Positions 1 through 64,000 of a stretch of 64,000 nt of DNA are shown here, in pieces. The stretch's first letter is position 1; each line of letters starts with the position of its first letter. A model generated the notes under the pieces. That model was given only the letters and a program-made list of their open reading frames with translations. It did no database searches and was not told the origin of the DNA. This DNA comes from an uncultured Pelagibacteraceae bacterium (GTDB lineage Bacteria > Pseudomonadota > Alphaproteobacteria > Pelagibacterales > Pelagibacteraceae): assembly GCA_902558835.1 (NCBI GenBank), contig CACEFK010000001.1, forward strand, positions 62,001 to 126,000, in the 5' to 3' direction. Made by a program: the position numbers and the translations under genes.

Positions 1-401
1 AAGTTTCCACAATTATCTGGAGCCTTTACATAATATGCTGCACTTAAATAATTATTTGGATGAGTATGTTCTATATTGAAATTACCTTTTTTATTTATAA
101 TTGCCCACATTGATGTACATTTAACTTTTGTTTTATCATACTCCCATCCTAACTTACTAAAGACATCTTCAATATAGCTATTGATATGAGAATAGAATTT
201 ATTTGGAATATTTTCCTTTTCATTAAAATCAAAAGCTCTTGAATGCCATCCATTTATGTTTGATTTATTAACACCAATATTGTCTTTTTTATTTAATTCA
301 TAAATATATTTTGTTAATTCTACATTGATTTTTTTGTAATTATCAATTTGATATTTAAACACAGGTTGGGGAAAAAGTTTAAGGATATTATTATTTGACA
401 T
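1..401 (-). CDS. Putative 2OG-Fe(II) oxygenase (TIGR02466-like), C-terminus outside window
   Basis: Reverse-strand reading from ATG at 401: MSNNNILKLFPQPVFKYQIDNYKK...NIEHTHPNNYLSAAYYVKAPDNCGN; HTHPNN.LSAAYYV motif typical of this family; open to window edge. Confidence 0.7.
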   Translation of the reverse strand, partial: MSNNNILKLFPQPVFKYQIDNYKKINVELTKYIYELNKKDNIGVNKSNINGWHSRAFDFNEKENIPNKFYSHINSYIEDVFSKLGWEYDKTKVKCTSMWAIINKKGNFNIEHTHPNNYLSAAYYVKAPDNCGN

Positions 402-407
402 AAATAT

Positions 408-1349
408 TTATTTACTTTTATCTAATCTAGCTCCGATTTGCTGAATTACTTTTGAAGACATATCAGTTCCATGAGCTAAACATTTCTTGAATGATAGGTT
501 ATTTACTACTCCATGTAAATATCCTGCTGCAAATAAGTCTCCAGCCCCAGTTAAGTCAACAACGTTCAAGTTTTCTTGTGCACTAAATTCAACAACATCT
601 TGATTATTTATTGCAACTGAACCTTTCGCCCCTCTCGTAATTACAATATTTTTATTTAAATTTTTTGCAAAAGAAATAGCTTCATCTATAGATTTACCAT
701 CAATCAAAGCTAAGATTTCCTGTTCGTTAGCAAAAATAATATCTAGTTTATTTTTAACTAGGTCTAAGAAATGTTTTTTATGTCTTTCTACACAAAATAG
801 GTCTGATAAGGTCATAGCAATTTTATTTGAGTATTTAATAGCTTTATCAAAAGCTTTTTTTGGATCTCCTTCGTCCCATAGATAACCTTCTAAAAAAGTG
901 ATTTCAGATTGTTTAACTGCATTGCTATCAATATCTTTATAATTTATTTTTCCAGCTGTTCCTAGAAATGTACACATTGTTCTCTCTGAGTCTGGCGTTA
1001 TTAATATTAAACATGTCCCTGTCGGTAATTCCTCTTTTTTTTTAGAGTAAAAGTAGTCCACATTTTCTTTTTTTAAACCTTCCACGTATTTACTACCAAA
1101 TTCATCATCAGAAACTTTACCTATAAAACCAACTTTATCGCCAAGTTGAGATAATCCAACTATAGAGTTTGCTACGGATCCACCCGATACAGTTTTTTCA
1201 ATTTTAAGATTTATTAATAAATTTTTGAACTCATTTTCATCAAAGAATAATTTCATTGTACTCTTTGTAAGATTATTTTCAGTAATAAAATTTTCATCTA
1301 CTTTACAAATGACATCTACAATTGCGTTTCCTATTCCTAAAATTTTCAT
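408..1349 (-). CDS. PfkB-family carbohydrate/adenosine kinase
   Basis: ORF; GGSVANSI near N-terminus and DLTGAGDLFAAGYLHG PfkB signature. Confidence 0.9.
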   Translation of the reverse strand: MKILGIGNAIVDVICKVDENFITENNLTKSTMKLFFDENEFKNLLINLKIEKTVSGGSVANSIVGLSQLGDKVGFIGKVSDDEFGSKYVEGLKKENVDYFYSKKKEELPTGTCLILITPDSERTMCTFLGTAGKINYKDIDSNAVKQSEITFLEGYLWDEGDPKKAFDKAIKYSNKIAMTLSDLFCVERHKKHFLDLVKNKLDIIFANEQEILALIDGKSIDEAISFAKNLNKNIVITRGAKGSVAINNQDVVEFSAQENLNVVDLTGAGDLFAAGYLHGVVNNLSFKKCLAHGTDMSSKVIQQIGARLDKSK

Positions 1350-1350
1350 A

Positions 1351-2004
1351 TTAAGCTTTTTTGGTAATAACAGGTTTTTTTCTGTTTGGGTAGCAAGTAG
1401 TACATATTTTACAAGTTAAACCATAGCAATCTCTTGCTTTACAATATTCTCTCCCATAAAAAATTATTTGTAAATGAAGTTTAGACCAAGTTTTTTTTGG
1501 AAATATTCTTTTTAAATCTTTTTCAGTTTGAATTACATTTTTTCCATTTGTTAAACCCCATCTTTGTGCAAGTCTATGAATGTGTGTATCTACGGCAAAA
1601 GCAGGATATCCAAAACCCTGAGACATCACCACGCTAGCTGTTTTATGACCTACACCAGGTAGTTTTTCCAGTTCTTCAAAAGTCTTAGGTACTTTACCGT
1701 TGTGCTTTTCTAAAACTTGTTTTGACATTAAGTAAATACTTTTAGCTTTAATTCTAAAAATACCAATTTTCTTTATTAATTTTTCAATTTTTTTTCTTCC
1801 TAAATTTATAAAGTGTTCTGGTTTATAGTATTTAGGATAGATATTCTTTGTTACATTGTTAACATTTACATCAGTACATTGAGCAGAAAGCAGTACAGAA
1901 ATTAATAACGTAAAAGTATTTTTGCTTTTTAATGGAACAGGTGCTTTCGGGTAAATCTTATTTAGAGTCTTAATTATAATTTTTGCTTTTTGACTTTCAT
2001 TCAT
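1351..2004 (-). CDS. nth: Endonuclease III
   Basis: HhH motif LEKLPGVGHKTASVV, C-terminal Cys cluster CKARDCYGLTCKICTTC (4Fe-4S). Confidence 0.95.
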   Translation of the reverse strand: MNESQKAKIIIKTLNKIYPKAPVPLKSKNTFTLLISVLLSAQCTDVNVNNVTKNIYPKYYKPEHFINLGRKKIEKLIKKIGIFRIKAKSIYLMSKQVLEKHNGKVPKTFEELEKLPGVGHKTASVVMSQGFGYPAFAVDTHIHRLAQRWGLTNGKNVIQTEKDLKRIFPKKTWSKLHLQIIFYGREYCKARDCYGLTCKICTTCYPNRKKPVITKKA

Positions 2005-2780
2005 TATGAAAAGTTAAGCAAGTCTCTCATGGAATATAATCCTGGTTTTTTTTTCATTAACCATTTAGAAGCAGTCAAAGCTCCGTCTGAATAAAGCGCT
2101 CTATCAAAAGCTTCATGGTTTAATGTAATTATTTCTTTTCCACTCGAGAATTTTACTTCATGTTCACCAATAATTTCACCTTTTCTAATTGAGTTAAAAT
2201 TAATTTTTTTTCCATAAGGAAAAGATTTTCTATTCAAGAATTTTTTACCAATTAAATTATATAAATTTTTATTTTTTCCATCGGCAATTCCTTTACCAAG
2301 CATTAACGCAGTACCAGATGGATAGTCTTTTTTATGTTTGTGGTGTACTTCAAATATTTTACTTAAGTATTCATCGTTCAGTGATTTTGATGTAATCTCA
2401 GTTAAATACATTAATAAATTTACACCTAAGCTCATATTACCAGCTTTTAAAATTGGTATCTTTTTTGAGTATTTTTTTATTTGATTTTCTTGGCTTCTAG
2501 TAAAACCTGTAGTGCCAATAACTACTTTCTTTTTTAGTTTTGAAGCTATTTTTAGTATTTCAAGTGTACAATTTGGTACTGTGAAATCAATAATCACATC
2601 TGTTTTTTTAAAAGCTTTATAAGAGTTCAACTGAGGTTTAACACCATTAAACTTTTTATTCACTAATCTATTTTCCGTAAGTGCCACTAATTTAAAATTT
2701 TTATTTTTCTTTGAGGATTTGATAAGTTGTTGCCCCATTCTTCCAATACATCCAGAAATTCCTAAATTAATTTTTTTCAT
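2004..2780 (-). CDS. dapB: 4-hydroxy-tetrahydrodipicolinate reductase
   Basis: GxxGRMGQ N-terminus, EVHHKHKKDYPSGTAL motif. Confidence 0.95.
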   Translation of the reverse strand: MKKINLGISGCIGRMGQQLIKSSKKNKNFKLVALTENRLVNKKFNGVKPQLNSYKAFKKTDVIIDFTVPNCTLEILKIASKLKKKVVIGTTGFTRSQENQIKKYSKKIPILKAGNMSLGVNLLMYLTEITSKSLNDEYLSKIFEVHHKHKKDYPSGTALMLGKGIADGKNKNLYNLIGKKFLNRKSFPYGKKINFNSIRKGEIIGEHEVKFSSGKEIITLNHEAFDRALYSDGALTASKWLMKKKPGLYSMRDLLNFS

Positions 2781-2782
2781 AG

Positions 2783-3628
2783 CTATAGATATCCTAATTC
2801 TATCATTTCGTGTTTAAATTTTAAATTTATTTCGTCAACGATTTTACTCTCAAGCTTAGATTTCCAATTATTTTCAGGACCTTGATAGAAAAAATTAATT
2901 TTTTTATTTAAAGACTCTGTATAGGCATTTTCATTAAATGACCCTTCTTCTTCCATTTTTTTTAGATTATGAAAGTTAGTTGTATTTATAATATTTTGTA
3001 ATTTTCTATCATTAACATCAAAATCAATATATTTTTTTAAAAATACAACTATTTTTTCTAATTCATTATCAATATTTTTCAGTAAATTTTCATATTTTAT
3101 TAATAAAAAATTTTCGTTATTTTGTTTCCAAAATTTATAGTTTTCTGACCAATTCCCTATTAGTGTAACCACCTGACCAGTTTTTAAATTATGAATGCTT
3201 TTACTTGAACCTTGTGTTTTAGGGGTTATTAAAAATTCCTTAGCATCTTCAACTGACTTATCATAATGATTAGAAATAGAATTTACAAGACTTCTAGGAT
3301 CTCTAACTATATAAATTGTAGCAAGAGTGTTTAATTTATTAGTGAAATTAAAACCATCAATTTTACAATTAATTTGATGTGTTTTAAAAAATTTTATTTT
3401 ATTATCTAAATTAATTTTATTTTGAGCTGCTATCCATAATTTTTTAATTTCATGAATATTAGTAAAATCATTTGTGAATTCTTTAAAATATTTTTGTGAT
3501 GGAAATTGTGGGATTTTATTTAATAATTCAAAGCCAAATAAACCATCCTCAGTATAAACAAGCGATGAAATTATTGATCTTAACCATGTGTTACCACTTT
3601 TAGGATAAGATGCTAACCATATAATCAT
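2783..3628 (-). CDS. Sulfotransferase domain protein
   Basis: PAPS-binding YPKSGNTWLRS N-terminus and YIVRDPRSLVNSISNHY motif. Confidence 0.85.
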   Translation of the reverse strand: MIIWLASYPKSGNTWLRSIISSLVYTEDGLFGFELLNKIPQFPSQKYFKEFTNDFTNIHEIKKLWIAAQNKINLDNKIKFFKTHQINCKIDGFNFTNKLNTLATIYIVRDPRSLVNSISNHYDKSVEDAKEFLITPKTQGSSKSIHNLKTGQVVTLIGNWSENYKFWKQNNENFLLIKYENLLKNIDNELEKIVVFLKKYIDFDVNDRKLQNIINTTNFHNLKKMEEEGSFNENAYTESLNKKINFFYQGPENNWKSKLESKIVDEINLKFKHEMIELGYL

Positions 3629-3630
3629 TT

Positions 3631-4758
3631 TTAGTTTTTCCAGAAATCTTTAGCTTTTTGAAAAAATTTCTTAATACTTGGATTTGACTTATCGTTTTCA
3701 ATTTCTCTAAATTGTTCAAGTAATTCTTTTTGTTTTTTATTTAAGTAAACTGGTACTTCAGTTTTTACTTGAACATATAAATCACCAAAATCTCCTCTTC
3801 TCATAAACGGCATTCCTTTGCCCTTTAATCTGAATTGTTTTCCATTTTGAGTGCCATCTGGAATTTTTATTTTTGCTTTTCCACCATCTATTGTTGGTAT
3901 TTCGATGGTTGTTCCTAAAGCAGCATCAGCCAAGGAAAGAGGGAATTCAAAAAATAAGTTTTCATCTGACCTTTTAAATAAATCATGAGAATTAACGTTA
4001 ATAAATAAATACAGATCTCCCGTTGAACCTCCTCTAGTTCCTGCTTCACCTTTCCCTGCTAATCTAATTCTTGTTCCATCATCAACACCTTTTGGAATTG
4101 TTACAGAAATCTTTTTTGACGCTTGTTTTTTACCATTTCCATTACAATCATTGCACGGGTTAGTAATTTCTTCCCCATTTCCATTACATTGAGGACATGT
4201 CTGTTGAACAGTAAAGAAACCTTGGTTAGATCTTATTCTACCATTTCCTCCACAATATGAACATCTGTCAGGTGAATATCCAGGTTTAGAACCATTTCCC
4301 TTACATGTTCCGCATTGTTCTGTTGTTGAAAATTTTATATCTTGCTTCTTTCCACTGTAAGCTTCTTCAAGAGAAATTGATAAATCATATCTCAAGTCAG
4401 AGCCTCTGTTATTTGATCGTCTATTTCTTGATCTTCCACCACCACCAAAATCTCCAAAGAAATCTTCAAAAATATCTGAAAAATCTGCTCCACTAAAGCC
4501 ACCAAAACCTCCACCAGGTCTACCACCACCATTTTCAAACGCGGCATGACCAAAATTATCGTAATTTTGTTTTTTTTCTTTATCTGAAAGTATGCCGTAA
4601 GCTTCGCTAGCTTCTTTAAATTTTTCTTCAGCTTTAGCGTCCCCAGGGTTTTTATCTGGATGATATTTAACAGCTAGTTTTCTATAGGCAGATTTTAATT
4701 CTTCAGGACTCGCGCTTTTGTTAACGCCTAGGACATCGTAATAGTCTCTTTTAGCCAT
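3631..4758 (-). CDS. dnaJ: Chaperone DnaJ
   Basis: J domain with HPD, G/F region, four CxxCxGxG zinc motifs; start taken at second Met (MAKRDYYD). Confidence 0.97.
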
Positions 4759-4787
4759 CAAATTACCCCAGACAATTAAATGTCAAT

Positions 4788-6713
4788 TTAAGCGCTTTTT
4801 TCTTTATTCTCGTCTTTTACTTCTTCGAAATCAGCATCAACAACATTTTCGTCTTTTTTACCTGCATCATCTCCACCATCATCTTTTCCAGACTCTGGTT
4901 TTGCACTTTGTTGTGATTTATAGATTGCTTCTCCAAGTTTCATTGAAGCTTGGACTAAAGCCTCAGTTTTCTTTTTAATATCCTCAATATCTTCACCTTT
5001 TAAAGCTTCTTTTACAGCAGTTGACGCATCCTCAATTGCTTTTTTCTCTGCATCAGAAATCTTTGATCCATGCTCTTTTAAATTTTTATCAGTAGAGTGA
5101 ATTAGAGTATCTGCTTGGTTTCTAACATCTACTGACTCTCTTTTCTTTTTATCAGCTTCTTTATTAGCCTCTGCGTCTTTAACCATTTTTTCAATCTCAT
5201 CATCGCTTAGTCCACCAGAAGCTTGTATTTGAATTTTTTGTTCTTTACCAGTTCCCTTATCCTTAGCTGAAACATTTACGATACCATTAGCATCAATATC
5301 AAATGTGACTTCAATTTGAGGCACTCCTCTTGGTGCTGGCGCAATACCTACTAATTCAAAATTACCTAAAACTTTATTGTCAGCTGCCATTTCTCTCTCA
5401 CCCTGTAAGACTCTAATAGATACAGCTGGCTGATTATCTTCAGCAGTTGAAAACACCTGACTTTTTTTAGTTGGTATTGTTGTGTTTTTATCAATAAGTT
5501 TTGTTGAAACTCCCCCAAGCGTTTCTATACCAAGTGATAGTGGTGTTACATCTAACAGAAGTACGTCTTTGACATCACCCTGTAAAACACCTGCCTGAAT
5601 AGCAGCACCCATTGCAACCACTTCATCAGGGTTTACACTTTTATTAGGGTCTTTTCCAAAAAAGTTTTTTACTTCTTCAATTACTTTTGGCATTCTAGTC
5701 ATACCACCAACCATTACTACTTCATCAATTTCACTTGCAGAAATTCCAGCATCTTTTAGAGCTGTCTTACATGGAGGTATCGTTCTTGCGATTAAATCTT
5801 CAACCAAAGCTTCAAGTTTTGCTCTAGTCATTTTTAAATTAATGTGTTTTGGACCTGTTTTATCTGCTGTAATGAATGGCAGATTTATATCTGTTTGCTC
5901 AGCAGAAGATAATTCTATTTTTGCTTTTTCAGCGGCCTCTTTTAATCTTTGTAAAGCAAGTTTATCTGACTTAAGATCAATTCCATTATCTTTCTTAAAT
6001 TCAGAAATTAGGTAATTAACAACAGCATTATCAAAATCTTCACCACCTAAAAAAGTATCTCCATTAGTCGATTTAACTTCAAATACACCATCGCCTAATT
6101 CTAAGATAGAAACGTCAAATGTTCCTCCACCTAAATCATATACAGCGATTTTTTTATTTTGTTTTTTATCTAAACCATAAGCTAGAGATGCAGCAGTTGG
6201 TTCATTGATAATTCTTAAAACTTCTAATCCAGCAATTTTTCCTGCGTCTTTCGTTGCTTGTCTTTGTGCATCATTAAAGTATGCGGGTACAGTAATTACA
6301 GCTTTAGTTACAGCTTGACCTAAATATTTTTCTGCGGTTTCTTTCATTTTTTGTAAAATGAATGCAGATATTTGAGAGGGTGAATATTTCTCACCTTTAG
6401 CTTCAATCCAAGCATCACCTTTTTCTGAATTAACTATTTTAAAAGGTGCAGCCTCTACATCTTTTTTTACTGTTGGGTCATCAAAATTTCTTCCAATCAA
6501 TCTTTTAACTGCAAAGATAGTATTTTCTGGATTTGTAACAGCTTGTCTTTTTGCTGGTTGTCCAATTAATTTTTCGTTTTCATCTGTAAATGCTACAACT
6601 GATGGAGTAGTTCTTGCCCCCTCAGCATTTTCTAAAACCTTAGCTTGTGTCCCTTCCATTATGGCGACACATGAATTTGTTGTTCCTAAGTCTATTCCAA
6701 TAATTTTACTCAT
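4788..6713 (-). CDS. dnaK: Chaperone DnaK (Hsp70)
   Basis: [13 protein letters not shown], full-length Hsp70. Confidence 0.99.
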
Positions 6714-6736
6714 AATGTTAATATCTCTCTTTCGTC

Positions 6737-6764
6737 ATATAGGGTTTAATTGTGAAACTACAAG
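6737..6764 (-). promoter_or_regulatory. Candidate RpoH (sigma-32) promoter for dnaK-dnaJ
   Basis: Reverse strand CTTG-N17-CCTATAT, about 24 nt upstream of the dnaK ATG; resembles alphaproteobacterial RpoH promoters. Confidence 0.65.
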
Positions 6765-6776
6765 TTGATCTCATAA

Positions 6777-7430
6777 TTATTTATTTTCTGGTTTTTCCTG
6801 ATTTTCCTCAGTTTTTTCTTCTTTAATTGTAACCTTTTTTGACACTCCTACTAATGAGGGTCTAAGCAATCTGTCTTTTATAGTAAAGCCTTTTTGAATT
6901 TCTTGAATTATTGTTCCAGGTTCTTTCGTGTCGTCTTCAATTTCCATCATTGCTTGATGAAAGTTTGGGTCTAGTTTTTTGTTAAGACTATCAATTGGTT
7001 TAATGTTATTTTTTTCAAATATTGAGATTAAATCTTTTTTAATAATGTCTAAATGTTCTAATGTCTTCTTTAGTGCTTCAGTTTCTTTTAACTTGTCGTC
7101 GCTTTCAAGAACATGTTTTGACCGATCCAAGTTATCAATCAAATTTAATGCTTCTTTAGCAAAACTATAACCACCATATTCAAAAGCATCCTCTTTTTCT
7201 TTTTCAAATCTTCTTCTTTGATTTTCCATCTCAGCTAAAGTTCTTGCCACTTTATCTTCAAGTTCAGCAATTTTTTCTTCAGGAGTTGGTTCTTTAATTT
7301 CCTCTTTAGGTTCTTGGTCTGTTTCTTGTTTATTTTCTTCGACTAAGTTTTCCTCAGATTTTTTAGTTTCGTTTACAGTGTCCTGGTTTTGATCTACAGA
7401 AGTGCTTTTTTGGTTTTCCTCTTTTTCCAT
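6777..7430 (-). CDS. grpE: GrpE nucleotide exchange factor
   Basis: GrpE domain (FxxxxxxLLxxxDNLDRS...); likely start MEKEENQKS at 7430 rather than ORF-track start 7478. Confidence 0.92.
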   Translation of the reverse strand: MEKEENQKSTSVDQNQDTVNETKKSEENLVEENKQETDQEPKEEIKEPTPEEKIAELEDKVARTLAEMENQRRRFEKEKEDAFEYGGYSFAKEALNLIDNLDRSKHVLESDDKLKETEALKKTLEHLDIIKKDLISIFEKNNIKPIDSLNKKLDPNFHQAMMEIEDDTKEPGTIIQEIQKGFTIKDRLLRPSLVGVSKKVTIKEEKTEENQEKPENK

Positions 7431-7466
7431 AACCTCATATATGGTAAGGATTTTGATAATTTCTAG

Positions 7467-8069
7467 ATGTTTAAACAAAAAATTGATAAATTACTCATTG
7501 GCACTAATAACAAGGGTAAATTACGTGAAATCAAGAGTTTATTGCCAAAAAGCATTAAAATTTATTCTACGTCGTTGTTTAATCTTAGGAGCCCAGTTGA
7601 AAATGGTAAGTCATTTACAGAAAACTCATTAATTAAATCTAAATATTTTTCAAAGAAAACAGGATTAATGTGTTTGGCTGATGATTCAGGTTTAGAGATA
7701 GATTTTTTAAATAAAAATCCTGGAATTTATTCTGCAAGGTGGGGAGGGAAACATGGAAATTTTGATAGAGCTATAAAAAGAGTTTATAAAGAGCTAAATA
7801 AAAAAGATAAAAATTGGAAAAATAAAAAAATTAAAGCAAGATTTATTTGTGCTCTTTCTATTTCCTATTTAGATAAAAAAATTGCTTGTGTGACAGGAAA
7901 AGTAGAAGGATATCTTTCAGACAAACCAAGAGGTAAAAATGGATTTGGATATGATCCAATTTTTATACCTTTAAAAAAGAGAAAAACTTTTGGGGAAATG
8001 AGGCCGTCTCAAAAATATAAGATAGATCATAGATTTCAGGCTTTTAAAAAAATTAGAAAATTTCTATAA
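7467..8069 (+). CDS. rdgB: Non-canonical purine NTP pyrophosphatase (RdgB/HAM1)
   Basis: GTNNKGKLREI, DDSGLEID..PGIYSARW, GFGYDPIF. Confidence 0.93.
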   Translation: MFKQKIDKLLIGTNNKGKLREIKSLLPKSIKIYSTSLFNLRSPVENGKSFTENSLIKSKYFSKKTGLMCLADDSGLEIDFLNKNPGIYSARWGGKHGNFDRAIKRVYKELNKKDKNWKNKKIKARFICALSISYLDKKIACVTGKVEGYLSDKPRGKNGFGYDPIFIPLKKRKTFGEMRPSQKYKIDHRFQAFKKIRKFL

Positions 8070-9207
8070 GTTTTTGATTTTCAATTTTATAAAAATTTAA
8101 TCTGTGATTAATTTTATTATTTTTGATATCAAAAATTCCTATTTTTCCTTTGAATGAATTTTTTCTCTTAAAAATTTTATTCAAGTTTTCTTTATTTGAG
8201 TTTAGCGATAAATAATAAACTAAGCCAACAAGATCATAACTCAATAAAGACAAATGGGTAGGATCTTGGTTAAATGCGTTAAAGTATTTTATTTTGTAAC
8301 TATCAAAATTTTCTTTATTTATTGATGGATAATATAAAGGCTGGATATCAGTTTCGTTTAACAAGCTTTCATCGAACCATTGATTTAAAGTTATAAAATA
8401 TTTATTCTTAGGAAGTACGTCAGTGTATAAGAGTGATGTAGATACACTTTTTAGACTTTTGTCAAAATCTGCAATTACTACAGCATCAAAATTTAGACCA
8501 CCTAAAGTATATCTTTTTTCTAGTCTTTTTATTTTTTTTTCTTTATTTGGATCATTTGAATTTTTTATTCTATTTATTTCATCCTCTAAATTTTGCTTTC
8601 TTATTCTGTAGTTTGTAATTTCTTCTATTTGTTTTGTTAATTTTGTAGGTTCTGTATTATATTCATAATCTTTATAAATTTTAATTTTTGAGTTTTTCAT
8701 TCCACTTTTAACTTCAAATTCATAATCTTGGATTGGTGTTAAAAAAATAGTTCTTTGTATTTGATTAGTTTCTAAAAATTTTTTTATTGTTTTAAATTGT
8801 GATGTTGAATTTATACCAGCAGAGATTACATTTTTTGGAAGATCTAAAGTTTTATTTGTTAAAGACAAAAAAGTTAAGTCCTTCATTTCGTCTAAATAAG
8901 TTAAACTTTCATAGAATACCGGACCAATAACAACTTTTATTCCCATTTCACTTAATTCAAATGCTGATTTTAAAGTCTGGTTAGCTTTAGTTGCTGTGTC
9001 TTTAGGGAATATTTCGATTAAATCGTTATCAATGTCTTTAACAGCCAACCCGACTGCTTTAATGATTGACTCTCCTATCTCTTTATTATCTCCAGTCATA
9101 GGCACTAATAAACCTATTTTGATTTTTTCTTGAGCATTTACCGCTGAAAAAAATAGAAAGTGAAAACTTAAAAAAATAAAATAAATAATTTTAATTAATT
9201 TAATCAT
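8053..9207 (-). CDS. Penicillin-binding protein activator / periplasmic-binding (LpoA-like)
   Basis: Signal peptide, KIGLLVPMTGDNKEIGESIIKA periplasmic-binding fold; divergent from rsmI, as lpoA is in E. coli. Confidence 0.7.
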   Translation of the reverse strand: MIKLIKIIYFIFLSFHFLFFSAVNAQEKIKIGLLVPMTGDNKEIGESIIKAVGLAVKDIDNDLIEIFPKDTATKANQTLKSAFELSEMGIKVVIGPVFYESLTYLDEMKDLTFLSLTNKTLDLPKNVISAGINSTSQFKTIKKFLETNQIQRTIFLTPIQDYEFEVKSGMKNSKIKIYKDYEYNTEPTKLTKQIEEITNYRIRKQNLEDEINRIKNSNDPNKEKKIKRLEKRYTLGGLNFDAVVIADFDKSLKSVSTSLLYTDVLPKNKYFITLNQWFDESLLNETDIQPLYYPSINKENFDSYKIKYFNAFNQDPTHLSLLSYDLVGLVYYLSLNSNKENLNKIFKRKNSFKGKIGIFDIKNNKINHRLNFYKIENQKLIEIF

Positions 9208-9241
9208 TTTGGTGCTAGTATAATATTTTTTAAGCTAAATT

Positions 9242-10099
9242 ATGATCATAAAACCACAATTTAAATTAAAAGAATACGAAAATGGTCTTTATTTGGTATC
9301 AACTCCTTTAGGAAATTTAAAAGATATAACTTTAAGAGCAATTGAAGTTTTGCAGCAGTCTCATTATATTTTATGTGAAGATACTCGTGTTTCAAAAAAT
9401 CTTTTAGATAAATATCAAATAAAATCAAAATTAATTTCAAATCATAAATTTAATGAGAAAAAAAATGTAGTAAAAATTATTGAGTATCTAAAATCTGGAA
9501 AAATAATTTCTTTGATATCAGATGCTGGTACTCCTGGTATTTCTGATCCTGGTTCAATATTAGTTAATGAGTGCATTAATAATGAGATAAGAATTTTTCC
9601 TATCCCTGGACCTTCAGCTGTTGCTGCGGCTGTTTCAATTAGTGGTTTTTCAGATAAATTTTTGTTTTGCGGTTTTTTTCCAGACAAAAAACAGCAATTA
9701 TCTAATGAATTAAAAAAATTCTCAGAATTTGAAAATTCCTTAGTTTTTTTTATTTCTCCAAAAAAAATTAATAAAATCATACCTGAAATAAAAAAGAATT
9801 TTGCAGGAAGAAAGATAGTCTTTTGCAGAGAAATATCAAAAATTTATGAAGAATTTATTAGAAAAAATATAGATGAAATGGAATTATTTGAAATAGAACC
9901 AAAAGGTGAGCTTACAGTTGTTATTTCTGAAAAAAAAATAAACAAAAATATATCTGAAAAATTAACTGAATCAGATATTAATATAATTAAAAAAATGATT
10001 AATAAATTATCTACTAAAGAAATTACTGAAATTTTAAGTCAGAGTACTAACGTGCCTAAAAAAGAAATATATAATTATTGTTTAAAATTAAAAAAATGA
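9242..10099 (+). CDS. rsmI: 16S rRNA 2'-O-ribose C1402 methyltransferase
   Basis: LYLVSTPLGNLKDITLRA, EDTRVSKNLL, SDAGTPGISDPG. Confidence 0.95.
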   Translation: MIIKPQFKLKEYENGLYLVSTPLGNLKDITLRAIEVLQQSHYILCEDTRVSKNLLDKYQIKSKLISNHKFNEKKNVVKIIEYLKSGKIISLISDAGTPGISDPGSILVNECINNEIRIFPIPGPSAVAAAVSISGFSDKFLFCGFFPDKKQQLSNELKKFSEFENSLVFFISPKKINKIIPEIKKNFAGRKIVFCREISKIYEEFIRKNIDEMELFEIEPKGELTVVISEKKINKNISEKLTESDINIIKKMINKLSTKEITEILSQSTNVPKKEIYNYCLKLKK

Positions 10100-10689
10100 A
10101 AAATAAATTATTAATTTTAATATTTGTAAGTTTTATTTTAACCGGATGTGTTGGAGTTGGTTCCAAAGGTCTTTTCGGAACTGGTGTTTCAGTTGCTTTA
10201 GATCCAAGAACAGTTGGTACTCAAATAGATGATTCTATTATGCAAAAAAGTATAAGTGCGAAAATTTTGGCAAAAGATAAAAAATATTTGTTATCTGTCA
10301 AAACTAAAGTTTTAGATGGGAGAATTTTTGTTACTGGAAAAGTAGATAGTCCAGAAGAAAAATTAATGATTACTAAATTAGCATGGGAAACCAAAGGTGC
10401 CAGATCAGTAAGGAATGATATTAAAATCAAGGAAGAGTTTAATTTCAAGCAATCTGCAAAAGATATATTAATAACATCTCAGCTTAGAACAGCTATAATT
10501 GTAAATAAAAATATTAAGGCAACCAATTATCAAATAGATACTTATAAGAAGAAAATTTATATTTATGGAATTGCTTTAACCTCAGAGGAAAAAGATTTAG
10601 TTATAAGTGAAGCAAAAGAAATACTTGATGTAGAAGACGTGATTGCAAGTATAATACTTGTTGAAGACTTAAGAATTCAAAGAGAGTAA
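10096..10689 (+). CDS. BON-domain lipoprotein (DolP/YraP-like)
   Basis: Lipobox FILTGCVG, two BON-like repeats; start MKNKLLIL at 10096 overlapping the rsmI stop. Confidence 0.75.
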   Translation: MKNKLLILIFVSFILTGCVGVGSKGLFGTGVSVALDPRTVGTQIDDSIMQKSISAKILAKDKKYLLSVKTKVLDGRIFVTGKVDSPEEKLMITKLAWETKGARSVRNDIKIKEEFNFKQSAKDILITSQLRTAIIVNKNIKATNYQIDTYKKKIYIYGIALTSEEKDLVISEAKEILDVEDVIASIILVEDLRIQRE

Positions 10690-12987
10690 TTATTTTTTGT
10701 AATCAATCACTTGAGAAGAATAAGCTGCGATTGATGCTAGGTTAAGTATTTCAGAAGTTGATGATCTTAAAGGTGCAATTTCTATTGGAAGCCCAAGCCC
10801 AATTAATAATGGTCCAATAACTTTTGTGTCTCCAATTGTTTTCATCAGTTTATATGAAATGGCAGCACTATGTTGTCCAGGCATTATTAAAATATTTGCT
10901 TTACCAACTATCTTTGCAAAAGGATAAAGGTCCTCATACTCTGGATTAAGAGCAACATCAGGCTGCATATCTCCATCAAATTCAAAGTCTACTTCTTTTT
11001 CTTTTAATATTTCAACAGCGTTTCTTATATGTTTTGTTCTACTAGTAAGAGGTTGTCCAAATGTAGAGTGGGACACAAAAGCAACTTTAGGATCAAATCC
11101 AAAAAGTCTAACTACTCTTGCTGTAGATATGGCAATTTCAGCCATTTGTTCAGAAGTTGGATATTCATGGACGCTTGTATCACCAACAAAAATAGTTCTC
11201 CCTTTATGAACGATCATGTTTAAACCAAACATAATTTCACCTTTTCTTACATCAACAACTTGCTTAATTTTTTCAAATGAAGCACCAAATCGTCTTGTAT
11301 TGCCTGTTACAGCACCATCAGCATCGCCACAGGCAACCATACTAGTAGCCCAAACAACTCTATCATTTCTGATCATTCTGTCACAATCTCGTTCTAATAA
11401 TCCTTGCTCTCTTTGTAATTTTTCAAATAAATGTTTAACGTATCTTTTTCTTTTTTCCTCATCTTTTGAATTAACAATTTCAATATCAAAATTTTCACTG
11501 TAACCAATATTTTTAATTTGTTCTTTAATTTTACTTTCTTTCCCAACTAAAATTGGAATACCTAATTTTGAATTCTTAAATGCAATTGCAGCTTTTAAAG
11601 TATTTTCATCTTCACCATCTGCAAAAACAATTCTTTTCTGATTTTTCTTGATAAATGAATTTATACCTTGCATGATGGTTACTGTTGGGTCTAGTCTTTG
11701 TTTTAATTGATCTTTATAAGCATCAAAATCATCTATATTTTTTCTAGCTACTCCACTATCTATAGCTGCTTTTGCTACCGCCGCTGGTATCACACTAATT
11801 AATCTTGGATCAAATGTAGATGGAATAATATAATCTTTCCCATAATGAGGTCTTTCTCCACCCATAGCTGCAACCACTTCATCAGGAACATCTTCTCTTG
11901 CAAGCTTAGCTATTGCTTTTGCTGCAGCAACTTTCATTTCTTCATTTATCGTTTTGGATCTAACATCTAAAGCCCCCCTGAATATATAAGGAAATCCAAT
12001 TAAATTATTTACTTGATTGGGATAATCTGATCTCCCCGTTGCAACAATTGCATCATTTCTAACCTCACTAATTTCCTCTGGGGTAATTTCTGGATCAGGA
12101 TTAGCACAAGCAAATATAATTGGATTTTTTGCCATGGATTTAACCATCTCTTTTTTTAGAACACCTTTTGCAGATAATCCTAAAAAAACATCCGCACCTT
12201 TAACAGCATCATTTAAAGTTCTATGTTTAGTTTTAACTGCATATCTGGATTTCCATTGATCAATTCCCTCAGTTCTTCCTTCATAAATAACGCCCTTTCT
12301 GTCTAGCATTATTATATTTTCAGATTTTACTCCTGAGTTTTTAAATAATTCAGTACAAGCTTGTGCTGAAGCTCCAGCGCCATTAACTACAACTTTAATT
12401 TTTTTTATTGATTTACCACAAATATCTAAGGCATTAATTAATGCTGCAGTAGTTATAATTGCTGTTCCATGTTGGTCATCATGAAAAACTGGAATATCTA
12501 AAATTTCTTTTAATTTTTGTTCTATTATAAAACAATCTGGGGCCGCTATGTCTTCTAAATTTATTCCACCAAAGCTAGGTGCAAAATTTTTAATTGAATT
12601 TATGATTTCGTCTGCATCTTTACAATCAATCTCTAAATCAATCGAATCAATGTCTGCAAATCTTTTAAATAATACAGCCTTTCCTTCCATCACAGGCTTT
12701 GACGCTAGAGCACCTAAATTTCCCATTCCTAATATTGCTGAACCATTGCTTATTACTGCAACTAGGTTTCCTTTGCTTGTGTAATCATAAGCTGCTTCAG
12801 GGTTTTCACTTATTTTTTTTACTGGAGCAGCAACTCCTGGAGAATAAGCTAAAGCGAGATCTCGCTTAGTTGTCATATTTTTTGAAGAAATAATCTCAAT
12901 CTTGCCAGGTTTTTTGTCTTTATGAAAATCTAAAGCTTCTTTATCTGTGTAATGATCGATTTTTGTTTTTTTCATTTCTGATAACAA
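10690..12987 (-). CDS. maeB: NADP-dependent malic enzyme with C-terminal phosphotransacetylase domain
   Basis: Malic enzyme N-domain (VFHDDQHGTAI) fused to PTA-like C-domain; 765 aa. Confidence 0.92.
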   Translation of the reverse strand: MLSEMKKTKIDHYTDKEALDFHKDKKPGKIEIISSKNMTTKRDLALAYSPGVAAPVKKISENPEAAYDYTSKGNLVAVISNGSAILGMGNLGALASKPVMEGKAVLFKRFADIDSIDLEIDCKDADEIINSIKNFAPSFGGINLEDIAAPDCFIIEQKLKEILDIPVFHDDQHGTAIITTAALINALDICGKSIKKIKVVVNGAGASAQACTELFKNSGVKSENIIMLDRKGVIYEGRTEGIDQWKSRYAVKTKHRTLNDAVKGADVFLGLSAKGVLKKEMVKSMAKNPIIFACANPDPEITPEEISEVRNDAIVATGRSDYPNQVNNLIGFPYIFRGALDVRSKTINEEMKVAAAKAIAKLAREDVPDEVVAAMGGERPHYGKDYIIPSTFDPRLISVIPAAVAKAAIDSGVARKNIDDFDAYKDQLKQRLDPTVTIMQGINSFIKKNQKRIVFADGEDENTLKAAIAFKNSKLGIPILVGKESKIKEQIKNIGYSENFDIEIVNSKDEEKRKRYVKHLFEKLQREQGLLERDCDRMIRNDRVVWATSMVACGDADGAVTGNTRRFGASFEKIKQVVDVRKGEIMFGLNMIVHKGRTIFVGDTSVHEYPTSEQMAEIAISTARVVRLFGFDPKVAFVSHSTFGQPLTSRTKHIRNAVEILKEKEVDFEFDGDMQPDVALNPEYEDLYPFAKIVGKANILIMPGQHSAAISYKLMKTIGDTKVIGPLLIGLGLPIEIAPLRSSTSEILNLASIAAYSSQVIDYKK

Positions 12988-13027
12988 TAAGTGTACAATT
13001 GGGGTAAAATTAAGACTAATATGATTT

Positions 13028-14557
13028 ATGAACTTACTTAAGTCAACAGGGACATTTGGTTTTTATACTATCATTAGTAGATTGCTTGGTTATTTAAGAG
13101 ATATTTTAATAGCAATTTTTCTAGGAACAGGGATGTTGGCGGACGCCTTTTTTGTAGCATTTAGAATTCCAAATACTTTTAGAAGATTGTTTGCCGAAGG
13201 CACCTTTAATGCAGCATTTGTTCCAAGTTATTCATCAGAAACAACTAAAGGTAAAAAACAATCAAATAAATTTGCTAATGATATTTTTAATCTTCTTTTT
13301 TTAGGGTTATTGTTTTTAACAATAATAATTGAAATTTTTATGCCTGCATTTGTTTCAATTATCGCACCTGGATTTGTGGGTGATTTAGAAAAAATGAAGG
13401 TAGCTATAAATTTAACAAGAATTACTTTTCCTTTTTTATTTTTTATTTGCTTAGCTTCTTTTTTTTCTGCAATTCTAAATTCACATAATAAGTTTGCTGC
13501 TGCAGCTGCAGCCCCGATAATTTTAAATATTGTTTTAATTTTAGTATTGATTTTTTCTAAATCTTTAGGTGATCAATTAGTTTATTATTTATCTTATGGT
13601 GTTTCTTTTGCTGGTTTTTTACAATTAATATTTTTATATAAATATGTATCAAAATATTACTCGCTTAAATTTAATTACAAATTAAAAGTAAGTACTAAAG
13701 TTAAGTTTTTTTTTAAAAAACTTTTACCGAGTATTTTTTCCTCTGGAGTAACTCAAATTAATATCTTAATTGGAACAATAATTGCATCATTTCAAGCAAG
13801 CGCAGTTTCTTATTTGTATTATGCAGATAGAATTTATCAAATTAACCTAGCTATAGCTGGTATTGCAATTGGTGTTGTTATACTCCCACAACTTTCAAAA
13901 CATATTCAATCTAGAAAAAAAAATAAGATTTTGTTTATACAAAATAAAGCTCTTGAATTAAGTTTATTCTTAAGTCTCCCAGCAACTATCGCTTTAATCA
14001 TAGGATCAGAACAAATTATTTCAGCTTTATTTGGCTATGGGTCTTTCAATGAAAATTCGGTGAGCAACTCAAGCTTAGCTTTATATTATTTTGCTTTAGG
14101 CCTGCCTGCTTTTGCATTGATAAAAGTTTTTTCAAGTTTTTTCTTTGCAAACCATGATACCAAAACTCCATTTTATATTTCTTTGATCTCAGTATTAGTT
14201 AATATTTTTATAAGTTTGTATTATTTTAGTGAAATTGGTTTTATAATAATTCCAATAGCCACATCTATTTCATCTTGGTTTAATTCAATATTGTTATTTT
14301 TATTTTTAAAAAATCGAAAATTATTTTATTTTAACCAAATATTTTTTATTAAATTTGTTAAAATAATTTTTGCATCAATTATGATGGGTTTATTTTTTAA
14401 CTTTATGTTAAATTTTTTTCAAAACGAATTAGCATTTAATCAATCAATTAAATCTTTTTATTTAGTTTTATCTGTTATATTAGGATTAATGTTTTATTTA
14501 ATTGTGTGTTATTTCATCAAAGCTTTTCAAATGAATGATATTAAATTAAAGTATTAA
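13028..14557 (+). CDS. murJ: Lipid II flippase MurJ
   Basis: MVF family, [12 protein letters not shown]...[24 protein letters not shown]. Confidence 0.95.
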
Positions 14558-14561
14558 TTTT

Positions 14562-15563
14562 ATGGGTAAAAAAATATTTTCTGGTGTTCAGCCTACAGGT
14601 AATCTTCATCTTGGGAATTATTTAGGTGCCGTAAAAAATTTTGTAGACTTAAATAACGATAAAGATAACAATTGTATTTTTTGTGTAGTTGACCTACATG
14701 CAATTACAGTAAGGCAAAATCCAAAAGAATTAAAAAATAATATCCGAGAAACCGTTGCAACTTTTATAGCAAGCGGAATAGATCCAAAAAAAAGTATAAT
14801 TTTTAACCAATCTAGAGTAGCAGCTCATGCAGAAGGAGCATGGATATTAAGCTGTGTCGCTAGAATGGGTTGGTTAAATAGAATGACCCAATTTAAAGAG
14901 AAAGCTGGAAAAGATAAGGAGAAAGCTAGTATTGGATTATACTCTTATCCAGTTCTAATGGCGGCTGATATTCTTTTATATGATGCTACTCATGTTCCCG
15001 TAGGCGATGATCAGAAACAACATTTGGAATTATGTAGAGATATAGCTCAAAAATTTAATAATGATTTTGATGTAGAAAATTTTCTTCAAGTTCCTGAACC
15101 TCTAATTCAAAAAGAGTTTTCAAGAATAATGAGTTTAAAAGATGGTTCAAAAAAAATGAGTAAATCAGAATTATCAGATTTAAGTCGAATAAATTTAACA
15201 GATGATAAAGATCAAATAATAAATAAAATCAAAAAAGCAAAAACAGATCCTTTGCCTATGCCACAAGATATAAAGGAGCTTGATGAAAGATTAGAGGCAA
15301 GAAATCTTTTAGGAATTTATTCAAGCTTGACTAATTCTACACTAGAAAATTCAGTAAAAAATTTTGCAGGTAAAAACTTTTCAGAATTTAAAGAACAATT
15401 AGCTGAAGAGCTTGTCAAAAAAATTGAACCTATTTCGAATGAGATAAAAAAACTTTTAGGAGATAAAAGTTATTTAGATGATATTCTTCTAGATGGAGTT
15501 GAAAAGGCTAACTTGATTGCTTCAAAAAAGATTGAAAGAATTAAAGAAATTGTAGGTTTTTAA
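14562..15563 (+). CDS. trpS: Tryptophanyl-tRNA synthetase
   Basis: [17 protein letters not shown] (HIGH-like), KMSKS. Confidence 0.97.
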
Positions 15564-15615
15564 TAAAAATTTATTATCAAGTTTTAATTTTCAAAATATT
15601 CACTATAAATAATTT

Positions 15616-16158
15616 ATGTTTGTTCAAACCGAAGTAACGCCAAATCCAAATTCTTTGAAATTTCTTCCTGGGAAGAAAGTTTCAAATAGTGGTCCTTATG
15701 AAATTACAAATAAAGAAGATATGAAAAATGAATTGGTAAGAAATATTTTATCAATAAATGGTGTTGAGGGCATTTTTTTAGGTCAAGATTTTATTTCAGT
15801 AAATAAAAAAGAAAACGTTAAGTGGGATGAAATTAAACATATCGTAATTTCTCTAATAAATGATTTTTATGCAGATGGTAAAGAATTTGTAATTGACGAA
15901 AATATAAAAGAAGAGGATTTGGATTTAAGCGAAATTGAATCAAAAATTGTAAAAATTTTAGAAGAAAAAATAAGACCTGCTGTTGCTAGAGACGGTGGAG
16001 ATATAAAATTTAAAGAGTTCAAGGACGGAATTGTTAAGGTACAATTGCAAGGGAGTTGTTCTGGCTGTCCTAGTTCAACAATGACTTTAAAACAAGGTGT
16101 TCAAAATCTTTTATGTCATTATTTACCAGAGGTAAAAGAGGTTGTTGCCATACAATAA
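15616..16158 (+). CDS. NifU-family Fe-S scaffold (Nfu)
   Basis: Nfu N-domain plus NifU C-domain with GSCSGCPSS CxxC. Confidence 0.9.
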   Translation: MFVQTEVTPNPNSLKFLPGKKVSNSGPYEITNKEDMKNELVRNILSINGVEGIFLGQDFISVNKKENVKWDEIKHIVISLINDFYADGKEFVIDENIKEEDLDLSEIESKIVKILEEKIRPAVARDGGDIKFKEFKDGIVKVQLQGSCSGCPSSTMTLKQGVQNLLCHYLPEVKEVVAIQ

Positions 16159-16164
16159 GTAATT

Positions 16165-17229
16165 ATGAGAAAATTTAAAAAATCAGGATTCATAAAAAAC
16201 AAGAGTCTTAATATAGTTTCACGATTTTTTTTAAGTTCTTGTTTTGTAATTTTATTTTTTTATACAGCTCCAATATTTATTAATTTTACAGATAAAAATT
16301 TTAACAATAAAGAATTTACTAATAATTCTAAAAATATTTTAAATTATACTCTTAACAAAGATAAATCTATTGAGGAAGATTCAGGAATAGATGCTGACGA
16401 GAGAGATTTACTTTATGATATTCTGGAAGAAAATAATTCTGAAATTAATCTAGTTAGATATACAACATCCGAGATTGATTCATTATTTAAAGAGGTAAAT
16501 TATAATTTAAAAGATGTAAGAAATACAAAATTGGTGAAACCAATAGATATTGGTCTGTTGCCAAATGAAATTAAAAATATTGGAAACACAAAAAAAAGAA
16601 AAGATATGTTTATAAAAATTGTTCTTCCTTTGATAGTTAAGGAAAACAATAAAATTAGAGTTGACAGAAAAAGGTTATTCACAATTCTAAATAAGAATAG
16701 CAATACCGATATAGAAAAAAAATGGTTAGAAAAAAAATATAAACAATATGGTGTGAGAAAAAACGATTTATCTACATTAAAAGTAAGAATGGATGAGATA
16801 CCAGTTTCATTAGCAATAGCTCAGGCCGCTAAAGAAACGGGTTGGGGTACTTCGAGATTTGCTTTAAAAGGAAATGCTTTATTTGGACAATGGACTTGGT
16901 CCGGAGAAGGATTAAAACCTAAAAATGCTGATGAGGGCAAAGATCATAAAGTTATGAAATTTAATAGCTTACAATTATCTGTAAGAGCATATTTAAGAAA
17001 TTTAAATACACATTCAACGTATAAAAATTTAAGAAAAGCGAGAACAGAACTTAGAAATCAAAATAAACCTTTAGATAGTTTAATTTTGTCTAAACATTTA
17101 GATAAATATGCAGAAACAGGAAGCCAATATATAGAGGTTTTAAAAAAGATTATTGAGCAGAATAACTTAAAAGATTTTGATGAGGCGAGATTGTTGCCAT
17201 CAAGCAAAGATTTAGAAAGTTTGATCTAA
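16165..17229 (+). CDS. Bax-like glucosaminidase-domain protein
   Basis: VSLAIAQAAKETGWGTSRFALKGNALFGQWTW motif, N-terminal TM. Confidence 0.8.
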   Translation: MRKFKKSGFIKNKSLNIVSRFFLSSCFVILFFYTAPIFINFTDKNFNNKEFTNNSKNILNYTLNKDKSIEEDSGIDADERDLLYDILEENNSEINLVRYTTSEIDSLFKEVNYNLKDVRNTKLVKPIDIGLLPNEIKNIGNTKKRKDMFIKIVLPLIVKENNKIRVDRKRLFTILNKNSNTDIEKKWLEKKYKQYGVRKNDLSTLKVRMDEIPVSLAIAQAAKETGWGTSRFALKGNALFGQWTWSGEGLKPKNADEGKDHKVMKFNSLQLSVRAYLRNLNTHSTYKNLRKARTELRNQNKPLDSLILSKHLDKYAETGSQYIEVLKKIIEQNNLKDFDEARLLPSSKDLESLI

Positions 17230-18287
17230 TTTTCTTTTATAGGGAATTGAACGCCAAACCATCTCCATTTTCCACTATCATTCAGAGAACAATTAATTCT
17301 ACCTCTTCTTGGTTTGAATGGTTCTCTAAATTCAATTGTTAGAGAGTTATTGGCAAAGCTTGTTTTTGATTTTTCCCAAACGTTTCCCTCATTAGAATAA
17401 CAATTAATATTAGTTAAATTTTTTTGCTCTTTGAAAAATTCAACTTTAAAATTTGGAGGGTTAGTGTTTACGAATAATTGTTTTTCCTCAGGAAGTATTC
17501 TTTTATATTCAAGTGGAAAATAATTTATTATTGATTTAAATCTTTTTAATTCTCCGTATTTTTCATTAATTGGAAACCTAGGTAATTCAAATTTGTCTTT
17601 ATTTAAATCAATTACACCAGAATGCTGACCAAAAGCATATTTGAAATTTTTAGAAATATAATCTTTCATAAATTTAGAATATTCACCAAATGGATATGAA
17701 AATAGACTAGGTACGTAACCAAGTTCTCTTAGGAAAATTTTATCAGCTTTTTCAATATCTAGAATAAATTCTGCATTGCTTACATCTATTAGATATTCAT
17801 GACTATGGGAATGATGTCCTATATATGCAAAATCACTGCTCTCAATTTCTTTAATTTGTTTCCAAGTCATATAACCTCTTTTTCCAACAGGCTCAGTAGA
17901 AACAAATAAAATAAATGGAATTTTATTTTCTTTTAAATAAGGCCATGCTTCAGTATAAAAAGACTCAAAAGCATCATCGATAGTTATAAGAATTTCTTTT
18001 TTTGATTTTGTTTTTTTAAACTGTTCATCAAAATTATTTGGATTAAGAAAATTATAATCTGAGTTCATAATAATATTTATATGTTCCTCAAATATATCCA
18101 TTTTAATATTGGTTGAAGGGTACTTATTCTCATTAAAACGATGATACATTATTGATAGAATTCCTTCATCATTGGAATAGTATTTGATATTATTTTCATC
18201 TGATTTAGAACTAATACTAGAAAATAAAATAAGTATGAATAAACTTATAATTGATGTAGCCAGTGAAAAAATTTTTTTAATGATCAT
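17226..18287 (-). CDS. Polysaccharide deacetylase family protein
   Basis: ITIDDAFESFYTEAWPYL, HHSHSHEYL metal motif, signal peptide. Confidence 0.85.
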   Translation of the reverse strand: MIIKKIFSLATSIISLFILILFSSISSKSDENNIKYYSNDEGILSIMYHRFNENKYPSTNIKMDIFEEHINIIMNSDYNFLNPNNFDEQFKKTKSKKEILITIDDAFESFYTEAWPYLKENKIPFILFVSTEPVGKRGYMTWKQIKEIESSDFAYIGHHSHSHEYLIDVSNAEFILDIEKADKIFLRELGYVPSLFSYPFGEYSKFMKDYISKNFKYAFGQHSGVIDLNKDKFELPRFPINEKYGELKRFKSIINYFPLEYKRILPEEKQLFVNTNPPNFKVEFFKEQKNLTNINCYSNEGNVWEKSKTSFANNSLTIEFREPFKPRRGRINCSLNDSGKWRWFGVQFPIKEN

Positions 18288-18621
18288 TACTAGTAATGAT
18301 ATTTATAATATTACTAAAGAGAATACTAAAATTAATTATGAAAAATTAACTTTGATTATTAATGATTTTTTAAATTCGCATGAATTAAACTTAAAAGATA
18401 TTAATACAATTTATTTAAATAGAGGGCCAGGAAGCTTTGCGGGAATACGAAATTCGCTCTCTATAGTTAAAGCATTTAATTTAACTAATAATATTGATTA
18501 CTATTGTTATAGTATTCAGGATTTTAAAGGTGAAAAAGACATTAAATACGAAAATATCCCTGATTTGTGTGATAAATTTAATATTAAAAAAAATTTGATT
18601 AACCCTATTTATTTAAGTTAA
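18235..18621 (+). CDS. tsaB: Short TsaB-like tRNA t6A biosynthesis protein
   Basis: MNKLIIDVASEKIF...YLNRGPGSFAGIRNSLSIVKAF (TsaB GPGSFTGLR motif), ends NPIYLS; only 128 aa. Confidence 0.75.
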   Translation: MNKLIIDVASEKIFLMIITSNDIYNITKENTKINYEKLTLIINDFLNSHELNLKDINTIYLNRGPGSFAGIRNSLSIVKAFNLTNNIDYYCYSIQDFKGEKDIKYENIPDLCDKFNIKKNLINPIYLS

Positions 18622-18630
18622 AATTATTTT

Positions 18631-19044
18631 ATGTCAGAAACAATAGAGCAAAAATGTGTAGCAAAAGGGGTTAAATTAACTGATCAAAGAAGAGTAATTG
18701 CACAAGTAATGTCCGAATCTACTGACCATCCGGATGTTGATGAGCTTTATAATAGAGTGTCTAAAATTGATCCAAAAATAAGTATTGCAACTGTTTATAG
18801 AACGGTAAAACTATTTGAAGAGTCTGGAATATTAACAAAGCATGAGTTCAAAGGCGGGAAAGCAAGATATGAGGAGCTTAATGAAGGTCATCACGATCAT
18901 TTAATAGATGTGAAAACTGGTGAAATCATAGAATTTGTAGACGAAGAAATTGAAAAGTTGCAAAAAAAAGTTGCAGAAAAATATGGATATAAATTAGTAG
19001 ACCATAAATTAGAATTATATGGGGTTAAGAAAAAATCCCAATAA
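18631..19044 (+). CDS. fur: Fur-family transcriptional regulator (Fur/Mur)
   Basis: TDQRRVIAQVM, ISIATVYRTVKLFEESGI, HHDHLIDV. Confidence 0.9.
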   Translation: MSETIEQKCVAKGVKLTDQRRVIAQVMSESTDHPDVDELYNRVSKIDPKISIATVYRTVKLFEESGILTKHEFKGGKARYEELNEGHHDHLIDVKTGEIIEFVDEEIEKLQKKVAEKYGYKLVDHKLELYGVKKKSQ

Positions 19045-19046
19045 TT

Positions 19047-20375
19047 ATGAATCAAAAAATATTTATTAAAACTTTTGGATGTCAAATGAATGAGTATGAC
19101 TCTAATAGAATATATGATTCAGTTAAAAAAATTGGTTATGAAAAAACAGAAAGATATGAAGAAGCAAACTGTTATCTCTTAAACACCTGTCATATTAGAG
19201 ATAAGGCAAAAGAAAAAGTTTATCATGAAATAGGTAGAGTAAAAAAAATTTTTAGATCTAAAAAAAAACCATTAGTAATTATTGCAGGATGTGTAGCTCA
19301 AGCAGAAAATCAGGAAATGCTTAAAAGAGAACCTTACATTGATTTAGTAATTGGTCCTCAAGCTTATCATAAAATTAATGATACAATTTTAAATTATACT
19401 AAAAAAAAGAAAAAAATAGAAGAGACAGAGTTTGATGCAGTTTCTAAATTTAAATATTTAAGTAAAATAAAAAATGATGCTGGAAAAGTTTCATCCTTTT
19501 TAACTATTCAAGAAGGATGTGATAAGTTTTGTCATTTTTGTGTAGTCCCATACACAAGAGGACCAGAATATTCTCGACCATTTAATCAAATTTTGGATGA
19601 AGCAAAATATTTAGCTGATAATGGTGCAAAAGAAATAATTTTACTTGGTCAAAATGTAAATGCTTATGACAATGAAGGATACAGACTATCAGATTTAATA
19701 TTTAACATTGAAAAAATATCTGAAATTAAAAGAGTTAGATACACAACATCTCATCCAAAAGATATGACGGAGGATTTGATTGAAGTTTATAAAACTTCTA
19801 AAAAGTTAATGCCACTTGTACATTTACCTGTCCAAAGTGGATCTAATAAAATTTTAAAATTAATGAACAGAAAACATACTATTGAGGAATATTTAAATAC
19901 TTTTGATAAATTAAAAGAAATTAACCCAAATATAGAATTTTCAAGCGATTTTATAATAGGTTATCCTGGTGAAGAAGATCAGGATTTTAAAGATACATTT
20001 AATTTAATTGAAAGGGTAAAATTTATTAACTCTTACTCTTTTATTTTTAGCCCAAGACCAGGAACGGTAGCTGAAAATTTAGACTTAATTGAAAAAAAAA
20101 TTTCCATTGAAAGACTAGAAAAAATTCAAGCTATTTTATTCGAAAATCAAATCCAAATGAACAAATCATTAGAGGGTAAAGTTATTGATGTTTTGGTTGA
20201 AAATTTAACTGAAGATAAAAGTAAAGCTTTTGGAAGATCTGAGTATATGACATCTGTAATTTTTAATGGTAAAATGAACGACATTGGTAAAACAGTGCAG
20301 GTAAAAATTAAAGACAGTAACAGAAGTAGTTTATTTGGTGAAATTATAGCTAATTCAGACAAGAAGGTTGCATAG
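19047..20375 (+). CDS. miaB: tRNA-2-methylthio-N6-dimethylallyladenosine synthase
   Basis: FIKTFGCQMNEYDS, radical-SAM QEGCDKFCHFCVVPYTRG, TRAM domain. Confidence 0.97.
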   Translation: MNQKIFIKTFGCQMNEYDSNRIYDSVKKIGYEKTERYEEANCYLLNTCHIRDKAKEKVYHEIGRVKKIFRSKKKPLVIIAGCVAQAENQEMLKREPYIDLVIGPQAYHKINDTILNYTKKKKKIEETEFDAVSKFKYLSKIKNDAGKVSSFLTIQEGCDKFCHFCVVPYTRGPEYSRPFNQILDEAKYLADNGAKEIILLGQNVNAYDNEGYRLSDLIFNIEKISEIKRVRYTTSHPKDMTEDLIEVYKTSKKLMPLVHLPVQSGSNKILKLMNRKHTIEEYLNTFDKLKEINPNIEFSSDFIIGYPGEEDQDFKDTFNLIERVKFINSYSFIFSPRPGTVAENLDLIEKKISIERLEKIQAILFENQIQMNKSLEGKVIDVLVENLTEDKSKAFGRSEYMTSVIFNGKMNDIGKTVQVKIKDSNRSSLFGEIIANSDKKVA

Positions 20376-20378
20376 AAT

Positions 20379-21374
20379 TTGAGCGGAATAACTAAAAAAA
20401 ATATCGATCAGTCTTTAAAATTTGTTTATTCAGATAACAATTCTTTAAGTGTTATATTTCATGATAATAATTTGTTAATGGGTGTTGTTGGGGAATTTAA
20501 TAAAAATTTGCAAGAATTAGAAAAAATTACAAATTGCAGCTTATATTCAAGGGGAAATTCAATTTTAATTAAATCAACACCTGAAAAGAATGAAAAAATT
20601 AAAAATGCTATTCAATTTTTGGCTAATCAGTTTATTAATAATGGAAGTATAGAGAATAAAGATATACTTTCATCGGTTGATAACTTTATGATTAATGAAA
20701 AAGTAAAAAATAATAATGTTACAGATATTATCAAAACTCCAAAAAAATCTATAATTCCTAGATCTGAAAAACAAAAAAGCTATGTTAGAGCTTTGAGGGA
20801 GAGTGATATTATAATTTCAGCTGGACCAGCGGGAACCGGTAAAACTTTTTTGGCGGTAGCCGTAGGTCTAACTATGCTTTTAGAAAAAAAAATTGAGAGA
20901 ATTATTCTTTCAAGACCTGCTGTAGAGGCAGGTGAGCGTTTGGGATTTTTACCCGGTGATATGAAGGAAAAAGTAGATCCTTATCTCAGACCTTTATACG
21001 ACTCTTTGTATGATCTCTTCGACTTTGAAAAAATACAAAGAATGATTGAGATTGGAGATATAGAGATTGCACCATTAGCATTCATGAGAGGTAGAACTCT
21101 TAAAAATTCCTTTGCAATTTTAGATGAGGCACAAAATGCTACGGATACTCAGATAAAAATGTTTTTAACACGTATTGGAGAAAATTCTAAAATTGTTGTA
21201 AATGGTGACCCATCTCAAATAGATTTACCAAATAAAAACATGTCAGGATTAGTTCGATCAAAAGAGTTACTAGGGCATTTAAAGGAAATATCCACAGTTG
21301 ATTTTGATCATTCAGATGTAGTTAGACATCCACTTGTTTCTAAAATAGTCAAAGCATACTCAAATAATGATTAG
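20379..21374 (+). CDS. phoH: PhoH-family ATPase (TTG start)
   Basis: GPAGTGKTFLAVAVG Walker A, ILDEAQNATDTQIKMFLTRIGENSK. Confidence 0.93.
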   Translation: MSGITKKNIDQSLKFVYSDNNSLSVIFHDNNLLMGVVGEFNKNLQELEKITNCSLYSRGNSILIKSTPEKNEKIKNAIQFLANQFINNGSIENKDILSSVDNFMINEKVKNNNVTDIIKTPKKSIIPRSEKQKSYVRALRESDIIISAGPAGTGKTFLAVAVGLTMLLEKKIERIILSRPAVEAGERLGFLPGDMKEKVDPYLRPLYDSLYDLFDFEKIQRMIEIGDIEIAPLAFMRGRTLKNSFAILDEAQNATDTQIKMFLTRIGENSKIVVNGDPSQIDLPNKNMSGLVRSKELLGHLKEISTVDFDHSDVVRHPLVSKIVKAYSNND

Positions 21375-21828
21375 TATTAATGTCTTCTCTGAGGAGAAGG
21401 CTTGGTCGAAAAGACTTAAAAATAAGGACATTTTTTTTAAAAAAATATGTAAAGCTTTTCCAAAAAAATATAAGTTTTTGAATAAAAAAGTAACGTTAAC
21501 ACTATTACTTTCAAATAATCAGAATATTAAAAAATTAAATAAAGTTTTTAGAAAAAAAAATAAATCTACCGATATATTATCTTTTCCATTAGATAAAAAA
21601 ATAAAAATTTCAAAAAATACTTATCTTGGAGACATTATCATTAGCTATAATTATCTAGACAAACCAAGATCACAAAATTTAAAATCTTTTAAAGAAAAAG
21701 TTACTAAATTATTTATACATGGTTTTCTTCATCTTTTAGGTTTTGATCATAAAAAAAATAAAGATTATTCCAAAATGTTAAAAGAGGAAAATCTATTATT
21801 TAAATCTGTACAATCAAAAATAAATTAA
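21367..21828 (+). CDS. ybeY: Endoribonuclease YbeY
   Basis: FIHGFLHLLGFDHKKN zinc motif. Confidence 0.95.
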   Translation: MISINVFSEEKAWSKRLKNKDIFFKKICKAFPKKYKFLNKKVTLTLLLSNNQNIKKLNKVFRKKNKSTDILSFPLDKKIKISKNTYLGDIIISYNYLDKPRSQNLKSFKEKVTKLFIHGFLHLLGFDHKKNKDYSKMLKEENLLFKSVQSKIN

Positions 21829-21829
21829 A

Positions 21830-23374
21830 TTGAAAAATAAATTTTATATTGAATTAATTTATTTAATTTTATTAGGAGTGCTTACTTCCTTAAGTTTGCC
21901 TCCATTTAATTATGTTGTAATAAATTTTTTAACTTTTAGTTTATTCTATATATTTTTAATAAAAAAAATTGAGTTTTATAAAAATAAAAGAATATTTTTT
22001 CTTTATGGTTGGTTATTTGGGTTTGGTTATTTTGTAAGTAATTTATATTGGATCTCAATATCATTAACGTTTGATCAAAATTTTAAGTTTTTAATACCTT
22101 TTACAATAATATTAATACCTGGTTTCTTAGCCTTGTTTTATGCCTTAGTTGCTTATCTATTTGTGGTTTTAAAACCAAATAATAATTTAAGCTCATTTTT
22201 TCTTTTTTCTTTAATATTTGGAGTATTAGAGTTTGTGAGAGGATCAATACTTACTGGTTTCCCTTGGAATTTAATTGCTTATAGTTTCTCTAATCAAATA
22301 GAAATTTTAAACATTATATCAGTCATAGGCACATACAGCTTTAATCTTTTCTGTATTTCATTATTTACAAGCCCATCAATATTCATTTTAAGAGAGAATA
22401 AAAAAGATATTAGTATTTGTGTTGCATTTCTAATTACAACAATGTCATTTTATATACTTGGTTCACAAAATTTAGAAAAATTTAATAATCAACAGGTAAA
22501 AAAACTTGATTATAAACTAAGAATTTTAAGTTCAAATATAGGCATAGATAGATTTTATAATAATATTGATCCAATAACTGCAATAGAAGAGCTAATTGAA
22601 ATCAGTTCTCCTAAAAAAAATCAAAAAATAATTTTTATTTGGCCAGAAGGTATTATTCCAGGTATTTCACAAGACCAACTAAAAGAATACAAATGGTTAT
22701 TTAAAAATAAATTCAACAAAAATCATTTATTAGCAATTGGGATTAATAGCAAAGAAGATGCAAATAAAACTATTAAATATTTTAATTCATTATCTATTTT
22801 TGACTATGACCTTAATGTAATAAATTCATATAACAAAATTAATCTTGTCCCTTTTGGAGAATTTTTACCTTTTGAAAAATTATTAAAAAGTATTGGCTTA
22901 AAAACAATTACTAATGACTACCAATCATATTCAAAAGGTGAAGAAAGAAAAATAATTGATCTGAAATATAATAATTTATCATTGAAATTATTACCTCTTA
23001 TTTGTTATGAGATAATTTATTCAGGTAAAATTTTTACAAACAATAACTTTGATTATATTGTAAATATTTCTGAAGATGGTTGGTTTGGTAAATCAATTGG
23101 CCCAGAGCAACATTTAACTCATAGTATTTTTAGAGCGATAGAAAGTGGTAAATATGTTTTAAGGTCTGCCAATAATGGGACAACAGCAATTATTAATCCA
23201 CTAGGTGTTATTGAGCAAAAAGTTGATATAAATAAATCAGGTTTTATTGATTTAATTGAGTCAAGAAAAATTGAGACAACTCTATTTGCAAAATTTGGAA
23301 ACAAAATTTTTGGATTTATAATTTTATTGTATATTTTTTTGATATTTTCAATTAAGAAACTTAGAAATGAGTAA
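21830..23374 (+). CDS. lnt: Apolipoprotein N-acyltransferase (TTG start)
   Basis: CN-hydrolase domain ([15 protein letters not shown]), multi-TM N-terminus. Confidence 0.93.
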
Positions 23375-24536
23375 TTTAAAAGATTATCTTTTCACAAGTG
23401 AGTCTGTCTCTGAAGGCCATCCAGACAAAGTATCTGATAGGATTTCAGATATGGTTGTTGATAGTTTTATTTCTGGAGATCCATATTCTAGAGTTGCCTG
23501 CGAAACACTAACTACTACAAATAAAGTTGTTTTAGCTGGTGAAGTAAGGGGACCAGAAATTAAAAAAGATGAATTAATTGAAAAAGTAAGAAATTGTATA
23601 AAAGATATTGGCTATGATCAAGAAGGCTTTACCTGGAAAGAAGCCACAAAAATTGAAAGTCATTTACATTCCCAATCAGCTGATATTGCTATGGGCGTAG
23701 ATTCCTCTGGTAATAAAGATGAAGGAGCTGGAGATCAAGGTATTATGTTTGGATACGCATGTAATGAAACAGATGTTTTAATGCCAGCACCAATTCATTA
23801 TTCTCATAAAATTTTAAGATTGATGGCGGAAGACAGAAAGTCAGGAAAGTTAAAAAATATTGAACCAGATTCAAAAAGTCAGGTAACATTCGAGTATGTT
23901 GATGGAAAACCTTCAAAAGTAAAATCTGTAGTTATCTCTTCACAACATTCACCAGATGTTAATCAATCGCAAGTCAGAGATTTATTAAGACCTTATATGT
24001 TAAAATCTATTCCTGAGAATTTTCTTAACGGCTTCAGTGAGGATGAGTTTTATGTAAATCCAACAGGTAATTTTGTGATTGGTGGTCCTGATGGAGATTG
24101 TGGTCTTACGGGTAGAAAAATTATTGTTGATACATATGGTGGTGCCGCACCTCATGGTGGAGGTGCTTTTTCAGGAAAAGATCCAACTAAAGTTGATAGA
24201 TCAGCAGCTTATGCGGCAAGGTATATTGCTAAAAATGTTGTTGGTTCAAAAATTGCAGAAAAATGTTTAATTCAATTAGCTTATGCAATTGGTGTATCAA
24301 AACCACTTTCTATTTACGTTGATTTATTTGATGGCGACATAGATAAAAATAAATTTGTTGTAGAAAAGATTAAAGAAAATTTTGATTTGAGCCCTAGAGG
24401 CATTAGAGAAATGTTAAATTTAAATAAACCAATATATGAAAAAACTGCTGCCTACGGTCATTTTGGTAGAATACCTGAAGAAAATGGTTCATTTTCATGG
24501 GAAAAAACCGATAAAATTAACATTTTTTCAAAATAG
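23367..24536 (+). CDS. metK: S-adenosylmethionine synthetase
   Basis: [28 protein letters not shown]. Confidence 0.99.
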
Positions 24537-24542
24537 TTTCTG

Positions 24543-24570
24543 TTGAATTAAAAAAAAACTTTACTATATT
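24543..24570 (+). promoter_or_regulatory. Candidate promoter for nusA-infB operon
   Basis: TTGAAT-N16-TATATT. Confidence 0.4.
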
Positions 24571-24593
24571 GCAACTACATTATTGAACTTTAC

Positions 24594-24620
24594 AAAATGG
24601 GCTTTAGCCCATTTTTTTTT
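24594..24620 (+). terminator. Intrinsic terminator/attenuator-like hairpin before nusA
   Basis: AAAATGGGC-TTTA-GCCCATTTTTTTTT perfect stem with U-tract. Confidence 0.75.
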
Positions 24621-24636
24621 GGAGCAAAACAAAATT

Positions 24637-26190
24637 ATGTTAAATAAAAGGGCAGATAAACTAGAATTATTAAGAATTGCTGAAGCCGTAGCTTTAGAAA
24701 AATCAATTGATAAAGAACTTATTATAAGTTCTATGGAAACCGGCATTGCCAAGGCTGCAAAATCAAAATTTGGACAAGAAAATGAAATTAAAGTTTCTAT
24801 CAATAGAGACAATGGAGATATTGAGCTTTTTAGAAAATTGATAATCGCTGAAAATCCTGAAAATGCAAATACAGAGATAAAATTGGAAGATGCAATTAAT
24901 TTAAATGAATTAAACAAGGATAAGTCTGTTGGTGATGAAGTATTACAGCCACTTCCTTCATTTGATTTTGGAAGAATAGCTGCACAAACTGCAAAGCAGG
25001 TAATTAGTTTTAATGTAAGAGAAGCTGAAAGAGAAAGACAATTTAATGATTTTATTGATAAAAAAGATTCAATTTTAAGTGGGATTGTTAAAAGATTAGA
25101 ATTTGGAAACGTAATTGTTGATTTAGGAAGAACCGAAGCAATAATTCAAAAAAATGAGATGATTCCTCGTGAAAATATTAAAGCAGGTGATCGTATAAAA
25201 GCATATTGTTATGATGTTAGAAGAGAACCTAGAGGACAACAAATATTTCTTTCTAGAGCTCATCCTAAATTTATGGAAAAGCTTTTTGTTCAAGAAGTAC
25301 CAGAAATTTATGATGGATTAATAGAAATCAAATCTTCTTCAAGAGACCCTGGAAGTAGAGCTAAAATATGTGTTAAAGCAGTTGATACATCTCTAGATCC
25401 AGTAGGTGCTTGTGTGGGTATGAGAGGCTCAAGAGTTCAAGCTGTTGTAAATGAACTTCAAGGAGAGAAAATTGATATAGTTAATTGGTCAGAAGATCCT
25501 GCTATTTTAGTTTCAAATGCATTATCACCTGCTGAAGTACAAAGAGTTAATGTTGATAGTGAAAGAAAAAAACTTGATGTAATTCTGACGGAAGAAAATT
25601 TAAGTAAAGCAATTGGAAGAAGAGGTCAAAACGTCAGACTTGCAACAAAACTCTTAAATTATGAAATCAATATAATGACAGATGCAGAAGATTCTGAAAG
25701 AAGACAATTAGAATTTAAAGAAAAAACAGAGAACTTTGTAAAAAATTTAGAATTAGATGAAACATTGGGACAGTTACTAGTTGCCGAAGGTTTTTCAACT
25801 ATTGATGATATAAAAGATAGCTCGGCTGAAAATTTAATGAAGATTGAAGGTATAGAAAAAGATACCGCTGAAGCATTGATAGAAAGAGCTAAAGAGTTCC
25901 ACGAAAAAGACCAGGAGGATATTTCTCAGAGAATTAAAGAATTAGGCCTTGAAGATGCCTTGATTAATTTAAAGGGATTAACCCCAGGAATGTTAGTTAC
26001 ACTTGGTGAACAAAAAATTCTGAGTTTAGAAGATTTTGCAGATTTAGCATCTGATGAATTAACTGGCGGTTATGATGTGGTTAAAGGTGAGAGGGTGAAA
26101 ATCCAAGGTTATCTTGAAGATTTTGCTCTATCAAAAGAAGAAGCGGATGAACTAATTATGTCTGCGCGAAATATTGTCTATAAAGATTGA
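24637..26190 (+). CDS. nusA: Transcription termination/antitermination factor NusA
   Basis: S1/KH domains; start MLNKRADKLELLRIAEAVA, not the TTG in the terminator. Confidence 0.95.
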   Translation: MLNKRADKLELLRIAEAVALEKSIDKELIISSMETGIAKAAKSKFGQENEIKVSINRDNGDIELFRKLIIAENPENANTEIKLEDAINLNELNKDKSVGDEVLQPLPSFDFGRIAAQTAKQVISFNVREAERERQFNDFIDKKDSILSGIVKRLEFGNVIVDLGRTEAIIQKNEMIPRENIKAGDRIKAYCYDVRREPRGQQIFLSRAHPKFMEKLFVQEVPEIYDGLIEIKSSSRDPGSRAKICVKAVDTSLDPVGACVGMRGSRVQAVVNELQGEKIDIVNWSEDPAILVSNALSPAEVQRVNVDSERKKLDVILTEENLSKAIGRRGQNVRLATKLLNYEINIMTDAEDSERRQLEFKEKTENFVKNLELDETLGQLLVAEGFSTIDDIKDSSAENLMKIEGIEKDTAEALIERAKEFHEKDQEDISQRIKELGLEDALINLKGLTPGMLVTLGEQKILSLEDFADLASDELTGGYDVVKGERVKIQGYLEDFALSKEEADELIMSARNIVYKD

Positions 26191-26200
26191 GTGATGAGGT

Positions 26201-28420
26201 ATGGAGAAAAAAACAAAATTAACAATTTCAGGCACAGCCAAAAAATCAATCAAAAACATTGAGATTGCTAAAACTCAAGGAAAAAACTCTGTAGTAATTG
26301 AAAAACAAACCGGAAAATTCTCGAGTAGAGGTGGATCATTTAGATCTAGTACGAATAAGCCAAGAACAAGCTCAACGTTCAACCGAGGAGCTCCATTAAA
26401 ACCTTCATTTAATCCTAAATCACCCTCTGTAACAAACGATTTTGAAAAGAGAAAACTAGCAGAGCAAAGGGCTACTAAAAGACTTAAAGGAGACGGTGAA
26501 AACAAAGATAGAAAAACTTTAAAAACAGGAACAAAGAAGAGGGAGTTAAAGTTAACTGTATCAAGAGCACTAAGTGATGAGATTGATGCAAAAGAAAGAA
26601 GTTTAGCATCAGTTAAGAGAGCAAGACAAAAAGAAATTAAAAATGCTACAAAAGATGATTCTCAGGAAAATTTAAAACCGATTAAAAGAGACGTTAATAT
26701 TCCTGAAGCAATCACGGTAAGAGAATTGGCAAACAGAATGGCCGAACAATCAAGTAATGTAATTAAGCATTTATTTGGTATGGGTGTTACTGTGACTATC
26801 AATCAAACATTAGCTGCAGACACTGCAGAGTATTTAGTTAAAGAATTTGGTCACAATCCAATTAGAGAAGAGAAAGCAGAAGAAATAATTCAAAAAATAA
26901 AAGCTTCAAGAACAGAAAATTTAAAAAATCGACCACCAATAGTTACTGTAATGGGTCATGTCGATCATGGTAAAACATCAGTACTAGATGTGCTTAGAAG
27001 TGCGAATGTAGTTTCAGGAGAATTTGGAGGAATAACTCAACATATTGGAGCTTATCAAATTGAAAGCCAAAATAATAAATTAACATTTATAGATACTCCG
27101 GGTCATGCTGCTTTTACAGAGATGAGAGCGAGAGGATCAAAATTAACTGATGTGGTTGTATTAGTAGTCGCTGCAGATGATGGAGTTAAACCTCAAACTG
27201 TTGAATCTATAAAACACGCTAAAGCTGCAAATGTTCCAATAGTTGTGGCGATAAATAAATGTGATCTACCAGAGGCAGATCCGCAAAAGATTAAAAATCA
27301 ATTATTAGAACATGAATTAATTGCTGAAGATTTATCTGGTGATACTTTAATGGTTGAAATTTCTACTAAAACAAAACAAAACTTAGATAAATTAGTAGAG
27401 TCAATAATACTACAAGCAGAGATTTTAGATCTTAAAACGGATTATGAATCTAAAGCTACAGGTATAGTTTTAGAGTCAAAAATTGATGTTGGTAGAGGTC
27501 CAGTTGCAAATATAATTGTAACAACAGGAACACTTAAGAGAGGTGATTTTTTTGTAAGTGGTTTAAAGTGGGGAAAAGTAAGAGCTATTATTAATGATAA
27601 AGGTAAAAATATTAATGAAGCATTACCTTCTACTCCTGTTGAAATTTTAGGAATAAATGGTGCAGCTAAAGCCGGTGACGATTTTATTGTTCTTGATACA
27701 GAAAAAGAAGCTAAGACACTGAGTGAAAATAGAACTCAAGAGAGCAAGGATGGAAAAAATCCACTATCTTTTGCAACTCAAGACTCTGCCTTTTCAGATA
27801 AATCTACTGAAGAATTAAATTTAATAATTAAATCTGATGTACATGGATCATCTGAAGCAATCAAAAATGCAATTAGTCAAATCAAACATGATGAGGTTAA
27901 ACCTAAAATAATTTTAGCAGATATTGGAATGGTAACCGAGACAGATGTTACTCTAGCTAAAGCTTCAAATGCAGTATTAATTGCTTTTAATGTTAAACCA
28001 AGTAAAGAAGCAAAAAAACTTGCTGAAAATGAGAAAATAAAAATATCTTCATATAATATTATTTATGAAGTTTTAGATTATATTAAACAAAGAATGTCAG
28101 GACTATTGTCACCAGATGTCCAGGAAAAAATTACTGGTACAGCACAGATTTTGGAAATATTTAAAGTTTCAGGTGCCGGAAAAGTTGCTGGCTCAAAAGT
28201 AACTGAAGGAGAAATTAATAGCACTTCGGATGTTAGAATTATTAGGGATGGTGCTATTATTTATACTGGAAAAGTTTCATCAATATTTAGAGAAAAAGAC
28301 CAAGTGAAACAAGTAAGCGGTGGTCAAGAGTGTGGAATAACCGTTAAAGATTATATGGATTTTCAAAAAAATGACACAATAGAGGCTTTTAGTGTTACAT
28401 CTACTGAGAGGTCAATTTAA
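26201..28420 (+). CDS. infB: Translation initiation factor IF-2
   Basis: VTVMGHVDHGKTSVLD, basic N-terminal region. Confidence 0.99.
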   Translation: MEKKTKLTISGTAKKSIKNIEIAKTQGKNSVVIEKQTGKFSSRGGSFRSSTNKPRTSSTFNRGAPLKPSFNPKSPSVTNDFEKRKLAEQRATKRLKGDGENKDRKTLKTGTKKRELKLTVSRALSDEIDAKERSLASVKRARQKEIKNATKDDSQENLKPIKRDVNIPEAITVRELANRMAEQSSNVIKHLFGMGVTVTINQTLAADTAEYLVKEFGHNPIREEKAEEIIQKIKASRTENLKNRPPIVTVMGHVDHGKTSVLDVLRSANVVSGEFGGITQHIGAYQIESQNNKLTFIDTPGHAAFTEMRARGSKLTDVVVLVVAADDGVKPQTVESIKHAKAANVPIVVAINKCDLPEADPQKIKNQLLEHELIAEDLSGDTLMVEISTKTKQNLDKLVESIILQAEILDLKTDYESKATGIVLESKIDVGRGPVANIIVTTGTLKRGDFFVSGLKWGKVRAIINDKGKNINEALPSTPVEILGINGAAKAGDDFIVLDTEKEAKTLSENRTQESKDGKNPLSFATQDSAFSDKSTEELNLIIKSDVHGSSEAIKNAISQIKHDEVKPKIILADIGMVTETDVTLAKASNAVLIAFNVKPSKEAKKLAENEKIKISSYNIIYEVLDYIKQRMSGLLSPDVQEKITGTAQILEIFKVSGAGKVAGSKVTEGEINSTSDVRIIRDGAIIYTGKVSSIFREKDQVKQVSGGQECGITVKDYMDFQKNDTIEAFSVTSTERSI

Positions 28421-28788
28421 TGGCGGATAGAATAGGAAAACCAGTTTCACAAAGACAGCTTAGAGTAGGCGAAATGATTAAGCAGTCTTTAAGCATGATT
28501 TTTATAAGAAATGAGGCTAAGGTGCCGAATTTAGAAACGAACACAATAACGGTTACTGAGGTAAGAATGAGTCCAGATTTAAAAATTGCTAAAGCATATG
28601 TTCTTCCATTGGGAGGAAAAGATGCGGAGGAAACAATTAATGTTTTAAAGGAATACTCATTTTTAATTAGAAAAATTTTATCACAAAAAGTGGTTATGAA
28701 ATTTTTACCAAAATTACTTTTTAGAAAAGACGAATCTTTTGAGTATGCGGAAAAAATAGAAAACTTAATAAAACAAACAAATAAATAG
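28420..28788 (+). CDS. rbfA: Ribosome-binding factor A
   Basis: RQLRVGEMIKQSLSMI, KH-like fold, position after infB. Confidence 0.93.
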   Translation: MADRIGKPVSQRQLRVGEMIKQSLSMIFIRNEAKVPNLETNTITVTEVRMSPDLKIAKAYVLPLGGKDAEETINVLKEYSFLIRKILSQKVVMKFLPKLLFRKDESFEYAEKIENLIKQTNK

Positions 28789-28800
28789 GAAGAAAGAGGC

Positions 28801-29049
28801 ATGAACAAAAAGGCACAAGAATTAGCAATGCACGATAAAGATACTGGATCTTCAGAGATACAGATTGCTTTGCTAACAGAGAAAATTGAAACTCTCTCTA
28901 AACATATTAAGCAATTCAAAAAGGATAAACATTCATCTGTTGGATTGTTGAGAGCGGTAAATAGAAGAAAGAAATTGTTAGAATACCTAAAGAAAAATAA
29001 AATGGATTCTTACAAAAATGTACTGTCGAAATTGAATTTAAGAAAATAG
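28801..29049 (+). CDS. rpsO: 30S ribosomal protein S15
   Basis: [47 protein letters not shown]. Confidence 0.98.
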
Positions 29050-29064
29050 AAGTCAAGATAGATA

Positions 29065-29111
29065 GAACGGAATGGAATGGAACGAAACGAACGAAACGAA
29101 ATGGAAATGAA
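29065..29111 (+). repeat. A/G-rich degenerate pentamer repeat leader upstream of pnp
   Basis: gaacggaatggaatggaacgaaacgaacgaaacgaaatggaaatgaa read directly. Confidence 0.8.
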
Positions 29112-31184
29112 ATGTTTAAAGTATACAAGAAGGAAATTGAAGTAGCAGGAAAGAAGATAAGTTTAGAAACAGGTAAAGTAGCAAGACAGGCAGACGGTGC
29201 AATAATCGCAACATGTGGAGAGACAGTCGTACTAGCAACAGTAGTAGGAGCAAAAAAAGTAAATCCTGATATGGATTACTTTCCATTATCTGTAAATTAC
29301 CAAGAAAAATATTATGCAGCTGGAAAAATTCCAGGTGGATATTTCAAAAGAGAAGCAAGACCAACTGAGAGTGAAACATTAATCTCTAGATTAATTGACA
29401 GACCAATCAGACCTTTGTTTCCAGATGAATTTAAAAATGAAGTACAGTTGTTACCAACTGTAATTTCATATGATAAAGAAAATGAACCAGATATTTTATC
29501 AATCACTGCATCTTCAGCAGCTTTAGCTATATCAGGAATGCCATTTATGGGTCCTGTAGGTGCTTCAAGAGTTGGCTTTGTAGATGGAAAATATGTTTTA
29601 AACCCATCTAAAGCAGAATTAGAAAAATCAAAATTAGATTTAGTTGTAGCAGGTACAAAAGATGCTGTACTTATGGTTGAGTCTGAAGCAAGTGGTTTAA
29701 CAGAAGAAGAAATGTTAAATGCAGTTAAATTTGGTCATGAGGGATTTGTTCCAGTGATTGAAATGATCGAGGAACTTGCAAAAGAATGCAGGAAACCTGA
29801 GTGGACTGTTGAAAAGAAAGATCTATCAGAAGTTAAGAAAAAACTTGAAGAAAATTTTACAGAAGATCTTACGAAAGCTTTTGCAACTAGAGATAAACAA
29901 GATAGATCAAATCAAATTTCAGAGATTACTGATAAAGCCAAAAAGCTTTATGAGGAAGATGAAAATTACACTGATCTAGATGTCAACAGTCAGTTAAAAA
30001 ATCTTGAAAAATCAATTGTTAGAACTGATATTCTAAAAAACAAAAATAGAATTGATGGTAGAGGCTTATCAGATGTAAGGCCTATAGAATGTGAAGTTGG
30101 TGTTCTACCAAGAGCACATGGTTCTGCATTATTCACTAGAGGTGAAACCCAAGCAATTGTTGTAGCAACTTTAGGAACATCTGATGACGAGCAAAGAATT
30201 GAAAGTTTAGATGGATTACAAAGAGAGCGATTTATGCTTCACTATAATTTTCCACCTTTTTCAGTTGGAGAAACTGGAAGAATTGGAACAGGTAGAAGAG
30301 AAATTGGTCATGGTAAATTAGCTTGGAGAGCAATTAACTCTTCATTACCAACCAAAGAAGCATTTCCGTATACTTTTAGAGTAGTTTCAGAGATTACAGA
30401 GTCTAATGGTTCTTCTTCAATGGCTACTGTTTGCGGAACTTCTTTAGCATTAATGGATGCTGGAGTACCAATAAAAGAGCCAGTTGCTGGTATTGCAATG
30501 GGATTAATTAAAGAAGGTGATGATTTCAGTGTTCTATCAGATATTTTAGGTGACGAAGATCATCTTGGTGACATGGACTTTAAAGTTGCTGGAACTAAGG
30601 ATGGAATTACTTCTCTCCAAATGGATATCAAAATCACAGGTATTACATTTGAAATTATGGAGCAGGCATTAAGTCAAGCTAAAGACGGAAGAGTTCATAT
30701 CTTGGGAGAAATGAATAAAGCATTATCAGCTTCAAGATCTGATGTTGGAAAACACACTCCAAAAATGGAACAAGTCAATGTAGATAAAAAAGACATTGCT
30801 GCCGTAATTGGAAAAGGTGGTGCAACAATCAGAGAGATAGTTGAAAAATCAGGTGCGAAAGTAGATGTAAATGACGAAGGTGTGGTAACAGTTGCTGCTC
30901 CAGATGAAGAGTCTAGAAACATCGCAATGCAAATGATTAAAGACATCACTGCAAAAGCTGAATTAAACAAAATTTATTCAGGTAAAGTAATGAAGATCAT
31001 GGAGTTTGGTGCATTTGTTAATTTTTTAGGAAAACAAGATGGACTTGTTCATATCTCAGAACTTGCCGATAAAAGAGTAGCTAAAGTAACTGATGTTGTA
31101 AAAGAAGGCGACGAGGTAAAAGTTAAAGTGATTGGTTTCGATAGGGGTAAAGTTAAACTTTCTATGAAACAAGCTGCTGAATAA
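29112..31184 (+). CDS. pnp: Polyribonucleotide nucleotidyltransferase
   Basis: RNase PH domains, KH ([14 protein letters not shown]) and S1 domain. Confidence 0.98.
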
Positions 31185-31258
31185 TAAGTTTATATGTTTG
31201 GGGCACCCATTTAAAGAATGCCCCACTCAAAATAAATAAATTAAGATTAATTTACTAA

Positions 31259-31648
31259 TTATTTAACTAATTTAATTATATCCGAAATAATCTTTTTGCT
31301 GTCAGGGACATAATTTTTAGAAGGACCAGAAAAGTGTTCTTGTCGTTGTAAAAAAAATAATAATGCTCTTAAATGTTGTAATGAATTTTTATGTTTCTTT
31401 TCATCAAAATATTCATCATAAATTTTATGATACTTATCAAATAATTCTTCATCTTCGTATGCATTGTAAGTTAAAGCGAACTGACTAATATGCAATTCAT
31501 GACAGTTATCTAAATTTGGTATCTCTTCTAAAGTTAATTTTTCATTAGGTATTTGAAAATCTTGAAAATCAATTAATTGAATTAATTTAAAAGCGTCTCC
31601 TTCATTTATTTCTTTTATAAATAATTTCCATATTCCTAACTGATCCAT
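31259..31648 (-). CDS. Conserved-looking hypothetical protein, acidic, 129 aa
   Basis: Intact ORF between pnp and fabI with no recognised family. Confidence 0.6.
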   Translation of the reverse strand: MDQLGIWKLFIKEINEGDAFKLIQLIDFQDFQIPNEKLTLEEIPNLDNCHELHISQFALTYNAYEDEELFDKYHKIYDEYFDEKKHKNSLQHLRALLFFLQRQEHFSGPSKNYVPDSKKIISDIIKLVK

Positions 31649-31725
31649 AAAAATATTATATCACAGTCATTATTGAGCAGAAATTGTTCTATTAATTGTT
31701 GGGAATACTCTTTCTTATTATTTAT

Positions 31726-32511
31726 CTAGGTAATGTTTTTAGGGTCTGGCATTCCAACCTTGTTATATCCAGCATCTACGTAGTGAATTTCACCAGTAAC
31801 TCCGTTTGCAAGGTCACTTAGTAGATATAATGCTGAATTTCCAACATCATGGATATCTACATTTCTCTTAAGAAAAGAATGGTCTTCATTCCATTTATAT
31901 AGGAATTTTGCGTCTCCTATTGCAGAGGCAGCCAATGTCTTGATAGGTCCTGCACTTATAGCATTTACTCTCATGCCTTTAGCACCCAAATCTCTAGCTA
32001 AATATTTAACACTGGCCTCTAAAGCTGATTTACAAACACCCATTACGTTATAATTTGGAATTGCTTTCGTAGACTCATAAGTTAAAGTTAATAAGCTTCC
32101 ACCTTGTTTCATTACCTTTGAAGCTTCTTTTGCTACTTCAGTAAATGAAAAGCATGAAATTAACATACTTCTTAAAAAGTTTTCTCTAGTCGTATTTAAA
32201 TATTCACCTGATAACTCTGATTTATCAGAGAAAGCAACTGCATGAACTACAAAATCAATTTCACCCCATTGGGATTTAATATCTTCAAATAGTTTTACAA
32301 CTTCTTCTTTTTTTTCAACATCACAACTAAATGTAACATTTGAATTTAATTTTTCTGCTAAAGGAACTACTCTTTTTTTTAAAGCATCACCTAAATAAGT
32401 AAATGCTAGTTCCGCTCCAGCTTCAGCAAGTTTTTGAGAAATTCCCCAAGCAATAGATCTTTCATTGGCAACACCCATGATCAAACCTTTTTTACCTTTC
32501 ATCAAACTCAT
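31726..32511 (-). CDS. fabI: Enoyl-ACP reductase
   Basis: GKKGLIMGVANERSIAWGI, SDR fold. Confidence 0.96.
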   Translation of the reverse strand: MSLMKGKKGLIMGVANERSIAWGISQKLAEAGAELAFTYLGDALKKRVVPLAEKLNSNVTFSCDVEKKEEVVKLFEDIKSQWGEIDFVVHAVAFSDKSELSGEYLNTTRENFLRSMLISCFSFTEVAKEASKVMKQGGSLLTLTYESTKAIPNYNVMGVCKSALEASVKYLARDLGAKGMRVNAISAGPIKTLAASAIGDAKFLYKWNEDHSFLKRNVDIHDVGNSALYLLSDLANGVTGEIHYVDAGYNKVGMPDPKNIT

Positions 32512-32514
32512 AAA

Positions 32515-33726
32515 CTAAACCTTTTCAAAAATTAAAGCTGCATTAGTTCCACCAAAACCAAAACTATTTGACATTACTGTATTTAAAGTTGCGCCTGTTT
32601 CAGTTTTTGCAACAATTGGAAATTTTTTAGCATTATCATCCATATCTGTAATATTTGCTGATCCTGTTATGAAATTATTCTTCATCATTATCAAACAATA
32701 GATTGCTTCATGCACTGAAGCAGCCCCTAAAGGATGACCCGATAAAGATTTTGTTGAACTTATTTTTGGAATGTCCTCTTCAAAAGTTTCTTTAATAGCA
32801 TTTAGTTCAGTTATATCTCCAACTGGAGTAGATGTTCCGTGAGTATTAATATAATCAATTTTATTTTTAGCAGTTGCCATTGCCATTTTCATACATCTAA
32901 CAGCTCCTTCACCTGATGGCGCTACCATATCGTATCCATCTGAAGTTGCTCCATAACCAGTTAATTCCGCGTATATCTTTGCCCCTCTTGCTTTAGCATG
33001 TTCATATTCTTCAAGTACTAATACGCCTGCACCACCTGCAATTACAAACCCATCTCTAGTTTTATCATAAGCTCTAGACGCAGATTGTGGAGTGTCATTA
33101 TATTTTGATGATAAAGCTGTCATTGCATCAAACATTGCAGTTAATGCCCAATGAATTTCTTCACTTCCACCCGCAAAAACAATATCTTGCTTACCCATTT
33201 GAATTAATTCCATTCCATTACCAATGCAGTGACCACTCGTGGCACAAGCTGAACTCATTGTATAATTAGTTCCCTTTATTTTAAATGGAACTGCAAGTGT
33301 TGCAGAAGCAGTACTGGCCATAGTTCTTGGAACAATAAAAGGTCCCATTAATTTTGGTGTTTTCGCTCTAGTTTTATCAGCAGCTAAAATTACATTTTCT
33401 ATAGAAGGTCCCCCTGAGCCCATCACGATTCCAGTTTTAAAATTACTTACTTCACTTTCTTCTAATCCAGAGTCTTCAATAGCTTCTTTCATTGCAATAT
33501 AATTGTAAGCTGAGCCTGAACCCATAAATCTAATTGTTTTTCTATCGATATGATCCTCTAGTTTAATATTTGGTTTTCCATGAACATGACTTTTTAAATT
33601 ATGCTCTTTATAATCTTCAGCATAAGAAATTCCTGATTTTGAATTTAGTAAAGATTGATGAACCTCTTCTTGATTATTGCCTAAGCAAGAAACTACCCCT
33701 AAACCTGTAATAACCACTCTTCTCAT
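32515..33726 (-). CDS. fabB: 3-oxoacyl-ACP synthase I
   Basis: KAS signature [25 protein letters not shown], adjacent fabA. Confidence 0.95.
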
Positions 33727-34226
33727 TATTTAAATAACCCTACTTTTAAACTTTCTGCTGAATATATTTTTTTATTATCTGCAAGAACAATTCCGTTTGC
33801 AAGCCCAACAGTTGTCCCTCCAGGAGACATAATTTTCTTCATATCTATTTCATATCTTACATTTTTTACACTTTGTAAAACTTCACCTGTAAATTTTACA
33901 GTACCCACTCCTAAAGCTCTTCCTTTTCCAGGGTTTCCTAGCCAGCCTAGAAAAAAACCTACCAGTTGCCACATAGCATCCAAACCTAAGCACCCTGGCA
34001 TAACTGGATCTTTTTTAAAATGACAATCAAAAAACCATAGATCATCTTTAATGTCTAATTCAGCTTTTAAAGAGCCTTTATTAAATGTACCATTATTTTC
34101 ATTGATTTCAGTTATTCTGTCAAACATAAGCATTGGTGGAAGAGGTAATTTTGCATTTCCAGGACCAAAAAGGTCTCCATTTCCACAAGTTATTAGGTCA
34201 TCATAGGAGTATGAATTTTTTTTCAT
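33726..34226 (-). CDS. fabA: 3-hydroxydecanoyl-ACP dehydratase/isomerase
   Basis: [36 protein letters not shown]; start [11 protein letters not shown] at 34226. Confidence 0.95.
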
Positions 34227-34297
34227 AATTTTGAGCTCCCTTAATACTTGATTTAATCCTAATATAATATAATAAAACAGTATATTTTTATTCATAC

Positions 34298-34314
34298 TTT
34301 AGAATAATTATAAA
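34298..34314 (+). promoter_or_regulatory. Irr-box (ICE)-like operator in the irr/fabA intergenic region
   Basis: TTTAGAATAATTATAAA: 13 of 14 half-site positions match TTTAGAA-N3-TTCTAAA. Confidence 0.6.
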
Positions 34315-34319
34315 AAACG

Positions 34320-34748
34320 ATGCCAAAAAACTGCAATTTTATTGAAAAATTAAGAGAAGTTGGGCTTAGACCTACCAAGCAAAGAGTAAAAATGTGTGAA
34401 GTTTTATATAATAGAGAAAAAACTTTTCATTTCACAATTAACGATTTGGTTAAATTGTTATCTGAGAAAATGAATCAAAAGATATCTCTAGCTACAGTTT
34501 ATAACACAGTGCATGCATTTGAAAAAAAAGGATACCTAAAAGAAATTTCAATCGATAGTCATAAAAGTTATTTTGATACAAACACATCAGCACATCATCA
34601 TTTTTTTGATGAAGATACGCATGAGCTAATCGATTGTGATGAGAGCGATATAGACAAAATAAGTATTAGAAAAAATATAACTGGAAAAAAAATAAATTCC
34701 GTTGAAGTTTTGGTTAGAGTTGCGAGTGATAATCAAACTCAAAAATAA
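34320..34748 (+). CDS. irr: Fur-family regulator of the Irr type
   Basis: LRPTKQRVKMCEVLY, ISLATVYNTVHAFEKKGYLKEISIDSHKSYFDTNTSAHHHFFDEDTHELID (Irr-like SYFDTN..HHHF); divergent from fabA. Confidence 0.8.
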   Translation: MPKNCNFIEKLREVGLRPTKQRVKMCEVLYNREKTFHFTINDLVKLLSEKMNQKISLATVYNTVHAFEKKGYLKEISIDSHKSYFDTNTSAHHHFFDEDTHELIDCDESDIDKISIRKNITGKKINSVEVLVRVASDNQTQK

Positions 34749-34777
34749 TTCTATCAAATCAAATACTTAAAATCTAC

Positions 34778-34794
34778 ATTATAATAATTCTAAA
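34778..34794 (-). promoter_or_regulatory. Irr-box (ICE)-like operator upstream of rubrerythrin
   Basis: ATTATAATAATTCTAAA on + strand (reverse complement TTTAGAATTATTATAAT); ends 3 nt before TTGACA. Confidence 0.55.
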
Positions 34795-34797
34795 CTG

Positions 34798-34826
34798 TTG
34801 ACATATTCATCATAACCATTATATGG
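34798..34826 (+). promoter_or_regulatory. Promoter of rubrerythrin operon
   Basis: TTGACA-N17-ATATGG; aaggaga Shine-Dalgarno ahead of ATG 34854. Confidence 0.6.
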
Positions 34827-34853
34827 TGAGTAACATTTAAAAGGAGAAAAATA

Positions 34854-35270
34854 ATGTCTTTAAAAGGAAGTAAAACAGAAGAAAACTTAAAAGCAGCATT
34901 CGCTGGAGAAAGTCAAGCAAATAGAAGATATCTTTATTTTGCACAAAAAGCGGACATCGAAGGTTACAATGATGTAGCTACAGTTTTTAGATCAACAGCA
35001 GAAGGTGAAACTGGTCACGCTCATGGTCATTTAGAATACTTAGAACAAGTTGGTGACCCAGCAACAGGCAAACCAATTGGCGAAACTAAAGCTAACTTAG
35101 CCTCAGCTATCGAAGGTGAAACTCATGAGTACACAGATATGTACCCTGGTATGGCCAAGACTGCTAGAGAAGAAGGTTTTGAAGAAATCGCAGACTGGTT
35201 TGAAACTTTAGCTAAAGCTGAAAAATCACACGCTGGTAAATTTCAAAAAACTTTAGAGTCTATTAGCTAA
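34854..35270 (+). CDS. rbr: Rubrerythrin
   Basis: [20 protein letters not shown]..., [14 protein letters not shown] diiron motifs; short form without a C-terminal rubredoxin domain. Confidence 0.92.
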
Positions 35271-35280
35271 TCAAATTACT

Positions 35281-35303
35281 TAGTGGGCGTTAGTCGCCCA
35301 CTA
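35281..35303 (+). other. Perfect hairpin between rubrerythrin and Fe-S protein genes
   Basis: TAGTGGGCG-TTAGT-CGCCCACTA, 9-bp perfect stem, no U-tract. Confidence 0.7.
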
Positions 35304-35335
35304 AAAACAATTCGAATTTCAAATAACTAAATTAT

Positions 35336-36667
35336 ATGAGTAAAGAAGGAAGCTTAGGTGCACCTATAAGACACCCCATAGATTTTGAGCATCCTGATTT
35401 TTTAAATCCTGAAAAATTAGATGCTGAAATGAGAAGAGTGTTTGATATTTGTCATGGATGCAGGAGATGTTTTAATCTTTGCGACTCTTTCCCAAAGTTA
35501 TTTGATATGATTGATGAGTCTAAAAATGAGGATGTTGAAAGCTTATCTAGCGATCAATTTGCCCCTGTTGTTGATGCATGTACTTTGTGTGATATGTGCT
35601 TTATGACCAAATGCCCATATGTCCCCCCCCATGATTTTGATCTTGATTTTCCACACTTAATGCTTCGATACAGAACAGCTCAAAAAAAATTAGGTAAATT
35701 ACCAAGTGTACCAACACAATTAGCTCAAATAGACCGAAATGCTAAAATTGGCGTTATGTTCTCTAAAATAATTAACTGGGCTTCAAATATTAAAAATAAA
35801 TTAATTAGAAAAATCTTAGAATTTATTACTGGAATAGATAAAAGAGTTCAGTTGCCAAAATATAACTCAGAAACATTTTCAAATTTTTTTAAAAAAAATA
35901 AAGATAAGATAAATTATCAAACACCTTCTAAAGATAGAAAAGTTGTTATCTATTCAACTTGTTTTGTTAATTTTAATAAAAAAAATACAGGTGTTGCTGC
36001 TTTAAAAGTTTTGAAAAAAAATGGTTTAGAGGTTCAGGAGGCTTACCCTGGTTGTTGTGGGATGCCATTCCTAGAGCAAGCAGATTTGCCAAAAGTTGTC
36101 GTACAAGCCAAAAAAGTTTCCAAGGATTTAATCGAATGGATTGATAAAGGATATAAGGTAGTAACATTAACAGCGAGTTGTGGGTTGATGTTAAAATTTG
36201 AATGGCCTTTGTTGTTACCAAACGATGAAAAAATAAAAAAATTATCTGCTAACGTAATGGATATTGATGAGTATGTCGTGGATATTGCAAACAATGAGGG
36301 ATTAGCAGAAGGATTAAATGAGATTGATGGAGGTGTAACTGTACATCATGCTTGTCATGCTAGGGCACAGAACATGGGTATCAAAGCAAGAGATATGTTA
36401 AAATTAATACCAAACGTTAAAATTGATGTAGTTGAAAGATGCGCGGGTCATGGAGGAACTTTTGGAGTAATGAAAGAAACTCATGATTTATCAAATAAAG
36501 TTGGAAGACCTACAGCTAGACAAATAAAAACTAAAAATAATAAGTATATGGCTTCTGATTGTCCTTTAGCTGGTAAACATTTAAAACAGTTAGAAGTTGA
36601 TACAAACATATCTAACGATGAGGCACTACATCCTATCGAATTAATGGCAAAAAGTTATAATTTATGA
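35336..36667 (+). CDS. GlpC/heterodisulfide reductase-like Fe-S protein (CCG domains)
   Basis: CHGCRRCFNLCDSFP and CTLCDMCFMTKCPYVPP clusters; YPGCCGMPFLEQ CCG domain. Confidence 0.88.
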   Translation: MSKEGSLGAPIRHPIDFEHPDFLNPEKLDAEMRRVFDICHGCRRCFNLCDSFPKLFDMIDESKNEDVESLSSDQFAPVVDACTLCDMCFMTKCPYVPPHDFDLDFPHLMLRYRTAQKKLGKLPSVPTQLAQIDRNAKIGVMFSKIINWASNIKNKLIRKILEFITGIDKRVQLPKYNSETFSNFFKKNKDKINYQTPSKDRKVVIYSTCFVNFNKKNTGVAALKVLKKNGLEVQEAYPGCCGMPFLEQADLPKVVVQAKKVSKDLIEWIDKGYKVVTLTASCGLMLKFEWPLLLPNDEKIKKLSANVMDIDEYVVDIANNEGLAEGLNEIDGGVTVHHACHARAQNMGIKARDMLKLIPNVKIDVVERCAGHGGTFGVMKETHDLSNKVGRPTARQIKTKNNKYMASDCPLAGKHLKQLEVDTNISNDEALHPIELMAKSYNL

Positions 36668-37263
36668 TCATGCCGAGAGAAAAAAGAGAAATTCAAAAAG
36701 AAGACATAATTCCTTTAGATGTTTATACAGAAAAGAGACGTGAATTAAGAAAAAGCATTGTTGATTATAAAAAAAATAGAAGAGTTGCTTTAGGTCCTTA
36801 TGCCACTTTTTATTTTGAAAGTTATGAAACAATGTTAGCCCAAGTACAAGAGATGTTGTACATTGAAAAAGGTGGTGACGAGCAACTTCAGGATGAGTTA
36901 TCTGCGTACAATCCTTTAATACCTAACGGCAAAGAACTAACTGCAACTTTAATGTTTGAAATAGATAATCCTATTTCAAGGGCTGCGTTCCTTGGAAAAG
37001 TCGGTGGAATAGAAGAAACAGTATTTATGAAAATAAATGGTGAGAAAATTAAAGCAGTCCCTGAAGAAGATGTTGATAGAACCTCTGCTGAGGGAAAAGC
37101 TTCCTCTGTACAGTTTATTCACTTTAATTTTACTGATGATCAAATTGAAAAATTTCAATCTAATAGCTCAGAAATTGAGCTTGGTATTGATCATAAAGAA
37201 TATTCTCATAGCACAAAATTATCTAAAGAAAATATAGCCTCTTTATCTGCTGATTTTAGTTAA
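36664..37263 (+). CDS. DUF3501 family protein
   Basis: REIQKEDIIPLDVYTEKRRELRKSIVDYKKNRRVALGPYATFYFESYETMLAQVQEML, characteristic of DUF3501; overlaps the Fe-S gene stop. Confidence 0.8.
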   Translation: MIMPREKREIQKEDIIPLDVYTEKRRELRKSIVDYKKNRRVALGPYATFYFESYETMLAQVQEMLYIEKGGDEQLQDELSAYNPLIPNGKELTATLMFEIDNPISRAAFLGKVGGIEETVFMKINGEKIKAVPEEDVDRTSAEGKASSVQFIHFNFTDDQIEKFQSNSSEIELGIDHKEYSHSTKLSKENIASLSADFS

Positions 37264-37715
37264 TTTAGTCCCCAAATATTATCTGTTTTAATCCAACCTT
37301 CAAATTCTTCTGATGTAATTTTACACCAATTTTGTTCACATTTTTCTACAATTAATAATCTTCCCTCTTTTATTTGAGCAATTGGTTTAGCAAAAGATGT
37401 AGGTTTCTTAAATAAGACTTTATCTTTTGTGGCTATTACTGAATTACTTTTTTTTAATTGAGAAATATGAATCCATCCACTGTTATTTTTTAAATCAATA
37501 ATTCGCCTGAAATTCTCTTTTTTATCGATTTGTTTTAATGGAAGATTTATTTTTTTATAAACGTATTTAATATCAGACTCAAAACTTGGTCCGTAACGAA
37601 CATTTACTTTATTTTTTTTAAGAGAGACAAAAATTTCATTAGCAAACGAAATGTGAGTAAAAAATAACAAAAAAAATACTATATAAATTTTTTTTATTAT
37701 TAATTGCATAAGCAT
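37260..37715 (-). CDS. SH3-domain secreted protein
   Basis: Signal peptide; VNVRYGPSFESDIKYVYKK and WCKITSEEFEGWIKTDNIWG bacterial SH3 motifs. Confidence 0.85.
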   Translation of the reverse strand: MLMQLIIKKIYIVFFLLFFTHISFANEIFVSLKKNKVNVRYGPSFESDIKYVYKKINLPLKQIDKKENFRRIIDLKNNSGWIHISQLKKSNSVIATKDKVLFKKPTSFAKPIAQIKEGRLLIVEKCEQNWCKITSEEFEGWIKTDNIWGLN

Positions 37716-38455
37716 TTTTTTCTTTTATTAAGTTTTGCTTTTCTGAAATTTAAATTTAATAAATCTAGAATTAGAATGTATCCATTTAAATTTTGTCCAA
37801 TATTTAATATTTTTTTTAAAACTTCATTGGCTTGTAACGTACCTATTATTCCAGCAACGGTTCCTAAAATTCCCTCATATTCACAATTTAAAATTTCATC
37901 AGATATTGTTTCTTCTTGATAAAAACATCTTAAGCAAGGATCTTTTTTGTTGGTAAAATTAAAAGTAAAAATGTGTCCATCAAACTTACTTATAGCACCA
38001 GTGACTAGAAATTTTTTATATTTTAGACTTAAATCATTTATTAAAAATTTACTTTCAAAGTTATCAGTCCCATCAACAATATAGTCATAATTTTTAATTA
38101 TTTTTTCAAATGTAGTTTTATTTAATTTTAAATTAAAAATATTTATTTTTGTCTTTGAATTAATTTTATTTAATTTTTTTTTTGCAATCTTTACTTTTGA
38201 CTGATTTATGTCTTTTTCATTGTACAGGCTTTGTCTGTGGATATTGGAGAGACTTACGGTATCATGATCTACAATCCCAAGTGTACCAATACCCGATCTA
38301 CTTAAAAATTCAGCTACTGGGCAACCTAGACCACCCATACCAACTATCAAGACTTTTGAAGATAAAATTTTTTTTTGACCTACTGCTCCAATATTTTTAA
38401 GAATTATTTGCCTTGAGAATTTCTCTATTTCTTTTTTGTTTAAATTTTTGCTCAT
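37700..38455 (-). CDS. ThiF/MoeB/HesA-family adenylyltransferase
   Basis: VLIVGMGGLGCPVAEFLSRSGIGTLGIVDHDTVSLSNIHRQ. Confidence 0.92.
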   Translation of the reverse strand: MSKNLNKKEIEKFSRQIILKNIGAVGQKKILSSKVLIVGMGGLGCPVAEFLSRSGIGTLGIVDHDTVSLSNIHRQSLYNEKDINQSKVKIAKKKLNKINSKTKINIFNLKLNKTTFEKIIKNYDYIVDGTDNFESKFLINDLSLKYKKFLVTGAISKFDGHIFTFNFTNKKDPCLRCFYQEETISDEILNCEYEGILGTVAGIIGTLQANEVLKKILNIGQNLNGYILILDLLNLNFRKAKLNKRKKCLCN

Positions 38456-38889
38456 TTTCCTGTTGAGCCAAACCCACCTTCTCCTCTAATTGTTTCTGGT
38501 AGATCATCAGTTTCCTCTAGATCCATTTTAATTACAGGAGTTAAAATCATTTGTGCTATTCTATCCCTATTATTTATCAAGAAATCATTTTTCCCATGAT
38601 TAAATAGAATTACTTTTATTTCTCCCCTGTAATCACTATCAATAGTTCCAGGTGTATTTAAAACACTTATACTATTTTTTGCAGCTAAACCGGATCTCGG
38701 TCTTATTTGGATTTCGAAATCACTAGAAAATGCAACAGCAAGCCCCGTTGGAACTAAACATGAAGAGTTTGGTTTAAGATTGATGGGTTCATTTAATAAT
38801 GCCATTAAATCCATGCCTGATGCACCTTCTGTTTTGTAAGCGGGTAATTCAACCGCAGGGTCTAACTTTTTGATAAGAACTTTTGCCAT
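38452..38889 (-). CDS. dut: dUTPase
   Basis: RPRSGLAAKNSISVLNTPGTIDSDYRGEIKV, GEGGFGSTGK. Confidence 0.97.
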   Translation of the reverse strand: MAKVLIKKLDPAVELPAYKTEGASGMDLMALLNEPINLKPNSSCLVPTGLAVAFSSDFEIQIRPRSGLAAKNSISVLNTPGTIDSDYRGEIKVILFNHGKNDFLINNRDRIAQMILTPVIKMDLEETDDLPETIRGEGGFGSTGK

Positions 38890-40094
38890 TAATTTAATTG
38901 ATCAATTATTCTATCAACTATTTCATCAGAAATTTCAGATTTTTTTTTGTACGAAAGTTTTTCTTTTTTAGCATCTTTGTTTTTGTAATGAATTGTTACC
39001 TCATTATAATCAGAATTAAATCCTATACTTTTATTTGATACATCATTGGAAATTATCCAGTCACAATTCTTCTTGTTTAATTTTTCTTCTGCATTTTTAT
39101 CAATCTCGTTAGTTTCTGCTGCAAATCCTATTAAAAGTTCAGGTCTCATGGAGTTATGGTTGGATACATAATTAAGTATATCTATATTCTTTTCTAAATT
39201 TAAGTTTAAGTTCTCTTGCTTTTTAATTTTATTTTCATACTTTTTATTAATTTTAAAATCAGCTACCGCAGCAGAAAAAATTGCTACATCAGCAGGTAAA
39301 TTTTCTTGAGTAGCAACTAACATTTCATCTGCTGTTTCAACTTTTATAAGATTAATATCTTTAGTTATTTCAAGATTAGTTGGACCTGATATTAATGTTG
39401 TATCAAAACCTTTTTTGGATAATGATTTTGCTAATTCATATCCTTGTTTGCCACTTGATTTATTTGTAATAAAACGAACTGGATCTATGTACTCATTAGT
39501 TGGACCTGCTGTAACTAATGCTTTAAATTTTTTGTTATTTTTCTGAGTTAAGAAATATTTATTAACTTCTTCAGCGATTACTGATGGGTCTGACATTTTA
39601 CCCTCTCCATATTCACCACAAGCCATATCACCAACCTCTGGACCAATTAGTTTATATCCAAACTCTTTTAATTTTTTTATATTTGTTTTAGTAGTTGGAT
39701 GCTCCCACATTCTTACATTCATTGCTGGTGCTAAAATAATGTCTTTATCTGAAGCTAAAACAACAGTGGATGCTAAATCATCAGTTGTTCCTTGAGCTAG
39801 TTTTGAAATTGTATTTGCTGTTGCAGGCGCAATTACAATTATATCTGCCCATCTTGAAAGTGAAATATGATCCATTTCTGTCTCATTTTCTACACTAAAT
39901 AAATCGCTATAAACTTTACCTTGAGAAAGTGATGTTACTGAAAGTGGAGTTACAAACTCTCTTGCACTTGTTGTAAGAATTGTCTTTATATCTGCACCAT
40001 TTTTTTTAAAAAGCCTAATTGTTTCAAGACTTTTATAAGCAGATATTCCTCCACAGATAATAAATAGTATTTTTTTATTTAACAAATTTTTCAT
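38889..40094 (-). CDS. coaBC: Phosphopantothenoylcysteine decarboxylase/synthase
   Basis: CoaC flavoprotein domain (APAMNVRMW) and CoaB domain (TAGPTNEYIDPVRFITNKSSGKQGYELA). Confidence 0.96.
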   Translation of the reverse strand: MKNLLNKKILFIICGGISAYKSLETIRLFKKNGADIKTILTTSAREFVTPLSVTSLSQGKVYSDLFSVENETEMDHISLSRWADIIVIAPATANTISKLAQGTTDDLASTVVLASDKDIILAPAMNVRMWEHPTTKTNIKKLKEFGYKLIGPEVGDMACGEYGEGKMSDPSVIAEEVNKYFLTQKNNKKFKALVTAGPTNEYIDPVRFITNKSSGKQGYELAKSLSKKGFDTTLISGPTNLEITKDINLIKVETADEMLVATQENLPADVAIFSAAVADFKINKKYENKIKKQENLNLNLEKNIDILNYVSNHNSMRPELLIGFAAETNEIDKNAEEKLNKKNCDWIISNDVSNKSIGFNSDYNEVTIHYKNKDAKKEKLSYKKKSEISDEIVDRIIDQLN

Positions 40095-40102
40095 CTGCAG
40101 AA

Positions 40103-41683
40103 TTAAAATACTATAAGGCCAAAAATTACAAGAAGTAATAAACCAATAATAGATTGATTTCTAAATGCTATCATTTCTGATTTCTTATCATTCAGAGCTG
40201 TATAAGAATTTGAATTTTGTGGAATTTGACCACTGGCTAAAAACGTTAATGCTTGATTTGCTTTATCCATAATCTCAGGAAATTCTGGTAAACGTTTAAT
40301 CACTTCAGATGTATTTTTTAAAGTTTCATTTAAATTATTAATTGGGTCTTTGGTTTCTTTAAGCCAATTTTCTAGTACAGGCTTTGAAGTTGTCCAAATA
40401 TTTGTGTTTGGATTTAACTTTCTTGCTACACCTTCAACAACAACCATAGTTTTTTGCAACATTAATAATTGAGGTTGAGTTTGCATATTAAACTTTTCTG
40501 TTACATCAAACAATTGTTTGAGTAATTTACCTCCTGAAATATCTTTTACTTCTTGACCAAATATAGGCTCACCAATTGATCTCAAAGCTTGAGCTAGATC
40601 ATCGATTGGTACCTCTTTTGGAACTAATCCAGCCACTATGTGAACTTCAGCTACTTTACGATAATCTCTTTGAATAAATCCAAATAAAATTTCTGCTAAA
40701 AACCTTTTACTAAGTTTGTCTAACCTGCCCATAATCCCAAAATCTATAGGTACAATTTGGCCACTATTATCAACAAAAATGTTTCCTTGATGCATATCTG
40801 CATGAAAAAAACCATCTCTTACAGCGTGTCTTAAAAAATGTTGGATAATATCTTCAGCTATTTTATTAGTATCTAAATTTCTTTTCTTTAGCTCCTCAGC
40901 TTCTCTTATTGAAATTCCATCTATCCAATCCAAAGTCATTACATTTTCACTAGTAAAATTCCAATAAATTTCAGGAACTTTAAATCCAGCATCATTTTTA
41001 GTGTTTTCAGCATATTCATTAGCCGCAGCAGCTTCGAATCTTAAATCCATTTCAAGATTAGTTATTTCTTTAAGTAAAAAAACAACTTCAACAAGTTTTA
41101 ATCTTTTTGTTTTTTTTACAAATGACTCAATAATAAATGCAAATAACATCATTGCATCTATTTCTTCATTGAATATTTTTTTAATATTTGGTCTTAAAAT
41201 TTTTATTGCTACATCTTTAATTGTTCCATTATCATTTATTTTTGCTTTATGAACTTGTGCAATTGATGCAGCAGCAACTGGTTCACTTAAATCAATTATT
41301 GAATTAAATGCATCAACTCCAAGATCTTCTTTAATAATTTCTTTTGCTTCATGAATTGAAAAAGGGGGTAATCGATCTTGAAGTTTTTCTAGCTTTAAAG
41401 ATAATTCTTCTCCGATTATATCTGGTCTAGTAGCAAGAAATTGACCAAGTTTGATGAAAGTTGTACCCATAGACTCTAATGACCTAGATAGTCTTTCACC
41501 ATCATCCTCAATTAAATTATTTTGTTCCTTTTTTTCAAATGAAATAGATAAAATTTGGAATAATATTGTTACAGCTAAAGGAGGTTTTTTAAATTTTGAT
41601 GCAATTTTTAAAATATCTGATTTTGCAATTTTTCTTCCTAATTTAAATAAAGTAATAAGTTTTTTAATCATTAAATTTTCCAA
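40103..41683 (-). CDS. ubiB: UbiB/ABC1 family ubiquinone biosynthesis protein
   Basis: KLGQFLATRPDIIGEEL, AAASIAQVH, HADMHQGN. Confidence 0.95.
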   Translation of the reverse strand: MENLMIKKLITLFKLGRKIAKSDILKIASKFKKPPLAVTILFQILSISFEKKEQNNLIEDDGERLSRSLESMGTTFIKLGQFLATRPDIIGEELSLKLEKLQDRLPPFSIHEAKEIIKEDLGVDAFNSIIDLSEPVAAASIAQVHKAKINDNGTIKDVAIKILRPNIKKIFNEEIDAMMLFAFIIESFVKKTKRLKLVEVVFLLKEITNLEMDLRFEAAAANEYAENTKNDAGFKVPEIYWNFTSENVMTLDWIDGISIREAEELKKRNLDTNKIAEDIIQHFLRHAVRDGFFHADMHQGNIFVDNSGQIVPIDFGIMGRLDKLSKRFLAEILFGFIQRDYRKVAEVHIVAGLVPKEVPIDDLAQALRSIGEPIFGQEVKDISGGKLLKQLFDVTEKFNMQTQPQLLMLQKTMVVVEGVARKLNPNTNIWTTSKPVLENWLKETKDPINNLNETLKNTSEVIKRLPEFPEIMDKANQALTFLASGQIPQNSNSYTALNDKKSEMIAFRNQSIIGLLLLVIFGLIVF

Positions 41684-42375
41684 CCACTATGAATTGAAAC
41701 AATACCACCAGAAAAATTTCTATAAGAACATTTATGAAAATTATTTTTTTCCATTAACTCTATTAATTCATCTTGATTAATAAATTGTTTAATACTTTTG
41801 ATTAAATATTCGTAAGGTTCTTTTTCTCCAACTACAAACTGACCAATAATAGGAATGAGTTTTGAGTAATTTTTATAAACAAAATCAAGATTTGAATTTT
41901 GAATCTTAGAAAATTCCAGACATAGATAGCGTCCGCCAGGCTTTAAAACTCTATAGGCCTCTGAAAGTGCTTTATTTAAATTTTTTGTATTTCTTAGCCC
42001 AAAGCTAATCGTGTAATAATCAAATGAATTGTCTGTTATTGGTAATTTTTCTGCTGGAGAAATAACCCATTTTACATTTTTGTAATTAGATAATTTTTGC
42101 TTTCCTTGACTAACCATTCCTTTATTAGGGTCTACACAAGTAATTTCAGCCTCTTTATTTGTGTTATCTAAAAATAACTTTCCAATATCCCCCGTCCCGC
42201 ATGCAACATCTATTAATTTTCTACTAACTCTCGGATTCATCATATTGATTAAACTTTTTTTCCAATATCTATGTACACCCATAGACATAAAGTCATTCAT
42301 CAAGTCATATTTGTTGTAGACCTGATTAAATACATTTTCTACAAGTCCTTTTTTATTTTGAAGATTTTGTTGCAT
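41671..42375 (-). CDS. ubiE: Ubiquinone/menaquinone methyltransferase
   Basis: VFNQVYNKYDLMNDFMSMGVHRYWK, DVACGTGDI, FGLRN. Confidence 0.96.
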   Translation of the reverse strand: MQQNLQNKKGLVENVFNQVYNKYDLMNDFMSMGVHRYWKKSLINMMNPRVSRKLIDVACGTGDIGKLFLDNTNKEAEITCVDPNKGMVSQGKQKLSNYKNVKWVISPAEKLPITDNSFDYYTISFGLRNTKNLNKALSEAYRVLKPGGRYLCLEFSKIQNSNLDFVYKNYSKLIPIIGQFVVGEKEPYEYLIKSIKQFINQDELIELMEKNNFHKCSYRNFSGGIVSIHSGWKI

Positions 42376-42404
42376 AAAAAAATATATATTGAATATAGTA
42401 TCAA

Positions 42405-43268
42405 ATGCCAGAATTACCAGAAGTAGAAATTGTTAGACAATCCCTTCATAAAAAGATCAAAAAAAAAAGCATAAAAAAAGTAATAATTAGAAATAGGAAT
42501 TTAAGGTTTAAAATACCAAGTGATTTTGAAAGTTTTCTTAAAAATAAAAAAATAATTGAAGTTAGTAGATTTTCTAAATATTTGATTATCCATTTTCAAA
42601 ATGAAGATTATTGTTTAATTCATTTAGGAATGTCAGGAACAATCCATATTCTTGATAAGAAAAAGCCTCTAAAATTTACGAATACTAGTTTTTATCATTC
42701 ACCTTTTTTACCTAAAAAACATAATCATGCAGAGTTTGTATTTGATAGCTTGAAAATAATTTATAATGATCCAAGACGTTTTGGATTTTTTGAAATAATT
42801 AAAAATTATCAAGATTTACAGAAAAGATTTAAATTAATGGGACCTGAACCATTTAGTGATAAATTTAACTTAAATTATGTAGTTAATTATTTTAAGGAAA
42901 AAAATAAGGATATAAAAAGTTTCTTACTTGATCAGAGATTTGTTTCTGGAATAGGTAATATTTATGCAAGTGAAATTCTTTTCGCTAGTAAAATAAATCC
43001 ATTTAAAAAGGCAAAAAGACTTAATAAAAATGAATGTTTAAATATTATTTTAAATTCTAAGAAAATACTTCAACAGGCAATTAATAAGGGAGGCTCAAGT
43101 ATAAGAGATTTTAAAGATATTTCAGGTAACAAAGGTACCTTCCAAAAGGAGTTTAAAGTTTATCAGCAAGACGGAGCTGATTGTAAGCGTACGAAGTGCA
43201 AAGGTATTATAAAAAAAAAGATAACATCAAATAGGTCGACTTTTTTTTGTGTTTCCTGTCAAAAATAG
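42405..43268 (+). CDS. mutM: Formamidopyrimidine-DNA glycosylase
   Basis: PELPEVE N-terminus; C-terminal zinc-finger-like cysteines. Confidence 0.96.
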   Translation: MPELPEVEIVRQSLHKKIKKKSIKKVIIRNRNLRFKIPSDFESFLKNKKIIEVSRFSKYLIIHFQNEDYCLIHLGMSGTIHILDKKKPLKFTNTSFYHSPFLPKKHNHAEFVFDSLKIIYNDPRRFGFFEIIKNYQDLQKRFKLMGPEPFSDKFNLNYVVNYFKEKNKDIKSFLLDQRFVSGIGNIYASEILFASKINPFKKAKRLNKNECLNIILNSKKILQQAINKGGSSIRDFKDISGNKGTFQKEFKVYQQDGADCKRTKCKGIIKKKITSNRSTFFCVSCQK

Positions 43269-43280
43269 TTAAATATTTAG

Positions 43281-43309
43281 TTGACCACTATAAATTCTCG
43301 AGCTATACC
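43281..43309 (+). promoter_or_regulatory. Candidate rpsT promoter
   Basis: TTGACC-N17-TATACC ending 9 nt before ATG 43319. Confidence 0.6.
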
Positions 43310-43318
43310 CCTGCGCAG

Positions 43319-43579
43319 ATGGCAAACACAAAATCAGCAATTAAGAGAATTAGAAGAATTTCTAAACAAACAGCAGTAAATAAAGCTAGAAAGAGTAGAT
43401 TTAGAAACGCTCTTAAGAAAATGAACCTTCTAATTGATGGTAAAAAGAAAGATGAGGCTCTAAAATTTTTACCAAAGTTAAACTCTGAGTTGATGAAAAT
43501 TGCAAAAACAGGAATAATAAAAAAACAAAATGCTTCTAGAAATGTTTCTAGAATTACAAAAAAAATTGCTGCAATCTAA
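43319..43579 (+). CDS. rpsT: 30S ribosomal protein S20
   Basis: MANTKSAIKRIRRISKQTAVNKARKSRFRNALKK; start 43319 rather than ORF-track 43247. Confidence 0.95.
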   Translation: MANTKSAIKRIRRISKQTAVNKARKSRFRNALKKMNLLIDGKKKDEALKFLPKLNSELMKIAKTGIIKKQNASRNVSRITKKIAAI

Positions 43580-43683
43580 ACGTTAGCTTAAATTTTTTAA
43601 ACAACTCCTGATATCCACATTATATATTTAATTTTTTTGTTAAGTTACTATATTTAGAGTTAGTAAATATTTGAATTATAGTC

Positions 43684-43752
43684 ATTCAATCTATGTTCGA
43701 TTTAATTTTAATTCAATCAATTAATTGATTCAATCTATATTTGATTCAATTT
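43684..43752. repeat. Direct repeat pair flanking a 16-bp palindrome upstream of dnaA
   Basis: ATTCAATCTATGTTCGATTTAATTT (43684-43708) and ATTCAATCTATATTTGATTCAATTT (43728-43752), 22/25 identical; AATCAATTAATTGATT palindrome at 43715-43730. Confidence 0.75.
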
Positions 43753-43892
43753 ATAATTTTAAATTTAATTTTAATTTTGAATTTTTTTTTAAAATATAAA
43801 TCACAATCATAGATTTTATTTTTTTTTAAATTTCTTTATTAAGTTGTTGCAAATTTTTTTAAATAGTTCTAACTGAGATTTCCCCATAATTT

Positions 43893-45311
43893 ATGAACAA
43901 ATTAACAAATACAAAAAATATTAACAATTTTTCTTCTGAAGGCTTTGAATGGAAGCAGGTGCAGAATGAAATGAAAAATAAACTAGGCTTAGAAGTTTAT
44001 GAGAGCTGGTTAAAAAAGATTTCTTTTGTAGAGGAATTCAATAATTACTTGTTATTATCAGTTCCAACAAGATTTATTAGAGATTGGATTACATCAAGAT
44101 ATTTAGACCAAATATTACAAATAATTAAAGTATATAAAAAAGATACTATTAGAATTGAGTTCAAGATAGTTGAAAAATCTCAAGATATCACTTTAAAAGA
44201 AAGTAATATTAAAGAGAACAATACTAATGAAAATGTTTCATTTATAAAAGACTCTTATCTTCAGTATAATCGAATTGATCCAAATAAAAGATTTGATAAT
44301 TTTATAACAGGTTCAAGTAACAAATTAGCTTACGAAGCATCTTTAAAAGTCTCAGAAAATATATCTCATTATAATCCGCTTTATATTTATGGTGGTGTTG
44401 GAATGGGAAAAACTCACCTATTAAATTCAATAGGTTTAGAGCTTAAAAAAAATAATAAAGTAATGTTTATTTCTGCCGAACGTTTCATGTATCAGTTTGT
44501 AAAATCAATTAAATCGAACGACATGGTTAAGTTTAAAGAATATTTTAGAAATACAGATATTTTATTAATCGATGATATACAGTTTATAAGTGGAAAAGAG
44601 GCTATGCAGGAGGAGTTCTTTCATACATTTAATGCATTGCTTGATAAGGGATCTCAAATAATTGTATCAGCTGATCGAGCACCAAACAAATTATCAAGGA
44701 TTCAAGAAAGAATTAAATCAAGATTTTCTGGCGGATTAGTTGTTGATATTCAAAAGCCAGACCTTGAGCTAAGAAAAAAAATAGTTGAAAAAAAAACTGA
44801 AGAATTGAATGCACTGTATTCTGAACAATTACAAGTTTCTAGAGAAATTCAAGATTTTATAAGTAACGAAATAACTGGAAGTGTAAGGGAACTAGTTGGT
44901 TCAATAAACAGAGTTGTTTCATTTTCAAGAATTTACAACAAAGCCCCAAATCTTGCTGAAACTAAAGTGGTTTTAAAAGATTTATTAAATTTAGCAGAAA
45001 ATAAAGTTACAATAGATCTAATTCAGACAATTGTTTGTAAGTTTTTCAAAATCAGCAAAAATGAAATGCTATCATCTAGAAGATCAAGATATTTAGTAAG
45101 ACCTAGGCAAACAGCAATTTATTTAACAAAAATTTTGACTTCTAAATCATTGCCTGAAATTGGAAGAGAATTTTCTAACCGAGACCATACAACAATAATT
45201 CATTCAGTAAAAACAATTGAAAAGATAAAAGAAAAAGATCCTGAGATGGTTGATAATATAAATAAATTAAAAAACCAGATTTTATACAATAATAAAGAAA
45301 ATGAAATTTAA
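43893..45311 (+). CDS. dnaA: Chromosomal replication initiator DnaA
   Basis: GGVGMGKTHLLNSIG, DDIQFISGKE, REFSNRDHTTIIHSVKTIE. Confidence 0.98.
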   Translation: MNKLTNTKNINNFSSEGFEWKQVQNEMKNKLGLEVYESWLKKISFVEEFNNYLLLSVPTRFIRDWITSRYLDQILQIIKVYKKDTIRIEFKIVEKSQDITLKESNIKENNTNENVSFIKDSYLQYNRIDPNKRFDNFITGSSNKLAYEASLKVSENISHYNPLYIYGGVGMGKTHLLNSIGLELKKNNKVMFISAERFMYQFVKSIKSNDMVKFKEYFRNTDILLIDDIQFISGKEAMQEEFFHTFNALLDKGSQIIVSADRAPNKLSRIQERIKSRFSGGLVVDIQKPDLELRKKIVEKKTEELNALYSEQLQVSREIQDFISNEITGSVRELVGSINRVVSFSRIYNKAPNLAETKVVLKDLLNLAENKVTIDLIQTIVCKFFKISKNEMLSSRRSRYLVRPRQTAIYLTKILTSKSLPEIGREFSNRDHTTIIHSVKTIEKIKEKDPEMVDNINKLKNQILYNNKENEI

Positions 45312-46413
45312 CGTTAATCAACAAGACCTTCAGCAAGCATTAAATTATTGCCAAGGAGTTATTGAAAAAAGAAGTACATTACCAATACTTTCTAATATTT
45401 TGTTAGATGCAAGTAATTCAAAACTTACTATCACTGCGACTGATCTAGATTTAATATTTATACATCAATTAAATAATGTAGAAATTCTAGAGGAGGGCAA
45501 AACAACCACAACTTCCTCAATCATGTATGATATTATAAGAAAGTTTAACTCAGGAAAAAAAATAAATCTTTCTCTAACAGATATAAGTAAATTACAAGTA
45601 GAGTCTGAAAAATCTATTTTTAATTTGAATTGCATAAGTGCAACAGAGTTTCCACTGACAGATGAAAATTTTAATCAAAATGAATTTATAATTAAATCAA
45701 AACAATTATTGAAATTATTAAATAAGTGTAAATTTTCGGTTTCTAATGACGAAACAAGGCATTACCTAAGTGGAATTTATTTTCATCAAACAGAAGTTGA
45801 AGATAAAAATTATTTAACAGCAGTTGCAACTGATAGTCATAGAATGTCTATTTCAAAAATTAGATTAGAGGAAAAAATTGATTTTGATCCAATAATTTTA
45901 CCAAAAAAAACAATTTTTCAACTTTGCTCTTTATTAGATAGCTTTGATGGAGATGTAAAAGTTTCAAATGTGAAATCAAAAATAAAATTTGAATTAAATA
46001 ATAGTATTTTAATTTCAAAACTTATTGACGGAAAATTTCCTAATTACATTCAAGTTATACCTAAAAATAATCAAAAAAAATTAGAAATAGACTTAAAATT
46101 ATTTTTAAATTCTGTTGATAGAGTAGCATCTGTTTCATTAGATAAAAAAGATGGTGTGAAATTCAATTTATCTAAAGACACTTTAGATCTGTCAGTAAAT
46201 AATACCAACAGTGGTGATGGTAAAGAAACTTTAACTGTTAAGTTTGATCATGATTTAGAGATAAGTTTTAATTCTAGATATTTGATAGACGTTGCTTCAC
46301 AACTAGATGGAGATAGAGTTGAAATTTTCTTTAATGATACTGGTTCACCAGCACTGATAAAAGATCCAGGCGATTTCGATAGTATTTTTGTTGTAATGCC
46401 TATGAAGGGCTAA
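45301..46413 (+). CDS. dnaN: DNA polymerase III beta clamp
   Basis: Beta-clamp fold; ends VVMPMKG; downstream of dnaA. Confidence 0.96.
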   Translation: MKFNVNQQDLQQALNYCQGVIEKRSTLPILSNILLDASNSKLTITATDLDLIFIHQLNNVEILEEGKTTTTSSIMYDIIRKFNSGKKINLSLTDISKLQVESEKSIFNLNCISATEFPLTDENFNQNEFIIKSKQLLKLLNKCKFSVSNDETRHYLSGIYFHQTEVEDKNYLTAVATDSHRMSISKIRLEEKIDFDPIILPKKTIFQLCSLLDSFDGDVKVSNVKSKIKFELNNSILISKLIDGKFPNYIQVIPKNNQKKLEIDLKLFLNSVDRVASVSLDKKDGVKFNLSKDTLDLSVNNTNSGDGKETLTVKFDHDLEISFNSRYLIDVASQLDGDRVEIFFNDTGSPALIKDPGDFDSIFVVMPMKG

Positions 46414-47120
46414 TTAATTAAATCTAACTCTGAATAAATATTTTTTTCAAGAAGTTGAATAAAATTTTCCTTTGTTAACCCAGAAGGAATTGGTTTTAGA
46501 ATAGAGATTGTAATTGTTTTATTAGATTTTTTTTTACCTTTTTTAGGCCACACATATCCAGAGTTAATTGCAACTGGCTGGCAAGCAACATTAAGCTCTT
46601 CATAAATTCTCGAAGCACCTTTTTTAAAAGGTGGTCTTTCATCTGGAAGAACTCTGGTTCCTTGAGGAAAAATAATTAAAGGTCTATTAGAAGTAGCTAT
46701 CATTTTTGAAATATCATCAAAAAAACCCAAGTTATCTTTTGTAACTTTGTTTCTTTTTATTGAAATTGATCCTATTTTTTTTAAGTACCAACCAAAAATT
46801 GGAATTAACAATAATTCTTTTTTTAGAATAAATACAGGTGAGTTAAAGATTGTTTGTAAATAAAAAGTTTCAAACATTGATTGATGAGATGCTGCTATAA
46901 AAAATTTTTCATTATTAATAATATTTTCTCTTCCTTTGATTGAAATTTTTACTGAAAGAACAAACCTTAAACAAAAACTGGCCCAATGGCCCATTAATTT
47001 ACCCCCCATTAAAACAACCTGTTTAGGCAAGAAAAATGATGGTAAAAAAATTATCGAAATAAAGATGATTCCAGTGAAAAACAATATTGAAAATAAAAAG
47101 TTTCTTATCATTTTTGTCAA
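46410..47120 (-). CDS. plsC: 1-acyl-sn-glycerol-3-phosphate acyltransferase
   Basis: AASHQSMFETFYL (HX4D-like), FPQGTRV. Confidence 0.9.
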   Translation of the reverse strand: MTKMIRNFLFSILFFTGIIFISIIFLPSFFLPKQVVLMGGKLMGHWASFCLRFVLSVKISIKGRENIINNEKFFIAASHQSMFETFYLQTIFNSPVFILKKELLLIPIFGWYLKKIGSISIKRNKVTKDNLGFFDDISKMIATSNRPLIIFPQGTRVLPDERPPFKKGASRIYEELNVACQPVAINSGYVWPKKGKKKSNKTITISILKPIPSGLTKENFIQLLEKNIYSELDLIN

Positions 47121-47123
47121 AAG

Positions 47124-48338
47124 CTAAATTATATCTTTATGCTTTTGTCTTTTTCTTATTACTTTAATTTTTGATCCTTTTATTAATAATTCTATTGGCT
47201 TAGGTCTTAAATTATAATTTGAGCTTAGTGACATTCCATAAGCTCCCACATCACATATCGCTATTAAATCTTTTTCATTCAACACTTGAAATTTTTTTAA
47301 TGTAACAAATTTATCTGTACTTTCACAAATAGGACCTACAAATTCATATGGTTTTTTAGACGTTTTGTTAGATTTTGTAACAGGTAAGGTTTTATGAAAC
47401 GCACCATACAAAGCAGGTCTCATTAAATCGTTCATTGCTGCATCTAAAATTATAAATTTTTTATTTCCGCTATCTTTTATATAGATTATTTTTGACACTA
47501 ATGTCCCGGTATCGCCAATAATTGATCTACCTGGCTCAAATATAATTTTAACTTTATGTTTTCTTAAAAATTTAAGAATAGCCGTGTTGTATTTTTTATA
47601 ATTAAGTTTTTTATTTTTATCAGTGTAAGTAATGCCCATACCTCCACCTAAATCTATAAATTCAAATTTATGATTTGTTTTATTGAGAATTTGACTGACC
47701 GCTTTAAGCATTTTTTCATAAGGTCTATGGTCTAAAATTTGACTACCTATATGAACACTTAAACATTTTAAATCAATATTTTTTGAATTCTTGCAATAAT
47801 TTATAATTTCATAAAATGTATTTTTATTTACACCAAATTTATTTTCTTTTTTCCCGGTGGATATTTGGCTTAATGTTTTTGCATCTGTATTAGGGTTTAG
47901 TCTTACACCAATTTTTATTCTTTTATTTTTTGATTTTGCTATTCGATTTATTTCTTTTATCTCACTTAAAGACTCAGCGTTAATAAGCAAAATTTTTTTA
48001 TCAATAGCAAAGCTGATTTCACTTGTTGTTTTACCAACACCAGAAAATACTATTTTGCTTGGATTAATTCCTGCTTTTAGTGCCATCATCAGTTCTCCTA
48101 CTGAAACAACATCAGCACCTAATCCAAATTTTTTAATTTCTCTAATTATATTAACATTTGTGTTGGATTTGACTGCAAAGCAGATAAGTGGTGAAAAAGA
48201 TCTAAAGCTCTTTTTAAAATTATTAATATTTTCTTTTAATTTAGAATAAGAATAAGAATAAAATGGAGTTCCAAATTTACTTGCAATTTTTTGGAGACTA
48301 ATTTTTTCTATTGTTAATCTTCTATTTATGTATTTCAT
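47124..48338 (-). CDS. lysA: Diaminopimelate decarboxylase
   Basis: PLP decarboxylase, CFAVKSNTN, EPGRSIIGDTG. Confidence 0.95.
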   Translation of the reverse strand: MKYINRRLTIEKISLQKIASKFGTPFYSYSYSKLKENINNFKKSFRSFSPLICFAVKSNTNVNIIREIKKFGLGADVVSVGELMMALKAGINPSKIVFSGVGKTTSEISFAIDKKILLINAESLSEIKEINRIAKSKNKRIKIGVRLNPNTDAKTLSQISTGKKENKFGVNKNTFYEIINYCKNSKNIDLKCLSVHIGSQILDHRPYEKMLKAVSQILNKTNHKFEFIDLGGGMGITYTDKNKKLNYKKYNTAILKFLRKHKVKIIFEPGRSIIGDTGTLVSKIIYIKDSGNKKFIILDAAMNDLMRPALYGAFHKTLPVTKSNKTSKKPYEFVGPICESTDKFVTLKKFQVLNEKDLIAICDVGAYGMSLSSNYNLRPKPIELLIKGSKIKVIRKRQKHKDII

Positions 48339-48469
48339 TAAGTTAAGTTAATTGAAACTTTATTTATTTCTGCTTTTTTATCTGGATCTACGTATTTAGG
48401 ATCACCTTTCTTTCCACAAGAAATAACTACACAAAATAACAATATAATTATGGTAAATTTTTTTATCAT
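48338..48469 (-). CDS. lptM: Small lipoprotein LptM-like (43 aa), not in ORF track
   Basis: MIKKFTIIILLFCVVISCGKKGDPKYVDPDKKAEINKVSINLT; lipobox VISC followed by GKKGDP; between argH and lysA. Confidence 0.8.
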   Translation of the reverse strand: MIKKFTIIILLFCVVISCGKKGDPKYVDPDKKAEINKVSINLT

Positions 48470-49857
48470 TTTACTTTTTTATATTTCATTATCATTTTTT
48501 TAATATTATCAAAAGAAGTTCCACCATAAGATTTTTTCGAATTAATTGAATTTTTTAAGTTAAATACTTTCAATACATCTTCTTTAAGTTTAGGTTCAAT
48601 TTTTTTTAACTCATCTAAAGTTAACTCATTTAACTTCTTTTTTCTTTTTTCAGCAAAATTAACTATAGCAGCAGTTTTTTGATATGCTTTTCTAAACGAC
48701 ATTGAGTGATTTTTTACAAGATAGTCAGCCAAATCAGTTGCTGTAATGTATCCAGAATTAGCAAGTTCTAACATTTTACTCTTATTTGGATTGCAATTTT
48801 TTAGTACTTCATCAAAAATTTTTAAACAATTATTAAGATTATCGTTTGATTTAAAAACTATTTCTTTGTCGTCTTGTAAATCTTTAAAATAAGACAATGG
48901 TAAACCTTTTAAAATTGTAAGCATCGAAAATAAATTTCCATAAGCGCCTCCTGATTTTCCACGCAAATATTCTAAAAGATCAGGATTCTTCTTTTGTGGC
49001 ATTATCGATGATCCAGTAACAACTTTATCAGATAAATTGATCAAGTTAAAACCATCAGAATTCCAAATAATTAACTCTTCAGCAATTCTAGAAATATGCA
49101 TAGCACACACAGATGACGCATATAAAAAATCTAGAACAAAATCTCTATCCGAAACTGTATCAATAGAATTATTTGTAGGTATTTTAAAACCAAGTTTTTT
49201 GGTTGTATAATTTCTATCTATATTAAATGATGTTCCTGCTAAAGCTGCAACACCTAGAGGATTTTCATTTAAACTGTTTAAATTATTAGAAAATCTCTTT
49301 TTGTCTCTATTAAACATTTCTACATAAGACATTAAATAATGTGCAAAAGAGATAGCTTGGGCATTTTTAAGATGTGTAAAACCAGGCATGATAGTCTCAA
49401 CATTTTTTTCAGCTAACTTGGTTGTGCTCTTAATAACTTTATTAATATTGCTATTTATTTCGTTGGTAGAATTTTTCATCCAAATTTTAAAATCAGTAAT
49501 TACTTGATCATTTCTTGATCTTGCAGTGTGAACATAGCCAGCTTCTTCACCTATTATTTGAAAAAGTCTTTTTTCGATATTCATATGAATATCTTCATAT
49601 TTTTTATTAAACTCAAATTTATTTTTAGCGATTTCCTTATCAATTTTTGTTAGTCCATAAATAATTTTATTTTTTATTTTAAATGAAATTATTTTTTGCT
49701 TAAAAAGCATCTCAACATGAGCAATTGATCCTTGAATATCCTCTTTATAAAGTCTTTTATCAATATCTATTGAATTACCGACTTTTTGAAACAAACTTGA
49801 CGCATTTTTTTTTATCCGTGTGTTCCAGATTGCTTGGTTGTTTTTATTTTTTGCCAT
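48466..49857 (-). CDS. argH: Argininosuccinate lyase
   Basis: GSSIMPQKKNPD signature, HTARSRNDQV. Confidence 0.97.
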   Translation of the reverse strand: MAKNKNNQAIWNTRIKKNASSLFQKVGNSIDIDKRLYKEDIQGSIAHVEMLFKQKIISFKIKNKIIYGLTKIDKEIAKNKFEFNKKYEDIHMNIEKRLFQIIGEEAGYVHTARSRNDQVITDFKIWMKNSTNEINSNINKVIKSTTKLAEKNVETIMPGFTHLKNAQAISFAHYLMSYVEMFNRDKKRFSNNLNSLNENPLGVAALAGTSFNIDRNYTTKKLGFKIPTNNSIDTVSDRDFVLDFLYASSVCAMHISRIAEELIIWNSDGFNLINLSDKVVTGSSIMPQKKNPDLLEYLRGKSGGAYGNLFSMLTILKGLPLSYFKDLQDDKEIVFKSNDNLNNCLKIFDEVLKNCNPNKSKMLELANSGYITATDLADYLVKNHSMSFRKAYQKTAAIVNFAEKRKKKLNELTLDELKKIEPKLKEDVLKVFNLKNSINSKKSYGGTSFDNIKKMIMKYKKVK

Positions 49858-49881
49858 GATATTTAATTATACCTATTTAAC

Positions 49882-50391
49882 ATGAGATTTTTAATAATAT
49901 TTATTTTTTTGATAACAAATGTTGTAGCTGAAGAACTACCCGGTATTAAAAATATTGTAATCCATAAAATACCAAAAACACATGATAATGTTATTTTTTT
50001 AGACAAAAATGATCAAAAAATTAATATCAATGAATATACTGGGAACTTATTGATATTAAATTTTTGGGCGACTTGGTGTGAACCTTGTAAAGAAGAAATG
50101 CCATCTTTAGATAAACTCCAAGTCAACCCAGAATTGGATAAAATAAAAATTTTCGCAATAAATATTGGTAAAGAAACTTTAGGTAAAGTTAATAAATTTT
50201 TTATAGATCTCAACATTAAAAATTTTGAACCCTATTTTGATCCACCTACTACATTAGCAAAAATGTTTTCTTTAAGAGGTGTCCCTACAACAATTCTAAT
50301 TAATAAAGAGGGCCAAGAATTTGCTAGAGTAATAGGTTCAATTGATTTTGAAGATAAAAATTTTATTAATTGGATAAAAAAATATAACTAA
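49882..50391 (+). CDS. TlpA-family thioredoxin-like protein
   Basis: Signal peptide; LILNFWATWCEPCKEEMPSL. Confidence 0.9.
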   Translation: MRFLIIFIFLITNVVAEELPGIKNIVIHKIPKTHDNVIFLDKNDQKININEYTGNLLILNFWATWCEPCKEEMPSLDKLQVNPELDKIKIFAINIGKETLGKVNKFFIDLNIKNFEPYFDPPTTLAKMFSLRGVPTTILINKEGQEFARVIGSIDFEDKNFINWIKKYN

Positions 50392-50591
50392 TTTTTAAAA
50401 AAATAAGCAAAGCCAACTAAAGCAATAATAGCAATAAACTGTAAAATAACTCTTAACTGCATTAATTTATTTGAATATTTTTTACTTGTCTCTCCACCCT
50501 TAAAAAGAGTCCCTATACCTAAGATTAAAACTATCCCTACGGCTATCAAAAGAGCTATTGATAAAACTTTTACTAATATTCCTGAAATCAT
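50388..50591 (-). CDS. HIG1-domain-like twin-transmembrane protein
   Basis: 67 aa, two TM segments with KLMQLRVILQFIA spacer. Confidence 0.7.
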   Translation of the reverse strand: MISGILVKVLSIALLIAVGIVLILGIGTLFKGGETSKKYSNKLMQLRVILQFIAIIALVGFAYFFKN

Positions 50592-50640
50592 TTTTTTATT
50601 TTAGATTGTGTTTTGACATAAAAAACATAATTTATCTACT

Positions 50641-51291
50641 ATGACATTTTGCCTAGATTCCATAATTATTAAACCAGAAAATGGTGCTGAAATTAAAAAA
50701 GCAATTATTTTGCTTCATGGTTATGGAGGTGATGGAAAGGATATTAGCATGCTGTCTTTAAACTGGAAAAGACATATGCCCAATACAGTCTTTATCTGTC
50801 CTAATGGTCATGAGCCATGCTCTATAAATCCTTCTGGTTATCAGTGGTTTGATTTAACAAAAGATGATTCTGATTACATATTAGAGCAATCAATTAAGGC
50901 TGAAGAAGTTTTAAAAAAATTTATAAATGAAATAAAACAAGAGTTCAAATTATCAAACAATCAAATCTGTTTATCAGGATTCAGCCAGGGATGTATGATG
51001 TCTTTAAATGTTGGTCTTACAGCTGAAGAAAAATTTTTATGTATAGTTGGTTTTTCTGGAAAGATAATAAATCAAAAGGATTTAAAAAACAGAATCAAAA
51101 ATAATACTGAAACATTACTTATACATGGCGGTGCTGATCAAATTGTCTCATCAACACATTTACTAGAAGCAAAAGATTTTTTAATTAGAAACAATGTTAA
51201 AGTTGATACATTACTAATAAAAAATTGTGATCATCATATTCCTATTGAGGCATCAAGTACAGCTTTAAATTTTATTTTAAAAAAAATTTAA
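50641..51291 (+). CDS. Phospholipase/carboxylesterase (alpha/beta hydrolase)
   Basis: ILLHGYGGDGKD, LSGFSQGCMMSLNVG. Confidence 0.9.
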   Translation: MTFCLDSIIIKPENGAEIKKAIILLHGYGGDGKDISMLSLNWKRHMPNTVFICPNGHEPCSINPSGYQWFDLTKDDSDYILEQSIKAEEVLKKFINEIKQEFKLSNNQICLSGFSQGCMMSLNVGLTAEEKFLCIVGFSGKIINQKDLKNRIKNNTETLLIHGGADQIVSSTHLLEAKDFLIRNNVKVDTLLIKNCDHHIPIEASSTALNFILKKI

Positions 51292-51338
51292 CATCTCTTA
51301 TTATTGATAAAATTGTTTAACTAAGTTAAAATTAGTTA

Positions 51339-51908
51339 ATGGATAATTTTATTGAACAAAATGTTTCATTAGAAAAGTGCCCTGCGCTAGTACTCAATGC
51401 AGACTATAGACCTTTGAGTTACTACCCTTTGTCTTTATGGTCATGGCAGGATACTGTTAAATCAGTTTTTCTTGATAGAGTTATTATTGTTAGTAATTAC
51501 GATAGAACTATAAGAAGTCCATCATTTAATATGAAATTACCAAGTGTCATTGCATTAAAGGATTATATCGTTCCTCAAACCAAGCCGAGTTTTACTAGAT
51601 TTAATGTGTTTTTAAGAGATAAATTTTCCTGTCAATATTGTGGAAGTAACGAAGAGTTAACTTTTGATCATTTATTACCTAGATCAAAAGGAGGCGAGAC
51701 TAATTGGGATAATGTTGTAACAGCTTGTTCTGCATGCAATGTGAAAAAGGGAGGAAAACTATTAAAACATTCAGGTATGAAGCTGCATCAGTACCCTTAT
51801 CGACCATCAACAGAGGATCTACATAAGAATGGTAAAAATTTTCCACCAAATTTTTTACATAAAAGCTGGATGGATTACTTATATTGGGATGTAGAACTAG
51901 AATCTTAA
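51339..51908 (+). CDS. HNH endonuclease
   Basis: CQYCGSNEELTFDHLLPRSKGGETNWDNVVTACSACNVKKGG. Confidence 0.92.
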   Translation: MDNFIEQNVSLEKCPALVLNADYRPLSYYPLSLWSWQDTVKSVFLDRVIIVSNYDRTIRSPSFNMKLPSVIALKDYIVPQTKPSFTRFNVFLRDKFSCQYCGSNEELTFDHLLPRSKGGETNWDNVVTACSACNVKKGGKLLKHSGMKLHQYPYRPSTEDLHKNGKNFPPNFLHKSWMDYLYWDVELES

Positions 51909-52438
51909 ATTTTCTCAGAAATATTTATTGCAATTTTTGATCCAGTTTTAATAATTTTATCTAATATAGAGTAGGGACCTTCTTTTGTAGCCCCTTTTTC
52001 ATAGGCAATATCTTTATGACTTAATTCGTCTTCTCTAAATTTAATTATTTTTTTTTTAAGTTTTGATTCACTATTATCAAGTTGTTTTATTTGGTTTAAA
52101 TAATGCTCATCTATCACTTCTTCAACGGAAGCAGTGCAAAGCATAGCTGCTTTCTTACCAAGTAAAGTTGAACCAAAACCCAACCCTACTCCTAATAAAT
52201 CCCATAAGGGTAAAAATTTTGTCGGTTTTATATTTCTTTTTTTAATTTCTTCTTCAAAAAAATTAGAATGTTCTTTTTCATGAACTTTCATTTCTTCAAT
52301 TGTTTTTTTTAAAGCTTCATCTTTAACTAGTGTGTTTAAAGCAAGTAATTGTCCCTCATAAATTTTAACAGCACCACGCTCCCCAGCATGATCAACTCTA
52401 ATAAATTCTTCTATTTTCTTTTTATTTATTGTTGTCAT
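51905..52438 (-). CDS. coq7: Demethoxyubiquinone hydroxylase (COQ7)
   Basis: DHAGERGAVKIYEGQL, KVHEKEHSNFF, EEVIDEHYLNQI. Confidence 0.94.
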   Translation of the reverse strand: MTTINKKKIEEFIRVDHAGERGAVKIYEGQLLALNTLVKDEALKKTIEEMKVHEKEHSNFFEEEIKKRNIKPTKFLPLWDLLGVGLGFGSTLLGKKAAMLCTASVEEVIDEHYLNQIKQLDNSESKLKKKIIKFREDELSHKDIAYEKGATKEGPYSILDKIIKTGSKIAINISEKI

Positions 52439-52907
52439 AGTTTAAATAAGATCTTGTTGTAAAATATACTATTAATATTGATATTATAATGTTGTAACTT
52501 GTAAGTGATAATCCTAAAATTTTAAATGTAACATCTTTGCAGCTTACATTTTTTTCTTGTAACTGTCTTAATATATCTTCTTTTGATAGTAAATTAGAGC
52601 CATTTTTTAAATCGCAAACCAATGATTCTTCAATAAAACCTTGCTCAATACCTAAATGATATAAAGATAAAATAGTAGCAGCTAAAAAAATTAAAATAAG
52701 AGAAAGAATGAAATATTTTTCAAGTTTTTTAAATTTATAATTTAATACAATAATTATTAATGTTAATAGGTATGGAATTCTTTCCAATATACACAAATTA
52801 CAAGGTTGATGACCTAAAATATATTCAATAAAAAATGCTGAAGATATAGCAATAATACTAATTAAAAAAATTAATTTTAATGTAATTGTTTTGTTAAGCT
52901 CAACCAT
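52422..52907 (-). CDS. dsbB: Disulfide bond formation protein DsbB
   Basis: PCNLCILERIPY CxxC, four TM. Confidence 0.9.
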   Translation of the reverse strand: MVELNKTITLKLIFLISIIAISSAFFIEYILGHQPCNLCILERIPYLLTLIIIVLNYKFKKLEKYFILSLILIFLAATILSLYHLGIEQGFIEESLVCDLKNGSNLLSKEDILRQLQEKNVSCKDVTFKILGLSLTSYNIIISILIVYFTTRSYLNYDNNK

Positions 52908-53505
52908 TAAATTTCAAAAATAAATAAATAATAATAAATATTATAACTATAATAATTCCAATTATGGTGAACCATTTTGATCCATGTTTTTCCATGTACT
53001 CTGTAAATAATTCTCCAAATCTATAAGATAAATAGGCAACTATAAAAAATCTCAGGCTTCTTGAAATTAAACTAACAATTATAAAAATAGGAAGATTAAA
53101 AGCAATTAAACCACTTGAAATCGTAAAGGCTTTATAAGGTAATGGAGTAAAGCCAGCTAAAAAAAGAATACTCAGCCATGCGAGGAATCCACTACCTTGA
53201 GACATGCTTAATTTTAAATTTTCAACTTTATCTTGATAACCATAAAATTCGATTAAATACATTGCTAAATCAAAAAATAAATAACCTATCAAATATCCAA
53301 AGATTCCTCCAAGAACTGAAAATATTGATGCTATTAAAAATATTTTCAGATATTCCTTTTTTTTAGCAATAACCATTGGGATTATCATTGCATCTGGAGG
53401 TATAGGAAAAAAAGAACTTTCTATAAAAGATACAAGCCCTAAATAAAAATTTGAACTTTTATGTGCGGCTAATTCTAAACATTTTTTGTAAAGTGTTTGA
53501 AACAT
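52900..53505 (-). CDS. DedA/VTT-domain membrane protein (YqaA-like)
   Basis: SFIESSFFPIPPDAMIIPMV, AGFTPLPYKAFTISSGL. Confidence 0.88.
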   Translation of the reverse strand: MFQTLYKKCLELAAHKSSNFYLGLVSFIESSFFPIPPDAMIIPMVIAKKKEYLKIFLIASIFSVLGGIFGYLIGYLFFDLAMYLIEFYGYQDKVENLKLSMSQGSGFLAWLSILFLAGFTPLPYKAFTISSGLIAFNLPIFIIVSLISRSLRFFIVAYLSYRFGELFTEYMEKHGSKWFTIIGIIIVIIFIIIYLFLKFNG

Positions 53506-53567
53506 TTTTTGGTTTTAATATAAATTTAGTTCTTATACTATTTAAATATAATTTAATTGAATACCTA

Positions 53568-53652
53568 GGGCGAATGGCGGAACTGGTAGACGCGCACGAC
53601 TCAAAATCGTGTTTCGCAAGAAGTGAGAGTTCGATTCTCTCTTCGCCCACCA
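53568..53652 (+). tRNA. tRNA-Leu (anticodon CAA), CCA encoded
   Basis: GGGCGAA/TTCGCCC acceptor stem, CACGA-CTCAAAA-TCGTG anticodon arm, short variable arm, GTTCGATTC T-loop, ACCA end. Confidence 0.95.
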
Positions 53653-53659
53653 AGTAACT

Positions 53660-55390
53660 ATGAATTTAAATAATTTAAATAATTTGATCGAATTATTTGT
53701 CAATCAAGCAAATAAACAAAATAAAAAAGATATTTTTTTAGAATGGCTAAACCCAAGCAATAAAAAAACATATACATGGGAACAAACTGAAAAGAATATT
53801 TTAAAATTATCAAAAGTTATTAAAGAAAATATAAATGAAGGTGATAGATGTCTTTTAGTTTCGGAGAATAGACCAGAGTGGTTTGTTTCTGATTTAGCTA
53901 TTATGGTAGCTGGTGGAATTACAGTTCCAGCATACACAACTTATACAGAAGATGATTATAAGTACTTGATAGAAGATTGTGAGCCTAGCTTAGTTGTTGT
54001 TTCTAATAATGAAATGTTAAAAAAACTAAATAATTCAATTAACGAAAAAGACTTTATCAAAAAAGTTATTACTTTGGATGAAAAAACCAAGGTAACAAAT
54101 AGTTTAAATATAATTAACAAAGAAAAATATTTAGATTTTAATTTAATTATAAATAATAATTTATTAGCAGAAGATAAAATTGAAAATAATAAATTAAAAA
54201 GAAATTCTCCAGCATGTATCATTTATACTTCCGGAACTGGAGGTAATCCTAAAGGAGTAATTTTAAGTCATGGTGGAATTTTAAATAATCTCGTAGGAGC
54301 ATGTGAAATTATGAAACCATTGTTTAACTCAAGACCAGTATTTTTAACCTGGCTTCCTCTTTCACACTCTTATGAGCATTGTGTTCAATTTGCACAGATA
54401 GCTGTAGGAGCAAAAGTATTCTACGTAGAAAAAATAGAAAAACTTTTAGAAAATATATCTGATGCAAAACCCACAATTATGACAGCAGTTCCAAGGTTCT
54501 ACCAAAACCTTTACAACAAAATAAACATAAATTTAAAAAAACAAACAGGTTTTAAAGCAAAATTAATTGAAGCAACTCTTCGTTTGGGAAGAAAAAAACT
54601 ATTAAATCAAAAAATGACATTTTCTGAAAAATTACTCAATTTTATAGTTGATAAATTAGTTAGAAAAAAAATAAAAAAACAGTTTGGTGGAAATTTGAAA
54701 GCTTTCGTTTCAGGCGGTGGTGCTCTAGACAAAGAAATAGGAGAATTTTTGAATTCTGTGGGGCTGCCTACTCTTCAGGGTTATGGTTTAACAGAAACAT
54801 CACCAGTAGTAAGTTGCAATCCAATACATAAAATTAAAGTGGAAACTGTAGGACCACCATTTAAAGGGAATGAAGTTAAAATTGCTGAAGATGGAGAAAT
54901 TTTAGTTAAAGGTGAAAATGTAATGTTAGGATATTGGAACAAAAAAGAAGAAACTGATAAAGTAATTATAAATGGATGGCTTCATACTGGTGATATTGGA
55001 GAGATAGATCTAAATGATGGTTATTTAAAAATTACTGATAGAAAAAAAGATATCATAGTAAGTGCTGGTGGAGATAATATTTCACCTGCTAAAATTGAAA
55101 ATATGATTACAAATGAGCCCGAGATAGATCAATGCATGGTTTATGGAGATAAAAAAAATTACTTAGTTGCTTTAATTGTTCCTAATAAAGATTTTTTAAA
55201 TGAAAAAGAAAAAATAAATAAAGTAATTGAAAAAATAAATACAAAATTAACTTTATTAGAAAAGATAAAAAGAATTCAATTAATAGATGAAAATTTTTCT
55301 ATTGAAAATGGTTTAATGACACCAACAATGAAAGTAAAAAGAAAAAAAGTTACAGAAAAATATAAAAATCAGCTAGAGAATCTTTATTAA
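53660..55390 (+). CDS. AMP-dependent long-chain acyl-CoA synthetase
   Basis: IIYTSGTGGNPKGVILSHGG, GYGLTETSPV, DRKKDIIVSAGGDNISPAKIE. Confidence 0.92.
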   Translation: MNLNNLNNLIELFVNQANKQNKKDIFLEWLNPSNKKTYTWEQTEKNILKLSKVIKENINEGDRCLLVSENRPEWFVSDLAIMVAGGITVPAYTTYTEDDYKYLIEDCEPSLVVVSNNEMLKKLNNSINEKDFIKKVITLDEKTKVTNSLNIINKEKYLDFNLIINNNLLAEDKIENNKLKRNSPACIIYTSGTGGNPKGVILSHGGILNNLVGACEIMKPLFNSRPVFLTWLPLSHSYEHCVQFAQIAVGAKVFYVEKIEKLLENISDAKPTIMTAVPRFYQNLYNKININLKKQTGFKAKLIEATLRLGRKKLLNQKMTFSEKLLNFIVDKLVRKKIKKQFGGNLKAFVSGGGALDKEIGEFLNSVGLPTLQGYGLTETSPVVSCNPIHKIKVETVGPPFKGNEVKIAEDGEILVKGENVMLGYWNKKEETDKVIINGWLHTGDIGEIDLNDGYLKITDRKKDIIVSAGGDNISPAKIENMITNEPEIDQCMVYGDKKNYLVALIVPNKDFLNEKEKINKVIEKINTKLTLLEKIKRIQLIDENFSIENGLMTPTMKVKRKKVTEKYKNQLENLY

Positions 55391-55549
55391 ACAATTAAAA
55401 TTATATTGTTTATTAACCGCATAAACATTAACTAAATTAATAAAAAAAGTTTTATAAAAATAAAAAATTAAAATAAAAATTTTATAAAATTTAACTTTTA
55501 ATTAAAGAATTGACATAACTTATAGAAAAAAATAAAAATATGTTAATAG

Positions 55550-55566
55550 CGAATCAATTTGATTCG
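55550..55566. promoter_or_regulatory. Perfect palindrome upstream of lysine-rich mini-protein
   Basis: CGAATCAA-T-TTGATTCG; 35 nt after TTGACA (55510-55515). Confidence 0.6.
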
Positions 55567-55590
55567 TTTAACTAAAAAAGGGAGCTAAAG

Positions 55591-55683
55591 ATGCCTAAGA
55601 AAAGAAAAAAAGCGGCAAAGAAAACTAAGAAAAAAGCTAAGAAAAAAGCTAAGAAAAAAGCAAAAAAAAGAAGAAGAAAATAG
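55591..55683 (+). CDS. 30-aa Lys/Ala/Arg-rich basic mini-protein, not in ORF track
   Basis: ATGCCTAAGAAAAGA... = MPKKRKKAAKKTKKKAKKKAKKKAKKRRRK*; gggag SD-like sequence, upstream TTGACA, downstream terminator. Confidence 0.8.
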   Translation: MPKKRKKAAKKTKKKAKKKAKKKAKKRRRK

Positions 55684-55701
55684 TAACTTAGTATTCTTTA
55701 C

Positions 55702-55746
55702 AAAAAACGCTTCTCATTACAGTTTGTGTGAGAGGCGTTTTTTTTT
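55702..55746. terminator. Bidirectional intrinsic terminator between mini-protein and carD
   Basis: AAAAAACGCTTCTCA...TGAGAGGCGTTTTTTTTT stem-loop, T-runs on both strands. Confidence 0.85.
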
Positions 55747-56632
55747 ACTCGTCAATAGGTTCGTCGTTATCAGAAATTGGCTCGTCAACAGGTAGTTCAC
55801 TAGTTGCAGTTTTTGCAGGTGCTACTGGTTGAGGCTGCCCAGCTAAATTTCTTTTTAGTGCTTTATCCAATTTTTTTTGAGTATCTTCTAATGATACATT
55901 TAAAACAATCTGAAATTCAGACAGAATTCTTTCATAAGCTTTTTCAAATAATTGTCTTTCACTATAAGACTGGTCAACCATAAGGTCATCACCCTTGTTT
56001 AAATCTCTGACAACTTCAGCTAATTCATATATTTTTCCAGAAGATATTTTTGCTTCATATTCTTGCGCTCTTCGACTCCACATTGATCTTTTAATTTTTG
56101 GTTTACTTTTTAAAATTGAAATACACTTGTTTACTTGATTAATAGTTGCTAACGGCCTTAAGTGAGACTGCTTGTTTACAGGGACCATTCCATTAGCTTT
56201 GTCTTTTTCAAATTTAATAACATACGTCTCAACATCAATTCCACCAATGTTGATCTTTTTAAATTCAGTAATTTGCCCTACCCCGTGCTTTGGATAAACA
56301 ACATGATCTTTAATTTTGTATTCTCTTTTTTCGGTTTCTTGTTTTTTAACTTTTTTTATTTCAGGTTTAACTTCATTTGTTTTTGAAATTCTTAAATTAT
56401 CTACTTTTGGTTCAGCTGTCGTTTCTGTAATTTTAACAGCTTTTTTTGTTTTTGTTATTTTAGGTGAAACTTTTTTAACAACTTTTTTGATTTTTTTTGA
56501 AATTATTTTTTTAGCTTTTTTAGTTTTTTTAGCTTTTACAACCTTCTTTTTAGAAACTTTTTTTTTCACTTTTTTGTCTGTTTTGCCTTTAAAGATTTTC
56601 TTTAAAATATTTTTCGTACTTATTTTGCTCAT
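55745..56632 (-). CDS. carD: CarD-family RNA polymerase-binding regulator with Lys-rich N-terminal extension
   Basis: CarD_CdnL domain [27 protein letters not shown]...; N-terminus [28 protein letters not shown]; likely start 56632. Confidence 0.9.
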
Positions 56633-56915
56633 TTTTAAATTTCTCGTGATCCGCTGGTGGATCTTTTTTTTCACTTATGTTAGGCCAGATTTCAGAATAT
56701 TTTTTATTGATCTCTAACCATTTTTCACTTCCAGGTTCGGTGTCTGCTTTTATGGCATCGACAGGACATTCTGGCTCGCAAACGCCACAATCTATACACT
56801 CATCGGGTTTAATTACAAGCATATTTTTACCTTCGTAAAAGCAATCAACTGGGCAGACATCAACACAGTCTGTTAGTTTGCACTTAATACAATTGTCGTT
56901 AACGATATATGTCAT
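56589..56915 (-). CDS. fdxA: 7Fe-type ferredoxin FdxA
   Basis: [38 protein letters not shown]. Confidence 0.95.
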
Positions 56916-57322
56916 TCTAATTTTTGTTTAATTTTTTCTTTAATATCGCCCATTGTTTTATTGTCAATGTAAAGTAAGCCCGCAAGTCGTCTCATTAAAT
57001 TAGTTTCATATATATCAGCATCTTTGTTTGAATAGATTATAGACCACAAAGCCTCAATAATTTTAATTTTATCTTGCTCGGGTAACCCCTTTACTTCTCG
57101 AGTAAAATCTAAAATTTGATTTGAGCTTTCTTCAATTATCTTTGCTTCTTCAATTGTTTTAGAAACATTTTCATTTTCTATACCTAGCCCATTAAGTGTT
57201 TTTTTAATAATTTCTTCTTCTTTATCTGTGTAGTTCTCATCTATTTTTGCAGCATGAATTAATAAAGCACAAACTTTTGTTAGAAAATTATTATTCCTTG
57301 TTTGTTCTTTTTTAAAAAACAT
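56912..57322 (-). CDS. TerB-like tellurite resistance/co-chaperone family protein
   Basis: [28 protein letters not shown]...[11 protein letters not shown]. Confidence 0.8.
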
Positions 57323-57323
57323 T

Positions 57324-59804
57324 TTAATTTAAATTTAAATTCTTTAATATTTTAAATGGATTTTCACTAGAGATCTTCTTTGTATTAATTTTTTTAAATT
57401 TCTTAATAGGACTATATTTAAAAAATGTTTCATTTTCTTTTTCAAATATTTTATAATTCATTTTTTGAAGTAATTTTTTGAAATTATCTTTACTACATCC
57501 TAAAAGATTCAACATTTCTGGAACTAATTTTATTTCAGAATTTTCCTTTGAACTAGAATTTATTATTAATACAAATAATCTTTCCAAAATATCAATTCTT
57601 ACAAAAAAATTATCAAATCTTTCAAATCCACATAAAAGCATAAAGTTTTTATTTTTTATTTCTTTATCGTCTAAAAAATTTAAACCAAAGGTAGGTGGTT
57701 TTAAATTATGAAATTTTTGATAAAAATTTTTCCATAATAATGTTCTCAAAGATACTGCTTCTGGTTTAATTAATTGATAAAGGAAAACATGATATCTTCC
57801 AAATTTTACTCCTAAATCCCTAAGAATTTTTCTCTCATTTTGTTCTAGGTTTTTTAAGTATTCAGAAACTTGGTCTCGTTTTAAAACTCCATTATTTTCA
57901 TAGAGTTGGTATGCCAGTGCTTTAATTGAGGAATTATTTTCTTTTATATTTTTTAAATCAATTAAACTTTTAAGAACGTTATTTATTTTTGAATGTATCC
58001 ATTTATTAATATAGTCATTTAATTTTTGTTTAGTGTTTTTTTCAATAACATCATCAACAATTAAATCAAAATTAGGATTTAAATAATCATTACCTGTTGT
58101 TAATTTGGCAATTGGGAAATCATTCCAGTAAATTTTAAAATCTTCATTCAAACTAATTAATCCTGTATCAATTATTGATTGAACACGTTTGTCTAATTCC
58201 GGACCAATAGTTTGCCTGGCAGCTTTTTTTAAAGATTTTATATCAGTTTCCAAAGCACCTTTTTTTAGATCTAGTTCTAATTTTAGTCCTTTTATCTTTC
58301 CGATAAATTGATCGTCAATTTTAACGTCATTGTTTTGTAAAATTTCAGTTTTAAATTCCATATCTTGTTTTAAACCTCTAGCGAGCACACTTGCTCTTTT
58401 GTCAATAAAAGTTTTAGTAAGTTCTTCATGTAATCTGTCTGAAAGTCTATCTTCTAAGTGTTTAGTTTTTTCAATCCAATAACTTTGATTTTTTACCCAA
58501 TTATTTTTATTTGAAACATATGACCAAGTTCTGACATTTGCAATTCTATTTGATAAAGAATCTACATTTCCATCTAATTTATCAAGTTTAATTAGCTGCA
58601 ACCTAATATAATCTTCAGAAATTACTCCTTTTTTGCTAGTTAAAAATTTAAACACGTTTCCAATAACCTCAAAATGATTTCCATAAGTTTTTTTAACAAA
58701 ATCAGGTATTTGACAACATTCCCATAAAAGCATTAAAGTTTTCTTATCAAATCCTTTATTCAAAATTTTTTGATCTTTTAAAAAGTATTTTAGCGCTTTT
58801 TCATCCTCACATTCATGAATTTTTCTTAGCCATTCCACCTGTGGTTTTTCTTCTAAACTTTTAACTAAACTATTTGGATTATTGAAATTAAGATTTGAAT
58901 TTCTCCAAAACAAAGTTCTAATTTCTTCAAATTTATGATTTTCTAATAACTCTACTTCCTCCGGAGTTATTTCTTTACAATCACCAGTAATACCAAAACT
59001 ACCGTCGTTAAGGTACCTGCCAGCTCTACCTGCTATTTGACCTATTTCAGATAGATTTAACCTTCTTAATTTTTTTCCATCAAATTTCTTAATATTTGAA
59101 AAATAAACAAAATCTAAATCCATATTTATTCCCATTCCAATCGCATCTGTTGCAACTAAAAAATCTACATCCCCAGATTGATATAATTCAACTTGAGCAT
59201 TTCTTGTTTTTGGACTTAGTGATCCCATTACAATAGCGGCACCACCCTTTTGTCTTCTTATTAACTCAGCAATGGCATAAACCTCCTCTGCTGAAAATGC
59301 AATGATTGCTGTTTTTCTATCAATTCTCGATATTTTTTTATGACCAGCATAAGTAAGTTTAGATAGTCTTTCTCTATTTATAAATTCAATATCTCCATCT
59401 AATTTTGAAATAATATTTTTAATGGTACTTGAACCCATCAGCATTGTAAGTTTTTCTCCTCTCATATTTAAAAGTCTATCAGTAAAAATATGACCTCTTT
59501 CATGATCAGCACACATTTGAATTTCATCCACACCAACAAACTCTAGATGTTTATCAATTGGCATAGACTCAACTGTACATAAAAAATATTTAGCATTAGA
59601 TGGGATGATTTTTTCCTCACCAGTTATTAATGCAACTTTATCTAAACTTATTTTCTTGATTACCTTGTCATATACTTCTCTTGCAAGTAATCTAAGTGGA
59701 AATCCGATCATTCCACTCTCAAAAGAAAGCATGGTTTCTATAGCAAGATGGGTTTTGCCTGTATTAGTAGGACCGAGAACAGCTGTAATTTTATTTTTAG
59801 TCAT
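57324..59804 (-). CDS. Suv3-like DExH RNA helicase
   Basis: VLGPTNTGKTHLAIE, GFPLRLLAREVYD, DEIQMCADHERG, QIAGRAGRY; matches the Suv3 core. Confidence 0.88.
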   Translation of the reverse strand: MTKNKITAVLGPTNTGKTHLAIETMLSFESGMIGFPLRLLAREVYDKVIKKISLDKVALITGEEKIIPSNAKYFLCTVESMPIDKHLEFVGVDEIQMCADHERGHIFTDRLLNMRGEKLTMLMGSSTIKNIISKLDGDIEFINRERLSKLTYAGHKKISRIDRKTAIIAFSAEEVYAIAELIRRQKGGAAIVMGSLSPKTRNAQVELYQSGDVDFLVATDAIGMGINMDLDFVYFSNIKKFDGKKLRRLNLSEIGQIAGRAGRYLNDGSFGITGDCKEITPEEVELLENHKFEEIRTLFWRNSNLNFNNPNSLVKSLEEKPQVEWLRKIHECEDEKALKYFLKDQKILNKGFDKKTLMLLWECCQIPDFVKKTYGNHFEVIGNVFKFLTSKKGVISEDYIRLQLIKLDKLDGNVDSLSNRIANVRTWSYVSNKNNWVKNQSYWIEKTKHLEDRLSDRLHEELTKTFIDKRASVLARGLKQDMEFKTEILQNNDVKIDDQFIGKIKGLKLELDLKKGALETDIKSLKKAARQTIGPELDKRVQSIIDTGLISLNEDFKIYWNDFPIAKLTTGNDYLNPNFDLIVDDVIEKNTKQKLNDYINKWIHSKINNVLKSLIDLKNIKENNSSIKALAYQLYENNGVLKRDQVSEYLKNLEQNERKILRDLGVKFGRYHVFLYQLIKPEAVSLRTLLWKNFYQKFHNLKPPTFGLNFLDDKEIKNKNFMLLCGFERFDNFFVRIDILERLFVLIINSSSKENSEIKLVPEMLNLLGCSKDNFKKLLQKMNYKIFEKENETFFKYSPIKKFKKINTKKISSENPFKILKNLNLN

Positions 59805-59971
59805 TTCTATCTTTTGTGCTTCTTTTTTTTTACCTACCAGATATTGTTACTGCTAAAGAACAAAAATAGACTAAAACATGACCGAATCGGAGGGTAAAAA
59901 GTTCTCATTTTCTTTTTAATTTAGTGAGATTATCATAAATACGTTTAATCCTATAATAATAAAATTATTTA

Positions 59972-61198
59972 ATGTTAAAAAAATTAGTTAAAAATTTAAA
60001 GCCATCTTCTACCCTTTTAATTAATGAAACTTCAAAAAAATTAGAAGATCAAGGTAAGAAAATTTTCAAATTTGGTTTTGGACAGTCCCCATTTAAAGTA
60101 CCTGAAGATGTAGTCGAAGAATTAAAAAATAATGCTTATCAAAATAAATATTTACCTATGCAGGGTCTTGATGAATTAAGGGAAGCTGTTGCTAAATATT
60201 CATCAAAAAATAAAAATTATAACTATAAATCGCACAATGTAATAATTGGACCCGGATCTAAAGAATTAATGTTTTTGTTACATGTAATTTTTGATGGTGA
60301 AATTATACTGCCAGCACCTAGTTGGGTTTCATATGCACCGCAAGCTATTTTAGGAAGAAATAAAATTCAAATTCTTCAAACAGAGAGAGAAAATAACTGG
60401 TTTCCCTCTGGTGAACAAATTGAGAAAGTTATTTCAAAAGATAAAAATAAAAATTATTTATTATTTTTAAATTCACCAAATAATCCTTCTGGGCAGGTTT
60501 GTGACAAACTAGAAGAAATCTCAGAAATTGCCAAAAAGTATAATCTTATAATTCTATCAGATGAAATATATTCAGAATTAACATTTTCAAAAAATTTTAA
60601 ATCTATTTCAAGCTATTGTCCTGAAAAAACTATTATTAGTACAGGACTTAGTAAATGGTGTGGCGCTGGAGGATGGAGACTTGGGTATTTTATTATTCCA
60701 GATGAATTGAATGATATAAAAAATATGATCAACGTATTAGCAAGTGAAACTTTTTCCTCAGTGAGCGCGCCTATACAGTACGCCGCTATTAAAGCTTACG
60801 AAAATGATCATTCAAATTATATTACAAAATCAATAAACATTTTAAGTGCGGTTGGTAAATATGTTTTTTCAAACTTAAAATCAAATAAAGTACTGATTAA
60901 TGAACCTCATGGAGGATTTTATTTAATGCCAGAATTTTTAAATTATAAATTCAAAACCTCCTCGGATATGTGTAAGGATATATTAAACAATACTGGAGTT
61001 GCTTTATTACCAGGTTCTGATTTTGGATTTAATCCAGACAAAATGTTAGCAAGGTTAAGTTTTACTGATTTTGATGGACAAGAGTTTATGAACAATATTG
61101 ATGAAACAAAAAAAATTGATGAAAATTTAATTAATAAGTTTGCGCCAAAAGTAGTAGAAGGTGTTAATAAACTAAAAAATTGGTCAGAAAACTTATAA
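59972..61198 (+). CDS. Class I/II pyridoxal-phosphate aminotransferase
   Basis: LNSPNNPSGQVC, DEIYSELTF, STGLSKWCGAGGWRLGY. Confidence 0.92.
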   Translation: MLKKLVKNLKPSSTLLINETSKKLEDQGKKIFKFGFGQSPFKVPEDVVEELKNNAYQNKYLPMQGLDELREAVAKYSSKNKNYNYKSHNVIIGPGSKELMFLLHVIFDGEIILPAPSWVSYAPQAILGRNKIQILQTERENNWFPSGEQIEKVISKDKNKNYLLFLNSPNNPSGQVCDKLEEISEIAKKYNLIILSDEIYSELTFSKNFKSISSYCPEKTIISTGLSKWCGAGGWRLGYFIIPDELNDIKNMINVLASETFSSVSAPIQYAAIKAYENDHSNYITKSINILSAVGKYVFSNLKSNKVLINEPHGGFYLMPEFLNYKFKTSSDMCKDILNNTGVALLPGSDFGFNPDKMLARLSFTDFDGQEFMNNIDETKKIDENLINKFAPKVVEGVNKLKNWSENL

Positions 61199-61279
61199 AA
61201 TCACTCTGTACACCTACGATTATTTTTTGTTAAAATAAAATTATAAAAATAACGACATAATAATATAGAGGGGTAAATA

Positions 61280-62284
61280 ATGAAAAAAATAATCACATCT
61301 CTATCAAGTGCTTTACTGATTTTATTTGCATCATTGTCTTTGACAACTGTTGCTAAATCAGCTGAGTTCTTTACGATAGGAACAGGCGGACCTACAGGAG
61401 TATATTTCCAAACAGGGAACGCTATATGTAAAATGCTTCACAAATCAGCAATTAGTGCTGAACATGGTAGAAAAAAAGGTACAGCTAAAGCTTACAGATG
61501 TACAGCTCCATCCACTGGTGGATCTAACTACAATATTGGTCAGATAGCAGCTGGAGAATTCCAATTTGGTGTAGCACAATCAGACTGGCAGTATCATGCT
61601 GTTAATGGATCTAGTAAATGGGAAGGAAAACAATTTAGTAATTTGAGAGCAGTTTTCTCAGTTCACAATGAGCCTTTTCAAATTTGGGCTAGAAAAAAAG
61701 CAAAGATTAAAGATTTTGCTGGATTAAAAGGAAAAGTAGTTAACATCGGTAATCCTGGTTCAGGTCAAAGAGGAACTATGGAAGAACTGATGAAAGCCAT
61801 GGGTGTTGATAATAGTTTCTTTAAATCAACAACTGAACTTACTTCTTCTGAACAAGTTAAAGCGTTATGCGACGGAAAAATAGATGCATTTGGTTATTCT
61901 GTTGGATTTCCAAATGGTGCTATGGAACAAGCAGCAACTTGTGCAGCTAAAGCATCTCCAATTAATTTAACAGGTTCTGAAGTTCAAGGTTTAATTGATG
62001 GTGCTGACTATTATGCACAGGCAGTAATACCTAAAGGAACTTACACAGGTCAGAAAAAAGATGCTACAACTTTTGGTGTAAAAGCTACTGTTGTTACTTC
62101 TGCAGATGTTTCAGAAGAGCTTGTTTATTTAGTTACAAAAGCTGTAATGGAAAATTTTGATGATTTCAAAAAACAACATTCAGCATTTGGTTTCTTAGAA
62201 AAGAAAAACATGATTAAGGATGGTTTATCTGCTCCATTACACCCAGGAGCAATAAAATATTATAAAGAAGCTGGATTAATGTAA
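61280..62284 (+). CDS. TAXI-family TRAP transporter solute-binding protein
   Basis: Signal peptide then FFTIGTGGPTGVYFQTGNAICKML; VNIGNPGSGQRGTMEELM. Confidence 0.93.
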   Translation: MKKIITSLSSALLILFASLSLTTVAKSAEFFTIGTGGPTGVYFQTGNAICKMLHKSAISAEHGRKKGTAKAYRCTAPSTGGSNYNIGQIAAGEFQFGVAQSDWQYHAVNGSSKWEGKQFSNLRAVFSVHNEPFQIWARKKAKIKDFAGLKGKVVNIGNPGSGQRGTMEELMKAMGVDNSFFKSTTELTSSEQVKALCDGKIDAFGYSVGFPNGAMEQAATCAAKASPINLTGSEVQGLIDGADYYAQAVIPKGTYTGQKKDATTFGVKATVVTSADVSEELVYLVTKAVMENFDDFKKQHSAFGFLEKKNMIKDGLSAPLHPGAIKYYKEAGLM

Positions 62285-62301
62285 TCCAATTTTTATTAAT
62301 T

Positions 62302-62338
62302 AAAAAGGCCTGGTAATTTTTACCGGGCCTTTTTTTTA
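62302..62338 (+). terminator. Intrinsic terminator between TAXI binding protein and permease
   Basis: GGCCTGGTA-ATTTT-TACCGGGCC followed by T8. Confidence 0.85.
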
Positions 62339-62355
62339 TGGTATGAATAATTTTA

Positions 62356-64000
62356 ATGAGCGACTCAATCAGCAGTAAAATTAAAAATAAAATAAGCGAG
62401 GACTTATCACCAACCAGAAATATTACTGGTTTTCATTTAAAAATTATTTCAGCAATAGCAATTATTTGGTCATTATTTCAACTTTGGTACGCTTCACCAT
62501 TTCCATTTATGTTAAATTTTGGAATGTTTAAGGGATTGCCAGCAAGAGCAATTCATTTAGGTTTTGCTTTAACTTTAGCTTTTTTAATTTACCCGATATC
62601 AAAGGGTAAGAAAATTTCATTTTTTGATGTTTTGATCAGTTTTATGGGAGCAATATCGTGCCTTTATATTTACTTTTTTTATGATCAGCTGGTTGAGAGA
62701 GGTGGTGTTCTTCTAAATGTAAAAATCACAGATACAATTAATTTTCCATTAGAGTTGATTTTGGGAGGATGTGGAATTTTAATTCTTTTAGAAGCCACTA
62801 GAAGAGCAATTGGTTTACCCCTGGTAATTATTGCAAGTTGTTTTTTGTTATTTTCATATTTTGGAAGATATGCACCTGAAATAATTTCGCATGGTGGTTT
62901 ATCCTTAAATAGACTTGTAGGTTTTCAGTGGCTTGATCAAGAAGCAATTTTTGGAATTCCGATTGGGGTATCAGTAGATTTTATTTTCTTATTTGTTTTA
63001 TTTGGTGCTTTGCTTGAAACTGCTGGGGGTGGAAAATATTTTTTAGATCTTGCTTTTGCAATGGTTGGAAAAATGCGAGGAGGACCAGCCAAGGCAGCAA
63101 TATTAGGCTCTGGTATGACTGGATTAATTTCAGGATCTTCAATTGCGAACACAGTTACTACTGGAACATTTACAATTCCAATTATGAAAAAAACTGGTTT
63201 TTCAAAAGAAAAAGCTGGTGCTATTGAGGTTTCCTCATCAGTCAATGGTCAGATCATGCCACCTGTCATGGGGGCTGCAGCATTCGTAATGGCAAGTTTT
63301 ATTGGCGTAACTTACTTTGAAATAGTTAAACATGCTTTCTTACCAGCAATTATTTCTTATATAGCATTATTTTATATTTCACATTTAGAAGCTTTAAAAT
63401 TAAATCTTAAAGGAATGGATGATGCAGATGTTCCTCATTTAAAAAAAACGTTTCTGTCTGGGATACATTTTTTAATACCAATTTTTGTGTTAATTTATAC
63501 TTTGGTTTACCTAAGATTTACTGCTTCATACTCAATTTTTTACGCAACGATTACTTTGGTTTTAGTAAATCTTATTAATTTGTTAATTAAAAATGAAATT
63601 AAAAAGAATGCTCTTAAAGAGTGGTTTAATCAAACAATAGTTGGTTTTGAAAAAGGCGCTTTAAATATGGTTGCTGTTGGTATAGCGATTGCAACTGCAG
63701 GAATTATTGTTGGTGCAGTTGGATCTACAGGCTTAAGTACTAATTTAATAATAGTTATAGAATCTATAGCTAAAGATAACGTTACTATTTTATTATTTTT
63801 AACAATTATTTTGTGCTTACTTTTAGGAATGGGTTTGCCAACAACGGCAAATTATGTTGTTGTTGCTTCTTTAATGGCGACTGTATTAGTGGACGTTGGG
63901 AATGCCTCAGGTTTTATTTTTCCGTTAATTGCAGTTCATTTATTTGTCTTCTATTTTGGCTTAATGGCTGATGTAACTCCACCTGTGGGACTTGCCTCTT
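62356..64000 (+). CDS. TRAP transporter fused permease (4TM/12TM), 3' end outside window
   Basis: MSDSISSKIKNKISEDLSPTRNITGFHLKIISAIAI...; PAKAAILGSGMTGLISGSSIANTVTTGTFTIPIMKK motif; open to window edge. Confidence 0.9.
   Translation, partial: MSDSISSKIKNKISEDLSPTRNITGFHLKIISAIAIIWSLFQLWYASPFPFMLNFGMFKGLPARAIHLGFALTLAFLIYPISKGKKISFFDVLISFMGAISCLYIYFFYDQLVERGGVLLNVKITDTINFPLELILGGCGILILLEATRRAIGLPLVIIASCFLLFSYFGRYAPEIISHGGLSLNRLVGFQWLDQEAIFGIPIGVSVDFIFLFVLFGALLETAGGGKYFLDLAFAMVGKMRGGPAKAAILGSGMTGLISGSSIANTVTTGTFTIPIMKKTGFSKEKAGAIEVSSSVNGQIMPPVMGAAAFVMASFIGVTYFEIVKHAFLPAIISYIALFYISHLEALKLNLKGMDDADVPHLKKTFLSGIHFLIPIFVLIYTLVYLRFTASYSIFYATITLVLVNLINLLIKNEIKKNALKEWFNQTIVGFEKGALNMVAVGIAIATAGIIVGAVGSTGLSTNLIIVIESIAKDNVTILLFLTIILCLLLGMGLPTTANYVVVASLMATVLVDVGNASGFIFPLIAVHLFVFYFGLMADVTPPVGLAS

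Follow-up and report, generated by a model that had tools for sequence, protein, structure and literature searches.

The open reading frame at 55591..55683 of the window (the whole stretch of 64,000 nucleotides analysed here, GC = 0.29) is a real gene that codes for a protein and has a promoter, a leader, and a terminator of its own. Its 30-aa product is made almost solely of lysine, alanine, and arginine, and contains KKKA units. We consider it probable, at roughly 0.6, that this protein is a minimal soluble polycation of the histone-H1-tail type that binds to nucleic acid; the nucleoid, where it would join HU, is the most likely site. The features of the locus are listed below.

53660..55390, + strand: fadD-like acyl-CoA synthetase gene, the upstream neighbour (Pfam AMP-binding)
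55510-55515, + strand: promoter -35 element TTGACA (TTGAC is kept in 65 distinct leaders across the order)
55533-55538 (TAAAAA) or 55534-55539 (AAAAAT), + strand: putative -10 element, a weak hexamer
55548..55568, + strand: 5' leader hairpin with CGAATC at 55550-55555, kept in each lineage
55579..55590, + strand: Shine-Dalgarno box AGGGAGCTAAAG, unpaired in the window's genus (g1)
55591..55683, + strand: gene of the 30-aa polybasic protein MPKKRKKAAKKTKKKAKKKAKKKAKKRRRK, based on orthologues, a coding test, and avoidance of A-runs
55702..55746, no strand assigned: bidirectional intrinsic terminator hairpin between the gene and carD, based on its fold and on relatives
55745..56674, - strand: carD homologue, the convergent neighbour and search anchor (Pfam CarD_C and CarD_TRCF_RID)

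Distribution and coding capacity of the gene

The sequence-only reading had given the sequence and coordinates of the ORF exactly. The SD-like GGGAG that it named was found at 55580-55584, and the upstream TTGACA at the -35 position listed above. The Shine-Dalgarno box shows no variation in any carD-anchored g1 locus that covers it. The terminator, described in the same reading as strong and bidirectional, has a folding energy of -21.8 kcal/mol (z -5.6 versus shuffles) and a U-run usable on both strands; an equivalent hairpin is present in relatives. No neighbour overlaps the ORF, as had been claimed, and the ORF is single copy in the window's genome. A tRNA gene (53568-53649, + strand; Rfam tRNA, 58.5 bits) lies immediately 5' of the fadD-like gene. 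In the carD homologue, the CarD domain is preceded by an N-terminal tail, rich in Lys, of about 80-100 aa. This tail is itself H1-tail-like, and is found across the Pelagibacterales with variable length (short in g8).

Loci of relatives were retrieved using carD as the anchor, not the polybasic ORF itself. The 72 Pelagibacterales genomes that were read, with one count per genome, represent two families of the order. The search of the fadD-carD region in other SAR11 genomes, which had been proposed earlier, was run from carD in this way. Wherever the carD locus was complete (69/69 genomes; G019 via L005), the polybasic ORF was present, on the same side of carD and in convergent orientation. In 3/72 genomes the locus is cut by the end of the contig, and the 3' part of an ORF rich in Lys and Arg can still be seen. 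The sister family (f2, L038-L052) has a csaA-like tRNA-binding-domain gene in the fadD-like position, as assigned by eye. Since the upstream gene of f2 is no longer fadD-like, carD is the lasting link of the polybasic gene.

A scan of public genomes found at least 120 contigs that match AGGGAGCTAAAGATGSCTA; among the matches listed, nearly all were named Pelagibacteraceae or Pelagibacter, which makes Pelagibacter or a close relative the genus of the window. About 100 further Pelagibacteraceae contigs (at least 100) carry the gene. The loci matching AGGGAGCTAAAGATGSCTA translate to the same kind of peptide, except two: L080, on a Sulfurovum contig, and L085, at a locus edge, give no polybasic peptide. 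A phage-borne gene was rejected, since four IMG/VR contigs match the start-context pattern and 0/4 encode the peptide. No comparable ORF was found on the carD side in 30 loci of other alphaproteobacterial families, where the ORFs met were short reading frames of GC-rich DNA. A search with the 85-aa f2 protein against 142 genomes of the class gave no matches, but it missed the known carrier G061 too and is given no weight here. The gene appears to be SAR11-wide from these comparisons, and exclusivity to SAR11 is not claimed.

At the genus level, 165 loci, some of them overlapping, comprise 76 different coding sequences, which encode 45 different proteins. Among near-neighbour coding sequences, third codon positions account for 246/367 changes, counted over non-independent pairs. 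Synonymous changes make up 68%, where random placement of these base changes would give 30%. Lys/Arg exchanges were at the expected level (26% versus 27%), whereas the remaining, non-conservative amino-acid changes fell to 6% versus 42% expected. The pairs are non-independent but the effect is large, and the codons of the polybasic ORF are under purifying selection. Runs of eight or more A residues were observed 9 times, versus about 100 expected when synonymous codons are shuffled. AAG is interleaved with AAA and slippery runs are avoided, as expected if the reading frame matters. Length differences are whole codons throughout. None of the frameshifts, internal stops, or lost start codons that the sequence-only reading had asked about occurred in the orthologues, and its proposal of a real monocistronic gene is backed by both conservation and codon-level selection.

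A-rich DNA favours lysine codons and the genome is AT-rich, so a chance A-rich ORF in AT-rich intergenic DNA was considered. This explanation is refuted by the order-wide conservation, the codon selection, and the avoidance of A-runs, and its probability is negligible. It is also very improbable that a small RNA or the leader is what functions here and that the ORF is incidental. The conserved 5' hairpin and the terminator do frame a transcript of about 200 nt; however, the changes are concentrated at third positions and are mostly synonymous, the indels are of whole codons, and the spacing between the Shine-Dalgarno box and the ATG is kept. There is also no co-directional downstream gene, and no Rfam family matched the leader/gene region at the gathering score. 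Two Rfam matches were taken as chance, namely rhtB on the opposite strand (27 bits versus a threshold of 55) and ctRNA. A leader peptide or attenuator was rejected because carD, the downstream gene, is convergent.

The leader and its GAATC site

The leader hairpin holds two GANTC sites (55551-55555 and 55561-55565), and the window leader folds with an MFE of -13.6 kcal/mol (z -2.9). CGAATC occurs in 65/65 distinct leaders, and CGAATCA in 64/65. Counted from where the -35 element begins, CGAATC is located at 38-41 nt in 64/65 leaders, while the start codon is anywhere between 36 and 63 nt away from it. CGAATC always opens or borders a hairpin, and the partner arm drifts with compensatory changes: it is GATTCG in g1 and GATTTG in g8, and g5-g7 have longer stems of the AUCACUUAAA/UUUAAGUGAU type. 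The constancy of the left arm, CGAATC, against a changing partner is more than pairing by itself can account for. A DNA operator of purely palindromic kind was rejected, as the right half of the dyad is lost in g5-g7 with the pairing kept. The dyad has no repeats elsewhere in the genome beyond chance. The accessible text of a paper on structured RNAs of P. ubique (PMC2704228) does not describe this leader. The leader motif and hairpin (55548-55568, with equivalents in L038-L052 and L190-L209) are conserved across the order, and may act as a cis-regulatory RNA or as a promoter element that responds to methylation.

The GAATC within the invariant CGAATC is a CcrM site (GANTC) and is found in 65/65 leaders. 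It is positioned beside the promoter, just downstream of the expected transcription start. The published start-site table of HTCC7211, in the accessible part of its source, covers annotated genes only (PMC5069720). A CcrM-type methylase (PF01555) was identified in 7/7 SAR11 genomes tested, and GcrA (PF07750) in 6/7. A CcrM homologue has been reported in SAR11, and GcrA follows the same distribution (PMC3973325). In Caulobacter, GcrA is recruited to promoters with methylated GANTC (PMC3667746). The sequence features expected of a promoter under CcrM/GcrA control, a conserved promoter GANTC and a genome that encodes both proteins, are found here. Taken together, the conserved GAATC, the CcrM and GcrA genes, and the published work make replication-coupled transcription of the polybasic gene a real possibility. 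In the window as a whole, GANTC is under-represented (87 versus 120 expected by a Markov estimate), chiefly as GAATC (20 versus 44) and GATTC (29 versus 43).

When each leader was folded, a second stem was found in f2, g5, and g7, in which CUCC or CCUC pairs with the GGAG of the Shine-Dalgarno box. The mean pairing probability of GGAG is 0.66 in f2, 0.86 in g5, and 0.98 in g7. The second stem is absent in g1, g8, and g9, where the mean values are 0.09, 0.02, and 0.08, respectively. From these predicted folds, translation looks to be gated by a stem at the ribosome site in some lineages, and to be open in the window's genus. The output of the gene is probably set by the leader: the hairpin at the 5' end would stabilise the short mRNA, and in some genera the CUCC:GGAG stem would hide the ribosome site, while the window's genus has no such stem.

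Composition of the protein and its likely partner

The window protein contains 18 Lys and 4 Arg (22/30 residues) and no acidic residue, with a net charge of about +22. In the window's genus the protein is 21-41 aa long, with the pattern M(A/P)K(R/K)RKKA...KKRRRR. Across the family (f1) the length ranges from 21 aa in g8 to 58 aa in g7 (MAKKRKKAAKKKVAKKPAKRKVAKKKPAAKKRKPAAKKKAPAKKRKPAKKKTAKKRKR), and the copies in g8 and g9 are richer in Arg. The f2 protein has 40-91 aa and starts with MEELKVIFAKARKKAKKKAAPKKK. The N-termini differ between the two families (MAKRRKK in f1 versus MEELKVIFAKA in f2). The low-complexity sequences are not meaningfully alignable, and the orthology of f1 and f2 therefore rests on position, leader, and terminator. 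AAPKKK/KPAKK repeats occur in the g7 and f2 orthologues. The likeness to a histone-H1 tail noted earlier in the window peptide extends to its relatives: the longer orthologues, in other SAR11 genera and in f2, are plainly Lys/Ala/Pro proteins of the H1-tail type. An AF2 model from the single sequence gave one helix (residues 3-29, pLDDT 95), which is weak evidence for an isolated peptide.

The charge of about +22 on 30 aa, the lengthening by repeat units, and the constant Lys/Arg/Ala composition point to a bulk, sequence-independent polycation lying as a helix on phosphate. A length of 21-91 aa with Lys/Arg/Ala kept fits such a polycation, and not an enzyme or a peptide with specific contacts. 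The peptide would bind the phosphate backbone with no sequence specificity, via a uniformly charged induced helix. In the nucleoid of SAR11 it would neutralise and bridge the DNA, with an accessory role next to HU/IHF. SAR11 genomes have HU/IHF-family genes in 2-3 copies, so the peptide would supplement HU and act beside it. By our own estimate, about 2.6 million phosphates are present in a genome of 1.3 Mb, and full neutralisation would take more than 100,000 copies at +22. With so many copies needed, the peptide would more realistically act locally or in an accessory role, barring extreme expression; by the same estimate, a whole-nucleoid effect would need very high expression.

The nucleoid-compacting, RNA-binding, or polyamine-like roles suggested in the sequence-only reading are all plausible, and the sequence cannot separate DNA from RNA, the ribosome, or polyphosphate as the partner. 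An RNA- or ribosome-associated basic peptide, similar in size and charge to eL41 (eukaryotes and archaea) or bTHX (bacteria), which stabilises rRNA or serves as an RNA chaperone, is the nearest alternative, though a rather unlikely one. It would fit the size range of 21-30 aa, the extreme basicity, and the single predicted helix, as well as a gene that is single copy in the window's genome, has a conserved ribosome-binding site, and is kept by a streamlined lineage wherever the locus is complete. However, the length drift to 91 aa and the expansion of Ala/Pro repeats are unlike a ribosomal protein with a fixed site, and the gene is not near ribosomal genes. No PDB chain matched at E<=10, in a search whose sensitivity is limited by the low-complexity query. 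A peptide that binds polyphosphate or another polyanion is considered improbable. The H1-like AlgP of Pseudomonas organises polyphosphate granules, according to the accessible part of PMC9239181. SAR11 also lives under nutrient limitation, which would suit such a role, but the genes at the locus itself show no connection to polyphosphate.

Binding in the nucleoid beside HU is the reading that we prefer. Its most extended form would have the SAR11 chromosome packaged by a peptide the size of a protamine; transcription of this peptide would be coupled to replication via a CcrM-methylated GAATC read by GcrA, and its translation would be gated in some lineages by a leader that hides the ribosome site. 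This combination as a whole is unlikely.

Comparison with known basic proteins and biological meaning

The bacterial H1-like Lys/Ala/Pro proteins include the C-terminus of AlgP (Pseudomonas), HctB/Hc2 (Chlamydia), and BpH1 (Bordetella). The polybasic proteins share with them low-complexity Lys/Ala(/Pro) repeats of variable number (KKKA here), without acidic patches; Pro is present in the repeats of the g7 and f2 forms. Unlike AlgP, HctB, and BpH1, the forms of the window's genus have 21-41 aa, are mostly without proline, and are far shorter. Their genomic context is also different. No Pfam or NCBIfam profile, including those of the named member families, matched the window, g7, or f2 proteins, and so we do not assign the protein to HctB, Hc1, or AlgP.

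The peptide also resembles the animal sperm protamines, which have about 30 aa, an extreme net charge, and no fold expected in isolation. However, it is bacterial, has no cysteine, and is Lys-rich rather than Arg-rich in this genome (18 Lys versus 4 Arg), and no homology is implied. The small ribosomal proteins eL41/bTHX are similarly very basic, with about 25 aa, but they have no sequence match to the polybasic protein, which reaches up to 91 aa. HU/IHF (Bac_DNA_binding, PF00216) would share the nucleoid as the proposed site of action, and is an unrelated protein.

No paper describing the polybasic gene was found in the open-access literature, and most subscription journals fall outside that scope. 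The findings that appear to be new are the SAR11-wide distribution of the gene, a leader that would mask the ribosome site in certain genera, though not in g1, and an invariant CcrM-type methylation site beside the promoter, in organisms with a CcrM-type methylase and GcrA. Common gene-length cut-offs would exclude the shorter forms. The trypsin fragments would be one to three residues long, so that the product is invisible to standard proteomics.

Few cells in the ocean are as abundant as SAR11 bacteria, whose genomes are some of the smallest of free-living organisms. The gene was kept in every complete locus examined, and is unlikely to be dispensable. At 21-30 aa, the polybasic protein would rank among the smallest histone-like proteins known, and may offer a concrete handle on DNA or RNA organisation in a very small cell.
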